From the NCBI RefSeq assembly GCF_020616515.1, contig NZ_CP085135.1, positions 6,185,001 through 6,249,000 of the forward strand: DNA of 64,000 nt, in the 5' to 3' direction. Of this stretch, positions 1 through 64,000 are shown piece by piece (positions within the stretch are counted from its first letter, which is position 1; each line of letters opens with the position of its first letter). The notes beneath the pieces are model-generated. The model had not been told where the DNA came from. It made no database searches and was given only the letters and a program-made list of their open reading frames with translations. The position numbers and the translations under genes were made by a program. This DNA comes from Mesorhizobium sp. PAMC28654. GTDB taxonomy: Bacteria; Pseudomonadota; Alphaproteobacteria; Rhizobiales; Rhizobiaceae.

Positions 1-41
1 TGGGTGAGTACGCCGAGAACGAGTTCCTCGTTCCTGGTCAT
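1..41 (-). CDS. zur: Fur-family zinc uptake regulator Zur, N-terminal fragment cut by window edge
   Basis: Only the first 13 codons are in the window. They read MTRNEELVLGVLT, which fits the N-terminal helix of Fur-family zinc regulators. The ATG overlaps the stop of the preceding 20-codon ORF as ATGA. Its position directly after a zinc-type ABC permease supports Zur, which would repress this operon through the palindrome near 1817-1836. The identity rests on a very short fragment plus context. Confidence 0.55.
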   Translation of the reverse strand, partial: MTRNEELVLGVLT

Positions 42-100
42 TGCAATGCCTTCAGCGGGCAAGACTTCAGCGGGCCAATCTTCACCGGGCCAGTCTTCAT
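38..100 (-). CDS. possible 20-codon coupling ORF between permease and zur, built from a tandem repeat
   Basis: The reading frame begins at an ATG that overlaps the permease stop (ATGA) and ends in a TGA that overlaps the zur ATG (ATGA again). It encodes MKTGPVKIGPLKSCPLKALQ. The DNA is an imperfect tandem repeat of about 15-16 bases, giving a repeated K-x-G/C-P-V/L-K pattern. It may be translated simply to couple the permease and zur, or the arrangement may be chance. No family is recognised. Confidence 0.35.
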   Translation of the reverse strand: MKTGPVKIGPLKSCPLKALQ

Positions 101-969
101 CGGAGTTGGCCGCTGTCCTCGAGCGTTTCCGTCATTCGCGGTTCACCGGCCGTCGGGCGGCCCATGCGGCGCGATGCGGTGAGGCGCTCGGCGTAGCCGC
201 TTGCGAGATAGGCCGCTGCACCCAGTGCGGTGATCCAGAAGCTTGTCGGCCAGTCGGTCCGGTAGGCGAATGCCAGGCTGATCCAGGCGATGGCGACGGC
301 AAGCGCCATGGACACCAATATGCCGGCGAAGACGCCGCGCGTCAGTCTGAAGGCGGTTGCCGCCGGGGCCACCATCAGCGCGAAGACCAGCAATACGCCG
401 ACGATCTGGGCGGCTTCCGCCGTGGCGAAGGCGACGAGGACCATGAACAGGGTCGAGACCAGGGTGACCGGCACGCCGCGCGCCTCGGCAAGCTCCGGCT
501 GCAGGCTGGCGAACAGCAGCGGTCGGGCGATCACCACCAGCACCACCAGGATCGCCACGGCCAGCACGGCAAGGATGATGACGGTGCGCAGGCTGATGCC
601 CAGCACATTGCCGAACAGCACATTCGTCGCCTGCCCGGCGAAGGCGGTGTAGAAATGCAGGAACAACAGCCCAAGGCCAAGCGAGAGGGTGAGCACGATG
701 CCGATGGCGACGTCGCGATGCGCGCGCTCGCCGAGCAGGCCGATGCCGATGCCGGCGATGACGGTGAACACGGTCAGGCCGAGGAACGGCGACAGGCCGA
801 TGAGGCCGGCCCCCGTGGCTCCAGAGAAACCGACGTGGGTGAGCGCGTGGCCAGCAAAAGTCTGGCCGCGCAGCACCAGGAAATAGCCGACAGCACCTGC
901 GACGATGCCGACCACCGTGCAGGCATAGAAGGCGTTGCGCATGAACTCGTAGTCAAACATCGTGGACAT
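97..969 (-). CDS. znuB: zinc/manganese-type ABC transporter permease (ZnuB-like)
   Basis: This 290-residue protein is almost entirely hydrophobic, with about eight membrane segments, and belongs to the ABC-3 metal permease family that carries Zn2+ or Mn2+ across the inner membrane. The segment AEARGVPV near residue 163 lies where the family contacts its ATPase. The start codon overlaps the end of the upstream ATPase gene by 17 bases, so the two are translationally coupled. The next genes are a tiny ORF and zur, which points to zinc rather than manganese. The permease itself looks intact, but its ATPase partner is rearranged, so the transporter may not work. Confidence 0.85.
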   Translation of the reverse strand: MSTMFDYEFMRNAFYACTVVGIVAGAVGYFLVLRGQTFAGHALTHVGFSGATGAGLIGLSPFLGLTVFTVIAGIGIGLLGERAHRDVAIGIVLTLSLGLGLLFLHFYTAFAGQATNVLFGNVLGISLRTVIILAVLAVAILVVLVVIARPLLFASLQPELAEARGVPVTLVSTLFMVLVAFATAEAAQIVGVLLVFALMVAPAATAFRLTRGVFAGILVSMALAVAIAWISLAFAYRTDWPTSFWITALGAAAYLASGYAERLTASRRMGRPTAGEPRMTETLEDSGQLR

Positions 970-1762
970 GGGCGGCGCCCTCCAATTCGATATCGTCGGC
1001 CATGACGAAGATCCTGCCCGCGACGCGCATCACAGTGATCGGCGTGCCGTAGAGCCGCGACAGGACGGGGCCGTTGATGACCTCGTCGACGCTGCCGATC
1101 GCCGCCTTGCCGTTGCCGAGATAGAGCACGCGGTCGACGGCGCGCATGAGCGGGTTGATCTCGTGCGAGCAGAACAAAATTGCGATGCCGAGCCGCTGCG
1201 CGACCTCGTGCACGAGGTCGATGATGACGCGCTGGTGCGCGGCGTCGAGGCTGATCAGCGGCTCGTCGAGCAGCAGGAGCCTGGGGTCGCCGATCAGCGC
1301 CTGGGCAATGAGGATGCGCTGGCGCTCGCCGCCGGAAAGCTCCGCCAGCGGACGCCGGGCAAGGTCGGCGGCACCGACCTCCTCCAGCGCCTTCCAGGCG
1401 GCCTCTCTCTCGGCGGCGTTGGCGACCGGCCAGCCCCAGCGATGGCCGCCGGCGGCGGTGAGCACGAAGTCGACGCCGCTGATGCCGGGATGGGGCAGGG
1501 CGCGGCGCGCCTGCGGCATGTAGCCGATGGTCGGATTGCCGCGCGTCGGCGGCCGGCCAAGCACGGAGATCGCTCCACCAGCCGGCCTGACAAGGCCAAG
1601 GATCGCGCGCAGCATCGTCGTCTTGCCGGCGCCATTGGCGCCGAGGTCGCCGTAGAAGTTCTCGGCCGCAACGATGTTTATCTTCTCTTCGGCCCTGGCG
1701 GCATTGCCAGCCAAAAGCGGCGCTGCAACGAGCAGTGCCGCCAGCAATGGAACGGAACGCAT
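953..1762 (-). CDS. chimeric gene: signal peptide of a metal-binding protein fused to a ZnuC-like ATPase missing its N-terminus
   Basis: Residues 1-24 form a typical Sec signal peptide ending in AARAEE. Residues about 28-40 (NIVAAENFYGDL) match the start of mature ZnuA-type zinc-binding proteins. At residue 41 the sequence changes to a Walker A motif (GANGAGKTT), followed by the Q-loop (YMPQ), the signature LSGGERQR, Walker B LLLLDEP and the H-loop CSHE of a metal ABC ATPase. Normally about 30-40 residues, including the A-loop, precede Walker A; here they are gone, as is nearly all of the binding protein. The start at 1762 is preceded by a GAGGAG ribosome-binding site. The product would be targeted for export, so it is unlikely to work as a cytoplasmic ATPase. 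A deletion joining znuA to znuC explains it, unless the assembly is wrong. Confidence 0.8.
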   Translation of the reverse strand: MRSVPLLAALLVAAPLLAGNAARAEEKINIVAAENFYGDLGANGAGKTTMLRAILGLVRPAGGAISVLGRPPTRGNPTIGYMPQARRALPHPGISGVDFVLTAAGGHRWGWPVANAAEREAAWKALEEVGAADLARRPLAELSGGERQRILIAQALIGDPRLLLLDEPLISLDAAHQRVIIDLVHEVAQRLGIAILFCSHEINPLMRAVDRVLYLGNGKAAIGSVDEVINGPVLSRLYGTPITVMRVAGRIFVMADDIELEGAAHVHDV

Positions 1763-1816
1763 TCTGGTCTCCTCAGCAATCGGGAAGTTGCGTGCGCGGG
1801 GAAGTCCACCCACTGG

Positions 1817-1836
1817 TGTTATGTAATACTATAACA
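1817..1836. promoter_or_regulatory. Zur-box-like palindrome upstream of the metal ABC operon
   Basis: TGTTATGTAATACTATAACA is an inverted repeat with perfect TGTTAT/ATAACA arms, 55 bases upstream of the minus-strand start at 1762. AT-rich palindromes with TGTTAT...ATAACA arms are typical of alphaproteobacterial Zur operators. The remaining 160 or so bases up to the antiporter gene show no other clear feature. Confidence 0.65.
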
Positions 1837-2002
1837 TTTGTGTTCGAAATGTGGCGCGTGCCTGGGCTGGCGCAAGCGTGCATACACGAAGCCGTGAGGC
1901 GCTTGACGAGCCGCCATTGTCTCCGGGGTGTTCACCCGGTTATGGGGCCGTTGATTTGCACCGCTGACCTTCCCGGCCAGCCGCGCACCTCGACGCCCTG
2001 GG

Positions 2003-3118
2003 TCAGGGCACGGCAGAGACCAGCAGGAAGACGGCGAAGATCACAAGGTGGATCGCGCCCTGCAGCACCGTGGTGCGACCGGTGCCCAGCGTCAGCGTGC
2101 TGACGAAAAGCGTCAGCACCAGCAAGGTGATGTTGGTGGGCGAGACGCCGAGCACCAGGTTCTGCTTGAGCACCAGCGACACGATCGCGACCGTGGGGAT
2201 GGTCAGCCCGATGCTGGCGATCGCCGATCCGAGCGCCAGGTTGATGCTGTTCTGCAGCTGGTTCCTGACCGCCGACTTCGCCGCCGCCATGCCTTCCGGC
2301 AGGAGCACGATCGCGGCGATGATCACGCCGACGAAGGCTTGCGGCAGCCCGGCGGCGGCAATGCCCTTGTCCAGCGGGTAGGAAAGGACCTTGGCCAGCA
2401 GCACGACCGCCACCAGCGAGACCAGCAACAGGCCGAGGCTGAACAAGGCGATACGGTCGCTTGGCTTCTCCGGCGAAGGCTCCGCATCCTCGTCTGTCGG
2501 ATCGGCCTCCGCCGGCGTGTCGAGAAAGTAGTCACGGTGCTTCACGGTCTGAACGAACACGAAAACGCCCCACAGCACCAGCGCCGCGATGCCGACAAAG
2601 ACGACCTGCAAGTCGGAAAAGGACGGCCCGGACGCCGCCAGCGTGTAATTCGGCAGGATCAGCGCCAATGTGGCCAGCGTGCCAAGCACGGCCAGCGCCG
2701 ATGATGCGCCCTGCAACTGGAAAGTCTGCTCGAAATGCCGCCTTCCGCCCATGATCAGGCAAAGGCCGACGACGCCGTTGAGCACGATCATCACGGCGGC
2801 AAAGACGGTGTCGCGCGCCACCGCGTCGCTGCCTTCGGCGCCCGTGAGCATGATCGAGACGATCAACGCGACCTCGATCACCGTCACCGCCACCGCCAGC
2901 AGGATCGAGCCAAACGGTTCGCCGAGTTTCAGCGCCAGGACCTCCGCATGGTGGACGGCCGCGAAAACCGCCAAGCCAAGCAGGGCGGCGGCGAGAACAA
3001 GCACCGATGTGGCGTCCGAAGGGACGATGCCGGCGAATTTGAGAGCAAGCAGACCGGCGGCCAGCGCGGGCGCCACCCAGGTCCAGGTCGGGATGGAAGC
3101 GTGACTGTGTCCGGACAT
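2003..3118 (-). CDS. calcium/proton antiporter of the ChaA/CaCA family
   Basis: This 371-residue protein has about eleven membrane segments. It carries the two alpha repeats of cation/Ca2+ exchangers: EPFGSILLAVAVTVIEVALI in the first half and LPEGMAAAKSAVRNQLQNS in the second, both with the acidic residue used for ion binding. A hydrophilic acidic loop (DPTDEDAEPSPEK) near residues 205-218 separates the halves, as in ChaA and rhizobial y4hA-type proteins. It likely exports Ca2+ or Na+ in exchange for protons at the inner membrane. It is monocistronic by spacing. Confidence 0.88.
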   Translation of the reverse strand: MSGHSHASIPTWTWVAPALAAGLLALKFAGIVPSDATSVLVLAAALLGLAVFAAVHHAEVLALKLGEPFGSILLAVAVTVIEVALIVSIMLTGAEGSDAVARDTVFAAVMIVLNGVVGLCLIMGGRRHFEQTFQLQGASSALAVLGTLATLALILPNYTLAASGPSFSDLQVVFVGIAALVLWGVFVFVQTVKHRDYFLDTPAEADPTDEDAEPSPEKPSDRIALFSLGLLLVSLVAVVLLAKVLSYPLDKGIAAAGLPQAFVGVIIAAIVLLPEGMAAAKSAVRNQLQNSINLALGSAIASIGLTIPTVAIVSLVLKQNLVLGVSPTNITLLVLTLFVSTLTLGTGRTTVLQGAIHLVIFAVFLLVSAVP

Positions 3119-3278
3119 CGGCTGGCCTTCCCCGTGATTTCCGCACGTGGCAGCGTTGCCGCAACGATCACAATGCGCAGTACCCCTCTACAATCTCATT
3201 TTCGGCTTGTCCGGGAAAATCTTGGCCTTCCTGCTCGAAACAGGGGCGTGCATGGCGGGATGCCCTGAGCGGCGCGGA

Positions 3279-3512
3279 CTATTCGGCCGCCTGCGTGCGC
3301 TCCGCCAGGGCAAAAGCCTGCAGATTCCTGGCCTTGCCGATATCCTGATCCGCGTTTGCAATGATCGAGAAGAAGGCCGCCCTGGCGATGTCCTTCTTGG
3401 ATGCGGTGGGATGCACTTTCCTGGCAGCCTTGATGAGCTGCTTGGGCGTCATGTCCGGAGTGACGATCCGCATCAGCGTATCGCCGATCGCCTGCATCTC
3501 GCTTGCTTCCAT
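3279..3512 (-). CDS. small conserved hypothetical protein (77 aa)
   Basis: I take the start at 3512 (MEASEMQAIGDTL) because a GGAG sequence lies about ten bases upstream. A longer frame exists, but its extra 18 residues are of low-complexity shadow type. The product is soluble and helical, with a charged segment around HPTASKKDIARAAFF, and no enzymatic motif is visible. I recall similar proteins from Mesorhizobium genomes but know of no function. It stands alone between two unrelated genes. Confidence 0.6.
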   Translation of the reverse strand: MEASEMQAIGDTLMRIVTPDMTPKQLIKAARKVHPTASKKDIARAAFFSIIANADQDIGKARNLQAFALAERTQAAE

Positions 3513-3652
3513 GAGGGAACTCCGTGTTGGCTGCCGCGCGCGGAGCCTAGACCATCTCGTGGCCAAAGGGAATCATTTCGCGGCTGCGACATGGCAACGG
3601 CCGGCGCGGGCCAATGGTTCCCCGGCGGCGCGATAGGCGGGCAACCGTCTCC

Positions 3653-4651
3653 CTACTGCGTGCAGATCGGCAATGGCTGCGGGGGCGGTGCCGGGTGATC
3701 CGCCTTGTACTTTGCGATGACCGGCTCCAGTGTTTCCTTCGGCCAGAATTTCGGCGTGCCGATCTGCTTCAGGCAGGCCGCGTTCCAGTAGAGGCCGGCG
3801 CCCAGCGCATGGCCGGCGGTCGCGGAACGCGCGACGGCGGCGATGTCGCGCGATTCAGGATAGATGTAGAGCGTCGTCGGCTTGTCCTTCATCAGCGGGA
3901 TGATCAGCTGGGCGTCCTCCGGCGTCCAGCTGGTGCAGCCATTGCTGCGGCCGCCGGCGTAAGTCACCAGCGTGCCCGCCGGAACGAAACCGTCATGGTT
4001 GGCGTAGGGGCTGGCCGGATCCTTGCGCATGCACAGGCCTTTCAGCACCTGGGCCGCGTGGCCACCGATCTTGCGCGGCCTGGCGTTGGCGGTTTCGCCT
4101 TCGCCGTTGAACTGCACGAAAGTGCGCATGAACACCGCGTTCTGCTTGGCGCCGACGCGGTAATAGCCCTTGAACGAGGTCTTGGTATCGCTGGTCATGT
4201 AGTCGCCGCCGCCGGTCAGTTCGGAATCCATGGCATTGCCGAAGTTCTTGGAGCATTCGCGTCCATTGGCGAAGTTGACGACGCCCTTCAAATCGCGGCC
4301 GGCGCCATGGCCCGCCGCCACCGCTCGAAACGATTGGTTGGCCTCGCAGATGATGTAATAGCGGTGCCCGAGCACGCCGTTGCCGAGGTCGCTGGGGCGC
4401 GTGGCGTCCATGGCGAAGTAGCAGGGGTTCTTGACCACGCCTTCGCCCACCTTGCGCATGTAAAGCGCGCGCGCCCGCTCCAGCACCACCTGCGAAATCT
4501 GGTCCGTGCCGTCGCCGACATGGGCCTTCAGCCAGGCCGGAATGCCCGGCTGCAAAGCGGCGAACGACCGCGCAGACGCCGCCAGGCCGATAACCACGAC
4601 GAGCAGGCCGAGGATGGCGACAAACCCCACGGGGGCAGATCTCAACCGCAC
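3653..4651 (-). CDS. murein L,D-transpeptidase-like protein (YkuD_2 type), membrane-anchored
   Basis: The 332-residue product starts with one hydrophobic segment (residues about 9-30) that would anchor or export it. The middle contains GHGAGR, and Cys239 lies in the segment GGRSNGCTSW, which fits the S-x-G-C catalytic motif of the YkuD_2 branch of L,D-transpeptidase-like proteins. Such enzymes form or trim 3-3 peptidoglycan cross-links in the periplasm. The tail is proline-rich (PAPPPQPLP). The family call rests on the Cys motif and general layout. Confidence 0.7.
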   Translation of the reverse strand: MRLRSAPVGFVAILGLLVVVIGLAASARSFAALQPGIPAWLKAHVGDGTDQISQVVLERARALYMRKVGEGVVKNPCYFAMDATRPSDLGNGVLGHRYYIICEANQSFRAVAAGHGAGRDLKGVVNFANGRECSKNFGNAMDSELTGGGDYMTSDTKTSFKGYYRVGAKQNAVFMRTFVQFNGEGETANARPRKIGGHAAQVLKGLCMRKDPASPYANHDGFVPAGTLVTYAGGRSNGCTSWTPEDAQLIIPLMKDKPTTLYIYPESRDIAAVARSATAGHALGAGLYWNAACLKQIGTPKFWPKETLEPVIAKYKADHPAPPPQPLPICTQ

Positions 4652-5058
4652 CAGATCAATTCTCCTGTCAGAAACCGCCAGCGATTCGCTGTCGAGGCTG
4701 GGCGTGTATCATAAGGGGCGGTGCGGCGGTCGGCGAAACACATCTTGGTTAGTGGGGGCGGGAGAGCGTGCGGGAAGGATGGCGACGGGAGGCGGAACGG
4801 CATTGGCTTAGGGGAGGCACCGAGCCCGGTGGCTGCTTTCGAGCTGAAGCAATCTCTCCCAGGCGATCATCCGTGTGACTGTTTCGCGCCTTGTGGTCGC
4901 CGTCCGCCGACCCCCTCGCCAGGCCGGGAAGCTGCCGTCCGGCCACCTTCGGCTGGCGGCTGACATGGACATTTCCGCCCGACAGCTTTTGACAAGATCG
5001 GCGTTGATGGCGGCCTATCGCGAGGCAAGCCGAATGCGGATTTGATTGCGCCCTGGCG

Positions 5059-5120
5059 ATAACATCATGCAGTCGATTGGGCGCGGATGAAAAGCCGTAT
5101 GGACGAGAATGGCGACATCA
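5059..5120 (+). repeat. intergenic repeat, copy A
   Basis: It begins ATAACATCATG, continues with CGATTGGGCGCGGATGAAAA, and ends GGCGACATCA. Copy B at 5881-5955 has the same order of blocks, with a few substitutions and a 13-base longer spacer before GGCGACATCA. Confidence 0.6.
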
Positions 5121-5880
5121 GGTGCGCCAAGGTCTGGAAATGCCCGACCTGGCCGAGGCCGTCCTCAAGTCTGGCAGAAACGTCCGCCAGCGCGCGGAGG
5201 GCTCAACCCCACCAAAACGTAACCTACGCGGCGCGCCGTTGAGCGAAGGGGGGACCCGAACGGGCTCGACGAGGGTCGACGGCGGTCACGATGCCGTGGT
5301 GGTGATCGCAGTAGACGCGATCCGTCGAAGTTGGCCCGGCACAAAAACGGTAACCGCCGGGTACCGATGCGTCTTCGCTCACCGGGAAGCGGCACTGATA
5401 GACGCCTAGCTGAATGAGGGGGACGTCTCTCGAAGTCAGTTTGATATTGTCACGGATGATGGTTTTCAGGTTCCTGGTTCATAAGCCGATGCCGGCTGTC
5501 GGCCGCAGCGCGACCACGCCGAGGCGAGCTTCTCTCGTTTTGAAAGGCTATGGGGCATCATATGATGTTGGTGGCAGCATCAATGAAGCCCGAGGCCCTG
5601 CTGCACGAAGCCAATTGTTTGCGACTTAAGGCCACACCCGCGCGCGTAAGAACGTACAAGTGTCATCGCAGGCTGCCTTGGGCACCAGCCCTGCCGGGGT
5701 TTGTCGGCGGCGGGGGTGTAGCGGCCTTGTGGGACCCCTAACAGGCGCGCCAAGCCGTTCGCGTTCAGGACCGTGATAGAAGGGGTCTCGCCCCAAGACC
5801 CAAATCGCTCTGAAGGACGGAGTTCGACCCAACGGGGACCTTGTTCATTGTCCGTGTTGCGAATGACGGAAATGCGCCGC

Positions 5881-5955
5881 ATAACATCATGTCGCCGATT
5901 GGGCGCGGATGAAAATCCGTACGGACGAGGCGACCCTCGCGAAACGGCGACATCA
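5881..5955 (+). repeat. intergenic repeat, copy B
   Basis: Same blocks and orientation as copy A at 5059-5120. The core CGATTGGGCGCGGATGAAAA is identical, so the two are related copies of a mosaic intergenic element. Confidence 0.6.
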
Positions 5956-6020
5956 ACAAAGTGTTGCGTACCCGATAGTGACCTTGGCCTCAAATCCCAG
6001 CTCGGCTAGAAGTTCGTAGC

Positions 6021-6149
6021 ATGCTGAACGGCATTCACCACGTCGCTCTCATCTGCACCGACTACCACCGGTCGCGACGGTTTTATGTCGAACTCCTCGG
6101 CCTCGATCTGATCCGCGAGGTCTATCGGGAGGCTGACGAGTTCCTCTGA
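6021..6149 (+). pseudogene. N-terminal fragment of a VOC/glyoxalase-family protein
   Basis: From the ATG, 42 codons read as the first beta-alpha-beta unit of a vicinal-oxygen-chelate protein (MLNGIHHVALICTDYHRSRR, then FYVELLGLDLIREVYREADE) and then stop. The HHVALI histidine is the usual first metal ligand. A full member has about 125-130 residues, so two thirds are missing. The break coincides with the start of lower-GC DNA, which suggests that an insertion or deletion cut the gene. Confidence 0.7.
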
Positions 6150-6220
6150 AGCCCCTGCATTGCTTAGCTGCGAAAATTGGGTCAAGCATTCGAGCTCGAC
6201 TAGCAAGAGGAATCTCCGCA

Positions 6221-7066
6221 GTGCTTCGTGAAACAACGGATTCTTTGCCTCAACGGATGTTGGTAACGTTGCTCGCAGAATTTGCCTCAGTAAGAAGTGC
6301 ACCAATAGCGTCCAGCGTTCTCGTAGACATTTTTGAAGACTTTGGGATATCTGTCGACGCTACGCGAACAGCCCTCAGCCGTCTCGTTTCAAAATCCTTG
6401 CTGGTTAGACAAAAGGACGGACGCTCTACTAGCTACGCTTTGAGTCCGTCCGCTGCCACAATGATTCGTGAGGATCGTGATCGCATTCTCAAATTCGGGG
6501 AACCCCAGGAATGGGACGGGAGATGGACGTTGGTCGCCTTTTCTGTTTCGGAAGCCCAACGTGAGCGTCGTCACACCCTACGAAGTCAGCTGCGCGGACT
6601 AGGTTTCGCTCCACTTTTTGATGGGTTGTGGGGGGCTGCTTTTGCGAGCGAGGATGATGCCAGGAAAGCACTTGAATTTGCAGACGTTCCAGAATCCCTC
6701 GTCGCTAGGGGCGAAATCAGCATGTTGGGTGCGAAGATAAATACCTTTCATCGAGCGTGGAAACTCGACGACATCGCGATGCAATACAATACATTTATCG
6801 CGGATGTGGCCCCAATCGTCGAGCGGGCCGAAAAGGGTGAGGTTGCTCCTGCCGAAGCATTGTTAATCCGGACCAGGATCATGGATGACTGGCGCACATT
6901 CCCTATCAACGATCCCGGTCTGCCGCGAGAGTTGCTACCAGACGGCTGGCCTCGTGAATATGCTCACCAGTTGTTTATAAGGGCCTACGAGCTACTTAAG
7001 CCCCCGGCCGAACTCCGTTTGAAGATGTTAATGCAGACAACGTCTCCAGGTAAACGCGTAGCGTGA
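6221..7066 (+). CDS. PaaX-family transcriptional regulator
   Basis: The 281-residue product has an N-terminal winged helix-turn-helix (residues about 30-75, including DATRTALSRLVSKSLLVR) and the conserved PaaX core (WDGRWTLVAFSVSE, residues 98-111), then a C-terminal domain with WRTFP and a late helical part. PaaX represses phenylacetate catabolism in E. coli, and its relatives control other aromatic or aliphatic acid pathways. The start is GTG, chosen for the AGAGGA sequence about nine bases upstream. No paa genes are nearby, so the target is likely the adjacent permease/cupin genes. Base composition is clearly lower in GC than the flanking backbone. Confidence 0.85.
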   Translation: MLRETTDSLPQRMLVTLLAEFASVRSAPIASSVLVDIFEDFGISVDATRTALSRLVSKSLLVRQKDGRSTSYALSPSAATMIREDRDRILKFGEPQEWDGRWTLVAFSVSEAQRERRHTLRSQLRGLGFAPLFDGLWGAAFASEDDARKALEFADVPESLVARGEISMLGAKINTFHRAWKLDDIAMQYNTFIADVAPIVERAEKGEVAPAEALLIRTRIMDDWRTFPINDPGLPRELLPDGWPREYAHQLFIRAYELLKPPAELRLKMLMQTTSPGKRVA

Positions 7067-7095
7067 TCGTTCGCTGAAATGGAACCGGCGATGCG

Positions 7096-7764
7096 ATGAA
7101 AATCTGGTTCGAACGTCACCAATTTCCTTTCCTGCACCGGTTTTCGGGCGGATTATTGACATGCGAAGTTGAGAGCGACCCTCGTCAGAATTTTGCTGCC
7201 GTATTCGTCCAAAGGCAACTTTCGCCCTCCATCAACCTTTTCCAGTTCCAGAAACCGAGCAGCAAAAACCAGGTGCTGACGACTTTGATCGTTCAGGACG
7301 GGACGAGCGCAGTTCTGGCTGTGGAGCATATCGTGGTCGGTGAGGGAGAAAAGAGAAAGATTGCTCTGCGAATCCTTCGAGGCTCGTTGGCGGGAAGGAT
7401 GTCTTACAAGAATTTGTTGGATTTCCCGGTTTCTGAACCGAGCGAATGCACACTCGAAATCGCGCCAGTTAATGGCAAATATGGCCCGCCGCTGTATGCA
7501 AGCCTGACGCGGTCGGGTCGAATAAGGAGCTGGATTGAGCGTCGCGAAAGCAGACAAATGGATGTCAAGTACGCTGCGATCGGCCGCCTACTAGCCATGA
7601 ATTCTGACACTTTCGTCTTGCCTTGGTCTGGTGATTTAGAGGGCGGAATTGTCGTCATCGATGGAAAAGAGATGACAGTCTTGGGAACGGCTGTTCGCGT
7701 CGAAGGCCTCGGACAAATAGACGTACATCAAGTAGCCGGCGTCTTGCTTAGCTGTCGCTGGTAA
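7096..7764 (+). CDS. hypothetical protein (222 aa), no family recognised
   Basis: It starts 29 bases after the PaaX gene on the same strand. The protein is soluble and probably beta-rich, with many alternating hydrophobic stretches, and has no signal peptide, membrane segment, cysteine cluster or known catalytic motif that I can see. Its lower GC matches PaaX and the following permease, so it was probably acquired with them. It may be an enzyme or binding protein of the same pathway, but nothing in the sequence shows this. Confidence 0.55.
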   Translation: MKIWFERHQFPFLHRFSGGLLTCEVESDPRQNFAAVFVQRQLSPSINLFQFQKPSSKNQVLTTLIVQDGTSAVLAVEHIVVGEGEKRKIALRILRGSLAGRMSYKNLLDFPVSEPSECTLEIAPVNGKYGPPLYASLTRSGRIRSWIERRESRQMDVKYAAIGRLLAMNSDTFVLPWSGDLEGGIVVIDGKEMTVLGTAVRVEGLGQIDVHQVAGVLLSCRW

Positions 7765-8175
7765 GTGGGTTACGTCCCTGTTTTGATAACAAGATAGCGA
7801 AATTTTACCTTTTTGGAACGCTGGGCCGCCTGTTCATCGCCTAGATTCCGGAGTGAAGCACTCCCGCAACGCAATCTACGCATATGCCCATTGGAAAACC
7901 GCACTCACACTCGGGGCTGGCGACGAGCGGTCATACTTGTTCGCGCCACGTCGTACCAAGCATTTGTATGTCGATATGTGTTGCTATCGTAAAAAAAATT
8001 GCCATATAAAAACTAAGGGAGCTGTGCGGAGATATCCTCCGCTATCGAAAAAAAAGGGAGTTGAGATCGTGTGGAATTTGACACCCATGCCGGGTCTTTC
8101 GACCAATGCGGCAAAACAGCCTCGTACTTTTTCCATCTCAATAGCCGCCGGCTCAAATGCTCGGGACGGTAGGCT
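7765..8175. other. 411-base gap, AT-rich, with one short hairpin
   Basis: No convincing gene is present. A 5-bp palindromic hairpin (GCGGA-GATATCC-TCCGC, 8026-8042) is flanked by runs of eight or more A residues. It probably holds the promoter of the permease gene. Confidence 0.5.
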
Positions 8176-9642
8176 ATGAGTGAACCTCAAAAACACCTTC
8201 GATCGAACTCAATCGGCGTTCTCGGGCTGGTATTTTTCGTTGTCGCTGCCGTTGGGCCGATAGGCGCCGTCATGGGAGCTACGCCGCTGGTATTCATGCA
8301 AAGCGGCACCGGTGCGTCAGGCATTTACCTTTTGGCAGCAGTCCTGTTCGCTGTGTTCTCTTCCGGTTATGTGGCAATGAGCCGCTATGTCGGAACTGCA
8401 GGGGGCTTCGCAACCTACATCGCGCGGGGTTTTGACTATCGAACTGGCGGAGCAGCCGCATACCTGACACTGTTCATGTATGTTGTGATGGTTACGTCGA
8501 TATATGGCGTGTTCGCTGTTTTCGCCGCCCAAGCTGTGCAGGAATATCTCGGCGTTTCGGTGCGTTGGGAATACTTCATCGCGATCACGCTTCCGATAAT
8601 CGCGATTCTATCTTACACGCGGGTGGAGCTATCGACGCGCATCCTCGGAGTGTTACTTATCGCGGAAGTCTTCGTCATTTTGGTTCTTGACTTCGCGATT
8701 GTGTTTCAAGGCGGTAATGGCGGCGCGCCCTTGGATTTTAGTGGCTTCGCCCCCCACAATGTGTTCGGGGGCGGATTAGGACTTGCGTTCCTGTTCGGCT
8801 TGGCCTCGTTTGGCGGTTTTGAGGCGACCGTGGTCTTCAGCGAAGAAGCCAAGGATCCGAAGCGGACAATTCCAATTGCCACCTATGCCGCCGTCGCGCT
8901 GATCGGTGTATTTTATGCGTTCACCACATGGGCGCTCGGAAATGGCGCTGGCGCCGCAAATATTCAGCAGGTTGCGACGACCGACCCAACCGGTTTTATT
9001 CTGAAGATCACGGAAACCTATGTTGGAAAGACGTGGGCACATGTGATCAGCATACTAGCCATTAGCAGCTTTCTGGGTGTCTTGCTCGGATTTACCAATA
9101 TTCTTAGCCGCTACATCTTCTCGATGGCGCGCGTGGGCTTGCTTCCCGGCTTTATGGCGCTGACGCATGCCAAGCACCAATCTCCCCATCGCGGGAGCGT
9201 CGTTGCGAACGTGTCAATCGCTGTAATTATTGCCGGTTTCATCGTTGCCGGTGCCGATCCGTTTACAACCCTGTACACCTATCTCCTGGCGCTCGGTACC
9301 GTTGGGCTCCTTGCAATGCTGGCCGCAGCGTCATTGGCCTGCGTATTTTTCTTTATGAGGAACCCCCGCAGCGAGAGCAGATGGAGTACGACGATAGCGC
9401 CTCTACTTGCGTTCGCCGGCTTCTGTATCGCTACGTATTTGGCCATCAGCAACTTCGGATTCCTGGTTGGAACAGATAGTGGATGGCGCCTTTGGCTTTG
9501 GCTTATTCTGCCGGCGGTCTCAATCCTCGGCTACGCCGTGGCTACTCTGCGAGGGAAGGAGGCAATCAACTTTCGCGTCGCTGAATTTGATACCGGGCTT
9601 GCTCCAAACGCATTCGCAGAACCTGAGCATATGGGGGTATGA
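8176..9642 (+). CDS. APC-superfamily amino acid permease
   Basis: The 488-residue protein has about twelve membrane segments and the APC N-terminal pattern (GVLGLVFFVVAAVGPIGAV with the glycine-rich unwound helix). The segment FGGFEATVVFSEEAKDPKRT, around residues 215-234, is the conserved TM6/loop region of amino acid-polyamine-organocation transporters. It likely takes up an amino acid or amine by proton symport. The stop overlaps the start of the following cupin gene as ATGA, so the two are translationally coupled and probably serve one pathway under the PaaX-like regulator. Confidence 0.87.
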   Translation: MSEPQKHLRSNSIGVLGLVFFVVAAVGPIGAVMGATPLVFMQSGTGASGIYLLAAVLFAVFSSGYVAMSRYVGTAGGFATYIARGFDYRTGGAAAYLTLFMYVVMVTSIYGVFAVFAAQAVQEYLGVSVRWEYFIAITLPIIAILSYTRVELSTRILGVLLIAEVFVILVLDFAIVFQGGNGGAPLDFSGFAPHNVFGGGLGLAFLFGLASFGGFEATVVFSEEAKDPKRTIPIATYAAVALIGVFYAFTTWALGNGAGAANIQQVATTDPTGFILKITETYVGKTWAHVISILAISSFLGVLLGFTNILSRYIFSMARVGLLPGFMALTHAKHQSPHRGSVVANVSIAVIIAGFIVAGADPFTTLYTYLLALGTVGLLAMLAAASLACVFFFMRNPRSESRWSTTIAPLLAFAGFCIATYLAISNFGFLVGTDSGWRLWLWLILPAVSILGYAVATLRGKEAINFRVAEFDTGLAPNAFAEPEHMGV

Positions 9643-9920
9643 AATTGTCCACATCCAGTCATATTCTTGGAAGAACGAACCTTAATCATCGGGATTTTGA
9701 GCCGATGTTTATTGAAGGCGAAAAGCATGGCGCGGTGCATTTCTTTCGCAATGATCAGCGAGATGGCAAGGTATATCGGGCCGCTCTCTGGGAACTCACT
9801 GAAAAGGAACTTCCCTATTCCTCCCATTACATCTTTGCCAATGAAGAGACATTTCTTGTTGTTGAGGGTGAACTCGAAATCGTTTTTGAGGACGGTTCGA
9901 AAGTGTTCCCCGTCAGCACC
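9639..9920 (+). pseudogene. cupin-domain protein truncated by the IS element
   Basis: About 94 native codons remain before the IS end. They contain a cupin beta-barrel half with EETFLVVEGELEIVFEDGSK, the usual motif 1 region with the metal-site glutamate. The second cupin motif is lost. After the IS junction the frame runs on for only eight codons. The start is coupled to the permease stop. Such cupins often bind or process the substrate or product imported by the neighbouring permease. Confidence 0.75.
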
Positions 9921-9988
9921 TGTGTCCCAGATTTGAGGTTGTGAATTAAGGAGGGTTTTGATCTCGTCGTCACGACGAAGGAACCAAG

Positions 9989-10363
9989 ATGAGCCCTAAA
10001 TCCTCAAGTGCCAAGAAGCCTGCCGAGCAGGTGGTAAAGGACATTCGCCGGGCGACCCGGCGGCATTTTTCAGCGGAAGACAAGATCCGGATCGTGCTGG
10101 ACGGGCTGCGCGGCGAAGACAGCATCGCCGAGCTGTGCCGCAAGGAAGGGATCGCGCAGAGCCTGTATTACACCTGGTCCAAGGAGTTCATGGAGGCCGG
10201 CAAGCGCCGATTGGCGGGTGATACCGCTCGTGCTGCCACCAGCGACGAGGTCAAGGATTTGCGCCGGGAGGCCGGCGCGCTGAAGGAATGCGTCGCTGAT
10301 CTGACACTGGAAAACCGTCTGCTCAAAAAAAGCATGATCGCGGATGGGGACGAGCAAGAATGA
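9989..10363 (+). CDS. IS3-family transposase OrfA
   Basis: The 124-residue protein has a helix-turn-helix (HFSAEDKIRIVLDGLRGEDS, then IAELCRKEGIAQSLYYTWSK) and a C-terminal leucine-zipper-like helix (LKECVADLTLENRLLKK). It would bind the IS ends and pair with OrfB. The start is preceded by AAGGA. The frame overlaps orfB by four bases (ATGA). Confidence 0.9.
   Translation: MSPKSSSAKKPAEQVVKDIRRATRRHFSAEDKIRIVLDGLRGEDSIAELCRKEGIAQSLYYTWSKEFMEAGKRRLAGDTARAATSDEVKDLRREAGALKECVADLTLENRLLKKSMIADGDEQE
10325..10331 (+). promoter_or_regulatory. A7 tract, candidate -1 frameshift site for OrfAB
   Basis: Seven A residues lie near the end of orfA. The orfB frame is -1 relative to orfA and is open from this tract to the orfB ATG at 10360. 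IS3-family elements make their active transposase by -1 slippage at such tracts, although here the tract's register with the zero frame is not the ideal heptamer. Confidence 0.45.
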
Positions 10364-11340
10364 GATATCCCGCATCCGAAAAGCTCGAGATCATCAGGAT
10401 CGTCGAGCAGTCACACCTGCCAACCCGCAAAACGCTGGACCGACTGGGCATCCCGCGCCGGACCTTCTATCGCTGGTATGACCGTTATGTCGAGGGCGGG
10501 CCTGAGGCGCTGCAGGATCGGCCCTCGGCGCCGAGCCGGGTGTGGAACCGCATCCCGCCTGCCATCCATGACCAGATCATCGAACTGGCGCTGGAGCAGT
10601 CCGAGCTCTCCCCGCGCGAACTGGCAGTACGGTTCACCGACGAGACGCGCTACTTCGTGTCAGAAGCCAGCGTTTACCGGCTCCTCAAGGCCTACGATCT
10701 GATCACCAGCCCGGCCTATGTGGTGATCAAGGCGGCGAACGAGTTCCACACCAAGACGACGCGACCCAACGAGATGTGGCAGACGGACTTCACCTACTTC
10801 AAGATCATCGGCTGGGGCTGGATGTACCTGTCGACCGTGCTCGACGATTACTCCCGCTACATCATCGCCTGGAAACTGTGCAGCACCATGCGGGCCGAGG
10901 ACGTCACCGACACGCTGGACATGGCACTTACTGCCTCAGGGTGCGACCAGGCCCATGTGCACCACAAGCCTCGGCTGCTCAGCGATAATGGCCCCAGCTA
11001 CATCGCCGGCGAACTGGCGGACTATATCCAGGACCAACGCATGAGCCATGTCCGGGGCGCTCCAATGCATCCCCAGACCCAAGGCAAGATCGAGCGCTGG
11101 CACCAGACCCTCAAAAACCGAATCCTCTTGGAGAACTACTTTCTGCCCGGCGACCTTGAGGCCCAGATCGCAGCCTTCGTCGAACATTACAACCATCGAC
11201 GCTACCACGAGAGCCTGGCCAACGTAACGCCAGCCGACGCCTACTTCGGCAGGGCCGCAGCCATTATCAAACAGCGAGAAAGGATCAAACGCCAAACCAT
11301 CCAACATCGGCGCTTGCAGCACCGCAAGATCGCCGCTTAA
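10360..11340 (+). CDS. IS3-family transposase OrfB, DDE integrase core
   Basis: The 326-residue protein has an N-terminal helix-turn-helix part and a retroviral-type integrase core. The DDE residues are visible as the Asp in QTDFTYF, the Asp in LSDNGPSY and the Glu in GKIERWHQTLK. The length is normal for the family and no frame disruption is seen, so the enzyme may be active. It overlaps orfA by four bases, in the -1 frame. Confidence 0.92.
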   Translation: MRYPASEKLEIIRIVEQSHLPTRKTLDRLGIPRRTFYRWYDRYVEGGPEALQDRPSAPSRVWNRIPPAIHDQIIELALEQSELSPRELAVRFTDETRYFVSEASVYRLLKAYDLITSPAYVVIKAANEFHTKTTRPNEMWQTDFTYFKIIGWGWMYLSTVLDDYSRYIIAWKLCSTMRAEDVTDTLDMALTASGCDQAHVHHKPRLLSDNGPSYIAGELADYIQDQRMSHVRGAPMHPQTQGKIERWHQTLKNRILLENYFLPGDLEAQIAAFVEHYNHRRYHESLANVTPADAYFGRAAAIIKQRERIKRQTIQHRRLQHRKIAA

Positions 11341-11415
11341 CATCAACCCCAAGATGAGGCCGACACTCCGCTAATCTGCGATCCAATCTGAGCCAAATGA
11401 TCTGACGACGGACAC

Positions 11416-11675
11416 CTGAGGATGTTTCTCGCGACAGTGTCGATGGACGCGTTCACTTCAACGTAATTGTGAATACCGAGCGGGCTGGTGTGTGCCGTGT
11501 AGTCTATCGACGGGAATGGATCATAAATTAATGATGCGCATTGGCTGCATCGATAAAGTGACATCCTGTCTACGCGGAGAACCTTCGCCTTGATGTCGGA
11601 ACCGCGACAAGCCGGGCAAACGAATTCCGCCGAAGCCGGCGCGCAGTCGAAGTCAATGGTGTTGTTCTGCCGCAT
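11416..11675 (-). pseudogene. N-terminal part of a zinc-ribbon methyltransferase-type protein, cut by the IS
   Basis: The remaining 86 or so codons start MRQNNTIDF and contain two C-x2-C pairs (CPAC and CSQC), a zinc-ribbon pattern found at the N-terminus of some SAM-dependent methyltransferases of polysaccharide loci. The catalytic part is missing because the IS end lies at 11415. It starts five bases after the end of the upstream methyltransferase, so the two formed an operon. The methyltransferase assignment for this fragment is inference. Confidence 0.55.
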
Positions 11676-11680
11676 CGTCG

Positions 11681-12826
11681 TCAGTGCTTCGGGTAAGTTT
11701 TGCTATGTTCAAACGATTTGCCTCGCGGAAGCGGCCACGAAACCGCTCCATCCGGGAGATCGAAAATTTTGCGCGCCAAGACGTGGGACACCGCCATTCC
11801 GTCGTGAAGCGCCAACTCTAGCATTGGGCCTTCGCGGAATTCCGGATGCACAAGCATCCTTACAGGCGTGGTCATTCCCACGTTCAGGATCTCAAAGCCC
11901 ATCTCATGTGAAAACAACACTTTCAGCCCTTCGTCCGAAACGCGCCAAAAGTCGTTTGGCGTTTCATGGATTGGAAAAGCTTGTGGCAGGGTATGCAGCG
12001 TCAGGCCGCCAATCCTAAGAACCTTGTTGATCTGCGCGGCCAGCAGCCAGGGGCTGGCCAGATGTTCCATGACCGCGTGCGACATGATCCCATCCACGGA
12101 GCCTGGCGCGAAATGATCGCCGAGAAAATGGGCGTCCGCCACCACGTCGACCCCTGATGCCGGGTGAATGTCAACGCCGATGAATTTGCATTCAGGCTCG
12201 AACAGTCCTGCCTGCAGCGTCTGCCCGGGCGCTACCGCCCTGGCACCAATTTCGATGACCGTTCCCTTGACCTTCTTCATCTCGGCTATGAAATCGTCCA
12301 TCCCGTTGTCGGTCTCTGGCAACGAAACATTGACGGGGTGGTCCATCGGCAACGCCGTAATGTCGAATTCCGATTGTCCTGCCGAGGTCTCGACAACCAG
12401 CGTTACCGGCCGGAAAGGGCTGCACGCCAGATAGACAGAAAATCCGTATCTGGCCGGTGCAAGATCAGGGTAGAATTTTAGGAGGTCTGGTCGGTCATGA
12501 AATTCGGACACACGCTGCCGAAAATCACCGCTACACAGATATATCGCGGTTATTGATGTCCCGTGCGAATGAGCCCAGCCTTTTACATACACGCCATATG
12601 TGTCGCACCATATGTTATCGATCATATGCACGACCTTATCAGCTGGTAAAGTTACGGGGGTCGCGTCGGGAGTTTTTGAAGCCTCAATGACCATGGATAA
12701 ACCTTCTCGAGGTGCGGACACATTCGAGCCTTCAAAGCGGCGGGGTGCGGTTGCTAGGAACGCAAGGCGCGGTATTGCAAAATAGTAAGAAAATATCTTT
12801 TTCAAATCAGTTAGTAATTTACCCAT
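11681..12826 (-). CDS. SAM-dependent methyltransferase with an extra N-terminal domain
   Basis: In this 381-residue protein the C-terminal half is a class I methyltransferase. Motif I is VIEIGARAVAPG, an acidic residue after it (IGVDIHP) would bind the SAM ribose, and DGIMSHAVMEHL is the usual motif II/III region of Methyltransf_11. The first 140-150 residues form a beta-rich domain with no match that I know. An internal Met (MVIEASKT, residue 45) is an alternative start. Neighbours suggest modification of a surface glycan, but the acceptor cannot be read from the sequence. Confidence 0.75.
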   Translation of the reverse strand: MGKLLTDLKKIFSYYFAIPRLAFLATAPRRFEGSNVSAPREGLSMVIEASKTPDATPVTLPADKVVHMIDNIWCDTYGVYVKGWAHSHGTSITAIYLCSGDFRQRVSEFHDRPDLLKFYPDLAPARYGFSVYLACSPFRPVTLVVETSAGQSEFDITALPMDHPVNVSLPETDNGMDDFIAEMKKVKGTVIEIGARAVAPGQTLQAGLFEPECKFIGVDIHPASGVDVVADAHFLGDHFAPGSVDGIMSHAVMEHLASPWLLAAQINKVLRIGGLTLHTLPQAFPIHETPNDFWRVSDEGLKVLFSHEMGFEILNVGMTTPVRMLVHPEFREGPMLELALHDGMAVSHVLARKIFDLPDGAVSWPLPRGKSFEHSKTYPKH

Positions 12827-13161
12827 GTCCTACCATTATACTGCTTGGTATTCCTAAGTTCCTACGTCGCCCTGGAGTGTGGTGGTTCGAGTTTAAACGT
12901 CCGCGAACTGCCAAGAAGCACTGAATTATTACGACATGCTTGCTCTCCGGTATCAATCCCACAATTTTCATCTGGTGCGCTCAGGTTTGGTTTTGGAAGC
13001 CGGATGTCGTGCCTTTCGCTTGATGCCCACGTATCCAAAAGATGGGCGAGCACGGCATGCGCCACCCCGGAGTGTGGGCCTGCTCGCGCCGCACTCGGTA
13101 ATGCGATATTGGCGCAAAATCATTTCACGGTTCGATTTTGACCCCGGATAGCCAAGCTCAA
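12827..13161. other. 335-base gap without a supportable gene
   Basis: The left half is AT-rich and likely holds the promoter of the minus-strand methyltransferase operon. The right half returns to backbone-like GC content. No RNA gene, terminator or repeat is evident, and the short frames present have no recognisable product. Confidence 0.5.
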
Positions 13162-14334
13162 ATGACCCAAAACTGGCTCACCACCCCCATCACCCCCGCG
13201 CTCCTGCGCGGCTTCATAGAGCTAGAACAGACCGAGCGGGGCGTGCTTCCACATCGCTTGCCGGGCTGGGCGAGGGCGCAGTGTAGCGATCCGCAGTTGG
13301 CGATGGCCGAATCCGAGCCCGCGGGCGTGCGCATCGCCTTTCGGTCGCGGACAACGTTGATCGAGGTCGATACGGTGCCTACCCGCTTCGTCTATGTCGG
13401 GGTGCCGGCTCGCCCCGCCGGCCTGTATGACCTGCATATCGATGGCGGGCTCGCGGGACAGGCCAGCGCTGGCGACGCCGATACGGTGACCTTCGACATG
13501 GCGACCGGCAGCGTTACCAAACAAAAGGGCGAGATCAGCACGCTGCGCTTCACCGACTTGCCGGACCACGACAAGGCGATCGAGATCTGGCTGCCCTATG
13601 GCGAAATCACGCAACTGGTTGAAGTGCGCACCAATGCGCCCGTGGAACCTTTTCCCGACCGGGGCCGCAAGGTCTGGCTCCATCATGGCAGTTCCATCAG
13701 CAAGGGTTCGAACACCGACAGCCCTTCGACGAGCTGGCCTGTTTTGGCCGCCGCCCAGGGCGAGGTGGAACTGATCAATCTGGGGTTCAGCGGCAGCGCC
13801 TTGCTCGATCCGTTCACGGCGCGCGTTATCAGGGATACGCCGGCCGACCTGATCAGCCTCAAGATCGGCATCAACCTCGTCAACACCGACCTGATGCGGA
13901 TGCGCGCCTTCACGTCAGCCGTGCACGGTTTTGTCGATGTGATACGCGAGGGGCGGCCGACCGTGCCGATCCTGCTGGTGTCGCCGCTCTACTGCCCGAT
14001 CCACGAGGACACGCCGGGTCCGGGCGCCTTCGATCTGGACGCGCTGGCGGCGGGCAAGATTGCCTTCCGGGCGACGGGAAATCCCGCCGATCGCGCGCAG
14101 GGAAAGCTGACGCTTGTCAGCATCCGCGACGAGCTGCAGCGGATCGCGCGGCAGCGCATGGCCGGTGATCCGCACCTGCATTATCTGGATGGTCTCAGCC
14201 TCTATGGCCCGGCCGACTTCGCCGACCTGCCGCTGCCGGACGCGCTCCACCCAGATGCCGCCGCGCATCGCCGCATCGGCGAGCGCTTCGCCGCGTTCGC
14301 CTTCACGGATGGCGGACCATTTTGCCCCGCGTGA
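13162..14334 (+). CDS. SGNH/GDSL-family hydrolase (esterase-like)
   Basis: The 390-residue protein has a beta-rich N-terminal domain (about 170 residues) followed by an SGNH core. The block I serine is in WLHHGSSISKG, the glycine-asparagine block is in KIGINLVNTD, and the catalytic histidine is in DALHPDAAAH, preceded by the expected Asp. It probably removes acyl groups from a carbohydrate or other ester. I chose the ATG at 13162 (MTQNWLTTPI) over a TTG eight codons upstream. No signal peptide is seen, so it is probably cytoplasmic. Confidence 0.8.
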   Translation: MTQNWLTTPITPALLRGFIELEQTERGVLPHRLPGWARAQCSDPQLAMAESEPAGVRIAFRSRTTLIEVDTVPTRFVYVGVPARPAGLYDLHIDGGLAGQASAGDADTVTFDMATGSVTKQKGEISTLRFTDLPDHDKAIEIWLPYGEITQLVEVRTNAPVEPFPDRGRKVWLHHGSSISKGSNTDSPSTSWPVLAAAQGEVELINLGFSGSALLDPFTARVIRDTPADLISLKIGINLVNTDLMRMRAFTSAVHGFVDVIREGRPTVPILLVSPLYCPIHEDTPGPGAFDLDALAAGKIAFRATGNPADRAQGKLTLVSIRDELQRIARQRMAGDPHLHYLDGLSLYGPADFADLPLPDALHPDAAAHRRIGERFAAFAFTDGGPFCPA

Positions 14335-14347
14335 TTGTGGCCAGTTC

Positions 14348-14977
14348 TCATTCCCTGAGCGATGCCGGACCGCTGACGAACGGGCTGCCCCGGAGATAAA
14401 ACCGCAGGGGGCGGTCCGCGTCTTTCGAAATGCCGATCCTGATGCTCTGGCCGATCTCGCCGTGTTCCCGGTCATCGTGCGCGAGCCATAGCGGCCCTTG
14501 CCGGCAAAGATCGAGGCCGTCCAGCGAACGGTCGATCCGCAGCGCCATGGCCAGCCGTCCCGGTCCTCGCGTCAGGTCGCGCAGGCGCTCATTGCCGCGA
14601 TTGAGTTGCATGATCGGGATGCCTTCGAGCGGCGCGAGCGCCCGGATCAGCACGCCGGTTCCGGTCCCCGCCGCTTCGCTGGAGACATTCAGCATCCAGG
14701 ATACGCCATAGGCGCGATAGACATAGGCGTGGCCGCGCTCGAGAAACAGCGAACGGTTGCGCAGCGTCATGCCTCGAAAACCGTGCCCGGCGGCGTCGCC
14801 AACGACATAGGCTTCTGTCTCGACAATGCGGCCGCTGACCATGCCTTCGGGCAATTGCCGGATCACCAGCTTGCCGATGAGATAGCGGGCGAGTGCGGCG
14901 GTATCATCCGGCAGCTCGGCGCGGGCGATCGGCGGATGATCGTCCTTTTGACTGTTCACGGTATCCGCTCGACCCAT
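14348..14977 (-). CDS. DNA-3-methyladenine glycosylase, AAG/MPG family
   Basis: The 209-residue protein contains the family core RIVETEAYVVGDAAGHGFRG (residues 50-69). By comparison with human AAG, Glu55 is the catalytic base, and Tyr57 and His65 stack on the flipped base. It also has YRAYGVSWMLNV and GPGRLAMAL, typical of the family. It excises alkylated and deaminated purines and starts base-excision repair. The start overlaps the end of the upstream NTF2-like gene by 22 bases. Confidence 0.92.
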   Translation of the reverse strand: MGRADTVNSQKDDHPPIARAELPDDTAALARYLIGKLVIRQLPEGMVSGRIVETEAYVVGDAAGHGFRGMTLRNRSLFLERGHAYVYRAYGVSWMLNVSSEAAGTGTGVLIRALAPLEGIPIMQLNRGNERLRDLTRGPGRLAMALRIDRSLDGLDLCRQGPLWLAHDDREHGEIGQSIRIGISKDADRPLRFYLRGSPFVSGPASLRE

Positions 14978-15336
14978 TGCGCGCGCGACGGCCCCGGTTC
15001 GAACGGATCGCCGAAATACTGGGTCTCGCTGATCACCTTGCCATCGAGGAATTCCATGATGCTCACCGTGTAGGAAGGCCGCCCGTCATAGCTGAGCACA
15101 TATTCGGTGACCCAGAGGTCGCCAGCGCCGACGATGCGCCGCACGGTGAAGCGCTTGCGGTTCGGCTGCGCGGCACGGGATTTCTGGATGTTGCCGCGCC
15201 CGCGGATGCGCTCGCCCGATTGCGGATAGTCGAGCACCGCGTCCTCTCGATAAATCTCGTGCTCCGCCTCGAAGTCATCGACATCGGAGGCAGCCCAGTG
15301 GCGATCGAGTGCCGCTCGTATCTCCCGGTCTTCCAT
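14956..15336 (-). CDS. NTF2-like / SnoaL-type small protein
   Basis: The 126-residue protein has the NTF2-like pattern: an N-terminal helix (REIRAALDRHWAASDVDDFE) followed by EHEIYREDAVLDYPQSGERI and a beta sheet ending in a conserved FGDPF turn. Such proteins are small-ligand-binding enzymes or binding modules, and the substrate is unknown. It is the first gene of a two-gene operon with the glycosylase and is divergent from the M20 gene. Confidence 0.75.
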   Translation of the reverse strand: MEDREIRAALDRHWAASDVDDFEAEHEIYREDAVLDYPQSGERIRGRGNIQKSRAAQPNRKRFTVRRIVGAGDLWVTEYVLSYDGRPSYTVSIMEFLDGKVISETQYFGDPFEPGPSRAQWVERIP

Positions 15337-15463
15337 GTCGAACCTCCCTAGCCGCTGATGTCCGTCCTACCATATGCCGTCCCGCGGCGGGCCTGCCAGA
15401 TGGGCCGGGACGGGCGGGCCGAATTCGTGGATCATCGATGAGAGCCGGGAAGGTGCTGGAGCA

Positions 15464-16657
15464 ATGGCTGCTTTTGCGGAGAATACGGCTCAAACGGAGA
15501 CGGACGAATTGACCCTTACCAACAGCGATATTGTCGAGTTGACGGCGTGGCGGCGCAGGCTGCACCAGAATCCGGAAATCTCGAACGAGGAGGAGAAGAC
15601 CGCCCGCGAGGTCGTCGATTTCCTCGCCGACACCGGGCCGGACAAGGTGCTGACCGGATTGGGCGGCCACGGCGTTGCGGCGATCTACGATAGCGGCAAG
15701 GCGGGACCGACGGTGCTGTTTCGTTCGGAACTCGATGCGCTGCCGATTGAAGAGCTTTCAGGCGCGCCGCATTCATCGCTGGTGCCGGGCAAATCGCATA
15801 TGTGCGGCCATGACGGGCATACCGCGATCCTGGCGTCGCTTGGCCGCCAGCTGGGGCGCGAGAGGCCAGCGCGCGGCCGCGTCGTGCTGATGTTCCAGCC
15901 GGCGGAAGAAACCGGCAATGGTGCTGCCGGCGTCGTCGCCGATCCCCGCTTCGGCGAGATCGCGCCGGATTTCGCCTTCTCGCTGCACAACCTGCCCGGC
16001 GTGCCCCTGGGCGAGGTCAGGCTCAAGCCCGGCGTGGTCAATTGTGCCTCGCGCGGCATGCGCATTACGCTGGAGGGCAAGACCGCGCATTCGTCGATGC
16101 CCGAGACCGGCGTGTCGCCGATGCTGGCGATCAGCCAGCTGATGCCGCAACTGCCCGCGCTTGGGCGCGGCACCTTCGCCGAGGACGAGTTCAGCATGGT
16201 CACCGTCACCCATGCCGCGATGGGCGAAGCCGTGTTCGGCATCGCGCCGGGTCATGCGGAGGTCTGGGCGACGCTGCGCACCCGCCGCGACGAGCGCATG
16301 GCAAACCTGTGCGCCGCTGCCGAGGCGCTGGTCACGAAGATCGCCGGCCAGCATGGCCTTTCCGCCCGCTGGGACTATCACGAGGTCTTCGTCGCCAGCG
16401 TCAACGCGCCGGATGCGGTGGAGCATCTGCGGCGGGCTCTCGATGAAGAGGGCGTGTCGCAGGGCGAAGAAGACCTGCCGATGCGCGCTTCGGAGGATTT
16501 CGGCCTGTTCGGCCACAGCGCTTCGTCGGCGATGTTCTTCCTGGGTGCGGGCGAGCGCCACCCTGCCTTGCACAATCCGGACTACGACTTTCCCGACGAT
16601 CTGATCCCGATCGGTTCAAAAATCTTCATGCGCACGGCGCGCAATCTGCTGGGGTGA
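15464..16657 (+). CDS. M20-family amidohydrolase (hippurate hydrolase-like)
   Basis: The 397-residue protein has the two-domain peptidase M20 layout. Metal ligands are visible in MCGHDGHTA, in QPAEETGNGA (the Glu-Glu pair) and in the final segment HPALHNPDYDFPDD. The N-terminal motif WRRRLHQNPEISNEE is typical of aminoacyl/indole-acetyl amidohydrolases. It hydrolyses an N-acyl amino acid or similar amide in the cytoplasm. The ATG at 15464 follows GGAG; upstream in-frame codons lack a better site. A decayed copy of its 3' end lies about 570 bases downstream. Confidence 0.88.
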   Translation: MAAFAENTAQTETDELTLTNSDIVELTAWRRRLHQNPEISNEEEKTAREVVDFLADTGPDKVLTGLGGHGVAAIYDSGKAGPTVLFRSELDALPIEELSGAPHSSLVPGKSHMCGHDGHTAILASLGRQLGRERPARGRVVLMFQPAEETGNGAAGVVADPRFGEIAPDFAFSLHNLPGVPLGEVRLKPGVVNCASRGMRITLEGKTAHSSMPETGVSPMLAISQLMPQLPALGRGTFAEDEFSMVTVTHAAMGEAVFGIAPGHAEVWATLRTRRDERMANLCAAAEALVTKIAGQHGLSARWDYHEVFVASVNAPDAVEHLRRALDEEGVSQGEEDLPMRASEDFGLFGHSASSAMFFLGAGERHPALHNPDYDFPDDLIPIGSKIFMRTARNLLG

Positions 16658-16778
16658 GATCATTCCAATGCGGCTGTGAAGACCGCCAATTGAGCACCGA
16701 AAGCATGCCTGGAGGCCGGCCGCGCTTCGCCGCGGTCGGGCGACCGTTCAAAGTAAGGCCGAAGGGGTTTAGCTGGCT

Positions 16779-17039
16779 CTATTCAGCCTTTGGCTCCGCC
16801 GGCGCTTTGGGCCCGCCGGCTTGAAACCTCGCGAAAGCGTCGCGAAATTCCTGCTCGTTCTTTTCGCGAAAGCCCTCCGCACCGTAGCGCGCGATGCCAT
16901 CGTTGAGCGAATTTGCGACACTGCCGCCAAAAGTCGGGAGTGTCGGCTGCTTTGGGGCGGTCCACATCCAGAAGCCGACGACTATCAGTATCCCGAGGCT
17001 TACCAATAGAAAAACGTTCTTGTTGAATATCGCTGACAT
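16779..17039 (-). CDS. small membrane-anchored hypothetical protein (86 aa)
   Basis: One hydrophobic segment near the N-terminus (VFLLVSLGILIVVGFWMW) is followed by a hydrophilic, proline- and alanine-rich tail ending PKAPAEPKAE. A TGAGG sequence lies just upstream of the ATG, which supports translation. No family is recognised. The tail would face the periplasm or cytoplasm as a single-pass protein. Confidence 0.55.
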   Translation of the reverse strand: MSAIFNKNVFLLVSLGILIVVGFWMWTAPKQPTLPTFGGSVANSLNDGIARYGAEGFREKNEQEFRDAFARFQAGGPKAPAEPKAE

Positions 17040-17201
17040 TATCGCCTCAGGCTTGTTGTTCAGTTGCAGCTTAGAGCAGATTTTCTGAAAACACCGCGAT
17101 GATCACTATTACAATTTTAGCTAGCAGCAGGCTACGCAAGCTGGTGCCCCTCAGGCGGCGTCATGCCGCCCATTCGGGCTCGCCGGACCATCGTGACGCG
17201 G

Positions 17202-17306
17202 CTAGGGCGAGCGGCACTGCACGATCGCGACCATGATTTTCCTGACGATTTGATCCCGATCGGCTCAAGGATTTTCATGCGCACGGCGCGCAATCTCCCG
17301 GGGTGA
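17202..17306 (+). pseudogene. remnant of a duplicated M20 amidohydrolase C-terminus
   Basis: The last 25 codons (17229-17303) plus the stop read DHDFPDDLIPIGSRIFMRTA followed by RNLPG. They match the final residues of the intact gene ending at 16657 at all but four positions. Upstream, LG, RA and ALHD also align, with small deletions. Nothing else of the gene is left. The surrounding 17040-17465 holds no other gene. Confidence 0.8.
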
Positions 17307-17465
17307 AATCATCCCGGGCGCCTAATCGTCTCGGGGCGGCGCGGGCCTGTCCCGGCTTTGGTTGTCGCGCCCTGGGCGGAGGCGGTTCAACACACTGGAG
17401 GATCAGGGATTATTAGCGCTCACTACATGATGGCGTGTTGGGCGGAAATCGGGCAGGAGTACCCA

Positions 17466-18819
17466 ATGCCCATGTCCAGTCGTTACATCGTCCGATTCAC
17501 TTCCGCCGCCTTGCTGATCGGATTCTTCGCTCTGACGGCTATCGTCGCCATGAACTTCTGGCTGGGCGAGCGCGCAATCCTATTTCGACGACGCGATCGC
17601 GGCACGCGACACCCGCATCGCGGCTGTCGAGCTTAGAAATGCCATGCAGACCGCCGAGGCCAGCCAGCGCGGCTTCATCATCACCGGCAACGAGATCTAT
17701 CTCGCGCCGTTCCAATCCGCCAAGACACAGGCGCAACGTCATCTGCTGGCCCTGGAGACGCTCCTGCCTGCGTCTTCGAGTCCGGACATAAAGCTGCAGC
17801 GCCTGTCCGCGATCATTGCCAGCAAATTCGACGAAATGGACCGGACAATCGATCTCAAGCGCAGCCAGCGCGACGAGGAAGTCCTGGCTATCTTTCGCAC
17901 CAACAACGGCAAGGCCCTGACCGACGAAGCCAATGTTTTCTTCGCGGGCATCATCGGAAGCGCGGACGAGCGGTTGACATCCGGCGTTGCCGAACAACGA
18001 GCCAACACGGGATTGCTGCGGCTCGTTTCCGCGATCGGCGCGCTTGTCATTGTCGCGGTGGTAAGCGGCGCGGCTTATGGCGTGTCCCGTTATACCAGGG
18101 AGCTTCGGGGCACACGTGACGAGGTCAACGCACTCAACCGGGACCTTGAACGGCGCGTTGCCACGCGCACCGCCGATCTGGCCCAGGCGCGTGACCGGGC
18201 CGAAGTGCTGTTGTCCGAGGTAAACCACAGGGTCGCGAACAGTCTCGCTCTTGTCTCGTCGCTTGTGAAACTGCAATCAAAGGCGCTGAGTGACCAAGGC
18301 GCCAAGGATGCCCTGGCTGAAACGCAGGACCGTATCTTTGCAATCTCGCTCGTTCATAAGCGGCTCTATGGTGCGGGGGGTGTGCGCTCGGTCGCCCTCG
18401 ACGAGTATCTGAGCGGGCTGCTCGACCATTTGCGCACCTCGCTGCGCAGCCAGGTTCACGGTGTCAGCCTGTCCTACAGCATCGATCCGGTAGACTTGGA
18501 AACCGATACCAGCATCAACCTTGGCGTTGTCATCACCGAACTCGTCACCAATGCATTCAAATATGCCTATCCCGACGCGGTCGGAGAGATTCGCGTGCGT
18601 CTGGAAAAACTGGCCGACGAACAGGCGGAACTGGTCGTCGAGGATGACGGCGTTGGCCGCGCCGAAGGTGCGCCCGCCAAGGGCACGGGTGTCGGCAGCC
18701 GGATCGTCAACGCCATGTGCGTGAGCCTTGGCGCGAACATGGACTATCAGCAACGTCACCCCGGCACCGCTGCCCGTCTCGTGTTTTCGACCAAGCCCCG
18801 GCGGAGCGCTTCGATCTGA
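17466..18819 (+). pseudogene. CHASE3-domain HWE/HisKA_2-type sensor histidine kinase with a frameshift
   Basis: The N-terminus (ATG 17466, GGAG upstream) gives one membrane segment (TSAALLIGFFALTAIVAMNF). Near 17571-17576 the frame shifts. The rest, open from 17577 onward, encodes a CHASE3 sensor (NAMQTAEASQRGFIITGNEI), a second membrane segment, a coiled coil, and a HisKA_2/HWE kinase with the phospho-acceptor in EVNHRVANSLALVSSLVKLQ and the N-box ELVTNAFKYAYP. Adding one CG unit to the run GAGCGCGCAA would restore GERAQSYF, so a 2-base loss in a dinucleotide repeat explains the break. A sequencing error is possible. The gene for a periplasmic binding protein follows closely, suggesting a paired sensor; no response regulator is adjacent. 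Confidence 0.8.
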
Positions 18820-18885
18820 ATCAGTCGCTTGCGGCGGACGCCGCTGCCTGCTCTATCGTCGGCATCAAGAAGGGGAGGACTTTCG

Positions 18886-20052
18886 ATGCCTTTCGATCGA
18901 AAGAAGACTGAGGGCGGCTGGCCGACGGCGTTGCGGTTCCTGCTTTTGCTGGTGACCTTGACGCTCGGCGGGCTTGACCGCGTGGGCGCGCAGGAAGGCG
19001 CGCCAGGCATCACGCAGCGGACCGTGTTTCCCGCCTTCGACCCCAACGCCCCGGCATGCTCGCCGCCGCCAGGACTTAACAAGGTGCTGGGCTACGTTCA
19101 GGAAAACGATCGCGACTTCCTGCAGGGGGTCGATCACGGCCTGGCCATGGCCGCCAGGGATCGTGGGTTGGAGTATCGCAGGGTCCTGGCGCAAAACGAT
19201 GTGGCCAAGGCTGTCGAACAGATACAATCGTTTCTCGCGGGCAAGGTTGGTGGTCTGGTCGCCACATCATCCGATCCCGCGGCGGTCAGCCACTCGCTTC
19301 AGCAAACGATCTGGTCGGGGGCATTCGTCGGCACCATTGTTCCGCCGCCGGCCACGCTGCTGCTCAACGCGCCACAATACGCGACGGGCAAGGTGCTGGC
19401 GGACGCGGCGATCGCCCACATAAACGCCAGGCTTGGGGGCAAAGCCAATGTGGTTCTGCTGACGCAGGACACGATGGAGTTCCTGGCGCCTCGCTTCGAA
19501 GCCATGCGTGACGGCCTCAATGCCATTCCCGGCGTGACGATCGTGGCCGACATCGCACCCAGGCCGGTGACCAAGGAAGGCGGCTTCGAGACCATGAAGA
19601 CGATTCTTCTGGCAAACCCCAGGGTCGACGTGGTGCTGGGTGGCGATGCGGTCGTGCTGGGCGCGCTGCAGGCCCTGCGCGCCGCCGGAAAGGACCGGCC
19701 GGACCAGTTCCTTGGCGGCATTGACGGTGAGCCTGAGGCGGTAGCCGAGATCAAGAAAGGCGACAGCCCCTACAAGGCGAGCATATCCCTGTCATCCCCC
19801 GTCTTCGGCTACGCCATGGGGCAGTTCGCGGCCGACTGGCTCGAAGGCAAGAGCGTGCCGCAGGCCATGGACATACTGCCCATCGCGCTCACCAGCAGCA
19901 ACATGGCCCAATACGAGGCGGACCTGGCCAATCCCGCGCCCGTTTTTGCCGACCCCGTGCGCCGAAACACCTACCTCAAGATGTATGGAAACATCTGCTA
20001 CGATACGCGCGACCGCTATGTGAACTTCCCCTGGTCATCCGAGCAGAAGTAA
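18886..20052 (+). CDS. periplasmic sugar-binding protein (Peripla_BP_4 type), likely sensor partner
   Basis: The 388-residue protein starts after a GGAGG site and has a signal peptide (LRFLLLLVTLTLGGLDRVGA) followed by a type I periplasmic-binding fold: VLGYVQENDRDFLQGVDHGL, a repeat of QSFLAGKVGGLVATSSDPAA, and a C-terminal lobe with VDVVLGGDAVVLGAL and FLGGIDGEPEAV. Relatives bind sugars or autoinducer-2-like ligands. No transporter permease or ATPase is next to it, but a CHASE3/HWE kinase gene ends 66 bases upstream, so it may deliver a ligand signal to that kinase. Confidence 0.82.
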   Translation: MPFDRKKTEGGWPTALRFLLLLVTLTLGGLDRVGAQEGAPGITQRTVFPAFDPNAPACSPPPGLNKVLGYVQENDRDFLQGVDHGLAMAARDRGLEYRRVLAQNDVAKAVEQIQSFLAGKVGGLVATSSDPAAVSHSLQQTIWSGAFVGTIVPPPATLLLNAPQYATGKVLADAAIAHINARLGGKANVVLLTQDTMEFLAPRFEAMRDGLNAIPGVTIVADIAPRPVTKEGGFETMKTILLANPRVDVVLGGDAVVLGALQALRAAGKDRPDQFLGGIDGEPEAVAEIKKGDSPYKASISLSSPVFGYAMGQFAADWLEGKSVPQAMDILPIALTSSNMAQYEADLANPAPVFADPVRRNTYLKMYGNICYDTRDRYVNFPWSSEQK

Positions 20053-20125
20053 CGGACCCGCGGCGGCTACCGGCTGGCGAAGCTGGGCCGGCCGCGAGTC
20101 GGCCCTGTCAAAGCGCCAAACTCCC

Positions 20126-20530
20126 TTGCTCCACCTCGACGTCCCTGCGAATATCAGAATGGGTCAGCGGGCGGAGTGGCCAGGCTTCATGACGAATAAG
20201 GTTCAGTTTGCGCCACTTGCAAAGGAACTCCAGTCGCTTGTTGAGAGATGTCTGGTAGTCGATCCCTCTCGGAGACCTACCGCGACCGATATTGTGAAGG
20301 CCTGTGAAAACCTGTGTTTTTCGGAGGCTAAGAGGGAGTATGGTGTCGTTGAGGAATGGAAATATAACCACGCCCATGGGATCATCCGATCCGATGCGAA
20401 ACAGCGAGTTTTTTTCCATTCTCAGAGTGTGTACGGTTTCTCACCAAAACTTGGCGAGCGTGTGTGTTTCGCAAAGGAACCAGGAATTCCATTCCCCCGG
20501 GCACATCCCGTGGTGCGAGTGGAAGTTTAG
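20126..20530 (+). pseudogene. C-terminal remnant of a Ser/Thr protein kinase joined to a cold-shock-like domain
   Basis: The first 60 residues match kinase subdomain XI: ELQSLVERCLVVDPSRRPTA is the usual end of a eukaryote-like kinase domain. They are followed directly by about 65 residues with a cold-shock-like layout (VVEEWKYNHAHGIIRSD, then RVFFHSQSVYGFSPKLGERV). The ATP-binding lobe and catalytic loop are absent, and no start codon with a ribosome-binding site is seen. It reads as a 5'-truncated gene. Composition is less GC-rich than its surroundings, suggesting acquisition. Confidence 0.55.
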
Positions 20531-20682
20531 ACCCTCCCGTTAGTGCGCGTCACTGCTGTAGATTGACGGGCGCGCCCGGCCCCCCCCTTGCAGTTGATGC
20601 AATAGAGGTGAGCAGACTTTGCCGCGCCGCATGTGCACCGCCCGTTTAGAACAGATTCCTTTCTTCGTTTCGGTTCGCCCAT
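20527..20682 (-). CDS. doubtful small cysteine-rich ORF
   Basis: The 51-residue frame starting MGEPKRRKESVLNGRCTC has four cysteines (C-x-C and C-x2-C) that resemble, but do not match, the SEC-C zinc motif. The initial MGEPKRR is reminiscent of small rhizobial SEC-C proteins. The spacing between cysteines is off by one and the C-terminus is poor, so it may be a decayed copy. The rest of 20531-20846 shows no gene. Confidence 0.3.
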   Translation of the reverse strand: MGEPKRRKESVLNGRCTCGAAKSAHLYCINCKGGAGRARQSTAVTRTNGRV

Positions 20683-20846
20683 AGCCGACCTCACTGCATA
20701 ATAGTTTTGTACCACAACCACTTTTCGATACCACTCCACACCCCTCCACGCAAAATCCCCCACACCCCAATTGACTCCGCCCCCAACTCCGCTCTATCAA
20801 GTTGTACACCTAACCCTACAATACCAAACTTCGGGAACACAGTTTG

Positions 20847-21788
20847 ATGACACTCCAACGTGCCTCCGGCGCGGTGCGCGTCGATGTCGGGGCGCTCAGT
20901 CAGCGCAGCTACAGGATCGTGCGGCTGAAGCATGTCGGGCGCTGGGTCGGCGCTGTCGTCGTGGTCGCGGCACTTGGCCTGCTGGTGCAGGCTTTCGCGC
21001 ATGGGCAGATCCACTGGCCGATCGTGGGCGAGTTCCTGACGGCAGGCGTCATCGTGCGCGGCTTCGGCAACACGCTGCTCATCTCGTTCTTCGCCATGAT
21101 CATCGGCGTGTCGCTGGGCACGCTGTTCGCCATCATGCGGCTGTCGGCCAATCCGGTCACCCGCTTCGTCGCCTGGCTCTATGTCTGGGTGTTCCGGGGC
21201 ACGCCGGTGATGCTGCAGCTTTTGATCTGGTTCAACATCGCGCTGGTGTTTCCGCGGCTGGTCATTCCCGGCCTCTACGAGGCGCGCATGGTCGATGTCG
21301 TCACGCCCTTCGTCGCCGCGCTGCTGGGGCTCGGCATCAATGAGGGCGCCTACATGACCGAGGTGGTGCGCGGCGGCATCTCGTCGGTCGACCACGGCCA
21401 GACGGAAGCCGCCAAGACGATTGGCATGTCGCGCTTCCAGACGCTGCGGCGCATCATCCTGCCGCAGGCCATGCGGCTGATCATCCCTGTCATGGGCAAT
21501 TCGGCGATCGGCATGCTGAAATTCTCCTCGCTCGCCGCCGCCATCTCGATGGGCGAGATGCTGAACGCGGCGCAGCAGATCTATTTCATCAATGGCGCGG
21601 TCATCGAGCTGCTGTTCGTCTGCGGCATCTGGTACCTCGCCGGCACCACCGTGCTCAGCATCATCCAGTATTATATCGAGCAGCACTTTGGGCGCGGCGT
21701 GGCCGGCGCGCCGGCCAAATTCTCCTTCCGCATGCCGTTCAGGAGCAACACGCCGCTGTCGGGCGGCGTCGAGGAGTCCAAGGCATGA
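20847..21788 (+). CDS. polar amino acid-type ABC transporter permease
   Basis: The 313-residue protein has five to six membrane segments and the HisM/GlnP-type inner membrane domain. The family EAA loop appears as GQTEAAKTIGMSRFQTLRRI, preceded by NEGAYMTEVVRGGI. An N-terminal extension of about 35 residues precedes the first membrane segment. It overlaps the following ATPase start by four bases. It would form the channel for the solute bound by the protein encoded at 22596-23462. Confidence 0.9.
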   Translation: MTLQRASGAVRVDVGALSQRSYRIVRLKHVGRWVGAVVVVAALGLLVQAFAHGQIHWPIVGEFLTAGVIVRGFGNTLLISFFAMIIGVSLGTLFAIMRLSANPVTRFVAWLYVWVFRGTPVMLQLLIWFNIALVFPRLVIPGLYEARMVDVVTPFVAALLGLGINEGAYMTEVVRGGISSVDHGQTEAAKTIGMSRFQTLRRIILPQAMRLIIPVMGNSAIGMLKFSSLAAAISMGEMLNAAQQIYFINGAVIELLFVCGIWYLAGTTVLSIIQYYIEQHFGRGVAGAPAKFSFRMPFRSNTPLSGGVEESKA

Positions 21789-22549
21789 CCACGATCGTCA
21801 AGGCCATCAACATCCACAAGAAGTACGGCGCGCACCGGGTGCTGCGCGGCGTCGACTTCGAGGTCGCCAATGGCGAGGTGCTGTGCATCCTGGGGCCTTC
21901 CGGCGGCGGCAAGAGCACGCTGCTGCGCTGCATCAACCATCTGGAAGACCTCGATGACGGCGTCGTCTGGGTCGACGGCGAGATCATCGGCTACGAGCTC
22001 AAGGGCAGCACGCTGCACGAACTGCCGCCGCGCCGGCTGCGCCTGCAGCAGCGCGAGATCGGCATGGTGTTCCAGCACTTCAACCTGTTTCCACACATGA
22101 CGGCGCTGGAAAACGTCATCGAAGGCCCGGTCACCGTGCGCAAGGAGCCGAAGGCTGAAGCCGAGGCGAGGGGGCGCGAGCTCTTGGCCTCCGTCGGGCT
22201 CGCCGACCATTTCGGCGCCTATCCGGCGCAGCTTTCGGGCGGCCAGAAGCAGCGCGTGGCGATCGCGCGGTCGCTCGCCATGAAGCCCAAGATCATGCTG
22301 TTCGACGAGCCGACCTCGGCGCTCGACCCCGAACTGGTCGGCGAGGTGCTGGATGTGATGCGGGCGCTCGCCGCCACCGGCACGACGATGATCGTCGTCA
22401 CCCACGAGATCGCCTTTGCCCGCGATGTCGCCGACCGCGTCGCCATCATGGTCGACGGCGAGATCCGCGAAATGGGCCCGCCGGCCGAAGTGCTGGCCAA
22501 TCCCAAGGACCCCCGTGTGCGCAGCTTCCTCAGCCGCGTGCTCGCCTGA
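21785..22549 (+). CDS. polar amino acid-type ABC transporter ATP-binding protein
   Basis: The 254-residue ATPase has Walker A (GPSGGGKSTLLRC), Q-loop (MVFQHFNLFPHM), signature LSGGQKQRVAIARSLA, Walker B MLFDEPTSALDPE and H-loop VVTHE, all in order and spacing as in GlnQ/HisP. It powers uptake through the permease encoded upstream. It is coupled to the permease gene (ATGA-type overlap). Confidence 0.93.
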   Translation: MTTIVKAINIHKKYGAHRVLRGVDFEVANGEVLCILGPSGGGKSTLLRCINHLEDLDDGVVWVDGEIIGYELKGSTLHELPPRRLRLQQREIGMVFQHFNLFPHMTALENVIEGPVTVRKEPKAEAEARGRELLASVGLADHFGAYPAQLSGGQKQRVAIARSLAMKPKIMLFDEPTSALDPELVGEVLDVMRALAATGTTMIVVTHEIAFARDVADRVAIMVDGEIREMGPPAEVLANPKDPRVRSFLSRVLA

Positions 22550-22595
22550 ACGCCCCCGCCAACTTCCGCGACATCTTCACAACAAGGAGCCTGAA

Positions 22596-23462
22596 ATGAC
22601 GACTTCCACCGCCGCGACCCTCTCGCGGATCCTCGCCGGCGCCATGGTTTCGCTGGGCGTGCTGGCATCGGCCGCCCACGCCGGCACCGACGACAAGCTG
22701 CGCGCCATGCTGCCGGCCAAGGTGCGCGACAGCGGCGCGCTGAACATCGCCATCAGCCTTGCCTATCCGCCGATGGAATATTCCGATGCCGGCTCCACCG
22801 ACCTCAAGGGCGCCGACATCGACATGGCCAAGGAAGTGGCCGACCGTCTCGGGCTGAAGGTGAATTTCCAGAATGTCGAGTTCCCGCAGTTGATCACCTC
22901 GGTGACCACCGGCCGCGCCGACATGATCTGGACGGCGTTCTCCGATCTCACCGCGCGCCAGACGCAGCTTGATTTCATCGACTATTTCCAGACCGGCAAC
23001 CAGCTCTATTCGATGGTCAAGAACCAGGACACCATCAAGTCGGTGAAGGATCTGTGCGGCAAGTCCGTCGCGGTCGCCACCGGCACCAGCTGGGTCGGCC
23101 TGGTCGAGCGCGTCGGCAAGGAAACCTGCACCGAAGCCGCGCCGCTCACCGTGCTGCAGCTGCCGACCGAGGCCGAGCACATCCTGCAGATGAAGCAGGA
23201 CCGCGCCCAGGCCTCGATCATGGGCTTCGAGGGCATCCTCGAGCTGCAGAAGCAGAAGCCGGGCGAGTTCTACACGATCGGCAACCTGCTCGAGCCCGGC
23301 CATTACGGCATTGCTTTTGCCAAGGATTCTGGTGATTTGCGTGGGGCGGTCAAGGCAACGCTGGAGGCCATGAAGACTGACGGCAGCTATGTCGCGATCC
23401 TCGATCGCTATGGCTTGAAAAACGCCGCCGTGCCGGAATTCACCGTCAACGCCGGCAGGTAA
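22596..23462 (+). CDS. ABC transporter periplasmic solute-binding protein (SBP_bac_3 type)
   Basis: The 288-residue protein starts after AAGGAG with a signal peptide ending near SAAHA. The mature part has the two-lobed family 3 pattern: LNIAISLAYPPMEYSDAG, then KGADIDMAKEVADRLGLKVN and DLCGKSVAVATGTSWVGLVE. Three cysteines in the mature part could form a disulfide. It is 46 bases downstream of the ATPase gene. The ligand need not be an amino acid; the downstream enzymes suggest a ribosyl- or ureido-type compound. Confidence 0.9.
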   Translation: MTTSTAATLSRILAGAMVSLGVLASAAHAGTDDKLRAMLPAKVRDSGALNIAISLAYPPMEYSDAGSTDLKGADIDMAKEVADRLGLKVNFQNVEFPQLITSVTTGRADMIWTAFSDLTARQTQLDFIDYFQTGNQLYSMVKNQDTIKSVKDLCGKSVAVATGTSWVGLVERVGKETCTEAAPLTVLQLPTEAEHILQMKQDRAQASIMGFEGILELQKQKPGEFYTIGNLLEPGHYGIAFAKDSGDLRGAVKATLEAMKTDGSYVAILDRYGLKNAAVPEFTVNAGR

Positions 23463-23472
23463 GGGGCGCCTG

Positions 23473-24222
23473 ATGGCTGACACGATCGTTCTTGATCCGC
23501 ACGCACCGGTTCCGCTGTACACGCAGCTCTACCGGATCCTGCGGCTGCGGATCCTCGAGGGCGAGTACGCGGAAGGGGATGCCATCCCCTCCGAGAACGT
23601 GCTGCGCGACGAGCATGGCATCACCCGCAGCACGGTCCGCAAGGCCATCGCGCTGCTGGTGAACGAGGGGCTGGTGCGCCAGTTTCGCGGCAAGGGAACG
23701 ATCGTCAGCTACGCGCCGATCAGCAACAGCATCTGGAACTTTGGCGGCTTCACCGACTATTCGCGGGCGCGGGGACAACGCCCCGTCACCGCGCTGCTGG
23801 AGCAGGCAGTGGAGGACGGGGCGAATGGCCGGGTGCTGAAGCTGGTGCGTGCGCGCGGCATCGCGGTGGAGGACGTCACACTGTTCCTCAACCTCGACAC
23901 GTCCTGGCTGTCGCTGAAGCGCTATCCCGGGCTCGAGGGCTTCGATTTCGAGAAGCAGTCGCTCTACCAGGTGCTGCGCGATCATTACGGCGTCTCGCCG
24001 GTCCGGTCGGAACTGACGCTTTCGGTGGTGGCGCCTTCCGCGCTGACCACAAAAGTGTTCGGCGACGGGCTCAACGTGCCTGGGTTCCTCTGCGCCACCG
24101 GCGACGTGTTCTCAAGCAGCGACGAGCTGGTGGAGCGAACCTCCGTCATCTACTCGCCGACGCTGGAGATGCGCGTCGGGACGTCGTGGGGCGCCGGCAA
24201 CGGCCAGCCGCCGGGCGCTTGA
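23473..24222 (+). CDS. GntR-family (HutC/UTRA) transcriptional regulator
   Basis: The 249-residue protein has a winged helix (residues about 12-75, with AIPSENVLRDEHGITRSTVR and GLVRQFRGKGTIV) and a C-terminal UTRA effector domain. It lies 10 bases after the binding-protein gene and upstream of the enzyme genes, so it probably senses a pathway metabolite and represses this locus. The intergenic 24223-24360 may contain its operator, but no clear palindrome stood out. Confidence 0.88.
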   Translation: MADTIVLDPHAPVPLYTQLYRILRLRILEGEYAEGDAIPSENVLRDEHGITRSTVRKAIALLVNEGLVRQFRGKGTIVSYAPISNSIWNFGGFTDYSRARGQRPVTALLEQAVEDGANGRVLKLVRARGIAVEDVTLFLNLDTSWLSLKRYPGLEGFDFEKQSLYQVLRDHYGVSPVRSELTLSVVAPSALTTKVFGDGLNVPGFLCATGDVFSSSDELVERTSVIYSPTLEMRVGTSWGAGNGQPPGA

Positions 24223-24360
24223 TTACGCAGGCGCGCCGCTGCCAGACAGATTCCGGCGGCGCGCTCAAGTCCTTGTTTTCGTATGCATCATCATGCCCGG
24301 CTGGTCAGGATTTGGGGGAGGCCGCCCGTGGGGCATCGACAAAAATTCATCTCAGCTTGA

Positions 24361-25143
24361 TTGGAAATTCCCTTGGACTCCCGCTTCGAACAGACTTTCA
24401 CCACGCCCAAACCCATTCTCGGCATGCTGCACCTGACCGGCGAAACGCCGGCCGAACGGCTCGACATCGCGCGGCGTGAAGCCGAAATCCTGCTGGCCAA
24501 CGGTGTCGACGGCCTCATCGTCGAAAACTATTTTGGCGACAAGGACGATGTCCGCCACGTGCTGGAATGGCTGGAGACGCGCAAGCCGAGCGCGCTGGTC
24601 GGGCTCAACGTGTTGCGCGACCATCACCTGGCTTTCGAGCTCGCCCGGCAGTTCCGCGTCGACTTCATCCAGATGGATTCGGTCGCCGGCCATCTGCGCC
24701 CGGACGAGGACACGGATTTCGCCGCCGAGCTGGCGGCGCTTCGGGAAGGCGTGAAATCCCTGCTACTGGGCGGCGTGCGCTTCAAGTACCAGCCGGTCAA
24801 TTCCGGCCGCAGCGAAGCGGAAGACCTGCTGCTCGGCATGCAGCGCTGCGATGCCTTCGTCGTCACCAGCGACGCCACCGGCCAGGAGACCGACCTCGAC
24901 AAGGTCCGGCGCTTTCGCGCGCTGACCGGCGGCGGCTTCCCGCTGCTGATCGGCGCGGGGCTGACATCAGCCAATGCCGCCGAACAGCTGGCGCTCGCCG
25001 ATGGCGCCATTGTCGGCAGCTTCTTCAAGGACAGCTATGTCGACATCGGCATTGTCGATGAGGCGCATGTGCGCGAATTGATGGGCGTCGTCGCCGACGT
25101 CCGCCACCAGCCGGTGGCGGCGAGAGCGGGAGCCGCGGAATGA
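24361..25143 (+). CDS. BtpA/SgcQ-family TIM-barrel protein
   Basis: The 260-residue protein carries the family features ILGMLHLTGETPAERLDIAR, NGVDGLIVENYFGD and the phosphate-binding-like end PLLIGAGLTSANAAEQLALA followed by DGAIVGSFFK. The family includes E. coli SgcQ, which sits in sugar-uptake gene clusters, and BtpA; the reaction is not established. The start is uncertain: TTG at 24361 gives a reasonable N-terminus, and no strong ribosome-binding site is seen. Its stop overlaps the next start (ATGA). Confidence 0.82.
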   Translation: MEIPLDSRFEQTFTTPKPILGMLHLTGETPAERLDIARREAEILLANGVDGLIVENYFGDKDDVRHVLEWLETRKPSALVGLNVLRDHHLAFELARQFRVDFIQMDSVAGHLRPDEDTDFAAELAALREGVKSLLLGGVRFKYQPVNSGRSEAEDLLLGMQRCDAFVVTSDATGQETDLDKVRRFRALTGGGFPLLIGAGLTSANAAEQLALADGAIVGSFFKDSYVDIGIVDEAHVRELMGVVADVRHQPVAARAGAAE

Positions 25144-25655
25144 CGATCAGCATCAGCGCCGTTCCGGTTCACGAGGCGGATTTCTCCGCCTACGGCACCG
25201 TCCATTCGATGGCGGCGCCCGGCGCGCCGGAGGGCGAGGCCAAGCTGGTGCGTTCGTCGGGCCTCGGCTGGACCGATGTCTATACGGCGGCACCGCTGCT
25301 AACAACCAATGGCAGTCTCGGCTTCACGCTGGGCGAGGGCGGGCCGTTCGACACCGTCAAGATGGAGCGCCATTTAGAGACGCAGGAAGCGCTGTTCTGC
25401 GCGGCCAGGCCGATCGTGCTGGCGGTCGCCGCGCCCACGGATGCGGCGCGGCCGAAGGCCGGGGATATCCGAGCCTTCATCATCGAGCCGGGCACGGTCG
25501 TGGTGATGCACAAGGGGACCTGGCACGACGCCTGCCGGGGCATCGACGCGCCGACGCATTACTACTGGATGGCGACCTGCGGCTTCGGTTCGGTCTGGGT
25601 CGATGTCGAGGGCGGGCCGGTGCATGTGACGGCCGGGGGATACTCCCATGGCTGA
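25140..25655 (+). CDS. ureidoglycolate lyase-like protein (AllA family)
   Basis: The 171-residue cupin-like protein resembles AllA: KMERHLETQEALFCA is the conserved motif, and the end of the barrel has GTVVVMHKGTWHDACRG. AllA releases urea from ureidoglycolate. Here no other allantoin genes are present, so the enzyme probably acts on a related C-N bond in the neighbouring pathway. Overlaps on both sides with the BtpA-like and PfkB genes indicate strict co-translation. Confidence 0.8.
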   Translation: MTISISAVPVHEADFSAYGTVHSMAAPGAPEGEAKLVRSSGLGWTDVYTAAPLLTTNGSLGFTLGEGGPFDTVKMERHLETQEALFCAARPIVLAVAAPTDAARPKAGDIRAFIIEPGTVVVMHKGTWHDACRGIDAPTHYYWMATCGFGSVWVDVEGGPVHVTAGGYSHG

Positions 25656-26589
25656 GGCGCACACCGCCTTCTTTATCGGCGACGTCGCCCTCGACGACTA
25701 TTTCACCGCGGAGCGCTGGCCCGCCATCGCCGACAAGGCCTATGTTCGCGAGGTGAAAAGCTATGTCGGCGGCATGATCGCCAATGCGGCCAGCGTGCAT
25801 GCCGGGCTTGGCGGGCGTACGGAATTCATCTCGCTGCTCAACGACAGTGCGCTGTCGGCGCGACTGTGCACGGCGATGAACGACCTCGGCGTCTCGACGC
25901 GCCATATGTTGCACGATCCGTCGCTGGCGGATTCGCGCAACCTGATCTTCCTGACCGGCGGCGAGCATGTCGTTCTCATCATCGAGATGGCCAGCCTGCC
26001 GATGCATCTGACCGGCGAGGCGCTGGCCTCGCTGCGCACGCCCGGCCATCTCTATATGAGCCTTGGCCGCACCAAACGGCTGCGCGCCGAGGGGCTGCAG
26101 GGCAGGGAACTGCTGGCGGATTTCCGCCGCCATGGCCGCAGACTGATCCTCGATCTCGATGTCGACGGTTTTGCCGAGGGCGATCTCGATTACCTGCACG
26201 GCGCGGAGGTGCTGATCATGAACCAGATCGGCTTCGGCCACGCCTTCGGCGACACCGACCTCGCCGGCATCAATGCGTGGATGCGGCAGAACGAGGTCGG
26301 CACGGTCATCCGCACGCTGGCCGCGGCCGGCGCGGAAGCGTTCGACGGGGAGCGCCGTATCGAGGTCCGGGGCTACAGGGTTCCCGTGGTCGATGTGACC
26401 GGCGCCGGCGACACGTTTGGCGGCGCGCTGACCTATGCGCTGGGTGAAAATCTCGGCCTGCCGGAGGCGCTGGAACTGGCCATCGCGGCGGCGTCTCGCG
26501 CGGTCACCATCGAGGGGCCGCAGGGCGGTGTCGCCTCGCTGGAAACGATCGAAAAGTTCCGGGCGGAATTTGCCGGGCAGAGGAGCTAG
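25648..26589 (+). CDS. PfkB-family carbohydrate/nucleoside kinase
   Basis: The 313-residue protein has the N-terminal glycine pair (KSYVGGMIANAASVHAGLGG) and the C-terminal signature VVDVTGAGDTFGGAL (residues about 249-263) with the catalytic Asp and anion hole of ribokinase-like kinases. It phosphorylates a sugar or nucleoside with ATP. It overlaps the AllA-like gene by eight bases. As last gene of a coupled trio it may trap the imported substrate. The sugar cannot be read from the sequence. Confidence 0.88.
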   Translation: MAEAHTAFFIGDVALDDYFTAERWPAIADKAYVREVKSYVGGMIANAASVHAGLGGRTEFISLLNDSALSARLCTAMNDLGVSTRHMLHDPSLADSRNLIFLTGGEHVVLIIEMASLPMHLTGEALASLRTPGHLYMSLGRTKRLRAEGLQGRELLADFRRHGRRLILDLDVDGFAEGDLDYLHGAEVLIMNQIGFGHAFGDTDLAGINAWMRQNEVGTVIRTLAAAGAEAFDGERRIEVRGYRVPVVDVTGAGDTFGGALTYALGENLGLPEALELAIAAASRAVTIEGPQGGVASLETIEKFRAEFAGQRS

Positions 26590-26591
26590 GA

Positions 26592-26628
26592 GCAATTCCA
26601 GCAAATCGTTTCAGACTTTTCCTGGAAT
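26592..26628. repeat. short palindromic intergenic element, divergent copy
   Basis: It begins GCAATTCC and ends CCTGGAAT, with CGTTTCAGACTTTT inside. It matches the elements at 33919-33961 and 38551-38592 in layout. It lies just after the PfkB stop, between convergent genes. Confidence 0.6.
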
Positions 26629-26632
26629 GGCC

Positions 26633-27571
26633 CTATGCTGAGTGCGCAGCTTTCACTTGTTTCCTCAGTTTCCGGATGTGCGGATCCATGAACAGGAACT
26701 TATAGTACATGGATGCCAGTGCCACTCTCCAGTATTTTTTCCTCAGGCCTACAAGGCCTACCACCATCTTTCGGACGGCGATGCGTTTCTGATCAATATA
26801 CGCTGCAGGTACGCTTGAGCCTGATAAAATCCTGTATGAATTGTATATCCTGGCAAAGGGGGCGTTCTTCAGCGCCCACGGTTTTCCATGGCCGGAAAAA
26901 TGGATTATCTTTGGAATCTTGCGTTCATACGAAACATATCTTCCCGAACAGAAATTCCATTCTCTCCCAAGAAGAAGCACGCGGCCGCGCGCTACGGAGT
27001 TCAAAACGGTCTGGTCCGGAAAGGTGATCTTTTTCGATCTCCGTGCTTCCTGGAACATCTTGTCGGCGATATTTTCCCTACGCCAGACGTCCAAATTCAT
27101 GACAAGGACGCCGGAATTTATATATTCGTCGGCAGTCAATTCGAAGGAGTCAAGCTCTCCCTGATCCATGAATCCGTCCAGGACGCCGGCAACAAGGTTA
27201 TCTCCCAAATCCATCGACCAGAGGTCATCCAGGCTGGAAACAACAACTGCATCCGCGTCAAGATATATCGCCTTGCTCTCGTTCTGGAGAAAGTCGGGAA
27301 TAAGAAATCTGGCGTATGCCGCGCTTGTCCATTGCTCGGTGGTCGGGAGGCCTCGCGCGAATCCGTCAGGTGCACGTATGATTTCGCAGGGAATATGATG
27401 TTTTCTGCAAAAATTCAGAAGTAAACTTATGTTATCCGATTCAATGCCGACGCTTATTATAAATAATTTCGCCGTACGATTGTGAAGCCATGCGGAATAT
27501 ACAAGTGTAAATAGGCCTGGAACAAAATTATTGTCGCTCGCACTGATGATGATCACGACTACCCCATGCAT
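26633..27571 (-). CDS. glycosyltransferase family 8 protein
   Basis: The 312-residue protein has the GT8 layout: a nucleotide-sugar binding start (VVVIIISASDNNFVPGLFTL), the DxD-type metal site in KAIYLDADAVVV near residue 103, YINSGVLVMNL, and HFSGHGKPW toward the end. GT8 enzymes use UDP-glucose or UDP-galactose to build lipopolysaccharide core or similar glycans. Its composition is clearly more AT-rich than its neighbours, which suggests transfer. It stands alone and converges with the PfkB operon. Confidence 0.85.
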   Translation of the reverse strand: MHGVVVIIISASDNNFVPGLFTLVYSAWLHNRTAKLFIISVGIESDNISLLLNFCRKHHIPCEIIRAPDGFARGLPTTEQWTSAAYARFLIPDFLQNESKAIYLDADAVVVSSLDDLWSMDLGDNLVAGVLDGFMDQGELDSFELTADEYINSGVLVMNLDVWRRENIADKMFQEARRSKKITFPDQTVLNSVARGRVLLLGREWNFCSGRYVSYERKIPKIIHFSGHGKPWALKNAPFARIYNSYRILSGSSVPAAYIDQKRIAVRKMVVGLVGLRKKYWRVALASMYYKFLFMDPHIRKLRKQVKAAHSA

Positions 27572-27690
27572 CGCTTACGGAATCACTTGCCAACTTGAGA
27601 GCCAAAATAACGATTGCCGTCAACGGCTCCGCTCTCCGAAGATATGCCATTGTCGGAAGTTCGTTGCGGCCGTGCCAAGGCCCTGGCGGA

Positions 27691-28962
27691 TCAGGCAATA
27701 GAGCTCGATCTCGCCTGCGCCTCACGCTGGTAGACGGCAAAGATCGCCTTTCCGATCAGCGACGTTTCGGCTGCCGCGCAGCGTTCATAGACGCTGGCCC
27801 GCTTCGCCTGGATTTCCTGGTCCAGCGGCGATGCCGAGCTGGCCAGTTCGACAAGATGAGCCGCCAGCCTGGTCTGGCCATTGTCAGCCAGTTCCGCGGC
27901 GCGCGCGGCCAGCCTGTCCGCGCCGCCGGCAAGCGCGGCGAGTTCCGCCGCCAGTTCGGCCTCCGGTGCGGGCTTGAGATGGGCCGGGTTGCCGTCGAAC
28001 CAGCCGGCATAATGGTGCCAGATGCCGCGCACGACGAACTCCGGGTCGTCATATCTGGGCTTGAGATACGGCTTTGCCAGAAGCGCGGCGGGGGCCGAGA
28101 CGGAATGCAGGATCTGGTCGAGCGAGCTTCCCTTGTTCATCAGCTCCAGGGTCTGGCGGGTCAGGCTTTCCAGCACCTCGGCACCATCGCCCAGAAGCTG
28201 GTCCACCCGCGCTTGCCCGGACACGACGGGGCCATGGCCGGGGATGAGCACTTCCGGTTTCAGAGCCTGCATCCGGCGCAGAGCCGCTGCCCAATCGGGT
28301 GCGTAGCGCTGAACCTTGCGCGGATTGCCGGCGTTCGGGAAAACCCAGATCACGAAATCGCCGCTTGCCAGCACGCGCCGCTCCGGCAACCAGACGAAGG
28401 TGGCGTCATCGGTCTCGCCCCGCCCATGGAACAGCTCGATGCGTTCGCCGCCGATCGTCAGGGAGAGCGTGTCGTCATAGACCTCGTCGGGGCGGCGGTG
28501 GCCTTGCGGGAATGTATAGTTCGGCTGGTTGAACTGACGGCCCATCACCAGGCTGTTCAGCCCCTGCGTGGCGTCATAGCGATCGAACCGATGGAGCACG
28601 TTGCGATGGGCGATGATGCGAGGCCGGGCCAGCCCCTTGGCGTCGGCCTCCTCGTCAAGCAGACGTGCGCCCCATGTGTGGTCGATATGGCCGTGCGTGT
28701 AGATGACGGTATGGATGGGGCTGTCGTCCCATTGGCGCAGCACGGCAAGGGTCTGGCTCGCGGTTTCCCGGCTGCCCGTATCCACCAGCACCAGGCCGGC
28801 GTCGGTGCGGATGGCGGTGGCATTGCCGAACAGATAGCCGGTGTGGATGGCGATGATGTTGTCGGCGACCGGCCTGGCGGACCCTCCCGACACGGTGGCC
28901 GTCCACTCTTCCATGGCGGCGGCGCCGTTCCAGAGACGCTCGAACACTTGATCCTGTTCCAC
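27691..28962 (-). CDS. metallo-beta-lactamase-fold alkyl/aryl sulfatase-like hydrolase
   Basis: The 423-residue protein has the binuclear metal motif THGHIDHTWG, further ligands in HGRGETDDATFVW and IPGHGPVVSG, and a C-terminal helical part (GIWHHYAGWFDGNPAHLKP) that is typical of the dimerisation domain of SdsA-type alkylsulfatases. It is shorter than the 600-residue SdsA type because it lacks the C-terminal sterol-carrier domain. It has no signal peptide, so it is probably cytoplasmic. The substrate is likely an alkyl sulfate or related ester. Confidence 0.78.
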   Translation of the reverse strand: MEQDQVFERLWNGAAAMEEWTATVSGGSARPVADNIIAIHTGYLFGNATAIRTDAGLVLVDTGSRETASQTLAVLRQWDDSPIHTVIYTHGHIDHTWGARLLDEEADAKGLARPRIIAHRNVLHRFDRYDATQGLNSLVMGRQFNQPNYTFPQGHRRPDEVYDDTLSLTIGGERIELFHGRGETDDATFVWLPERRVLASGDFVIWVFPNAGNPRKVQRYAPDWAAALRRMQALKPEVLIPGHGPVVSGQARVDQLLGDGAEVLESLTRQTLELMNKGSSLDQILHSVSAPAALLAKPYLKPRYDDPEFVVRGIWHHYAGWFDGNPAHLKPAPEAELAAELAALAGGADRLAARAAELADNGQTRLAAHLVELASSASPLDQEIQAKRASVYERCAAAETSLIGKAIFAVYQREAQARSSSIA

Positions 28963-29234
28963 GGCCTTGTCCTTTGCTGATGCTTCGATCCCGCGATCTA
29001 GCGAAGAAAGCCGTCCGCGCCCATCGCTCGCACGAGGTCTCCCGACAGCACTATGTCAGGAGACTGTTCGCCAGGCGAATGGCGGCATAGGGGCCGAAAC
29101 CGAGGCCATGGCCGCAAACCTCGGACTTGCTCCCGTGCCCCATCAAGCCATCGCCGCTGCCTCACGACAGGCGGGCCCGTTGACCCTATCTGCCATCCAT
29201 GCCGCCGGGCATCGGCTCGCGGCGGGAGGAAGTC

Positions 29235-30118
29235 ATGACATCGACGCCGGCCGCCAAGCCAGTTTCCGCGGCGAAAGCCTTGCCGATCACCGCGCTGCTT
29301 GGCGCCATGGTGTCGATCCAGATCGGTGCCGCCTTCGCCAAGGGCCTGTTTCCGCTGGTCGGCGCGCAGGGCACGACGACGTTGCGGCTTGTGGTCGGCG
29401 CGCTGATGCTGGCGGCGGTGCTGCGGCCGTGGCGGGTCAGGCCATCGCGCGCCGTCTGGCCATGGCTCGCCGCTTATGGCGTCACGCTGGCGGCGATGAA
29501 TCTCCTGTTTTACGCGGCTCTATCAACCATTCCGCTGGGCATCGCGGTGGCGCTGGAATTTTCCGGTCCGCTGCTGGTGGCGACGCTTGCCTCCCGGCGC
29601 GCCAGCGACTTTGCCTGGATCGCGCTGGCTGTCGCCGGCATCCTGCTGCTGTCGCCCTTCGTCCATTCAAACGGAGCGATCGACCCGACCGGGGTGATGC
29701 TGGCGCTGGCGGCGGGAGGCTGCTGGGCGCTCTACATCGTGTTCGCGCAGAAGGCGGGCGCGGAACTCGGCGGGCAGACCACGGCCTGGGGCATCGCCAT
29801 TGCCGCCGTGCTGGTGCTGCCGGCGTGGCGCAGGCGGGCTCGGCACTTGTCGCGCCGTCGATCCTCATCAGCGCCGTCATCGTCGGCCTGTTCTCCAGCG
29901 CCTTGCCGTTTTCACTGGAGATGGCCGCGCTCACCCGAATGCCGGCGCGGCTCTATGGAACGCTGACCTGCCTGGAGCCGGCGCTCGGCGCGCTGATGGG
30001 TTTTCTGTTCCTGCACGAGGTGCTGAGTGGGCTGCAATGCGCCGGCATCGCGGCGGTGATCGCCGCCGCCTTCGGCGCGGCGGTGACGACGAAACCGCCC
30101 GTGCCGTCGCCGGAGTAG
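29235..30118 (+). pseudogene. EamA/RhtA-type DMT-family exporter with a frameshift
   Basis: The ATG at 29235 follows GGAGGA. The first frame encodes about 195 residues with five or six membrane segments (ITALLGAMVSIQIGAAFAKG, LRLVVGALMLAAVLRPW). Near 29820-29824 the frame shifts, and the rest (GVAQAGSALVAPSILISAVI to the stop at 30118) continues as a typical RhtA C-terminal half. The DNA CTGCCGGCGTGG could be explained by loss of four bases from CCGGCCGGC, or of a single G. RhtA-like proteins export threonine, homoserine or other amino acids. Intact protein would be about 295 residues. Confidence 0.8.
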
Positions 30119-30124
30119 GCCTCG

Positions 30125-32940
30125 TCAGAATTTCACCTTCAGATCGCCGCTGAAGCCATGATCCTGGGCATCGCTGGCGAACTGGCCGGCATAAGAGAAC
30201 CCGAGCTTCGCCGATGGTGCGATCGCGAGATCAAAGCCGGCCTCGAGCGCCAGCACATCGCCGGCGATCGGCAGGCCCTCGATGTCGAACGGCGTGCCGC
30301 CGGCGAAGGCAAAGCGAGAGGTCGGCGTGGTGTCGCCGAAGGCGTGACGCCAGCCCAGCATGCCACGAGCGGTCGCGCCGAGTTCGCCAAGGCTGAAGTC
30401 GGTGGCGCCATGCAGGCCGAGTGTCGTGAAGGTGACATCGGTGGTCGACGGCGCGGAGACGAGCGCCATCCCGCTGCCTGTTTCGGCAAAGCCAGCCGCT
30501 CTGAAGCGCGCATGCGCCAGTCCGGCGAAGGGCTCGAGCCGGAGATCGCCGGCGGACAGGCGGTAGCCGAGTTCGCCGAAGGCCTGCGCGGTGCCCGCGC
30601 CGTAGCCGGCCGCCAGTTCGCCGTCGAAATCGTAGAAATAGCTGCTGAACCGGGGCGTGCGCCGCGTGTCGATATCGTGCCAGGTGTAGGCGGCACCCGT
30701 GCGCAGGGCGATGGCGCCCCATTCGGCACCGGCATAAAGGCCGAGATGGATATTCTTCGAGGAGCCCGACGAGGATGTCGGCTGGCTCTCGAACGAGGTG
30801 TGGCTGTAGCCGCTGAGCACGCCCAGCCGCCATGCGTCGCCCACCGCCGCGTCGGCGCCGAACAGCATGCCGCCGACGGAATGCTCCAGCCCTGCCGCAT
30901 TGTCCGTCTCCTGGCGTTCGCCGCGGGCGCCAATCACCTGGCTCCAGACCGCGAAACGATCGGTCGTGGCGGGCGCGAGGCTCGGCCCGTCCGGACCATA
31001 GGCCATCACCGGCAGCGCCGGAGCCCCCTTGTCGGCGAAGGCGGCGCGAAGGCGCGACGAAGCCGCATCGTTGAGGAGGCTGCTCTGCGTGATAAGCGTC
31101 CCGGCCAGCGAGGGATGGATCTCGCCGGTAAGCTGGTTGAAGGCGACGGCCGCTTCCTCGGTGCTCAGGGTCGTGATGATGCCGTAGTAGAGGCTGTTCA
31201 CGCCGAGGCTTTCGATGCCGCCCGCGACCGCGGCGCCATTGCGGGTGGTGGCGACATCGGCGAAGGCGACGCTGTTGCGCGCAACGTCGAGATAGACATT
31301 CGTCAGATCGTAGGCGAGGTCGAAATCGAGGAAGGCGTAGCAGTTGCAGACATCCGCGAACTGTCCGGTGACGCCGCCATCGGCGGACAGGATCGTGTGG
31401 CGGCCATCGCCACGATAGCCGCCGGGCTCCAAGCCGATATCGACCGCTCCGCCCTCGATCGTGGCCGTGCCGGTGACGTCGAGACGGCTGGTGCCATTGG
31501 GCGCACCGAGTCGCACGACCAGCCAGGAGTTTTCGCGCTGGCGATAGTTGCCGTCGATGGTCAGCGTGCCGCCGTCGCGGTTCCAGCCGGCATACAGCGC
31601 GCCGCGATTGTCGACATCGCCGAAGATCGTTCCGGTGCCGGCAAGCGTGCCGTCCGCATCGACAAAGGTTTGCGATGCAATGGAGCCGCCGATGGCCAGC
31701 ACGCCGCCGGCGATGCGGGTGTCGCCGAGATAGGTACTGTCACCCGTGAGAATAAGGGCGCCATTGCCGGATTTGATCAGCCCGCCAGCACCCGTGATGT
31801 CGTTTTCCCAGACACTCTCGCCCTCGTCGATGACGGCGTTGAAATCGCCCCAGTCAAACGTGCCCGGACCGAGAACAGCCTTGCCGACATCGAGCAGGCC
31901 GTAGCCAAAAACCTCGTCGACGCCCGGCGCGCCGATATCGCGCGCCGTCCCGAGCAGCACCTGGCGCACCTGGTCCATCGTCATGTAGGGAAACATCTGC
32001 GCGACCAGCGCGGCCGCTCCCGCCACATGCGGCACGGCGACGGACGTGCCGTTGACCAGGGCATAGCCGCGCCATCCGGCGCGGCGACCAGGATCGGGTC
32101 TTCCGGATGTTCCTCGTCGAACTCCCAGTCGCCGCCGCCGGGAGCAGCCAGGCACCAGTTCATAGCGATGCCGCACCGGTTCGCGTAGTCCGGGATGTAG
32201 CCGGGGCCGACGGCAGTGACCGCAAGCCAGCCGCGCTCGAGTTCCGGAAAGAGATATGGCAAACCCGCTTCGACGCTAGGCTGATCGCGGTATTCGTTGC
32301 CGTTGCCGAAGATCATCAACGCGCCCCGGTCCACCGCGGCGCGCGACGCGGCAAGCTGGTTAGGTATATCCCGCTCGATTTCCGCGACGGTGGAATCGGT
32401 TATCGGGTTTTCATCGCCCCAGCTGTTGTTGATGATACGCACGCCCTGATCCAGAAGGCCGGACCAGGCCTGACCGATGATGGCATCGTCCAGGGCAAGG
32501 AAGCCGTCGCTGTCGAAGATACGCGCATTGACGATCTTGGCGCCCGGCGCGACGCCATGCATGCCGATACCATCACGATTGCCGGCGATGATCGATGCGA
32601 CCCCGGTGCCGTGGCCGATGGGATCGACGGCGACCGGCGACCCGGTCACATAGTCGTGGCCGCCGGCGACCTGCCCAATGAGTTCCCGAATGCCGGGAGT
32701 GACGCCGGAATCGACCACGCCCACCAGTACACCGCTGCCGTCGACGCCCTTGGCATAGGCATCGGCGGCGTGGATCGTCTCCAGGCCCCATTGCGCCAGA
32801 TATTCCGGCGTTTTCCACGTCTGTGGATTGGTCGGATCGCCGGCTGTCTGCGCGCCGGCGATGCCAGGAAAACCGCCGCAAAGCGCGGTCGACAAAAGCA
32901 GCGCCGTGACATGGCGCGCATCGCGATTTCGAATGTTCAT
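30125..32940 (-). pseudogene. subtilisin-like autotransporter serine protease with a frameshift
   Basis: The start at 32940 (GGAG upstream) gives a signal peptide (LLLSTALCGGFPGIAGAQ). The S8 triad is visible: Asp in VLVGVVDSGVTPG, His in PIGHGTGVASIIAGN, Ser in NGTSVAVPHVAGAAALVA. Between His and Ser the frame shifts near 32067-32072. Adding one G to GATGGCGCGGC restores the reading. After the protease come beta-helix passenger repeats and a C-terminal beta barrel ending in LKVKF, the type V secretion domain. It would be a secreted or surface protease of about 938 residues. It is broken as given, so it is either a pseudogene or a sequence error. Confidence 0.85.
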
Positions 32941-33148
32941 GGGGTAACTCCGAGGCAACCTTGCGGCAACATCGGCACCGCATGCGAAATATGAAATGAA
33001 AGACGGAATTCTCTGAAAAGATGGAGCGAAACTGCCGTGACCGGGTGCTGTCGGCAATACGCCAGATGGCGTAGTTCAGCGCATCGGGACGGGCGATCGA
33101 ACAGAGCGGAAGCCTGCCCGTGGGGGTGTGCATTTCATGGTCCGGGCC

Positions 33149-33766
33149 TCAGATCTGGTGGCTGACCAGCGCCACGCCGAGCCCGACCAGGATCGAGCCG
33201 CAGGTCCTGGGCACCAGCCATCCGGAGCCGCTGCCGGGGAACCAGGCAAGCGCCAGCGAGGCGATGCTGACGGCGGCCATGTCGGCCATCGAGAAGACGA
33301 GATTGACGAAGACGCCCAGCACCAGGAACTGCAGCCAGAGCGGAACCGTGGCCGTCGGGTCGACGAATTGCGGCAGGAAGGTCAGGAAGAACAGCGCCGT
33401 CTTCGGGTTGAGGACCTCGACCACGATGCTGTCGCGAAAGGTTGTCGCGCTGGGGTTGCCGGTATCCTTGCTCGTCTTGTTCCAGCCCAGGAACATGACG
33501 ATGCCCAGCCAGATCAGATAGGCAGCACCCGCAAGCCGGAGCGCCGCATAGACTCCCGGCGCCTGCTCGACCAGCGATGCGAGGCCGATCGTGGCGGCGG
33601 CGATGTGCACATAGCAGCCGAGATGGACGCCAAGCGCGGCCATGAACCCTGCTTGGCGGCCATGCGCCAGCGTCTGCGCGGTCATGTAGAGGATCGCCGG
33701 CCCGGGCATGCAGGCAAAGGCGAGCGTTGCGATGGCGAACGGAATCCAAAGGTCCAGCGACGGCAT
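33149..33766 (-). CDS. LysE/RhtB-family amino acid exporter
   Basis: The 205-residue membrane protein has six membrane segments and the N-terminal family pattern FAIATLAFACMPGPAILYMT, then FMAALGVHLGCYVHIAAA. The central motif VVEVLNPKTALFFLTFLPQF is diagnostic for the family. It exports amino acids or homoserine-lactone-like compounds. Its stop lies in the 210-base gap beyond the autotransporter start. Confidence 0.9.
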   Translation of the reverse strand: MPSLDLWIPFAIATLAFACMPGPAILYMTAQTLAHGRQAGFMAALGVHLGCYVHIAAATIGLASLVEQAPGVYAALRLAGAAYLIWLGIVMFLGWNKTSKDTGNPSATTFRDSIVVEVLNPKTALFFLTFLPQFVDPTATVPLWLQFLVLGVFVNLVFSMADMAAVSIASLALAWFPGSGSGWLVPRTCGSILVGLGVALVSHQI

Positions 33767-33918
33767 GACGGTTCCTCCCGTATGATCGAACGCTGGGAGG
33801 AATAGGCTCAGGCCTGGGGTGAAGACATACGGCGGATGGCGTATTTGGATCGCGCGTCCGTGGCGCTAGTCTGGGGATGGTTAAGGGGATGTTACGGGCG
33901 GCCGCCGCTTGTCTTGAC

Positions 33919-33961
33919 GCAATTCCGGACTGAAAACGGTTTCACACTTTCCTGGAATTGC
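33919..33961. repeat. short palindromic intergenic element
   Basis: The ends GCAATTCC and GGAATTGC are inverted repeats, with GAAAACGGTTTCACACTTTC between. Related copies occur at 26592-26628 and 38551-38592. It is next to the stop of the LuxR-type gene on the minus strand. Confidence 0.7.
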
Positions 33962-33967
33962 TGGAGG

Positions 33968-34621
33968 TCAGCCGGCGGGCAACCCCAGGCGAACCGCGTA
34001 GGCGGTCAGTTCGGCGGCGCTGTGGAGATTGAGCTTTCGCAACAGGTTTTCGCGGTGCTTGCGGGCGGTGAGGGGGCTAATGCCCAAGCGCCCGGCGGTG
34101 TCGCGCGCGGTCATGCCTTGCGCCACCAGCGCCAGGATCTCGCGCTCGCGCCGCGTCAGCGGCACTGGCGACAGAATCTCCTGGACCGCCGGCGGCCGGC
34201 GGTCCAGCTCGCTGACAGCGAAGCGAACGCTGCGCGCCAGATAGGTCGCGCCTGTCTTCACTGCTTCGATGGCGGCACCCAGTTCCTCGGGGTCGCCGTC
34301 CTTGGTGAGATAAGCGCTGGCGCCGGCCTCCAGCGCGGCGCGCACCGTCCTTGGCTCGACGTTGGCCGTCAGCACCAGGATCTTCATGCGCGGCGATAGC
34401 GCCTTGATGTCGGAAATGAAGTGGACGCCGGTGACGCCGGGCATGCCGAGGTCGAGGATCAGCAGGTCGGCGCGGGTGCCGCTGATCTGTTCCAGCAGCG
34501 CCTGTCCATCCGCCGCCTCGGCGACCACGGAGACGTTTTCCATCGCCGAGATCAGCAGCTTCAGCCCCTCGCGCACGATGGCATGGTCATCGGCGAGGAT
34601 GGCGGTGAGCGGGCGGCTCAT
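33968..34621 (-). CDS. NarL/LuxR-type two-component response regulator
   Basis: The 217-residue protein has a receiver domain (ILADDHAIVREGLKLLI, phospho-acceptor Asp in DLLILDLGMPG, conserved Lys in YLTKDGD) and a C-terminal LuxR helix-turn-helix (LTRREREILALVAQGMTARD, then GISPLTARKHRENLLRKL). I start it at MSRPLT. It is divergent from the hybrid kinase gene at 34720, with about 98 bases between them, so the two probably form one signalling system. Confidence 0.9.
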   Translation of the reverse strand: MSRPLTAILADDHAIVREGLKLLISAMENVSVVAEAADGQALLEQISGTRADLLILDLGMPGVTGVHFISDIKALSPRMKILVLTANVEPRTVRAALEAGASAYLTKDGDPEELGAAIEAVKTGATYLARSVRFAVSELDRRPPAVQEILSPVPLTRREREILALVAQGMTARDTAGRLGISPLTARKHRENLLRKLNLHSAAELTAYAVRLGLPAG

Positions 34622-34719
34622 CTTATCATTGATTCCATGTTCGCCAACATATGGGAAACAAGTTGCCGCTAGATCAACCATACAACCCGACGATTGCGCG
34701 GGATAACCAGGAAGATTCG

Positions 34720-36501
34720 ATGCAGGAAGACAAGATACGCGAGGCGCTGGTCGAACTTCTGTATCGCAATTCCTATGGCGTGGTCATCTCCAACATCGTC
34801 ATCTCGCTGGCGGCTGTTTATGTGCTGAGATCAGCGGTTTCGCCCACCTGGCTGGCCGTGTGGCTCGGCACACTCTACATTTTGACCGCCATCCGAGTGC
34901 TGGCGTCGCGCCGCTTCCTCGGCCGCGAATGGGCGCCCGAGGCCATCCTGCGCTGGGCCTGGCTGGCGGCTGGCTTTTCCTGGGTGTCGGGCCTGTTGTG
35001 GGGCGGGCTCGGCTGGGTCGGCTTCGTGCCGGAGGCGCCCATCGTGCTGTCCTTCACGGTCATCGTGCTGACCGGCCTGGTCTGCGGCACGGTGCCGTCG
35101 CTGTCGGCCTTTCCGCCGGCCCTGTTCGGCTCGATCCTGGCCACCGTGGTGCCGATCGCCGTGCGGTGCCTGACGATCGACAGCGAGATTTCCGGCCCGT
35201 TCCTGTTCCTGCTGGGCGCGCTGGTGGCGATCAACTTCTACTATTGCCGCATCACTTACCGCATGCTGCGCGAAACCGTCAGCCTGCGGCTGGAGAATGA
35301 GCGCCTGGTGGAGCACCTGCAGGAAGAGCGCGACCGGGCGCAGAGCGCCGACCGCGCCAAGACGCGCTTCCTGGCGGCGGCCAGCCATGATCTGCGCCAG
35401 CCTATCCATGCGTTGAGCCTGCTGGTGTCGACGCTGGCGGTGCTGGGGCAGCGCGGCAACGTGCCCTCGGGCGAGGCGCGCGACCTGGCGGCCCGAGCGA
35501 AATCCGTGGTCGGCAACCTCAGCGGCCTGCTCAACGCGCTGCTCGACATCTCAAAGCTCGACGCTGGCATCGTCACGGTCGCCAATGAAACAGTGCGGCT
35601 ACGCGAACTGTTCGGCGATCTCAGCCACGAGTTCGCCGCCGAGGCCAAGCAGCGCGGCCTCGGCTGGCGGGTGGTCGACAGCGATCTCAAGGTCGACAGC
35701 GATCCGATGATGCTGAAGCGCATCCTGAACAACCTGCTGTCGAACGCCTTTCGCTACACCAGGGAGGGCGGCGTCCTGCTCGGGGTCCGCCGGCGCGGCG
35801 GACTGGTCGAAATCCAGGTTCTGGATACGGGACCGGGCATTGCCGCCGACCAGCAGGCGCTGGTGTTCGAGGAATTCGTCCAATTGCAGAATCCGGCGCG
35901 CGACCGCACGCAAGGACTGGGGCTGGGCCTTGCCATCGTGCGCCGCACAGCCGGGTTGCTCGGCCATCCGCTGAAACTGGTGTCGGTGCCCGGACGCGGC
36001 TCGATGTTTTCCATCACGATAGCGCAAGCCGAGGCCCTACAGTTTGCCCCGCCGCGTGATGCGGTACCGCAGGCGAACATCGCCGCCGGCATCATGGTGG
36101 TGGAGGACGAGACGGATGTGCTCGACGCCATGGTGCTGCTGCTCGGCCTGGAGGGGCACCGCGTCCATGCCGGCCGCTCGGCTGCGGAGGTGCTGCGGGT
36201 CCATGCTGAGGCGCTGGCGGTGGGCGAGGCGCCAGTCGACCTGATCATCGCCGACTACCGCCTGGGTGAGGGTGCCACAGGGCTGGAGGCGGTCAGGGCA
36301 CTCCGCGCCCATCTCGGCCGCGCCGTGCCGTCGATCATCGTCACCGGCGACACCTCGCCCTCGCGTCTCAAGGAGGTCAGCGCCAGCGGTAGCCGCATCC
36401 TGCACAAGCCGATCGCCGGCGAGGAATTGCGCGAGGCGATCCGTGCCGCTTGTGGCGAAGGCGACCGGAGCAAAGCTGGCAGCCGATATGACCATGCCTA
36501 G
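34720..36501 (+). CDS. membrane hybrid sensor histidine kinase with C-terminal receiver
   Basis: The 593-residue protein has five or six N-terminal membrane segments (residues about 15-185), a HisKA domain with His223 in AAASHDLRQPIHALS, a HATPase domain with NNLLSNAFRYT and a glycine-rich lid, and a receiver domain with Asp512 in DLIIADYRLGEGATG. No extracellular sensor domain is present; the membrane part probably senses. I chose the ATG at 34720 (MQEDKIREA), which follows AGGAAG. Phosphate likely passes to its own receiver or to the divergent NarL-type regulator. Confidence 0.88.
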   Translation: MQEDKIREALVELLYRNSYGVVISNIVISLAAVYVLRSAVSPTWLAVWLGTLYILTAIRVLASRRFLGREWAPEAILRWAWLAAGFSWVSGLLWGGLGWVGFVPEAPIVLSFTVIVLTGLVCGTVPSLSAFPPALFGSILATVVPIAVRCLTIDSEISGPFLFLLGALVAINFYYCRITYRMLRETVSLRLENERLVEHLQEERDRAQSADRAKTRFLAAASHDLRQPIHALSLLVSTLAVLGQRGNVPSGEARDLAARAKSVVGNLSGLLNALLDISKLDAGIVTVANETVRLRELFGDLSHEFAAEAKQRGLGWRVVDSDLKVDSDPMMLKRILNNLLSNAFRYTREGGVLLGVRRRGGLVEIQVLDTGPGIAADQQALVFEEFVQLQNPARDRTQGLGLGLAIVRRTAGLLGHPLKLVSVPGRGSMFSITIAQAEALQFAPPRDAVPQANIAAGIMVVEDETDVLDAMVLLLGLEGHRVHAGRSAAEVLRVHAEALAVGEAPVDLIIADYRLGEGATGLEAVRALRAHLGRAVPSIIVTGDTSPSRLKEVSASGSRILHKPIAGEELREAIRAACGEGDRSKAGSRYDHA

Positions 36502-36668
36502 CCAGACGCGACATAGGTCTGGTCCGGCGACTGCATTCATCGAGAGCCATCGCCGACTACCCTTGTGCGCCGACCTGCTCGCAAAGAGGTGAACGGGCAA
36601 GCCCTCAAATCAACCATATTCCGACTGATCGCCATGGGCACATCGCGCCAAGATCACCGGAGAATCCC

Positions 36669-37226
36669 ATGTCCACTGTTACCGAGGCCGCCTCGGATAC
36701 GCCAACACCGCGGTACCGGCCGTCTCAGCGCGTCTTGCACTGGCTGATGGCTATTGTCGTCATTTCAGCGCTCGTCATCGGCCTTTATTGCTCGTATCTC
36801 GAGCAGGGTACAGCGCTCCGCCGCGCCTTGCTCGACGTGCACAAGTCGCTCGGCATGACGGCACTTGTCTTGATCGCGATCCGCCTGCCACTCAGGTTTT
36901 CTTTCGGTGAACCTGCAAATCGGCCGCCGCTTGGCACGTTCATTCATTATGCCGCGCGCTGCACGCATATCCTGCTTTACGTGCTGATGATCCTGATGCC
37001 GCTCGCTGGCTACACCACCTCCGCGGCCGGCGGCCATGACCTGCCATGGTTTGGGTTCTTCCAGTGGCCTGACTTCCTGCCGCTCGACAAGCCGCTGGAG
37101 AAAACCGCCGCCCAAATCCATGAGTATGGCGCCTATTGCTTGTACGCGATCCTCAGCCTGCATGTCCTGGCGGCCCTTTGGCACCACCTGTTCCTTAGGG
37201 ACGGAGTGCTGCGGCGCATGCTGTAG
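36669..37226 (+). CDS. cytochrome b561-family protein
   Basis: The 185-residue protein has four membrane segments and the histidines of the family: RVLHWLMAIVV in helix 1, LLDVHKSLGM in helix 2, and HEYGAYCLYAILSLHVLAAL with the trailing HH. These bind two b-type hemes. It moves electrons from the quinone pool, possibly as a superoxide:ubiquinone oxidoreductase (CybB-like). It stands alone. Confidence 0.87.
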   Translation: MSTVTEAASDTPTPRYRPSQRVLHWLMAIVVISALVIGLYCSYLEQGTALRRALLDVHKSLGMTALVLIAIRLPLRFSFGEPANRPPLGTFIHYAARCTHILLYVLMILMPLAGYTTSAAGGHDLPWFGFFQWPDFLPLDKPLEKTAAQIHEYGAYCLYAILSLHVLAALWHHLFLRDGVLRRML

Positions 37227-37377
37227 CCAGGAAAGTCCGCCGGTCCAGCTGGGTAGCGCGGTGTCTCGCCATCAGCCCGAACTCGTGGTCCGATCCGGAG
37301 GCCATGGGCATCAGCCACGCAGGACATTCGTATCTTTATTGCATTGTGGCATTGGCCTTACGTGCTAAATCCACGCC

Positions 37378-38400
37378 ATGAAGAAGATCGGCTTTTTGTC
37401 TTTCGGGCACTGGACGCCCTCCGCCCAGTCGCAAACGCGTTCGGCGTCCGACGCGCTGCTGCAATCCATCGAGCTCGCCGTCGCGGCGGAACAGCTGGGT
37501 GCGGACGGCGCCTATTTTCGCGTGCACCACTTCGCCCGCCAACTCGGCTCGCCATTCCCGTTGCTGGCGGCGGTGGGTGCGAAGACCAGCCGCATCGAGA
37601 TCGGCACCGCCGTCATCGACATGCGCTACGAGAATCCGATGTACATGGCCGAGGATGCCGGCGCCGCCGATCTCATCGCCGGCGGGCGCCTGCAACTCGG
37701 CATCAGCCGGGGATCGCCCGAACAGGTGATCGATGGCTGGAAACATTTCGGCTACGCCCCAGCGGAAGGGCAGACCGACGCCGACATGGCCCGACACCAT
37801 GCGGAAGTATTCCTGGACGTGCTGCGCGGCGAGGGGTTCGCGCAGCCCAACCCGCGACCGATGTTTCCCAACCCGCCCGGGCTGTTGCGCCTCGAGCCGC
37901 ATTCGGAGGGCCTGCGCGAGCGGATCTGGTGGGGCGCTGCCACCAACGCCACCGCCGAATGGGCGGCGAAGCTCGGCATGAACCTGCAGAGCTCGACGCT
38001 GAAATTCGACGAAAGCGGCAAGCCGTTCCACATCCAGCAGGCCGAACAGATCCGGCTCTACCGCGAGGCCTGGAAGGCTGCGGGCCACGAGCGCCAGCCG
38101 CGTGTCTCGGTCAGCCGCAGCATCTTCGCGCTGGTTGACGATCGCGACCGCGCCTATTTTGGCCGGGGCGGACAGAGTAGCGACCAGATCGGTTTCATAG
38201 AGGAGAATACGAGGGCGATCTTCGGCCGCAACTATGCCGCCGAGCCGGACGTGCTGATCAAGGAACTGGCTGAGGATGAGGCCATCGCGGAAGCCGATAC
38301 GCTGCTGTTGACCGTCCCCAACCAACTCGGCGTCGACTACAACGCGCATATCATCGAGGCCATCCTGACCCATGTCGCGCCGGCCCTGGGCTGGCGTTGA
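37378..38400 (+). CDS. LLM-class flavin-dependent oxidoreductase
   Basis: The 340-residue protein has the bacterial luciferase-like barrel: IGFLSFGHWTPSAQSQ, GADGAYFRVHHFARQLGSPF, IEIGTAVIDMRYENPMYMAE and LQLGISRGSPEQVI. It binds FMN or F420-type flavin and oxidises an aldehyde-like or sulfonate-type substrate. It is monocistronic and no flavin reductase is adjacent, so the substrate is unknown. Confidence 0.87.
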   Translation: MKKIGFLSFGHWTPSAQSQTRSASDALLQSIELAVAAEQLGADGAYFRVHHFARQLGSPFPLLAAVGAKTSRIEIGTAVIDMRYENPMYMAEDAGAADLIAGGRLQLGISRGSPEQVIDGWKHFGYAPAEGQTDADMARHHAEVFLDVLRGEGFAQPNPRPMFPNPPGLLRLEPHSEGLRERIWWGAATNATAEWAAKLGMNLQSSTLKFDESGKPFHIQQAEQIRLYREAWKAAGHERQPRVSVSRSIFALVDDRDRAYFGRGGQSSDQIGFIEENTRAIFGRNYAAEPDVLIKELAEDEAIAEADTLLLTVPNQLGVDYNAHIIEAILTHVAPALGWR

Positions 38401-38504
38401 GTCTTGTCCTGGCCGTCGAGGTGCCGCTTCAGCGGGGTTGGGTGAACAGCCACAATTCGCGCAACGAATTCAAGATGGGCGTTTGATCACCGCTTCATTC
38501 TTAT

Positions 38505-38538
38505 AGCGGTTCGTCATTCACAGAAAAGCAGAACCGCT
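38505..38538. repeat. hairpin with 8-bp arms (AGCGGTTC ... GAACCGCT)
   Basis: Perfect inverted arms lie 18 bases apart, just before the next repeat element. There is no T tract, so it is more likely a dispersed palindrome than a terminator. Confidence 0.55.
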
Positions 38539-38550
38539 CTATCTGTTGTT

Positions 38551-38592
38551 TTGACGCAATTCCCGACGGAAAACCGTTTCACACTTTTCCTC
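38551..38592. repeat. short intergenic element, third copy
   Basis: It starts TTGACGCAATTCC, continues with GGAAAACCGTTTCACACTTT and ends in TCCTCGACG, where the second arm is degraded. It shares the core with 33919-33961. Confidence 0.65.
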
Positions 38593-38600
38593 GACGCTCT

Positions 38601-39242
38601 TCACCGGGAAAAGCCAGCTGGCATGCTCTCGCCATCCGCTTGAATCTGATCAAGATATGCGTGGGTCGCGGCTGGCGCGACTTGCGACAGGTTGTTCAGA
38701 TAGGGGTTGTGTCGCAACCATATCCTCAGCGGCTTGTTGCCTTCCTGGCTGACCTCCAGCCAGTCGCTGCGGTTGTGATGCTTGCCATATCGGTACCGAT
38801 AGGTGATCTCGGCCGTAGCGCGGTTGAACACGTCTCTATAGGTGCTGGCCATATGACAGCTGGTGCCGATTATCGATGTGTCAGTGGCAACGACGTGGAT
38901 TTTGGAATGAGAAAAAGAGACGACGACTGACGCTATGAGAATAGCAAGCGCAAATAGTCCTATGGGCGCCGACCTGGCTCCTTTTACGCTGGAATCAAGA
39001 CCCTGATTTTCGGCCAGCCGGGCTGAATATCTTCCTCCAGGGACGCTTCCCCCCAAGGTCGTTTCCGGGAGGGGAATCAGCATGGTAAGCCAAAAGGCCA
39101 AAGCACAAAGGCAGCTAAGCAAAACGACGCTTGCCACGAACAACAGAACCATGCGTTGGTCGCAGGGATAGTCTGGGAGCAGACCGTCGGTGAGCGGAAG
39201 CTCCATTTTCGGAAAGCCTGTCTTGGTCGGTGGCGGTCTCAT
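38601..39242 (-). CDS. hypothetical membrane protein (213 aa), DUF3592-like
   Basis: It has two membrane segments (MVLLFVASVVLLSCLCALAF and GLFALAILIASVVVSFS). After the second, a beta-rich domain (IHVVATDTSIIG, then TAEITYRYRYGKHHNRSDW, then LRIWLRHNPY) resembles the DUF3592 type of exported domain. The start may also be at MELPLT (39206). Function unknown. The gene converges with the LLM gene across the repeat cluster. Confidence 0.55.
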   Translation of the reverse strand: MRPPPTKTGFPKMELPLTDGLLPDYPCDQRMVLLFVASVVLLSCLCALAFWLTMLIPLPETTLGGSVPGGRYSARLAENQGLDSSVKGARSAPIGLFALAILIASVVVSFSHSKIHVVATDTSIIGTSCHMASTYRDVFNRATAEITYRYRYGKHHNRSDWLEVSQEGNKPLRIWLRHNPYLNNLSQVAPAATHAYLDQIQADGESMPAGFSR

Positions 39243-39437
39243 CGCTTCTATCTTACGGGCTTCCAGCCGTCCATTGGGTCATGCTGCTGATCCTCGATGC
39301 GCCTGGATGCGCCTGAGCCGCTGAAGCGCACCGCGTATGAACGGTTTCATGCGACGCGCCTCAGGTCCCGTTTTTATGCCTGCCGTTGTCCCCAAACCGG
39401 TGCACTCTTGGGCGACATGCATTAGCCGCACGGTGCT

Positions 39438-40685
39438 TCACAGTTCCTTCTCCGCCAGTTCCCTGAATGCGTCGGGGACCGATCGTGCGGCTTCCAGCGC
39501 CACCGTGCCGTAGCCGACGGCCTGCTTGCCGAAGCGTTCGCGGATCTTGTCGATGGCGAGGTCGGCGCCGAAGCGCGCGAGGCCTTGTTTAGTGCCCGGC
39601 CTTCGCCTTTCGTCGCCAAGACCGAGCGGCAATTCCAGTTGCAGTTCGGCACTTTCCTCCAGATGCGAGACGGAAATCGCCAGGAGCGAAATCGTCCTTT
39701 CGCGGGGATGGGCGGCGAGCACGCCGCGCACCAGATCCTCGGCGATCTCGGCCAGCATGGCGGTTGCCGAAATCGGCTGGTCCAGCGTGATCGAGCGGGT
39801 GACGGCGCTGAGATCGGCGAAGCGCACGCGCACCGTGACCGTGCGGCCGGGCCGCGCCTTGGCGCGCAGCCGGCTGGCGACGCGGTCGGCCAGATGCAGC
39901 AGCGTCGGCACAAAGACGCTCTCCACGGCCGGCTTGCTGCCCAGCGCCGACTGGGCGCCGGCCGAGCGCGCGCGGCGATGCGTCTCAAGCTTTCGCGGGT
40001 CACGATTCCAGGCAAGTGCCGCGAGCTTTTCGCCAGCGGCCGGACCGAGCAGGCGCTGCAGCGCGCCGCTGTGCGTCTTGGCCAACTGGCCGATGGTCTC
40101 GACGCCGATTTCGGCGAGCCTGGCCCTGGTCACCGGGCCCACGCCCCACATCAGCCCGACCGGCAATTCGTGAAGGAATTCAAGCTCGGTGCCGGGATCG
40201 ACGACCACCAACCCGTCGGGTTTTGCCACTTGCGAGGCGATCTTGGCGAGATGCTTGGTGCGGGCGACGCCGATCGAGATCGGCAGGCCGAGCTCGTCGC
40301 GTACGCGGCGGCGAATGGTGGTGGCGATCTCGGCCGGCGGACCGAACAGATGGGTGCAGCCGGCGACATCGGCAAAGGCCTCGTCGATGGAGATGCGCTC
40401 GACCAGCGGTGTGAAATCGTCGAGCACCTTTATGGCGGCGTCGCCCAGCCGCTGGTATTCGCTGAAATTGCCGCCGACGAAGATCATTCGCGGGCAAAGC
40501 TCGCGCGCCTTGCGCCCCGGCATGCCGCCGCGCACACCAAAGGCCCTGGCCTCATAGGAGGCGGCGAGCACCACCCCGCCGCCGACGGCGATCGGCTTGC
40601 CCCTGAGTGACGGGTCGAGCAACTGCTCGACCGAGGCATAGAAGGCGTCGAGATCGGCGTGCAGGACGGTGGCTGTCGTTTCCAT
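39438..40685 (-). CDS. dinB: DNA polymerase IV (Y-family translesion polymerase)
   Basis: The 415-residue protein has the Y-family motifs: VLHADLDAFYASVEQLLDP at the start, SYEARAFGVRGGMPG, the catalytic SIDEAFADVAG, and SIGVARTKHLAKIAS, then a helix-hairpin-helix (MWGVGPVTRARLAEIG) and little-finger domain. It bypasses DNA lesions and is error-prone. I start at METTATV because the SOS box at 40750-40764 lies inside any longer version. No C-terminal beta-clamp motif was obvious. It is monocistronic and SOS-regulated. Confidence 0.92.
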   Translation of the reverse strand: METTATVLHADLDAFYASVEQLLDPSLRGKPIAVGGGVVLAASYEARAFGVRGGMPGRKARELCPRMIFVGGNFSEYQRLGDAAIKVLDDFTPLVERISIDEAFADVAGCTHLFGPPAEIATTIRRRVRDELGLPISIGVARTKHLAKIASQVAKPDGLVVVDPGTELEFLHELPVGLMWGVGPVTRARLAEIGVETIGQLAKTHSGALQRLLGPAAGEKLAALAWNRDPRKLETHRRARSAGAQSALGSKPAVESVFVPTLLHLADRVASRLRAKARPGRTVTVRVRFADLSAVTRSITLDQPISATAMLAEIAEDLVRGVLAAHPRERTISLLAISVSHLEESAELQLELPLGLGDERRRPGTKQGLARFGADLAIDKIRERFGKQAVGYGTVALEAARSVPDAFRELAEKEL

Positions 40686-40749
40686 GCCGACCGTCCACTT
40701 GCGGCGGCCCAAAGAGGCGAACCGCATATTCGAGGTTGCTGACAGACTG

Positions 40750-40764
40750 GAACAAATAGAGAAC
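40750..40764 (-). promoter_or_regulatory. LexA (SOS) box upstream of dinB
   Basis: On the minus strand this reads GTTCTCTATTTGTTC, an exact GTTC-N7-GTTC, the alphaproteobacterial LexA operator. It lies 65 bases upstream of the dinB start chosen here and shows SOS control. Confidence 0.85.
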
Positions 40765-40853
40765 AACTCCATTGTTTGTCAAGGCGCGGCCAGCAGCCTT
40801 TCCTGGTTTCCGCACCCTCCAATGCCGGTTGCCTCGCGTTTCCCAGCCGCTCC

Positions 40854-41249
40854 CTATGCGTCGAGCAGGGCGGTGCCGTAGGAATTGTCGATGACGCAAA
40901 GCCATTTTCCGTGGGCATCCTTGCGGAAAACATAGGTCGCCCGTCTCACGATGGAGCCCTGGATGCCGTGGGCATCGACCGTGTCCAGGACGGTCTCCAT
41001 GATGACAAGGGCGGAGTCGCCGCCCTCGATCACCTTCATGGCGCCCTGCCTGACCTTGATCTGGTGATTGAAGTGATCGGCGATTGCCACGAAAGCCCTG
41101 TGGATTTGCGCCTTGCCCGTCGCGTTGAGTCCCGGCTTCACAACCAGCGTTGCGTCTTCGGCGTAGAAGCCCATCAACGCCTCGAAATCTTCAGCCGTGA
41201 TCGCTCGATCGGCGGCTTCGATAAGCTGTTTCAATTCATGATCTGACAT
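40854..41249 (-). CDS. NTF2-like protein (DUF4440/SnoaL type)
   Basis: The 131-residue protein has the NTF2 pattern ADRAITAEDFEALMGFYAED followed by ATLVVKPG, and ends in a beta strand WLCVIDNSYGTALL. Such proteins are small enzymes or detoxification factors of unknown substrate. A GGAGACGG ribosome-binding site precedes the ATG at 41249. A structured leader with a terminator lies immediately upstream (41281-41391). Confidence 0.75.
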   Translation of the reverse strand: MSDHELKQLIEAADRAITAEDFEALMGFYAEDATLVVKPGLNATGKAQIHRAFVAIADHFNHQIKVRQGAMKVIEGGDSALVIMETVLDTVDAHGIQGSIVRRATYVFRKDAHGKWLCVIDNSYGTALLDA

Positions 41250-41280
41250 TTCCGTCTCCGGTTGCGCCCGCGAGACGGAA

Positions 41281-41391
41281 AACAAAAAACCCGCCTCGGG
41301 GGGCGGGTTGCATCATATGGAAAAAGGACGCGCGCTAACCCACCATTCAAGGAATGGTGGGAATAATCGGCAGGGCGCGAAAATTGTCCAT
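41281..41391 (-). ncRNA. candidate structured leader or small RNA with a 14-codon ORF, hairpin and terminator
   Basis: On the minus strand, in order: a 14-codon ORF (41391-41347, MDNFRALPIIPTIP and TGA); a perfect 10-bp hairpin at 41339-41361 in which that stop lies; and a strong hairpin at 41288-41309 (AACCCGCC arms) followed by TTTTTTGTTTT. The layout resembles a leader-peptide attenuator ahead of the NTF2 gene, or an independent sRNA, or merely the terminator of the HxlR gene. Three Ile codons in the ORF are notable. Confidence 0.5.
41288..41309 (-). terminator. intrinsic terminator on the minus strand
   Basis: An 8-bp GC-rich stem (AACCCGCC/GGCGGGTT) with a six-base loop is followed on the minus strand by a U-rich run. 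It can stop transcripts coming from the HxlR gene side before the NTF2 gene. Confidence 0.85.
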
Positions 41392-41448
41392 GCCCGCCGT
41401 TTACCACATCCGCCGCCGCAGTCCAGCCGTGGTGCAGGCTTGGATCAA

Positions 41449-41877
41449 TCAGTCCTGAACCTGGACAATATGCTCTGTGTGTAGCCTTGCCTTCATGGCT
41501 TCCAGCGCCGGCTCGCCGCCAGCCGCAAGCTCATTGGCGACATCAGCCAGATCGGCGTCGGCCTTGCGGTGCCTGGCTCCCCAGGCGCCCAACGTCGCCA
41601 GCACCGGCAGCAGGTCTATCCCGGCTTCTGTCAGTCGGTAGATCGCCTTGAGCTTGTGGCTGGGATCGCTGCTTCGGGTGATGATGCCTTCGTCCTGCAA
41701 GGTCTGCAGCCGCTCGGCCAGCGTGCGCGAGGAGATGCCTTCGTCGGATTGCAGGAGCTCCCGGAAGTGCTTCTTTCCCGCGAAAACCAGGTCGCGGATG
41801 ATCAGCAGCGTCCAGCGGTCGCCGAGCAATTCAAGCGTCAGGTTGATGGGACAGCCGGATTTTCCCGTGGTCGACAT
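41449..41877 (-). CDS. HxlR-family transcriptional regulator
   Basis: The 142-residue protein has the HxlR winged helix (CPINLTLELLGDRWTLLIIR, then HFRELLQSDEGISSRTLAER and YRLTEAGIDLLPVL). It is divergent from the DHFR-like gene at 41990, a frequent pairing, and probably represses it. Two direct repeats of GTTCCA-n2-T-n-TAAA in the gap may be its sites. Confidence 0.88.
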   Translation of the reverse strand: MSTTGKSGCPINLTLELLGDRWTLLIIRDLVFAGKKHFRELLQSDEGISSRTLAERLQTLQDEGIITRSSDPSHKLKAIYRLTEAGIDLLPVLATLGAWGARHRKADADLADVANELAAGGEPALEAMKARLHTEHIVQVQD

Positions 41878-41884
41878 CTCAGTG

Positions 41885-41953
41885 GTTCCATTTTTAAATC
41901 ACTTTACTATTGACACCGTTTTTGGCTGGGATCAATAGTTCCAATTGTAAACC
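41885..41953. promoter_or_regulatory. direct repeats, candidate HxlR operator region
   Basis: GTTCCATTTTTAAATC at 41885 and GTTCCAATTGTAAACC at 41938 lie between the divergent HxlR and DHFR-like genes, in the same orientation and 53 bases apart (about five helical turns). Confidence 0.45.
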
Positions 41954-41989
41954 ATTAATCGCCTCGGTCGCTCCGGGAAAGGTGACACA

Positions 41990-42592
41990 ATGAGAAAGCT
42001 CATCCTGCAGATGCAGATGTCGGTCGACGGCTTTGTCGGCGCCCATGCCGATCATGACTGGCAGCTCTGGAACTGGGGCGGCGATTGCCCGTGGGACGAT
42101 GCGTTGAAGCAGGATTTCAACGCCGTGTTCGGCGGCATCGACACCATATTGCTCAGCCGCAAGATGGCGGAGGAGGGGTACCTGACCCATTGGGGCAAGG
42201 CCGCCAAGAATTATCGAGCAGACAGCTTCTATGCATTCGCGCAACGCATCGTCGATGCAAGCAAGGTGGTGCCAACAGACAGGCTCAAGGCATCGCGGTG
42301 GGAACGAACGACGGTTGTCAGCGGAAACCTGCCGGATGAGGTCAAGGTGCTGAAAGCCGGGGCGCTGAAGGCCGCCGGGCAGGGAGACATCGCCGTCTTC
42401 GGCGGCGCGGGCTTTGCATCGGCGCTGATCGCCGCCGGGCTCGTGGACGAGTTCCAGCTGTTCATCAATCCGGCGGTGCTTGGCGACGGCCTCCGGATAT
42501 TCGACGCCAGCAGTTTCTCGAAACTGGGTCTGCTCGGCTCGAAGGCCTATGCCTGCGGCATGGTGGTGAACCGCTACGCGCCGGTCGTGTGA
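41990..42592 (+). CDS. dihydrofolate reductase-family / RibD C-terminal-like protein
   Basis: The 200-residue protein has LILQMQMSVDGFVGAHADHD at the N-terminus and GDIAVFGGAGFASALIAAGL, the NADPH-binding turn of RibD C-terminal domain proteins, followed by DEFQLFINPAVLGDGLRIF. These are small NADPH-dependent reductases of broad substrate range, not the housekeeping DHFR. Regulated by the divergent HxlR gene. Confidence 0.85.
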   Translation: MRKLILQMQMSVDGFVGAHADHDWQLWNWGGDCPWDDALKQDFNAVFGGIDTILLSRKMAEEGYLTHWGKAAKNYRADSFYAFAQRIVDASKVVPTDRLKASRWERTTVVSGNLPDEVKVLKAGALKAAGQGDIAVFGGAGFASALIAAGLVDEFQLFINPAVLGDGLRIFDASSFSKLGLLGSKAYACGMVVNRYAPVV

Positions 42593-42761
42593 GCCATGGC
42601 GCGCAAGGGCGCGTTGCCGCCCGGATGGACTTTCGCGGCGACTGGATAAAAAATGCAACCGGATTGTCGGAGTGGGATTCGTTTGAGCGTCCTTGGAGCG
42701 CAACCGGCGTGGTGAAGCTGCAAGTCGTCGCGCCGTGCGGACACCAATTCGGGAGAAAAGC

Positions 42762-43962
42762 ATGAGCCTTCCCTATCGTTGGGTCATCGTCGCCGCCGGC
42801 GCCGTGATGACCTGTGTCGCGCTGGGCGCGATGTTTTCGCTGGCGATCTTCCTCGAGCCAATGGCACTCGACACCAACTGGTCGCGCACCGGCATTTCGA
42901 GTGCCATGACGCTGAATTTCCTGGTGATGGGCGTCGGTGGCTTCGTCTGGGGTGCGATCTACGACCGCCTTGGCGCGCCCCGTCGTCATGATCGGCGCGG
43001 TCATGCTCGGGCTGGCGCTGGTGCTGGCAAGCCGGGCCGGCTCGCTGCTGTCGTTTCAGCTCACCTATGGCGTGCTGGTTGGTCTTGCCGCGAGTTCCTT
43101 CTTCGCGCCGATGATCGCGCTGACCACCGGCTGGTTCGACACCAACCGCGGCCTCGCCGTGTCGCTGGTCTCGGCCGGCATGGGTGTCGCGCCTATGACC
43201 ATCTCGCCCTTCGCGCGCTGGCTGATCTCGGCCTATGACTGGCGCACCGCCATGTTCGACATCGGCGTGATGGCCTGGGTGCTGCTGATACCGGTGATGT
43301 TTCTGGTGCGTCAGCCGCCCAAGCCTGTCACTGACGCCGCCGACCCGGAGCCGGTCGCCGAGGGGGCTGATATGTCGGTGGGGCAGGCGTTGCGCTCGCC
43401 GCAATTCATCATTCTGGGCCTCACCTTTTTTGCCTGCTGCGCCGCGCATTCGGGGCCGATCTTCCACATGGTCAGCTATGCCATGCTGTGCGGGGTGGCG
43501 CCCATGGCGGCTGTTACGATCTATAGCGTCGAGGGCCTGGCGGGGCTGGGAGGCCGGCTGCTCTACGGCGTGCTCGCCGACCGGCTGGGCGTCAAGCCGG
43601 TGCTGGTCGCCGGTCTGGCCATACAGGCCGTGGTCATCGCCGCCTATCTTGGCGTGCGCCAGCTCGAGCATTTCTACATGCTGGCCGTCATCTTCGGCGC
43701 CACCTATGGCGGCGTGATGCCGCTCTACGCGGTGCTGGCGCGCGAGTATTTCGGGCAGCGCATCCTCGGCACGGTGTTTGGCGCGGCGACCATGCTGTCC
43801 AGCCTCGGCATGGCCTTCGGGCCGCTCGCCGGCGGCATGGTGTTCGATGCCTATGCCAGCTATTCTTGGCTGTTCATCGGCTCGGCCATCATCGGGCTGG
43901 GCGCGGCGGGCATTGCGATTGCCTTCCCGCCACTGCCGCGCCGGGAGTTGCAGCCGGCGTAG
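42762..43962 (+). pseudogene. MFS transporter (oxalate/monocarboxylate-like) with a frameshift
   Basis: The ATG at 42762 follows GGGAGA. The first 73 or so codons give two membrane segments. Near 42972-42978 the frame shifts in the run GGCGCGCCCC, and the rest of a typical twelve-segment major facilitator continues to 43962 (RPVVMIGAVMLGLALVLASR, then SLVSAGMGVAPMTISPFARW). Restoring one GC unit gives DRLGARPVVMIG, the usual loop 2-3 signature. It resembles OxlT/monocarboxylate members. A pseudogene, unless the sequence has a 2-base error. Confidence 0.82.
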
Positions 43963-44087
43963 CGCTGCCTGCAAGGCCCGGCACAGGCAGGGCCGTCCGG
44001 CCGCGAACTCCGTGCGCTTCTGGCGCGCGGCTCGCGGGCGATGCAGGGCATACTGGAAACTGGCAAGAAACGAGATAACAGCTAGAC

Positions 44088-44103
44088 TGATCGAATTTGA
44101 TCA
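44088..44103. promoter_or_regulatory. palindromic LacI-type operator 1
   Basis: TGATCGAATTTGATCA overlaps the LacI start region and matches 14 of 16 positions of the operator at 45120-45135. Its position suggests autoregulation. Confidence 0.7.
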
Positions 44104-45122
44104 GAGAGGGCGCCATCTCCAAGCCGACCTTTGCCGACATCGCTCGCCGCGCCGGAGTTGGCACGGCTACGGTCGAACGCGTCCTCAACGGCAGGGGCGG
44201 CGTCAGGCCCGAAACCGTGGAAAAGGTGGTGGCGGCGGCGCGAACGCTCGACTATCCCCGCCGGCTGCCCGACGCGCATCGAGGGATCATCCGGATCGAG
44301 GTCATCCTGGTTCGCCCGGACTCGACCTTCTTCTCCCGTCTCTCCCGCGCCTTCGAGCGCATCGCCGCGACCCTGGACCGGACCATTGCGGTGCACAGGA
44401 CGTTCCTCGACGAGGGAGATGCCCAGGCCGTCGCGCGGCGGATCCGCGAGCCGGGCGCGCGCCGGGGCGGCCTGATCCTCGCGGTTCCAGACCATCCGTC
44501 GATCTGCGCGGCACTTGCCGAAGTCGAGGCCCAGGGCCTTCCCACGGTGCAGATCGTGACCCGGATCGCCGGTTCGAAGGCCGATTATGTCGGCATCGAC
44601 AATTACGCCGCCGGGCGCATGGCGGCGCATCTGATGCGCGGCATGCAGCAGCGGCCGGGCAGCATTGCCGCCTTGTGCCACAGCCAGATCTACCAGGTGC
44701 ACCGCGACCGCATTCGCGGCTTTTCCGACTATCTCGCCGAGCATCCGCGTGAGGACCTCACTTTCACCGAACTGCTGTTTGGCCATGATGACGGACGCCG
44801 AAGCGCTGATCTTCTCGATGAGACGCTGCGGCGGCGGCCCGATCTCGTCGGCTTCTACAATGCCGGCGGCGGCAATGGGTCGCTCAACCAGCTTCTGCGG
44901 CGTCATCCGCGCAGCCGCGACATCTTCTTCGTCGGCCATGAACTGACCGAGCGCAGCACCGCCGCGCTGCGCGAGGGGACAATGGACGTCGTGCTCGACC
45001 AGGCGCCCGAGGCGCAGGCGCGCCGTTCGATCGATCTGGTCCTGGCGCGGCTGGGCTTGCATGACCTGCCCATCGAGAACCCACCGATACGCTTCGTCAC
45101 CTTCACGGCCGAGAATCTCTGA
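44097..45122 (+). CDS. LacI-family transcriptional regulator
   Basis: The 341-residue protein has the LacI helix-turn-helix (KPTFADIARRAGVGTATVER, then VLNGRGGVRPETVEKV) and a sugar-binding core that resembles ribose-binding proteins (FFSRLSRAFERIAATLDRTI, then YVGIDNYAAGRMAAHLMRGM). The only start in frame before the HTH is TTG at 44097, inside operator 1. It sits at the head of a catabolic operon with a matching operator (45120-45135) and should release on binding the pathway's inducer. Confidence 0.88.
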   Translation: MIREGAISKPTFADIARRAGVGTATVERVLNGRGGVRPETVEKVVAAARTLDYPRRLPDAHRGIIRIEVILVRPDSTFFSRLSRAFERIAATLDRTIAVHRTFLDEGDAQAVARRIREPGARRGGLILAVPDHPSICAALAEVEAQGLPTVQIVTRIAGSKADYVGIDNYAAGRMAAHLMRGMQQRPGSIAALCHSQIYQVHRDRIRGFSDYLAEHPREDLTFTELLFGHDDGRRSADLLDETLRRRPDLVGFYNAGGGNGSLNQLLRRHPRSRDIFFVGHELTERSTAALREGTMDVVLDQAPEAQARRSIDLVLARLGLHDLPIENPPIRFVTFTAENL

Positions 45123-45135
45123 TCTGATTTGATCA
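45120..45135. promoter_or_regulatory. palindromic LacI-type operator 2
   Basis: TGATCTGATTTGATCA overlaps the LacI stop codon and lies 62 bases before the PanB-like start. The sequence is nearly the same as operator 1 at 44088-44103, so one regulator likely binds both. Confidence 0.7.
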
Positions 45136-45196
45136 AGGAACAAGCGGCCCTCCACCAGTCGCGGTGCTATGCCGGCCGCGAATGTGGGGACGCGCT

Positions 45197-45988
45197 TTGA
45201 CAAGACGGCTGACCGTATATGACCTGAAGAGCCTGAAGGGCCGCCGCAAATGGCTGCAGCTTCACGTCGACACGCCGGCCGAGGCAGCGGCCGCGGTCGC
45301 TTGCGACATCGCCATCCTGTCCTGCGAACCCGACCACAATCTCGAAGCCATCCGCGCCATGGCGCCCCATGCCTTCGTCTCCGTCGGCATGCCGCACGGC
45401 GCGGTTGCTTCGCCTGACGAGGCGGTGCGGCTCGGCTTCGCCATCATGCGGCGCGGCGCCGACGCTGTTTATTGCTCGCATTCGCCGCGCTTCATCGAGG
45501 CGATGGCGGCCGAAGGCATTCCGGTGACCGGCCATGTCGGCCTGGTGCCGAACCTCGCGACCTGGACGAATTTCCGCGCCATCGGCAAGACCGCCGAGGA
45601 GGCGCTGAGGGTGCTGCGCGCGGTGAAGGATCTGGAGAATGCGGGGGCCGCCTGCGTCGAGGTGGAGGTCGTGCCGGTCCGGCTCGCCGACCACATCACC
45701 AGCGCCACGCCGATGATCACCATGGGCATGGGCTGCGGCTCGGCCTGCGATACGCAATATCTGTTTTCCAGCGACGTGCTTGGCACGCATTCCGGTCATT
45801 ACCCCCGCCATTCCAGGCGCTATGCCGACTTCATCGCGCTGGAAGCCGAACTGCAGTCAAAGCGGATCGCGGCGTTCCGCGCCTTCGCGGGCGAGGTGGC
45901 TGACGGCAGCTATCCCGCAGCGGAGCACCGGGTCGACATGGACGATGCCGCCTTCGATCGCTTGCTGACCCTTTCCCAGTCCCTGTGA
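45197..45988 (+). CDS. PanB-like (ketopantoate hydroxymethyltransferase family) enzyme
   Basis: The 263-residue protein keeps PanB features: GHVGLVPN, CVEVEVVPVRLADHIT with the position of the catalytic Glu, PMITMGMGCGSACDTQYLFS and HPRHSRRYADF-like HYPRHSRRYADF. The N-terminal metal-site region (GDSLG-type in true PanB) is replaced by ILSCEPDHNLEAI, so it is a paralogue with changed chemistry. PanB adds a hydroxymethyl group from methylene-THF; here it may handle a C1 unit or do aldol chemistry in the neighbouring pathway. Start is uncertain: TTG 45197 (GGGGA upstream) or ATG 45182. Confidence 0.75.
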   Translation: MTRRLTVYDLKSLKGRRKWLQLHVDTPAEAAAAVACDIAILSCEPDHNLEAIRAMAPHAFVSVGMPHGAVASPDEAVRLGFAIMRRGADAVYCSHSPRFIEAMAAEGIPVTGHVGLVPNLATWTNFRAIGKTAEEALRVLRAVKDLENAGAACVEVEVVPVRLADHITSATPMITMGMGCGSACDTQYLFSSDVLGTHSGHYPRHSRRYADFIALEAELQSKRIAAFRAFAGEVADGSYPAAEHRVDMDDAAFDRLLTLSQSL

Positions 45989-45995
45989 GGCCGCG

Positions 45996-47000
45996 ATGGA
46001 CGACCTGAAATATGGCAAGCGCAACAAGCGCGGCGACTGGGCTCCCAATGAGCCGGCGGAAACCGCGCCGCTGTTTGCCTGGCCGCCCCAGCCGCTCAAA
46101 GTCCTGAAGTGGCTGCCGCACTACTTCCTGCCCTACAATTTGCTGTTCGCTGTTTCGGCGGTTGTCTGGTGGCACTTCGTGCTGCCCGATGTCGAGGTGA
46201 TGAAGACGCTGGCCTGGGGCTGGATCCTCAAGCTCTTCCTTGTCAACTGTGCCGCGCTTCTCCTGTTCTTCGGCGCTTTCGAACTGCGGCTCTACATCCT
46301 GCGGTCACAGGGCAATCGCTTCAAATACAACGGTAAATGGCCGTCGGAGCAGAAGAGCAAGGCCTTCTTCTTCGAGAGCCAGAACATCGACAACATGCTG
46401 CGCACCTTCGGCACAGGCATGCCGATCTGGACCGCGATCCAGGTCGCCATCCTCCATGCCTACGCCAATGGCTATGTGCCGTGGCTCGGCTTTGCCGAGC
46501 ACCCCCTGTACCTGTTTTGCCTGGCGCTGGTGGTGCCGATCATCCACGAAACCCATTTCTTCCTGCTGCACAGGGCGATCCACTGGCCGCCGCTCTACAG
46601 ATGGGTGCATTCGGTCCACCACAATTCGGTGAACCCGTCGCCCTGGTCGTCGCTGGCGATGCACCCCGTGGAGCAACTCGGTTATCTTGGTGTCGCGCTG
46701 TGGCATCTGGTCATCCCGTCGAACCCGATCCTGGCGCTTTACCAGCTCCACCTTGCGGGCTTCGGCGCCATTCCCGGCCATGTCGGCTTCGACAAGGTCG
46801 AGGTCGGCGACAATGCCGCCGTCGATAGCCACGCCTACATCCACTACCTCCACCACAAATATTTCGAGGTGAACTACGGCGACGGCCTGATCCCGTTCGA
46901 CAAGTGGCTGGGCACTTTCCACGACGGCGGCAAGGAAGGCGAGGAGCGCATGCAGGCCCGCTACGAAAAGAAGAAGGCGCGCGCCAACGCAGCCAGGTGA
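45996..47000 (+). CDS. sterol desaturase / fatty acid hydroxylase-superfamily membrane di-iron enzyme
   Basis: The 334-residue protein has four to five membrane segments and the histidine clusters that bind two irons: HETHFFLLHRAIHW, HSVHHNSVNPSPW and YLHHKYFEVNYGDG. It hydroxylates or desaturates, or opens an ether, using O2 and electrons from a ferredoxin. The Rieske ferredoxin gene downstream is the likely donor. It begins seven bases after the PanB-like gene. The role compares with MocD in rhizopine catabolism, but by context rather than by sequence that I can align here. Confidence 0.88.
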   Translation: MDDLKYGKRNKRGDWAPNEPAETAPLFAWPPQPLKVLKWLPHYFLPYNLLFAVSAVVWWHFVLPDVEVMKTLAWGWILKLFLVNCAALLLFFGAFELRLYILRSQGNRFKYNGKWPSEQKSKAFFFESQNIDNMLRTFGTGMPIWTAIQVAILHAYANGYVPWLGFAEHPLYLFCLALVVPIIHETHFFLLHRAIHWPPLYRWVHSVHHNSVNPSPWSSLAMHPVEQLGYLGVALWHLVIPSNPILALYQLHLAGFGAIPGHVGFDKVEVGDNAAVDSHAYIHYLHHKYFEVNYGDGLIPFDKWLGTFHDGGKEGEERMQARYEKKKARANAAR

Positions 47001-47092
47001 ACGCGTTCACGCGCCAATCCATCAAGCATCCCGCAAGGGCCGGTATTCCAGAAAAAGGGGTGAGCCGGCACTCCGTTCCAGGGAGGAAATCC

Positions 47093-48034
47093 ATGAAGAG
47101 ACTTCTGTTCTCGGCGGCGTTGGCGACCATGATGTCGACTGGCGCCATGGCCCAGAAGATCGGCGTCAGCATCGTCAACTTCGACAACAATTTCCAGACG
47201 CTGCTGATGCACGGCATGCAGGACCGGGCCAAGGAAAAGGGCGTCGGCATCCAGGTCGAGGATGCGCAGAACGACGTTGCCAAGCAGCTTGACCAGGTGA
47301 AGAATTTCATCGCCAGTGGCGTCGACGCCATCGTCGTCACGCTGGTCGACACGAATGCGTCCAGGACGCTGAGCGAGGAGGCCGCGAAGGCCGGCATCCC
47401 GCTGGTCTTCGTCAATCTCGAGCCCAACGACATGAAGAACCTTCCGGCAAAACAGGTTTATGTCGGATCGAACGAGGTCGAGTCCGGAACGCTCGCGGCC
47501 TTCGAAGTGTGCAAGATGCTGCGCGCCAAGGGCAAGTCGGCTGGCGCCAAGGCCTACATCGTCATGGGCAGCCTGGTCCATCAGGCGGCGCTGCAGCGGA
47601 CGAAGGACGTCGAGCAGGTGTTCGGCACCGATATGTGCAACTTCATCAAGGTCGTCGACAAGCAGTCGTCCGAATGGTCGCGCGACAACGCACAGAACCT
47701 GATGACCAACTGGCTGACGGCCGGGCCGGCGCCCGATGCGGTGCTCGCCAACAATGACGAATCGGCCATCGGCGCGATCCTGGCGCTCAAGGCCAACGGC
47801 GTCGACATGAAGAATGTCGTCGTCGGCGGCGTCGACGCCACGCCGGATGGCTTGCAGGCGATGAAGGCGGGCGACCTCGCGGTGACGGTGTTCCAGAACG
47901 CCAAGGCGCAAGGCGGCGGTGGCGTCGACGCGGCAATCGCGCTCGCCAAGGGCGAGAAGGTCGACCGTGTCGTCTATGTGCCGTTCGAGTTGGTCACGCC
48001 CGCCAACATGGACGCGTATCTGAACAAGAACTGA
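47093..48034 (+). CDS. periplasmic sugar-binding protein (RbsB/MocB-like)
   Basis: The 313-residue protein has a signal peptide (LLFSAALATMMSTGAMAQ) and a type I binding fold: IGVSIVNFDNNFQTLLMHGM, FIASGVDAIVVTLVDTNA, and the C-lobe NDESAIGAILALKANGVDMK. It follows GGGAGGA. No ABC ATPase or permease lies in this cluster, so it must work with a distant transporter. Homologues include inositol- and rhizopine-binding proteins. Confidence 0.87.
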   Translation: MKRLLFSAALATMMSTGAMAQKIGVSIVNFDNNFQTLLMHGMQDRAKEKGVGIQVEDAQNDVAKQLDQVKNFIASGVDAIVVTLVDTNASRTLSEEAAKAGIPLVFVNLEPNDMKNLPAKQVYVGSNEVESGTLAAFEVCKMLRAKGKSAGAKAYIVMGSLVHQAALQRTKDVEQVFGTDMCNFIKVVDKQSSEWSRDNAQNLMTNWLTAGPAPDAVLANNDESAIGAILALKANGVDMKNVVVGGVDATPDGLQAMKAGDLAVTVFQNAKAQGGGGVDAAIALAKGEKVDRVVYVPFELVTPANMDAYLNKN

Positions 48035-48116
48035 TCCCAGGACCGAGTCCTCCGGGGTGGTCGTCATGGCCGTCCCGGAACCGGAATTGACGGGCCAGAA
48101 TTGATGGGGGAGAAAA

Positions 48117-48434
48117 ATGTCCAGCTGGATCAGGGCTTGCAGCCTAGACGACATCGAACAGGAGGGCGCCTTGCGTTTCGATCAGGGCGGCAAGACCTAC
48201 GCGGTCTTCCGCTCACCGGACGACGAGGTGTTCTGCACCGACGGCCTGTGCACGCACGAAGCCGTCCATCTCGCCGACGGGCTGGTCATGGATTACGAAA
48301 TCGAATGCCCCAAGCATGCCGGTGCGTTCGACTACCGCACCGGCGAAGCCAGGCGCCTGCCGCCTTGCATCAACCTCGGCACCTATCCGGCAAAAGTGGA
48401 AGCCGGCGCCGTGATGATCAGCTTGCCGGATTGA
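48117..48434 (+). CDS. MocE-family Rieske-type [2Fe-2S] ferredoxin
   Basis: The 105-residue protein has both Rieske halves: DGLCTHEAVHLADG (Cys-x-His) and IECPKHAGAFDYRTG (Cys-x2-His). The overall pattern fits MocE, the ferredoxin of rhizopine (3-O-methyl-scyllo-inosamine) catabolism. It would pass electrons to the membrane di-iron hydroxylase encoded at 45996-47000. No ferredoxin reductase gene (MocF counterpart) follows in the window. Confidence 0.88.
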   Translation: MSSWIRACSLDDIEQEGALRFDQGGKTYAVFRSPDDEVFCTDGLCTHEAVHLADGLVMDYEIECPKHAGAFDYRTGEARRLPPCINLGTYPAKVEAGAVMISLPD

Positions 48435-48540
48435 GAAGACCGGCCGCCGACGACAGGCTGTTCGCGGAAGAAAGTTCGGGTTGACCGCCCCCGCGCGCGA
48501 GGCGACTATCCTGCGAGAGCCGACTGCAGGAGGAAATGCG

Positions 48541-48846
48541 ATGGACGAGCCCGAACGGTGGCGCCACATGTCGACGGCGCCGAGGGATGGCAGCCGGATT
48601 CTTGTCACGGTCCGGCCGTCCGAGCAGGGGCCCGCCGAAGTCGACCTTGCCTACTGGTCGCGCGCCGACCAGTTTGCCAGCGAGGGATGGCGGGCGTCCG
48701 ACTCGTCGCCGGGACGGGTGATCGAATACGCGGACCCGGAGTTGAAGTGCTGGATGCCGCTTCCGTCCGCCAATATCAGCAGGGGTTCGCTGCCCTCTCC
48801 ATGGCAGGGGGAGGACAGCCAGCAGCTGGACGGTTCGGGGATTTAG
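48541..48846 (+). CDS. small hypothetical protein (101 aa)
   Basis: A GGAGG site precedes MDEPERWRHMSTAPRDGSRI, a start found in short proteins that carry the AP-x-DG motif of DUF551-like domains. The rest has W-rich strands (LAYWSRADQFASEGWRAS). The final 20 residues look like read-through into repeat-like DNA and may not be native. Function unknown. Confidence 0.5.
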   Translation: MDEPERWRHMSTAPRDGSRILVTVRPSEQGPAEVDLAYWSRADQFASEGWRASDSSPGRVIEYADPELKCWMPLPSANISRGSLPSPWQGEDSQQLDGSGI

Positions 48847-49049
48847 CTCGTATTTTCACGCTCCGGGTGCGGCGCCGCCGTACCCTTCAGACGGCGGTCC
48901 CGCGATGCCCGTGACTTGCACGTCCGTTGCTGATGCATGAGCGATCTCTAATTGACAGCCCGGTGGAAACGGCGCTCACTGGCCGCGCAGGTTGATCGCG
49001 CCATCAGGCCGAGGAATTCGACCGTCGGCGCCACCTTTAGGAGGACGCT

Positions 49050-49322
49050 ATGCCAACAGTCATCGGCCACCACAACATCACCAAGGACGCCAAGCACTGG
49101 CTCAATTCACCCAAGCGCGCGGAGCTGTTCGGGGCACTCGGGGTGACCAACATCCGCACATTTGTCGATCCGCAGAACCCGACCCGGGTGGCCCTGATGA
49201 TGGACGTTCCGGATATGGATGCGCTGGCGGCGGCCATGACCAGCCAGAAAGCCGCGGATGCCATGGCGCATGATGGCGTCGTGCCGGAATCGCTTGTGAT
49301 CCTGGTCGAATCGAAAAAATAG
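49050..49322 (+). CDS. small dimeric alpha/beta-barrel-type protein (90 aa)
   Basis: The ATG follows AGGAGG. The protein (HHNITKDAKHWLNSPKRAEL, then RTFVDPQNPTRVALMMDVPD, then MDALAAAMTSQKAADAM) fits the ferredoxin-like fold of antibiotic-monooxygenase or DUF3764-like proteins that form dimers. No catalytic site can be assigned. It stands alone. Confidence 0.6.
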   Translation: MPTVIGHHNITKDAKHWLNSPKRAELFGALGVTNIRTFVDPQNPTRVALMMDVPDMDALAAAMTSQKAADAMAHDGVVPESLVILVESKK

Positions 49323-49395
49323 CCCGGCCGGGACTGGCAGCCTGGAGAGGCCAGAGCCTCCATCCCGATGGAATCGGGATGGAGCTGTTCGCTGT

Positions 49396-50226
49396 TCAAA
49401 ACAGAAACGCAGCCGTCGCCGGATCCGGGCCCGTGCGGCCGTCGCGTGAATCCATGCCGCGAATGGTCGACATGTCGGCTGCCGTCAGTTCGAAATCGGA
49501 GACATCGAGATTGGCGGCGATGCGGTCTTGGTGGACGGACTTCGGAATGACGATCAGCCCTTCCTGAAGATGCCAGCGGATGATGGTCTGCGCGACGGAC
49601 TTGCCGTATTTCTTCGCGATGGCTGCGATGGCCGCATCGGTCAGCAGCCGGCCCGAGCCCAGCGGGCTCCAGCTTTCGGTGTGGATGTCATGCTTGGCAT
49701 GAAAATCCCGGAGGTCGCGCTGCTGAAGCCGAGGATGCAGCTCGATCTGGTTGACCACCGGTGTCTCGCCGGTCTCGCCGATGATCCGCTCCAGATGGTC
49801 GCGGTTGAAGTTGGATACGCCGATCGACTTGATGCGGCCGTCCTTCTTCAGTTCGATGAGCGTCTTCCATGCCTCGACATATCGGTCCTGGCTGGGCACC
49901 GGCCAGTGGATCAGGAACAGGTCGATCTGGTCGATGCCGAGCTTGGACATCGTGTCGTCGAAAGCCTTGAGGGCGGCGTCGCGCTTATGGGCGCCGTTGC
50001 GCAGTTTCGAGGTGATGAACAGGTCGCCGCGCGGCACGCCGGCGGAGCGGATCGCTTCGCCGACACCTTCCTCGTTGTTGTAGCCTTCGGCGGTGTCGAT
50101 CAGCCGGTAGCCGGCCTCGATGCCCCAGCCCACGACCTTCGCCGTCACGTTGGGGTCGACCTGCCACACGCCAAGGCCGATCTGGGGGATGATGGCGCCG
50201 TCGTTCAATTCTATCTGCAAGGGCAT
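49396..50226 (-). CDS. aldo/keto reductase
   Basis: The 276-residue protein has the AKR motifs: IPQIGLGVWQVD, YRLIDTAEGYNNEEGVGEAI with Asp and Tyr of the catalytic tetrad, the Lys in FITSKLRN, the His in LFLIHWPVP, and IPKSVHQDRIAANLDVSDF for NADPH binding. It reduces aldehydes or ketones with NADPH. The start MPLQIELND is preceded by AAGGA. It belongs to the AKR5-like bacterial group. Confidence 0.9.
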   Translation of the reverse strand: MPLQIELNDGAIIPQIGLGVWQVDPNVTAKVVGWGIEAGYRLIDTAEGYNNEEGVGEAIRSAGVPRGDLFITSKLRNGAHKRDAALKAFDDTMSKLGIDQIDLFLIHWPVPSQDRYVEAWKTLIELKKDGRIKSIGVSNFNRDHLERIIGETGETPVVNQIELHPRLQQRDLRDFHAKHDIHTESWSPLGSGRLLTDAAIAAIAKKYGKSVAQTIIRWHLQEGLIVIPKSVHQDRIAANLDVSDFELTAADMSTIRGMDSRDGRTGPDPATAAFLF

Positions 50227-50375
50227 GTGCACGTCCTTCTGAAATATGGGGGCGGGAGGTCCCCCCAGTGCACAGCCTATCTAGGCACGACATCGGGCAA
50301 CGGCCAGTCGCGGCGGACAAATTGCCCGATGCGAGTGCGTGTCACGGATGTTGCCGCTTCATCCTCAGCCGCCGC

Positions 50376-50427
50376 GCTGCCCCTCATGTGCCTGCCGGCA
50401 TCTTCTCCCTGTGAACGGGGAGAAGGA
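50376..50427 (-). repeat. palindromic repeat, inverted unit 1
   Basis: Contains TCTCCCTGTGAACGGGGAGA, a 6-7 bp hairpin, and CTGCCGGCA. The reverse complement resembles the unit at 50494-50546. Confidence 0.65.
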
Positions 50428-50493
50428 ACGCTCGCGCGGATGATTTCGCCAACTACAAACGTTGCGGAATATGGAGCCAAGGTCGCGGCCAGC

Positions 50494-50546
50494 CCCCTTC
50501 TCCCCGTCACTATACGGGGAGCCCGGCAGGGCGATGAGGGGCGGCG
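50494..50546 (+). repeat. palindromic repeat, unit 2
   Basis: Contains TCCCCGTCACTATACGGGGA, a perfect 7-bp hairpin, followed by CCGGCAGG and GATGAGGGGCGGCG, the same order as unit 1 read from the other strand. Confidence 0.65.
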
Positions 50547-50602
50547 CCGACCTTCGCAATTCAAGGCATGCCGTGAGACAAGTGGCGCTCCTCGCCGGCG
50601 CC

Positions 50603-51232
50603 TCATCTCGGCCGCCGCACCGCGCGGACCACACCCGCCTTCCCGCTGCCGCAAAAGAGGCGGTCGCCGCCGTCAGATTCGAGTCCGGAAACGCCCATGC
50701 CCACGGGCATGTCGAGCTTCTCCAGCACCTTGCCTGTTTGTGGGTCGACACGGCGCAAATCGCTCTCATCGCCTTCCCAGGTGGCGTGCCACAGCTCGCC
50801 GTCAACCCAGGTCACGCCGGTGACGAAGCGGTTGGATTCGATGGTGCGCAGGACTGCCCCTGTTTCGGGGTCGATCTGGTGGATCTTGCGCGCGCGGTGC
50901 TGCCCCATCCAGAGCGTGCCTTCGGCCCAGGTCAACCCGGAGCCGCCGCCGCCGGGTGCGGGAATGGTTGACAGCACCTGGCCGTTGTCGGGATCGATCT
51001 TCTGGATGCGATCCCCCGCAAGCTGGAATAGATGCTGGCCGTCATAGGCGGTGCCGGCATGCGCGGCGACATCGATGGAGCGCAGCATCTTTCCGCTCTC
51101 GGGGTCGAAGGCGTTCAGCCTGTCGCCCGAGGCGAACCACACGTTCTCCCCGTCGAAGCTGACCCCGGCAACACTATCCACGCCCGGAAAGGGTCCGTAT
51201 TCGCGCAGGATTTCGGCCGCTGAATGTTTCAT
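50603..51232 (-). CDS. beta-propeller protein (glutamine cyclotransferase / SMP-30-like)
   Basis: The 209-residue protein is built of propeller repeats of the form D-P-E/D-x-G-x-V/M-L-x-x-I (INAFDPESGKMLRSID-type, KIDPDNGQVLSTIPAPG, QIDPETGAVLRTIESN, RVDPQTGKVLEKLD), four blades in sight. No signal peptide. It may be a lactonase or a ligand-binding protein; catalytic metal ligands are not evident. GAGGAC precedes the ATG at 51232. Confidence 0.7.
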   Translation of the reverse strand: MKHSAAEILREYGPFPGVDSVAGVSFDGENVWFASGDRLNAFDPESGKMLRSIDVAAHAGTAYDGQHLFQLAGDRIQKIDPDNGQVLSTIPAPGGGGSGLTWAEGTLWMGQHRARKIHQIDPETGAVLRTIESNRFVTGVTWVDGELWHATWEGDESDLRRVDPQTGKVLEKLDMPVGMGVSGLESDGGDRLFCGSGKAGVVRAVRRPR

Positions 51233-51274
51233 GTCTTTGTCCTCGCCAGGATTTCCATCATACCCGAACATGCT

Positions 51275-52495
51275 CTAGCCATTCGGCAGCGGGGCAGGGA
51301 GTAACAAGGTCGTCGTGAATCCCACCAACGGCGGCGTCATCCAGCGGCGCGCCCGCCCGTGACCGAACGACTGCACCTTGCCGGCCTTGGCCAGTTGTTC
51401 AAGCGCACGCTGCACACTGCGCTGTCCCGCGCCAAGCGCCAGCGCCAGCGCCGAGCTCGCCCAGGCCTCGCCGTCGGCGAGGAATGCCAGCACCGAAGCG
51501 TGCCGCTCCTCGATCGGCCGCGCCAGCACCGCCACCGCGCCGGGCGGGCGCGGCGCCAGCGCAAAGCCACGGCTGGTCGCGCCGATGTCGGCCAGCGGCC
51601 GAAGTTCGGCGCGCAGCCGGCCGATCTCGACCCGCAGCCGCGCGCGGTGCGATTCATCGGCATGCTTGCCGCCGAAGGCCTGTGCGATAAGCGTCGCCCT
51701 CGACACATCGCCTGGCCACGCCTCGGCGAGCGCACGCACCAGGGCAAACAGAACCGGGCGCGTTGCCAGCGTGACAGTCGTTTCCTCCCGGCGCGCGACA
51801 TAGCGAAACGTGTCGACGACCAGCGCCGGCGACGCCTGCAGCGCCTCGACTTCCGCAAGCAGCAGCGGGCGCTCCTCGCCCTGTGCGATCAGCCGGGCCG
51901 CCGGCGTGTCCAGTGCCAGGAAGGCGCTGTCGACTTCCGCCATGAGGCCGGGAATGCCGGCCTGGCGGGCAGCGTGGCGCGCCCATTCCAGCGCCGTGCG
52001 CGCGGTTCTGGTCCTGAGGCGCCGCATCGCGATGCCGGCGACGGCCAGCTCGTGTGCTGCGCGCGCGGCCGGCGGCAGTGGCGCGGGATCGAGTTCCGCC
52101 AGCACCTGCTCGGCCTCGTCGAGGCGGCCGATCAGCAGCAGGCGCCGCACCTTGAGATGCCCGGCATGCGCGGCGTTCAGCCGGTCGCCATGCTTTTCCA
52201 GTGTCGCGCGGGCGGCATCGAGCGCCTTGGCCGGCCAGCCGAGGTCACGCGAGACCAGCGCGATCTCGGCCTCGGCGACGACGCAGCGGGCGCGCGCCAC
52301 TGCTTCCTTGGGGCCAAAGCCACGCGCGGCCCGCCGCAACAATGCCTTGGCGCGATCGAATTCGCCGAGCTGCGCCATGGCGATGCCCCGCAAGGCCAGC
52401 GCTGGCGCATCGTCACGCAAGGCAACGCGGTCGAGCGCGCCGAGCGGATCACCCGCCGCCAGCGCCAGCGCTGCCGCCGTGATCAGCGAGTCCAT
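51275..52495 (-). CDS. TPR-containing winged-helix transcriptional regulator
   Basis: The 406-residue protein has N-terminal helical TPR-like repeats (residues about 1-190). A winged-helix part follows (DVSRATLIAQAFGGKHADES, then ARLRVEIGRLRAELRPLADI), and a second winged helix near the C-terminus (WASSALALALGAGQRSVQRA, then KVQSFGHGRARRWM). It starts five bases from an element that is duplicated ahead of the DUF899 operon, so it probably controls that operon and itself. Confidence 0.7.
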   Translation of the reverse strand: MDSLITAAALALAAGDPLGALDRVALRDDAPALALRGIAMAQLGEFDRAKALLRRAARGFGPKEAVARARCVVAEAEIALVSRDLGWPAKALDAARATLEKHGDRLNAAHAGHLKVRRLLLIGRLDEAEQVLAELDPAPLPPAARAAHELAVAGIAMRRLRTRTARTALEWARHAARQAGIPGLMAEVDSAFLALDTPAARLIAQGEERPLLLAEVEALQASPALVVDTFRYVARREETTVTLATRPVLFALVRALAEAWPGDVSRATLIAQAFGGKHADESHRARLRVEIGRLRAELRPLADIGATSRGFALAPRPPGAVAVLARPIEERHASVLAFLADGEAWASSALALALGAGQRSVQRALEQLAKAGKVQSFGHGRARRWMTPPLVGFTTTLLLPAPLPNG

Positions 52496-52500
52496 TCAAA

Positions 52501-52545
52501 TCCCGTCACACTTGTAACTCCCACCCCAACGCGTCGCGGCCCTAG
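52501..52545 (+). promoter_or_regulatory. promoter/operator-like element, copy 1
   Basis: TCCCGTCACACTTGTAACTC is followed by CCACC and, 41 bases from the start, by CTAG (52542). The same block and the same 41-base spacing recur at 52712-52756. It lies just upstream of the divergent regulator. Confidence 0.6.
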
Positions 52546-52625
52546 CTTACGTCCGTACCGTCAACCGGCAAGCCGCATCGGCCAACTGTATCGGCAACGC
52601 GCGGCACGCCAAGGGAGAACCGACA

Positions 52626-52811
52626 ATGCCCACAGACATGCCTCTCCACGACACGGCCGAGCACGCCGTGCGGATGCGCCACCCCTGCTGCGGCGGGCCG
52701 GAGGATTCAATTCCCGCCACACTTGTAACCCCCACCTCTCGGCCTGGCGACACTAGCCTGGCTCACGACCAGCAAGCAGCAACGCGTCGCGATGGCGCGA
52801 CGGCAGACTGA
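52626..52811 (+). CDS. doubtful small ORF (61 aa) between the two promoter-like elements
   Basis: GGGAGAA precedes MPTDMPLHDTAEHAVRMRHP, but the C-terminal half runs through element copy 2, so at best the first 30 residues are meaningful. It may be the remains of a gene once driven by copy 1. Contains CC pair. No family. Confidence 0.25.
   Translation: MPTDMPLHDTAEHAVRMRHPCCGGPEDSIPATLVTPTSRPGDTSLAHDQQAATRRDGATAD
52712..52756 (+). promoter_or_regulatory. promoter/operator-like element, copy 2
   Basis: TCCCGCCACACTTGTAACCC, then CCACC, then CTAG at 52753. It precedes the DUF899 gene by about 70 bases. It matches copy 1 at 52501-52545 in sequence and spacing, a pattern expected of a promoter recognised by one alternative sigma factor or regulator. 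Confidence 0.6.
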
Positions 52812-52825
52812 CAAGGAGAAGACCG

Positions 52826-53584
52826 ATGAACAAGCACGTAGCAATGAAGACACCGCCGATCGTTTCCCCGGAGGCGTGGCAGGCAGCGCAACAAGAGCTG
52901 CTGGTGAAGGAGAAGACCACGCTGCGCGCCAGGGACGCGCTGGCCGCCGAGCGCCGGCGGATGCCATGGACGGAAGTGGACAAGGACTATGTGTTCGAAG
53001 GCCCCGATGGCAGTGCGCGCCTGATCGACCTGTTCGAAGGCCGCCGCCAGCTGATCGTCTACCGCGCCTTCTTCGAGCCGGGCGTCTATGGCTGGCCTGA
53101 TCATGCCTGCCGCGGCTGCTCGCTCGGCGCCGACCAGGTCTCGCATCTCGCCCATCTCAACGCCCGCGACACCACACTCGTCTATGCCTCGCGCGCGCCG
53201 CAGGCCGACATCATCAGGCTGAAGAAGAGCATGGGCTGGGAGATGCCCTGGTACACCATCACCGACAGCTTCGACAAAGATTTCGGCGTCGACGAATGGC
53301 ACGGCCACAACGTCTTCTTCCGTGACGGCGACCGGGTGTTCCGCACCTATTTCATCAACAACCGTGGCGACGAGGTCATGGGCACCGTCTGGAGCTATCT
53401 CGACATAACACCGCTCGGCCGCCAGGAGGTCTGGGAAGACTCGCCCGAAGGCTATCCGCAGACCCAGACCTACAAATGGTGGAACTGGCACGACAATTAC
53501 GACGCCGATGCCGCACCCGACAAGAAATGGGTCGAGGTGTCGGATGTTGGAGAAGCGGCGTTCCGGGACAAGGGCGCCCAGTAA
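52826..53584 (+). CDS. DUF899-family thioredoxin-like protein
   Basis: The 252-residue protein begins after AAGGAGAA and has the DUF899 hallmarks: AERRRMPWTEVDKDYVFEGP, LIVYRAFFEPGVYGWPDHAC, CRGCSLGADQ with a C-x2-C, and HNVFFRDGDRVFRTYFINNR. The fold is thioredoxin-like, but the CRGC pair is not placed as in classic thioredoxins. The role is unknown, perhaps in redox or stress response. First gene of an operon with the small membrane protein at 53683. Confidence 0.87.
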   Translation: MNKHVAMKTPPIVSPEAWQAAQQELLVKEKTTLRARDALAAERRRMPWTEVDKDYVFEGPDGSARLIDLFEGRRQLIVYRAFFEPGVYGWPDHACRGCSLGADQVSHLAHLNARDTTLVYASRAPQADIIRLKKSMGWEMPWYTITDSFDKDFGVDEWHGHNVFFRDGDRVFRTYFINNRGDEVMGTVWSYLDITPLGRQEVWEDSPEGYPQTQTYKWWNWHDNYDADAAPDKKWVEVSDVGEAAFRDKGAQ

Positions 53585-53606
53585 GGATTGGCGGGACTGT
53601 GACCAG

Positions 53607-53651
53607 CTTGGGTTCCTCTCCCCCACCTTCGGCGGGGGCGAGGAACCCAAG
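53607..53651. repeat. strong hairpin in the DUF899 operon
   Basis: Perfect 12-bp arms CTTGGGTTCCTC and GAGGAACCCAAG enclose a further CCCCC/GGGGG stem. There is no T tract, so it may stabilise or process the mRNA, or be a dispersed palindrome. Confidence 0.7.
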
Positions 53652-53682
53652 TCCTGGCGGGTAACCATCAAGGATAAAGACC

Positions 53683-53982
53683 ATGACTGATATCCATACA
53701 GGCGCGGGCGCCGCGATCCCTGAAAGCACCAATGCGGCCACCATTGGCATCGCCGATTGGCTGTGCCTCGCCGCCGCACCGACCTTCGCGCTGATGGCGC
53801 TAGCCACCTGCGTTCTTGGCGGTAATGCTTCCATGTTGTGCATGGGGATGCCTGATGCCTCGCCGCTGACCGGCATGACGGCAATGTATCTCTTGATGAG
53901 CGCCTTCCATCTCGCGCCCTGGCTGAGGGTGATGTCCGGCCGCAGCAACCGTTCCGAGCCTACAAGAAAGCGAACGTCATGA
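53683..53982 (+). CDS. small membrane protein (99 aa)
   Basis: It has two membrane segments (WLCLAAAPTFALMALATCVL and LTGMTAMYLLMSAFHLAPWL). It follows the DUF899 gene by about 100 bases on the same strand. I recall similar pairs from rhizobial genomes. No function known. Confidence 0.65.
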   Translation: MTDIHTGAGAAIPESTNAATIGIADWLCLAAAPTFALMALATCVLGGNASMLCMGMPDASPLTGMTAMYLLMSAFHLAPWLRVMSGRSNRSEPTRKRTS

Positions 53983-54135
53983 GGCTGCATTTCGGCAAGG
54001 CGTGCCTGGAATCTTGAGGCCCATCTTGAACAGCGGCCCGCAGATTAAAGAGATTCTAACGGATCGGCTGTCTTATGGGTTCCTAGTCGAGATTATTCTT
54101 CTAACCTAATCAAGGAAGTGTTTCCCGAAATCGCC

Positions 54136-54732
54136 ATGCCAGAACCGTTTCAATACGCCTCCAGAGATGATTTCTTTATACAAAGGCGGCTTGTTCGAGC
54201 TACTGCCGGAGCGTTTCTTCTTTGTATCGTTGCCCCCGTGGCTATTTTGATTTGGGGAAGTTTATTTGGGTTGATGAGTGATAGCTCGGATTGCTGGAAT
54301 CTGTTGCCAAAACTGGAAAGAGCTGTCGGCCTTTTTCCAAGGAGCGAAATCTGCATAGCGAACAAACACCTTGCCATCAATTTTTACCTTTTTATATCGT
54401 CATACTCAGTTCTCCTAATATGCATACTTATTTCTGTAATTTCACACAGAAAATGGAAGGCATTCAGAATAATTCTCCTGCAAAATTGTAGGATGTGGGT
54501 GTTTCCTGGGTTTTGCTTCGTAATTGTATTTATTTCTTTATATTCATATTTAAATTACGATGCAGGATTTCGCATTTCTTTTTTCGAACTCGATGATCGC
54601 AAGAGTATATCCGGCTACGCTTGGGCTCAGATCTTTTTCCTTATGGTTTCTGTTAATTTTTTCGCCTTCGCTGGGACACTTAGCTTGTACATCGCGATGC
54701 TACAGGCGGGGAGAATCGATAATCGGGAATGA
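54136..54732 (+). CDS. AT-rich hypothetical membrane protein (198 aa)
   Basis: The protein has four membrane segments (FLLCIVAPVAILIWGSLFGL; LFISSYSVLLICILISVIS; VFPGFCFVIVFISLYSYL; FFLMVSVNFFAFAGTLSLYI). Codon use and base content differ sharply from all neighbours, so it was probably acquired. The start may be GTG 54118 or ATG 54136. No family is recognised. Confidence 0.55.
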   Translation: MPEPFQYASRDDFFIQRRLVRATAGAFLLCIVAPVAILIWGSLFGLMSDSSDCWNLLPKLERAVGLFPRSEICIANKHLAINFYLFISSYSVLLICILISVISHRKWKAFRIILLQNCRMWVFPGFCFVIVFISLYSYLNYDAGFRISFFELDDRKSISGYAWAQIFFLMVSVNFFAFAGTLSLYIAMLQAGRIDNRE

Positions 54733-54769
54733 TCCAACAGCAATTGGTATCGCTATGGTCCGCTAGCAG

Positions 54770-55759
54770 CTATCCGCCATCCTTCGCCTTGAAAACCCGT
54801 GCATAAAATTCGCCGACAATACCGCGCCGGAAGACCAGCACGCAGATCATGAAGATCAGGCCGGTGGCGATGGTCACCGGGAAGCCGGAGGTGGCCAGCG
54901 TGTTTTCCAGGCCGACCACGAGGCCGGCGCCGATGATCGGGCCGACCATGGTGCCGATGCCGCCGAGCAGGGTCATCAGGATGACCTCTCCCGACATCTG
55001 CCAGGTGACGTCGGTGAGCGTCGCGAACTGGAAGACGATGGCCTTGAGCGCGCCGGCAAGGCCGGCTAGCGCCGCCGACATGACGAAGGCCGCCAGCTTG
55101 TAGTTCGCGACGGAATAGCCGAGCGAGATGGCGCGGTTCTCGTTCTCGCGGATCGAGCGCAGGATCATGCCGAAGGGCGAGTTGACGATGCGCCAGATGG
55201 CGAACACGCCGATCAGGACGACCGCCAGCACGACATAGTAGATGTTGAGGGGATCGTTGAGATCGATGACGCCGAAGAGGTGGCCGCGCGGCACGCCCTG
55301 GATGCCGTCCTCGCCTTCGGTGAAGGGCGCCTGGACGCAGAAGAAGTAGAACATCTGCGCCAGCGCCAGCGTGATCATGGCGAAATAGATGCCCTGGCGG
55401 CGGATGGCGAAGAAGCCCATGACCAGGCCGAGCAGTGCCGCACCGACGACGCCGAGCAGGATGCCGGCTTCCGGCGGCCAGCCCCACACCTTCACCGCAT
55501 GGGCGCAGAAATAGGCCGCGCCGCCAAAGAAGGTGGCGTGGCCGAAGGAGAGAAGGCCGGTATAGCCGAGCAGCAGGTTGAAGGCGCAGGCGAACAGCGC
55601 GAAGCACAGCATCTTCATCAGGAAGATCGGATAAACGAAGAAGGGGGCCGCCAGCAGCGCGACTATGCCGAGCGCCACCAGCGCCCATTCCAGCGGCGCG
55701 GAGGTTTTGGCGCCGGCATCGTGGGGCGTGACTGCCGTCATGTCAGGCATCCCTTCCAA
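54770..55759 (-). CDS. livM: branched-chain amino acid ABC transporter permease LivM-type
   Basis: The 329-residue protein has about ten membrane segments and the LivM pattern: FACAFNLLLGYTGLLSFGHA near the start, then SPFGMILRSIRENENRAISL and GGIGTMVGPIIGAGLVVGLE. It pairs with LivH, whose gene it overlaps by 17 bases. Last gene of the minus-strand operon that starts at 59343. Confidence 0.92.
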   Translation of the reverse strand: MEGMPDMTAVTPHDAGAKTSAPLEWALVALGIVALLAAPFFVYPIFLMKMLCFALFACAFNLLLGYTGLLSFGHATFFGGAAYFCAHAVKVWGWPPEAGILLGVVGAALLGLVMGFFAIRRQGIYFAMITLALAQMFYFFCVQAPFTEGEDGIQGVPRGHLFGVIDLNDPLNIYYVVLAVVLIGVFAIWRIVNSPFGMILRSIRENENRAISLGYSVANYKLAAFVMSAALAGLAGALKAIVFQFATLTDVTWQMSGEVILMTLLGGIGTMVGPIIGAGLVVGLENTLATSGFPVTIATGLIFMICVLVFRRGIVGEFYARVFKAKDGG

Positions 55760-56630
55760 ACAGGCCGGCCGGCCGGACCAGAAGCACGATCGCCATGATG
55801 ACGAAGATCACCAGGTTGGAGGCTTCGGGATAGAAAACCTTGGTCAGCCCTTCGGCCAGGCCCAGCATGTAGCCGGTGACGATCGCGCCGAGGATCGACC
55901 CCATGCCGCCGACGACGACCACGGCGAAGACGACGATGATCAGGTCCGACCCCATCAGCGGGCTGACCTGGTAGACGGGCGCGGCAAGGATGCCGGCAAG
56001 CCCGGCGAGCGCCGAGCCGAGCCCATAGGTCAGGGTGAGAAGCAGCGGCACGTTGACGCCGAACGCCTGCACAAGGCGGGGATTTTCCGTCGCCGCTCGC
56101 AGATAGGAGCCGAGCCTTGTCTTCTCGACCAGCGCCCAGGTTCCGAAGCACACGATCAGCGATGCCACCACCACCCAGCCGCGATAGTTGGGCAGGAACA
56201 TGAAGCCGAGATTGGTGCCGCCGGCCAGCAGCGGCGGCACGGAATAGGGATTGCCCGAGACGCCGTAGAAGTAGCGAAAGACGCCCTCGATGACCAAGGC
56301 AAGCCCGAAGGTGAACAGCAGGCCGTAGAGCGGATCGAGGTCGTAGAGCCTGGACAGCGCGAGGCGTTCGACCACCATGCCGAAAAGGCCGACGATCAGC
56401 GGCACGAGGATCAGGGCCGGCCAGTAGCCGATGCCCAGGTGGACGAGCAGCAGGTAGCCGACGAAGGCGCCCAGCATGTATTGCGCGCCATGGGCGAAAT
56501 TGATGATGCGCAGCAGGCCGAATATGATGGCGAGCCCGAGGCTCAGCATGGCGTAGAACGAGCCGTTGATGAGGCCGACCAGCAACTGGCCGAGCAATGC
56601 CTGGACGGGGATTCCGAAGATCATCGTCAT
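55743..56630 (-). CDS. livH: branched-chain amino acid ABC transporter permease LivH-type
   Basis: The 295-residue protein has about eight membrane segments and LivH features: GSFYAMLSLGLAIIFGLLRI, NFAHGAQYMLGAFVGYLLL, and VVVGGMGSILGAIVTGYMLG. I start it at MTMIFGIPV; an in-frame ATG six codons upstream overlaps livF. It forms a heterodimeric channel with LivM. Confidence 0.92.
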   Translation of the reverse strand: MTMIFGIPVQALLGQLLVGLINGSFYAMLSLGLAIIFGLLRIINFAHGAQYMLGAFVGYLLLVHLGIGYWPALILVPLIVGLFGMVVERLALSRLYDLDPLYGLLFTFGLALVIEGVFRYFYGVSGNPYSVPPLLAGGTNLGFMFLPNYRGWVVVASLIVCFGTWALVEKTRLGSYLRAATENPRLVQAFGVNVPLLLTLTYGLGSALAGLAGILAAPVYQVSPLMGSDLIIVVFAVVVVGGMGSILGAIVTGYMLGLAEGLTKVFYPEASNLVIFVIMAIVLLVRPAGLFGRDA

Positions 56631-56637
56631 GCCGGCA

Positions 56638-57345
56638 TCATACCCCAAGCACGTCGTGAAGTTGCGTCATGTGGGACGACAATTCTCCAACGGGGAATTC
56701 GCCTACCACCTTGCCGTGTTCCATCAGGTAGAAGCGATCGGCGACGCGGCTGGCGAAGCGGAAGTTCTGCTCGACGAGCAGGATCGTCATGCCGCGCTTC
56801 TTCAGGGTCGCCAGCAATTCGCCGATGCGCTGGACGATGACGGGCGCCAGGCCTTCGGTCGGCTCGTCGAGCAGCAAAAGCTTGACCCCGGTCCTCAGCA
56901 TGCGGGCGATCGCCAACATCTGCTGTTCGCCGCCGGACAGTTTCGTGCCTGGGCTGTTGCGACGCTCCTTGAGGTTCGGGAACAGGTCGAATATCTCCGC
57001 CACGCTCATGCCGCCCTTGGCGACGACGGGCGGCAAGATCAGGTTCTCGTCGACGGTCAGCGTGGCGAAGATGCCGCGCTCCTCCGGCACGAAGCCGATG
57101 CCGGCATGGGCGGTCTTGTGCAGCGGCAGCCGCATAAGGTCCTTGCCGGCGAAGCTCATCGTCCCGGTACGCTTGCGCAGCAGCCCCATGATGGCGCGCA
57201 GCGTCGTGGTCTTGCCGACGCCATTGCGGCCGACGAGCGTGACCGTCTCACCCTCGAAGACATCGAGGTTCACGCCGTGCAGCGCATGGCTTTCGCCGTA
57301 CCAGGCGTTGAGGTCGCGCACAGTGAGGAGAGGGGCCTCAACCAT
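56638..57345 (-). CDS. livF: branched-chain amino acid ABC transporter ATPase LivF-type
   Basis: The 235-residue ATPase has Walker A GRNGVGKTTTL, FVPEERGIFATLTVDENL, signature LSGGEQQMLAIARML, Walker B LLLLDEPTEGLAP and LVEQN in the H-loop position, as in LivF. The Met at 57345 (MVEAPLLTVRDL) overlaps the end of livG. Confidence 0.93.
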   Translation of the reverse strand: MVEAPLLTVRDLNAWYGESHALHGVNLDVFEGETVTLVGRNGVGKTTTLRAIMGLLRKRTGTMSFAGKDLMRLPLHKTAHAGIGFVPEERGIFATLTVDENLILPPVVAKGGMSVAEIFDLFPNLKERRNSPGTKLSGGEQQMLAIARMLRTGVKLLLLDEPTEGLAPVIVQRIGELLATLKKRGMTILLVEQNFRFASRVADRFYLMEHGKVVGEFPVGELSSHMTQLHDVLGV

Positions 57346-58138
57346 GGTCGGTCCCCATATAGGCGACCTTGACGCGCTCGTCCGAACTGACGGTCTTGTA
57401 GTCGCCGGCGGCAAGGATCTCGCCGCGCTGCAGGACGGTGATCCAGTCGCAGAGATCGGCGACAACAGTCAGATTGTGCTCGACCATCAGCACGGCGCGA
57501 TCCCCGGCCACCGAGCGGATGAGATCGGAAACCATGCCGACGTCCTCATGACCCATGCCTGCCATCGGCTCGTCGAGCAGCAGCACTTTCGGGTCGAGCG
57601 CCAGCGTCGTGGCGATCTCCAGAACGCGCTTCCTGCCATAGGAGAGGTCGCCGGCGGATCGGTTTCTGGCATCGTCGAGGCCGACCGACCGCAGCAGTTC
57701 CTCGGCGCGCGGCGTCAGGCTGTCGAGCGCCGACAGCGAGCGCCAGAACTGGACGCCGAGGCCGCTGGGACGCTGCAGCGCGACACGCACATTGTCGAGC
57801 ACGCTGAGATGCGGGAATACAGCCGATATCTGGAACGATCGCACCAGCCCCATCCGCGCCACTTTGGCGGGCTGGGTGCGGGTGATGTCGCGTCCCAGCA
57901 GTTCGATCCTGCCGCTCGATGGCTGCAGGAACTTGGTCAGCAGGTTGAAGACAGTGGTCTTGCCCGCGCCATTGGGTCCGATCAGCGCGTGGATCCTGCC
58001 GTGGTGGACGTCGAGGTCGACATTGTTGACGGCGAGGAAGCCGCCGAAGTCACGCTTGAGGCCTCGGGCGGAAAGCACCACCCGAGGTTCCGCATCCACG
58101 CTTGCGGGCATCACGGCCACGGCGGCCGCTGCCGTCAC
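57338..58138 (-). CDS. livG: branched-chain amino acid ABC transporter ATPase LivG-type
   Basis: The 266-residue ATPase has Walker A GPNGAGKTTVF, LVRSFQISAVFPHLSVLDNV, signature LSYGRKRVLEIATTL and Walker B LLLDEPMAGMGHEDV, with LMVEHNL at the H-loop. The LSYGRKR signature is typical of LivG. The start overlaps the upstream binding-protein stop by four bases. Confidence 0.93.
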   Translation of the reverse strand: MTAAAAVAVMPASVDAEPRVVLSARGLKRDFGGFLAVNNVDLDVHHGRIHALIGPNGAGKTTVFNLLTKFLQPSSGRIELLGRDITRTQPAKVARMGLVRSFQISAVFPHLSVLDNVRVALQRPSGLGVQFWRSLSALDSLTPRAEELLRSVGLDDARNRSAGDLSYGRKRVLEIATTLALDPKVLLLDEPMAGMGHEDVGMVSDLIRSVAGDRAVLMVEHNLTVVADLCDWITVLQRGEILAAGDYKTVSSDERVKVAYMGTDHG

Positions 58139-59343
58139 TTGGCGGCGAGCGGGCAGCCGCTGTCCTGCGCTTTCATGAAGGCCTGGTCGCCCGGAATGGT
58201 CGCCAGATAGGTGTAGTAGTCCCAGTCCTTCTTGCTCTCCTCCGGCTTCTTGACCTGGTAGAGATACATGTCGTGGACCATCGAGCCGTCGGCCTGCACC
58301 TTGCCGTTCGCCGTGAAGACGTCGTTGACCGGCATCTCATGCAGTTGCTTGGCGACCGCTTCGGTCTCGTCGGTGCCGGCCTTCTCGACCGCCTTCAGAT
58401 ACTGCGTCACCGCCGAGTAGGTGCCGGCCTGGATCATGTTGGGCATGCGGCCGGTGCGCTTGAAGAAGCGCTCGGCGAATTCGCGGCTCTTGTCGTCTCG
58501 GTCCCAGTAATAGCCTTCGGTCAGCACGACGCCCTGCGCCGCCTGCAGGCCCAGGCCATGTACCTCGGCCAGTGTGAACAGCAGGGCCGCAAGCCGCTGG
58601 CCGCCGGCGACGATGCCGAACTCGGCCGCCTGCTTGATGGCGTTTGACGTGTCGAGGCCGGCATTGGCAAGCCCGACGACCTTGGCGCCCGATGATTGCG
58701 CCTGCAGCAGGAAGGACGAATAGTCGGTGGAACCCAGGGGATAGCGCACCTCGCCCAACACCTTGCCGCCGGCGGCTTCGACGAGCTTGGCGGTCTGCTC
58801 CTTCAACGAATAGCCGAAGGCGTAGTCCACCGTGATGAAGTACCAGCTGTTGCCGCCCTGCTTCACGAGTTCGCCGCCGGTGCCGACCGCTTGCGAATGC
58901 GTGTCGTAGGCCCAGTGGAAGCCGTAGGGCGAGCATTGCTTGCCGGTCAGATCGGTGGCGGCCGCGCCGGTGACGATGTCGATCTTCTTCTTTTCCTTGG
59001 AAATGCCCTGGACCGCCAGCGCCACCGAGGATGTCGTCAGCTCCATGATGGCGTCGACCTGCTCGGTGTCATACCACTGGCGGGCGATGTTGGAGGCGAT
59101 GTCCGGCTTGTTCTGATGGTCGGCGTCGACGATCTCGATCGGCGCGCCCAGCACCTTGCCGCCGAAATCCTCGGCCGCCATCTTGGCCGCCGCGACCGAC
59201 CATTTGCCGCCGAAATCGGCATAGACGCCCGACTGGTCGTTGAGGATGCCGATCTTCACCTTGCCGTCGGAAATTCCCGCCGCCGATGCCGAGGTCACGG
59301 TCGCCGCGAAAAACGCGGCCGAAACGAGGTACGTCGTCTTCAC
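58135..59343 (-). CDS. ABC transporter periplasmic binding protein, Liv/urea-amide type
   Basis: The 402-residue protein has a signal peptide (VSAAFFAATVTSASAAG) and the type I fold of Peripla_BP_6: VKIGILNDQSGVYADFGGKW, GAAATDLTGKQCSPYGFHWA, WYFITVDYAFGYSLKEQT, and VVGLANAGLDTSNAIKQAAE. It is first in the operon with livG, livF, livH and livM, so it supplies that transporter. The ligand may be a branched-chain amino acid or another amide; the sequence does not decide. Confidence 0.92.
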   Translation of the reverse strand: MKTTYLVSAAFFAATVTSASAAGISDGKVKIGILNDQSGVYADFGGKWSVAAAKMAAEDFGGKVLGAPIEIVDADHQNKPDIASNIARQWYDTEQVDAIMELTTSSVALAVQGISKEKKKIDIVTGAAATDLTGKQCSPYGFHWAYDTHSQAVGTGGELVKQGGNSWYFITVDYAFGYSLKEQTAKLVEAAGGKVLGEVRYPLGSTDYSSFLLQAQSSGAKVVGLANAGLDTSNAIKQAAEFGIVAGGQRLAALLFTLAEVHGLGLQAAQGVVLTEGYYWDRDDKSREFAERFFKRTGRMPNMIQAGTYSAVTQYLKAVEKAGTDETEAVAKQLHEMPVNDVFTANGKVQADGSMVHDMYLYQVKKPEESKKDWDYYTYLATIPGDQAFMKAQDSGCPLAAK

Positions 59344-59553
59344 TGGATATCCTCCCTTGCGGCCATCCGCCGGTGAACCCCGCGCCAGCCTGTCACTGCT
59401 TCAAGAACGCCCCCGATTTCCCTGGAAAGATAGTACGTTTACCGCAAACGTTCGCAACCCCGAACCGCCCGCGTGGAGTCGTAACATCGACAGAGCATCG
59501 CGAGAACTGCTGCTTTCGTAGCAGGCCATCGCGGACCATCGGGCTTTCGCCGG

Positions 59554-60477
59554 TCAAGCTGCTGGAACGGCGCCGCGACCCTGGCGCGGCTCTTCGCGCG
59601 CTGCCAGTTCGAGCAGCCAGTTCTTGGTCCGCTCGACGGAGAAGCGGCTGCTGGCGCCGGGCTTCACGACAAGGAATTCCCGGTAGTCGCTCTTGCGCTC
59701 CTCGATCGGCAGCCTGATCAGATCGCCGCGATCAACTGCGCGCCGCACATAGTGATGCCAGCCGAGCGCCACGCCATGCCCGAAAAGGGCTGCTTCCAGC
59801 ACCATGGCATAGGTCGTGAAATGGCGAATGATCGGCGTATGGCCGCCTGGCAGCCATGCTTCCCAGTTCATCAACGGGCTGGAGAAATTCGTCAACTGCA
59901 GAAGCGGTACCGTTGCCAGTTGCTCGACACTGTCGATCGCGTGGGCCTTGCAGAAATCGGGCGAAGCAACGGGATAGATCGTCTCCTCCAGCAACGGGTA
60001 GCTCTCCACGCCGGGCCAAGCGCCTATGCCGAAGCGGATCTCGAGATCGAAATTGCCGCCGCCGAATTCAGGCAACTCGTCGATGCATACCAGATGCAGC
60101 CGGATGTCCGGAAAGCTCGCGTAGAAATCGCCTAGCGCCGGCATGAGCCACAGGGAGGCGGCAGCGACGTTTACCCGCAGCGACACGATCCCGTCATCAT
60201 TGCGCGGAAGGGTTTTCGCCGCCTGTTCAATGCTCTGGAAGGCGGTGGCCACGACGCTTCTGAACTGGTTGCCTGCGGGGGTCAGCTGGATTCTGGTCCC
60301 TCTTCTCTCAAAGAGTTCCGTGCCCAGGGCCTGCTCCAGCTGCTGCACCCGCCTGCTGATCGCGGGTTGCGCGACCAGCAATTCCCGGGCTGCGCGGGTG
60401 AAGTTGCCGTGTCGCGCGGCGGCTTCGAACGCCACGAGGTTGTCGAGCGTACCGATGGCCTTCCTCAGATCACTCAT
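59554..60477 (-). CDS. LysR-family transcriptional regulator, GcvA-like
   Basis: The 307-residue protein has the LysR winged helix (LVAFEAAARHGNFTRAAREL, then LVAQPAISRRVQQLEQALGT) and an effector domain with LRVNVAAASLWLMPALGDFY. It is divergent from the amino acid ABC operon at 60645, with 167 bases between, so it likely activates that operon. It resembles GcvA-type members. Confidence 0.9.
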   Translation of the reverse strand: MSDLRKAIGTLDNLVAFEAAARHGNFTRAARELLVAQPAISRRVQQLEQALGTELFERRGTRIQLTPAGNQFRSVVATAFQSIEQAAKTLPRNDDGIVSLRVNVAAASLWLMPALGDFYASFPDIRLHLVCIDELPEFGGGNFDLEIRFGIGAWPGVESYPLLEETIYPVASPDFCKAHAIDSVEQLATVPLLQLTNFSSPLMNWEAWLPGGHTPIIRHFTTYAMVLEAALFGHGVALGWHHYVRRAVDRGDLIRLPIEERKSDYREFLVVKPGASSRFSVERTKNWLLELAAREEPRQGRGAVPAA

Positions 60478-60529
60478 AAGCCCAGAACCTCAACAAGTTG
60501 ATGAACACGGGCCTTTCATAAGGCCTCTT

Positions 60530-60544
60530 ATAACGTGGTGTTAT
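60530..60544. promoter_or_regulatory. candidate LysR-type binding palindrome
   Basis: ATAACGTGGTGTTAT (ATAAC-N5-GTTAT) lies midway between the divergent LysR and ABC genes and contains the T-N11-A pattern of LysR sites. It probably controls both. Confidence 0.55.
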
Positions 60545-60644
60545 CAAGCTTATCGTTCTTTTCGACCTTCTCCTACATGGATTTTCCGCCCAGTGTCCGT
60601 TGCATGGGTGGCTTGACCACCCCAATGCCAAAAAGGGAACTATC

Positions 60645-61445
60645 ATGAAGAAGCTGATGGCACTCGTGGCCGCCTCTCTATTCGCCCTCGCGCCGCTGAC
60701 GCCCATACAGGCCAGCGCGCAGGACGCAACCGACACGCTTGCGCAGATCAAGCAGGCCGGCGTCATCAAGGTCGGAATGGCCGACTCCATTCCCGCGCAA
60801 CAGAAGAATCCGATGTCGGGGGAGTGGGAAGGCTTCAACGTCGACATGGCGAAGAACCTCGCCGACGCGCTGGGCGTCAAGCTGGAGATCGTCGATACGA
60901 CATGGTCGACGATCATCCCTTCGCTGATGCAGAAGCAGTATGACATCGCCATGGTCGACATGTTCCGCACCCCGGCGCGGGCCGTGACGGTGGATTTCAC
61001 CGACAGCTACATGACCACCGGAAATACGTGGCTGGTCGGCGCCGACGTAGACGTCACCGACTGGAAGCAGTTGAACGATCCGAAATACACGGTCGTCAGC
61101 ATCGCTGGCATGGCCGCTGTCGCCCAGAGCGACCGCCTGCTGCCAAACGCGCAGAAGAAGACGATCGTTTCGGACAATGCGGTGGCGGGACAGCTGGAGG
61201 TCGCTGCCGGCCGAGCCAGCGCCCATCTGAGCGATCTCCTGCAGAATGCCCTGTTCATGAAGGCGAATCCGAACGCCAAGGTCAGGGTTCTTGGCGCCGA
61301 CACGCCGATCGAGGCCACGGGATACGCCTATGCGGTGCGCCCCGGCGACTATCATTTCCTGTCCTTCCTGAACACATGGATCGCCTACAACACGACCACC
61401 GGGTTCATCTCGGACAAGAAGATGGCCTGGTACGGCATCAAGTAG
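60645..61445 (+). CDS. amino acid ABC transporter periplasmic binding protein
   Basis: The 266-residue protein has a signal peptide (LMALVAASLFALAPLTPIQA) and the SBP_bac_3 fold: GVIKVGMADSIPAQQKNPMS, WEGFNVDMAKNLADALGVKL, DIAMVDMFRTPARAVTVDFT and the closing FLNTWIAY. The ligand is an amino acid or opine-like compound. It leads an operon with two permeases and a Rid-like protein; an ATPase gene is not in the window before the end. Confidence 0.9.
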   Translation: MKKLMALVAASLFALAPLTPIQASAQDATDTLAQIKQAGVIKVGMADSIPAQQKNPMSGEWEGFNVDMAKNLADALGVKLEIVDTTWSTIIPSLMQKQYDIAMVDMFRTPARAVTVDFTDSYMTTGNTWLVGADVDVTDWKQLNDPKYTVVSIAGMAAVAQSDRLLPNAQKKTIVSDNAVAGQLEVAAGRASAHLSDLLQNALFMKANPNAKVRVLGADTPIEATGYAYAVRPGDYHFLSFLNTWIAYNTTTGFISDKKMAWYGIK

Positions 61446-61472
61446 CCGGAACGGCCCGCGAAGGCTGTCTCG

Positions 61473-62129
61473 ATGATCGAGAGCATCGTTCCGTTCATAC
61501 CGGCCCTGTTCAAAGGCCTGATGCTGACCCTGTTCTACTTCGTGCTGGGCACGGCGGGGTCGATGCTTCTGGGGCTGCCCGTGGCGCTCGGCCTGGGCAG
61601 CCCTTCGCGAACGGTCCGTTTTCCGACGATCGCCTATGTAGAGTTCTTCAGGAATACCCCGTTGCTGGTTCAACTGTTCTGGATCCACTTCGCGCTTCCG
61701 GCGATCACCGGCATCAACACGACGGCGGAGCAAACCGCCGGCCTCGCGATTGTCGTGGTGATGACGGCCTACATGGCGGAAGTCTACCGCGCCGGTTTCA
61801 ACGCCGTGGGGCAGGGGCAGCTTGAAGCGGCGCAGGCGCTTGGCCTGAAGCCGTGGCAAAGATGGTTCCTGATCGTCATCCCGCAGGCGTTCCAGATCGC
61901 CTTGCCGGCCATCGGCAACACGCTGGTCAGCCTGCTCAAGGCGACGGCCATCCTTTCGATCCTCTCGGTGCCCGAACTCTTGCGCACGACCAGCCGCATT
62001 AGCGACTATACCGCCAATCCAATCCTCTTCTATTCCGTGACGGCCATCATCTACATCGCATCCGGCCTGTTGCTGGCCTACTCACTTCGCCGGCTGGAAG
62101 TCAGGCTGAACAGGTGGAGGGCCCACTGA
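61473..62129 (+). CDS. amino acid ABC transporter permease 1
   Basis: The 218-residue protein has five membrane segments and HisM/GlnP-type features: FPTIAYVEFFRNTPLLVQLF and the EAA loop GQLEAAQALGLKPWQRWFLI. It pairs with the permease encoded immediately downstream, whose ATG overlaps its stop. Confidence 0.92.
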   Translation: MIESIVPFIPALFKGLMLTLFYFVLGTAGSMLLGLPVALGLGSPSRTVRFPTIAYVEFFRNTPLLVQLFWIHFALPAITGINTTAEQTAGLAIVVVMTAYMAEVYRAGFNAVGQGQLEAAQALGLKPWQRWFLIVIPQAFQIALPAIGNTLVSLLKATAILSILSVPELLRTTSRISDYTANPILFYSVTAIIYIASGLLLAYSLRRLEVRLNRWRAH

Positions 62130-62794
62130 TGTTCGACTACCACCTCCTCATCCAGAGCGCTCCGGGGCTGCTGCAAGGTCTCGGTGTCACGATGGTGGTG
62201 ACGTTCGCGTCCTTCGTCGTCGCGTCGTGTCTTGGCCTGCTGCTGGGTGCAGCGTCACTGTCGCCGCGATGGCAGATCGCCAGGAGCGCTGGCGCATTCG
62301 TCCAGATCGCCCGAGCAACGCCGGAGATCATCGCGATTTTCTGGGCGTATTACTGCCTTCCGATCCTGCTTGGCGCCAATCTGTCGGGCCTCGCCTGCGG
62401 TGTCCTGGCACTTGGGCTAATCGGTGGCGGATACATGGCCGAGATCGTCCGCGGCGGGATACTGGCGATAGGCCGGGGCCAGTGGGAGGCCGCCGCTTCA
62501 TTGGGGTTGCCGCGCCTCATCGTATGGTCCCACATCATCGCACCGCAGGCCGCCAGGAAGATGCTGCCGGCCGTGGTCAACTATTTCACTGACCTGCTGA
62601 AGGCGACGACGCTGCTCGCCGGGGTCGGCGTCAGCGAGGTTGCCTATGTCGCCTACATGAGCGGCTCGGCATCGTTCCGCTATCTCGAGCCTTTGACGGG
62701 CGTGGCGATCCTTTTCTTCCTGCTCATTTTTCCCCTCAGCGTGCTTGCCCGCCGTCTCAGCGCGGTAGGCAGCGGCCACTCGAAAAGCCTGTAA
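62129..62794 (+). CDS. amino acid ABC transporter permease 2
   Basis: The 221-residue protein has five membrane segments, GGGYMAEIVRGGILAIGRGQ with the EAA loop WEAAASLGLPRLIVWSHII, and TDLLKATTLLAGVGVSEVAY. It starts within the stop of permease 1 (ATGA-like overlap TGATG), ensuring equal synthesis. Confidence 0.92.
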   Translation: MFDYHLLIQSAPGLLQGLGVTMVVTFASFVVASCLGLLLGAASLSPRWQIARSAGAFVQIARATPEIIAIFWAYYCLPILLGANLSGLACGVLALGLIGGGYMAEIVRGGILAIGRGQWEAAASLGLPRLIVWSHIIAPQAARKMLPAVVNYFTDLLKATTLLAGVGVSEVAYVAYMSGSASFRYLEPLTGVAILFFLLIFPLSVLARRLSAVGSGHSKSL

Positions 62795-62798
62795 TTCC

Positions 62799-63908
62799 AT
62801 GCAACATCAGGATCTTACCTTCCTGCCTTTCGATGCCGTCTGGAAAATGCGGATCGAACATCCCTATTCGCTTCTCGTGAAGGACGGAAACCTCGTCTGG
62901 TCATGCGGCCAGTGCCCGCTGGACGGCGCCGGAGAAGTGCTCGCGCCCGGCGACCTGCTGTCCCAGGCCATGGCAGTTGCCGGCTTCATCCGCCAGTTCC
63001 TGGCCGAGATCGGCTGTGATGCATCCGCGGTCGGCCGGCTGGTCGTTTACTACGTCAAGACCAGCGATGGGGACGCCGCACTGCTCGGCGATCTGTTCAA
63101 GGCGCAGTTCGGTCGGGAGGTGCTCGTCGCCCCCATCGCCATCCCGTATTTTTACTATGCGGGAATGCTGATCGAGGTCGATGTATTCGGCTCTGTCTCG
63201 CCAAAGCGGCATCGCGCGTTCGCTGACGATGTCACCGGAGCAAGGCTCGATGTCGTCGACACGGACAGCCTCTCCTGGGTGAACTTCGGCATCCCCCGAC
63301 TGCCGGGCGACGATGCTACCCTCGCGAGCATCCTGCGGCGGTTGATGGAGGAGGCTGGACTGTCGCCCGACAGACTGCTGAGCGGACAATGGTTCGTGGG
63401 CAGCGAGAAAGCCTCGCAGCAGGTGAATTCCACCCGCGAGAGGCTGGCTCTGGACAGTTGCGGCGTCGTCGACGTCGACCGCGACGGTCTCGAAGCCATG
63501 GCGGAACTGACGTTCTCGAAAGCGGCGGTAAGCCATCAATCATTCGACGGGACCGATCGGCGAGAATGGCCCGAAGGTGTCGAGATCACCTTGCGCAAGT
63601 CCGGCGATCAATTCCACATTGGCGGTTGCGATCCGACAGGCGCGCATGGGCTTGTCGGGCAGGCCCAGCGGATCATGCGCGCACTGGAGCAGGTGCTCCG
63701 GCAATCCGGGTTGGATTTTTCCAACGTGCGCAAAGCGACCACATACTATGTGTCCGGCAGCTCCGCCGAGGCGCTGCACGACAACATGGCGGTGAGAAAT
63801 CGCTATTACTCGAAGCCCGGCCCGGCATCGACCGGCCTGCCGGTAAAGGGCTTTGCGCAATCCAAGGCGCTGATATCGGTGAAGCTGGTCGGCACGATCG
63901 GACGGTAA
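62799..63908 (+). CDS. multi-domain Rid-family (YjgF-like) protein, 369 aa
   Basis: Four bases after the permease stop. It is about three times the length of a single Rid protein. Residues about 1-130 and 250-369 each show the Rid fold pattern: LVVYYVKTSDGDAALLGDLF and MLIEVDVFGSV in the first, VRKATTYYVSGSSAEALHDN and KALISVKLVGTIG in the last. A divergent middle part separates them. The catalytic Arg of RidA is not present at the usual place, so deaminase activity on enamine/imine is uncertain. It probably acts on the imported amino compound. Confidence 0.75.
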   Translation: MQHQDLTFLPFDAVWKMRIEHPYSLLVKDGNLVWSCGQCPLDGAGEVLAPGDLLSQAMAVAGFIRQFLAEIGCDASAVGRLVVYYVKTSDGDAALLGDLFKAQFGREVLVAPIAIPYFYYAGMLIEVDVFGSVSPKRHRAFADDVTGARLDVVDTDSLSWVNFGIPRLPGDDATLASILRRLMEEAGLSPDRLLSGQWFVGSEKASQQVNSTRERLALDSCGVVDVDRDGLEAMAELTFSKAAVSHQSFDGTDRREWPEGVEITLRKSGDQFHIGGCDPTGAHGLVGQAQRIMRALEQVLRQSGLDFSNVRKATTYYVSGSSAEALHDNMAVRNRYYSKPGPASTGLPVKGFAQSKALISVKLVGTIGR

Positions 63909-64000
63909 GCCGAGCGCATGTCCGCATCCGGCGCCAAAGGCATCGGCATGCTTATCCCGTGCCCGCGGAGGCTAGCTGCCAACACCACGATCGGCGAGGG
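63909..64000. other. last 92 bases, no feature seen
   Basis: No start codon with a ribosome-binding site and no terminator hairpin is clear before the window ends. The transporter's ATPase gene may follow outside. Confidence 0.4.

Follow-up and report, generated by a model that had tools for sequence, protein, structure and literature searches.

We find a five-gene cluster on a Mesorhizobium chromosome that probably serves the oxidative O-demethylation of a methylated cyclitol or sugar, which, taken alone, is the best reading of the sequences. A fuller scheme, in which the demethylation is inducible and the PanB-like protein passes the released one-carbon (C1) unit to tetrahydrofolate (THF), is about as apt to prove wrong as right as a whole; the THF step is its most speculative part and is put forward tentatively, at a little short of an even chance. 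The cluster lies in a stretch of 64,000 nucleotides, here called the window, and its genes are separated by gaps of 7 to 92 bases. Family matches and coordinates confirmed that the five genes follow one another on one strand as originally predicted, and no reductase, permease or ATPase gene was found in the window cluster. The start of the PanB-like gene was set by ortholog comparison to a TTG at 45197, the start at 45164 in the list of open reading frames (ORFs) being too early. The features, with positions in the window, are as follows.

44088..44103, no strand: predicted LacI-type operator, palindrome TGATCGAATTTGATCA, at the start of lacI
44097..45122, + strand: LacI-family regulator (PF00356 and PF13407), orthologs of which adjoin the PanB-like gene elsewhere
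45120..45135, no strand: predicted operator, palindrome TGATCTGATTTGATCA, upstream of the PanB-like gene
45197..45988, + strand: PanB-like protein (PanBl), 263 amino acids, PanB fold lacking the metal-ligand aspartates of PanB
45996..47000, + strand: membrane di-iron hydroxylase of the fatty-acid-hydroxylase superfamily (FAH), candidate O-demethylase (PF04116, histidine motifs)
47093..48034, + strand: periplasmic sugar/cyclitol-binding protein (SBP), CUT2 type (PF13407)
48117..48434, + strand: MocE-family Rieske [2Fe-2S] ferredoxin (above the TIGR02377 cut-off)

The co-occurrence of the five genes proved to be wide. The full order was kept in 27 of the 36 nearest loci (at least 82% identity), the remainder being 5 loci without a detected MocE and 4 without a detected SBP, and 35 of 119 Mesorhizobium genomes, the window genome included, carry an ortholog of at least 82% identity. 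This conserved gene order is more than chance. The palindrome TGATC-N6-GATCA occurs twice in the window (44088 and 45120) against 0.09 expected, and in 54 of 70 FAH-type loci (among L028 to L099) a copy precedes the PanB-like gene by no more than 400 bp. The two copies suggest a single LacI-controlled unit, and the position of the first at the start of lacI makes autoregulation of this gene probable. Genome-wide, the palindrome is found in 17 places, 15 of them outside the window. In a regulon search for the transporter and the reductase, 4 of these 15 were inspected (L183, L189, L190 and L191), and neither a CUT2 transporter nor a MocF operon was found at the four. The palindrome of L183 lies within the ORF of a Rieske-containing reductase (a 36% MocF homolog), those of L189 and L190 fall within unrelated ORFs or at the end of one, and that of L191 is flanked by another LacI-family gene and a sugar-phosphate-type gene, after which comes a binding protein of a different type.

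The neighbors of the PanB-like gene were compared across 141 distinct loci, all found by PanB-like queries: 80 came from an FAH-type alignment scan (80 kept of 89), 36 of them close Mesorhizobium-type relatives, and 60 were hand-picked for genus spread among the matches listed for 109 of 394 genomes; the total fell from 142 to 141 when L179, a duplicate of L060, was dropped. In 130 of the 141, the PanB-like gene stands beside FAH, MocD or PhyH, three unrelated oxygenases. Four loci were scored as carrying both FAH and MocD, of which L128 and L136 are really MocD loci, their FAH matches having only 22 to 26% identity. Eleven were scored as having no oxygenase: L026 has PhyH about 5 kb off (the PhyH query itself was later derived from this locus), L161 and L162 have FAH about 7.5 kb off, six (L095, L123, L143, L163, L175 and L178) lie close to contig ends or are truncated by them, and L063 and L164 have no oxygenase in view.

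In 12 of the 141 loci, the gene for the formyl-THF deformylase PurU is no more than 5 kb away; the other 129 have none at that distance. The PurU state changes at least nine times on the tree, which is of a quick type with long rows for PanB_own, L148, L163 and L164 and whose changes cannot separate gain from loss. In 14 genomes, 11 of 38 PurU matches at E 1e-60 have a PanB-like gene no more than about 3.3 kb away, which is no unbiased rate since nine of these genomes were chosen for such a neighbor; among the other five, two (G571 and G508) also have PurU near the PanB-like gene. PurU had no match in 19 FAH loci without a PanB-like gene, and we judge the contrast with 12 of 141 not to be significant; its repeated origin on the tree is the better argument. 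The FolD match in L083 was not counted as intact because it spans only 14345-14760, where there is no ORF of at least 150 amino acids.

The association with three oxygenases and the PurU neighbors point to a one-carbon/THF role of the PanB-like family, and the predicted capture of a C1 unit by this protein gains support from the PurU and FolD neighbors. It is also conceivable, if doubtful, that the protein acts on the carbon skeleton as a lyase, isomerase or epimerase of the demethylated cyclitol or sugar, unrelated to C1, with PurU being coincidental or there for free formaldehyde. However, its partners vary: they include three unrelated oxygenases and transporters with SBPs of different types, a pattern that fits a shared by-product more readily than a shared skeleton, and the many changes of PurU state also speak against a skeleton role. 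Some sister FAH clusters (L200, L201, L203 to L209 and L217) have LacI, MocE, MocF and this palindrome but no PanB-like gene, so the gene is not locally required. This and the lack of a PurU above the cut-off in the window genome count against an essential C1 role.

The hydroxylase matches PF04116 with 63.4 bits against a cut-off of 31, and this was its sole family match at E 0.001, placing it outside PF00487, the family of MocD. The histidine clusters for two irons (H192xxxH196, H205xxHH and H283xxHH) are invariant in 9 aligned rows. The ferredoxin scores 172.2 bits against TIGR02377, the MocE family, with a curated cut-off of 136.15. The survey for the missing reductase yielded a candidate in trans, MocF2, at 3489484-3490707 (3.49 Mb) of the same genome, and reductases adjoin the cluster in L061, L062, L074 and L083. 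Known PF04116 enzymes hydroxylate fatty acids, sterols and carotenoids, and membership of this family by itself does not establish demethylation. The hydroxylase might thus target a C-H bond in the ring or side chain of a sugar, cyclitol or lipid and not an O-methyl group, and a profile search at E 1 turned up no solved relative. We nevertheless consider this unlikely, as the enzyme stands in for MocD next to MocE and MocF and is found with PurU in L061, L074, L083, L120 and L160.

Demethylation of a methylated inositol or sugar, as in the original prediction, is accordingly backed by context, namely, the wide co-occurrence and the reductase candidate, but this does not extend to rhizopine itself. 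The best solved relatives of the SBP are MglB and 4yo7, the ligand of which we take to be myo-inositol. Its likeness to the two is about equal, and since MglB binds glucose/galactose, the substrate may be a sugar. The SBP is 62% identical to SBP2 of a paralogous cluster (L025). Against the family of the rhizopine binding protein MocB (NF052284), it scores 45.1 bits, far below the curated cut-off of 420, and the regulator is a LacI instead of MocR, so that rhizopine is not supported as the substrate. The genes mocA and mocC are of the dehydrogenase/isomerase kind, and none of this kind is among the five genes of the cluster. It is thus very unlikely that the cluster is the pathway for rhizopine (3-O-methyl-scyllo-inosamine) itself, even with a MocE-family ferredoxin present and mocDEF belonging to rhizopine catabolism (PMC10107442), and the hydroxylase is of a different family.

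The PanB-like protein matches PF02548 well above the cut-off and has the PanB fold, but falls below the cut-offs of the PanB (EC 2.1.2.11) models TIGR00222 (97.5 versus 207.55 bits) and NF001452 (119.8 versus 272 bits). In E. coli PanB, we take D45 and D84 to be the metal-binding aspartates and K112 to be the active-site lysine. Among 92 dereplicated PanB-like relatives aligned to PanB, none has Asp or Lys in these columns: the column of the first aspartate is a gap throughout, that of the second holds G or A in 89 relatives, and that of the lysine holds Y in 79. As the first column is an N-terminal gap, loss of that aspartate rests on the alignment, and an acidic residue nearby (E44 in 38 of 92, D46 in 35 of 92) could replace it in some members. 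H113, W123, E155 and E157 are invariant in the 92 relatives. Compared with PanB, the ketopantoate hydroxymethyltransferase (PDB 1m3u), a vitamin B5 enzyme, the N-terminal part is shorter, the aligned metal aspartates, the lysine and the following Glu are lost, and W123, E155, R204-H205 and R223 are new and near-invariant. By these sequence criteria, the protein is not PanB, and a PanB-type condensation of formaldehyde with an oxo acid is disfavored, since all 92 aligned relatives lack the corresponding metal ligands and lysine; with a separate canonical PanB encoded in the same genome (L009), a working aldol-type hydroxymethyltransferase is most improbable despite the fold.

In the O-demethylation scheme, LacI would sense the methylated (or a related) cyclitol or sugar and release the two operators. 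The SBP would capture the substrate and deliver it to a CUT2 transporter encoded elsewhere, perhaps that of the paralogous cluster at 3.49 Mb. NAD(P)H would supply electrons that travel via a MocF-type reductase in trans and the MocE ferredoxin to the hydroxylase, which would hydroxylate the O-methyl group to the hemiacetal R-O-CH2OH, and this would yield the free cyclitol or sugar and a C1 unit at the formaldehyde level. The gene content, its conservation, the operators, the residue changes and the neighborhoods are observed directly, and from them we infer the substrate class, demethylation, electron route and transport in trans. Having apparently lost the oxo-acid-enolising site of PanB and kept a core His and Glu, PanBl would most likely transfer the C1 unit to THF, taking it either from formaldehyde or straight from the hemiacetal. 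The methylene-THF formed could then go to FolD and, in some strains, PurU, and the free cyclitol to inositol catabolism.

Legume roots exude O-methyl inositols, and in Mimosa root exudate no other component measured reached the concentration of pinitol (PMC5789663). In the open-licence literature, we found little in print on rhizobial demethylation of O-methyl inositols and formaldehyde disposal outside rhizopine, and no role for a PanB-like protein among the papers listed on PanB and rhizopine, on the PanB name with inositol and Rieske, or on bacterial pinitol demethylation. It is possible rather than probable that the family is an unrecognised folate enzyme that transfers C1 from an O-demethylase (as formaldehyde or R-O-CH2OH) to THF without free formaldehyde. 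Spontaneous condensation of formaldehyde with THF is described as unlikely to be an effective assimilation route (PMC7073904), and a dedicated enzyme would fill this gap. If so, the family would do for THF what the formaldehyde-activating enzyme does in methanopterin pathways, working with three unrelated oxygenases and masked in many records by the name of PanB. The loci gathered here make this question directly testable.

In the purU-mabO-folD operon of the nicotine plasmid pAO1, a demethylase is linked with FolD and PurU, and the portion of the source at hand names no PanB-like protein (PMC3891541). Unlike what we propose for the window, the pAO1 reaction is an N-demethylation in which the oxidase itself yields methylene-THF. 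Closer is mocDEF of S. meliloti L5-30 and R. leguminosarum, part of rhizopine catabolism (PMC10107442), which shares a membrane oxygenase and a MocE-family Rieske ferredoxin adjoining a sugar/cyclitol-binding protein and has a reductase, as do sister loci of the window cluster. In contrast, the window hydroxylase is of PF04116 instead of PF00487, the cluster has a LacI regulator and a PanB-like protein, and the reductase and transporter lie outside it. The paralogous cluster at 3.49 Mb encodes MocD (PF00487, 124.8 bits), MocE, MocF, another PanB-like protein and an inositol 2-dehydrogenase. Its organisation is that of the LacI(SMb20817)-mocD-mocE-mocF cluster of S. meliloti pSymB, which, with FixV-type LacI regulators, is a further close known system. 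The window differs from this type in its hydroxylase, in its LacI, which is 30% identical to that of L025, and in its palindrome, which is missing from L025. On an S. meliloti pSymB, a PanB-like gene follows the reductase, annotated as 3-methyl-2-oxobutanoate hydroxymethyltransferase, a name that is misleading for this family.

The window spans positions 6185001-6249000 of a genome that consists of one contig of 6.70 Mb. The cluster described in the original prediction is confirmed, with all five genes consecutive on the + strand:

44097-45122, + strand, LacI regulator, gene 1 of 5
45197-45988, + strand, PanB-like protein, gene 2 of 5
45996-47000, + strand, PF04116 hydroxylase (FAH), gene 3 of 5
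47093-48034, + strand, PF13407 binding protein (SBP), gene 4 of 5
48117-48434, + strand, MocE-family ferredoxin, gene 5 of 5

No reductase, permease or ATPase gene is found within the cluster, and the ORF scanned next downstream, at 48541, had no match in the family scan. Upstream of lacI, an MFS transporter gene (window 42693-43962) is split between two overlapping frames, each of which matches part of MFS_1. In the stretch 44088-44140, the lacI ORF begins at TTG 44097, within the operator, and comparison with another LacI-FAH-MocE locus, L201, indicates that the true start could be a few codons downstream, at an ATC. The proposed oxidative demethylation, with the hydroxylase as the candidate demethylase, is well supported by gene context, while rhizopine as an example substrate is unsupported.

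A single search of named genomes, made with an alignment of 22 PanB-like proteins, gave 80 loci, of which those in Mesorhizobium were nearest. The order LacI-PanB-like-FAH-SBP-MocE was present in 27 of the 36 nearest loci; among these 36, MocE went undetected in 5 and SBP in 4. In Rhizobium, Labrys, Rubellimicrobium and Rhodobacterales, the LacI, PanB-like and FAH genes are mostly kept together and the transporter differs. The window holds two copies of the palindrome TGATCN6GATCA, where 0.09 would be expected, and the palindrome lies within 400 bp upstream of the PanB-like gene in 54/70 FAH-type loci. Among the 16 loci lacking it, 8 carry another LacI (L078, L080, L086, L088, L089, L092-L094) and 4 show a near variant (L069, L076, L085, L099). 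The Labrys locus L062 has three copies, upstream of MocF (the reductase), of PanB-like-FAH-MocE and of a permease gene, and L070 has a second copy upstream of an ATPase gene, so the reductase or transporter is probably in the same regulon in these genomes.

In a reciprocal search, FAH was found at E 1e-60 in 60/394 genomes, and 20 FAH loci distant from the PanB-like genes known from the survey were fetched. One (L199) contained a PanB-like piece, and no PanB-like gene was found in the remaining 19. Ten of these 19 (L200, L201, L203-L209, L217) have LacI-FAH-MocE, together with MocF (10/10), an SBP match (9/10) and the palindrome (10/10), and the candidate demethylase can therefore apparently function without a local PanB-like gene.

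The partners of the PanB-like family were examined in 141 distinct neighbourhoods: the 80 scan loci, two other loci of the window's genome (L025 and L026) and 60 picked from a survey in which 109/394 genomes of the taxonomic family matched PanB-like at E 1e-40, minus one duplicate. By a 7 kb rule, 72 loci had FAH, 42 MocD, 12 PhyH, 4 FAH and MocD, and 11 none, the last class being largely an edge effect. That one protein goes with oxygenases of three unrelated kinds and with several sugar transporters suggests that it acts on a product common to them, which for O-demethylases would be formaldehyde or its hemiacetal. The PhyH loci group together on the PanB-like tree, and all 12 (L165-L174, L176, L177) have RbsK, RbsD and a CUT2 transporter beside the PanB-like gene. 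With the nucleoside hydrolase that adjoins the PanB-like gene and RbsK in L163, this cassette possibly serves the use of O-methylribose or a methylated nucleoside.

The window's genome has a third PanB-like gene at 5.84 Mb (L026:9500-10337), spread over two frames and apparently broken, which adjoins RbsD, RbsK and a CUT2 transporter, with a PhyH oxygenase about 5 kb away. Locus L143 has BtpA, an RbsK-like kinase, a phosphotriesterase-family protein and a CUT2 transporter near its PanB-like gene; no oxygenase is in view there, and the contig ends 3 kb upstream. A protein labelled as from the fungus Colletotrichum chrysophilum (P0027), 77% identical to the window PanB-like protein, lies on a 1.6 kb contig and is probably bacterial contamination.

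A same-strand gene for the formyl-THF deformylase PurU lies within 5 kb in 12/141 PanB-like loci (L061, L074, L083, L120, L126, L129, L133, L138, L144, L149, L158, L160) and is absent from the other 129. Eleven of the 12 pass the TIGR00655 cut-off; in L061 the contig end leaves only the start of the gene. PurU immediately follows the PanB-like gene in 7 MocD loci, and in L138 it is followed by an intact FolD. On a tree of 92 PanB-like relatives, 10 with PurU, its state changes at least 9 times, and a whole-genome PurU search added two cases near PanB-like genes (G571:C2, G508:C8). Counting against a one-carbon role of the PanB-like enzyme are these 129 loci, the FAH clusters that lack a PanB-like gene, and the window's own genome, which has no PurU above the cut-off, though it has two FolD genes. 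The one-carbon role has gained independent context and is a good lead, but it would be accessory and not universal.

Paper searches pairing PanB with rhizopine, or the PanB name with inositol and Rieske, gave no account of this PanB-like role. The rhizopine system is described as mocDEF, mocR, mocBA and mocC, with MocR as the regulator (PMC10107442). In S. meliloti 1021, mocD-E-F (SMb20818-20820) are grouped with the LacI SMb20817 (PMC11387232), and on another S. meliloti pSymB a reductase gene is followed by a PanB-like gene. In M. loti, the authors of PMC3538637 present FixV as the LacI-family activator of nifA2 whose next homologs adjoin mocDEF, and tie homologs of the PF01261 protein Msi119 to an inositol derivative. 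L074 is from R. mesoamericanum STM3625, in which, according to PMC5789663, homologs of mocDEF and mocB were upregulated in Mimosa exudate; these mocDEF may differ from the L074 genes. The authors suggested rhizopine use, and pinitol was the most concentrated exudate component (PMC5789663). A parallel for the proposed one-carbon step is the nicotine N-demethylation operon purU-mabO-folD, in which methylene-THF is reported to leave by way of FolD combined with PurU (PMC3891541).
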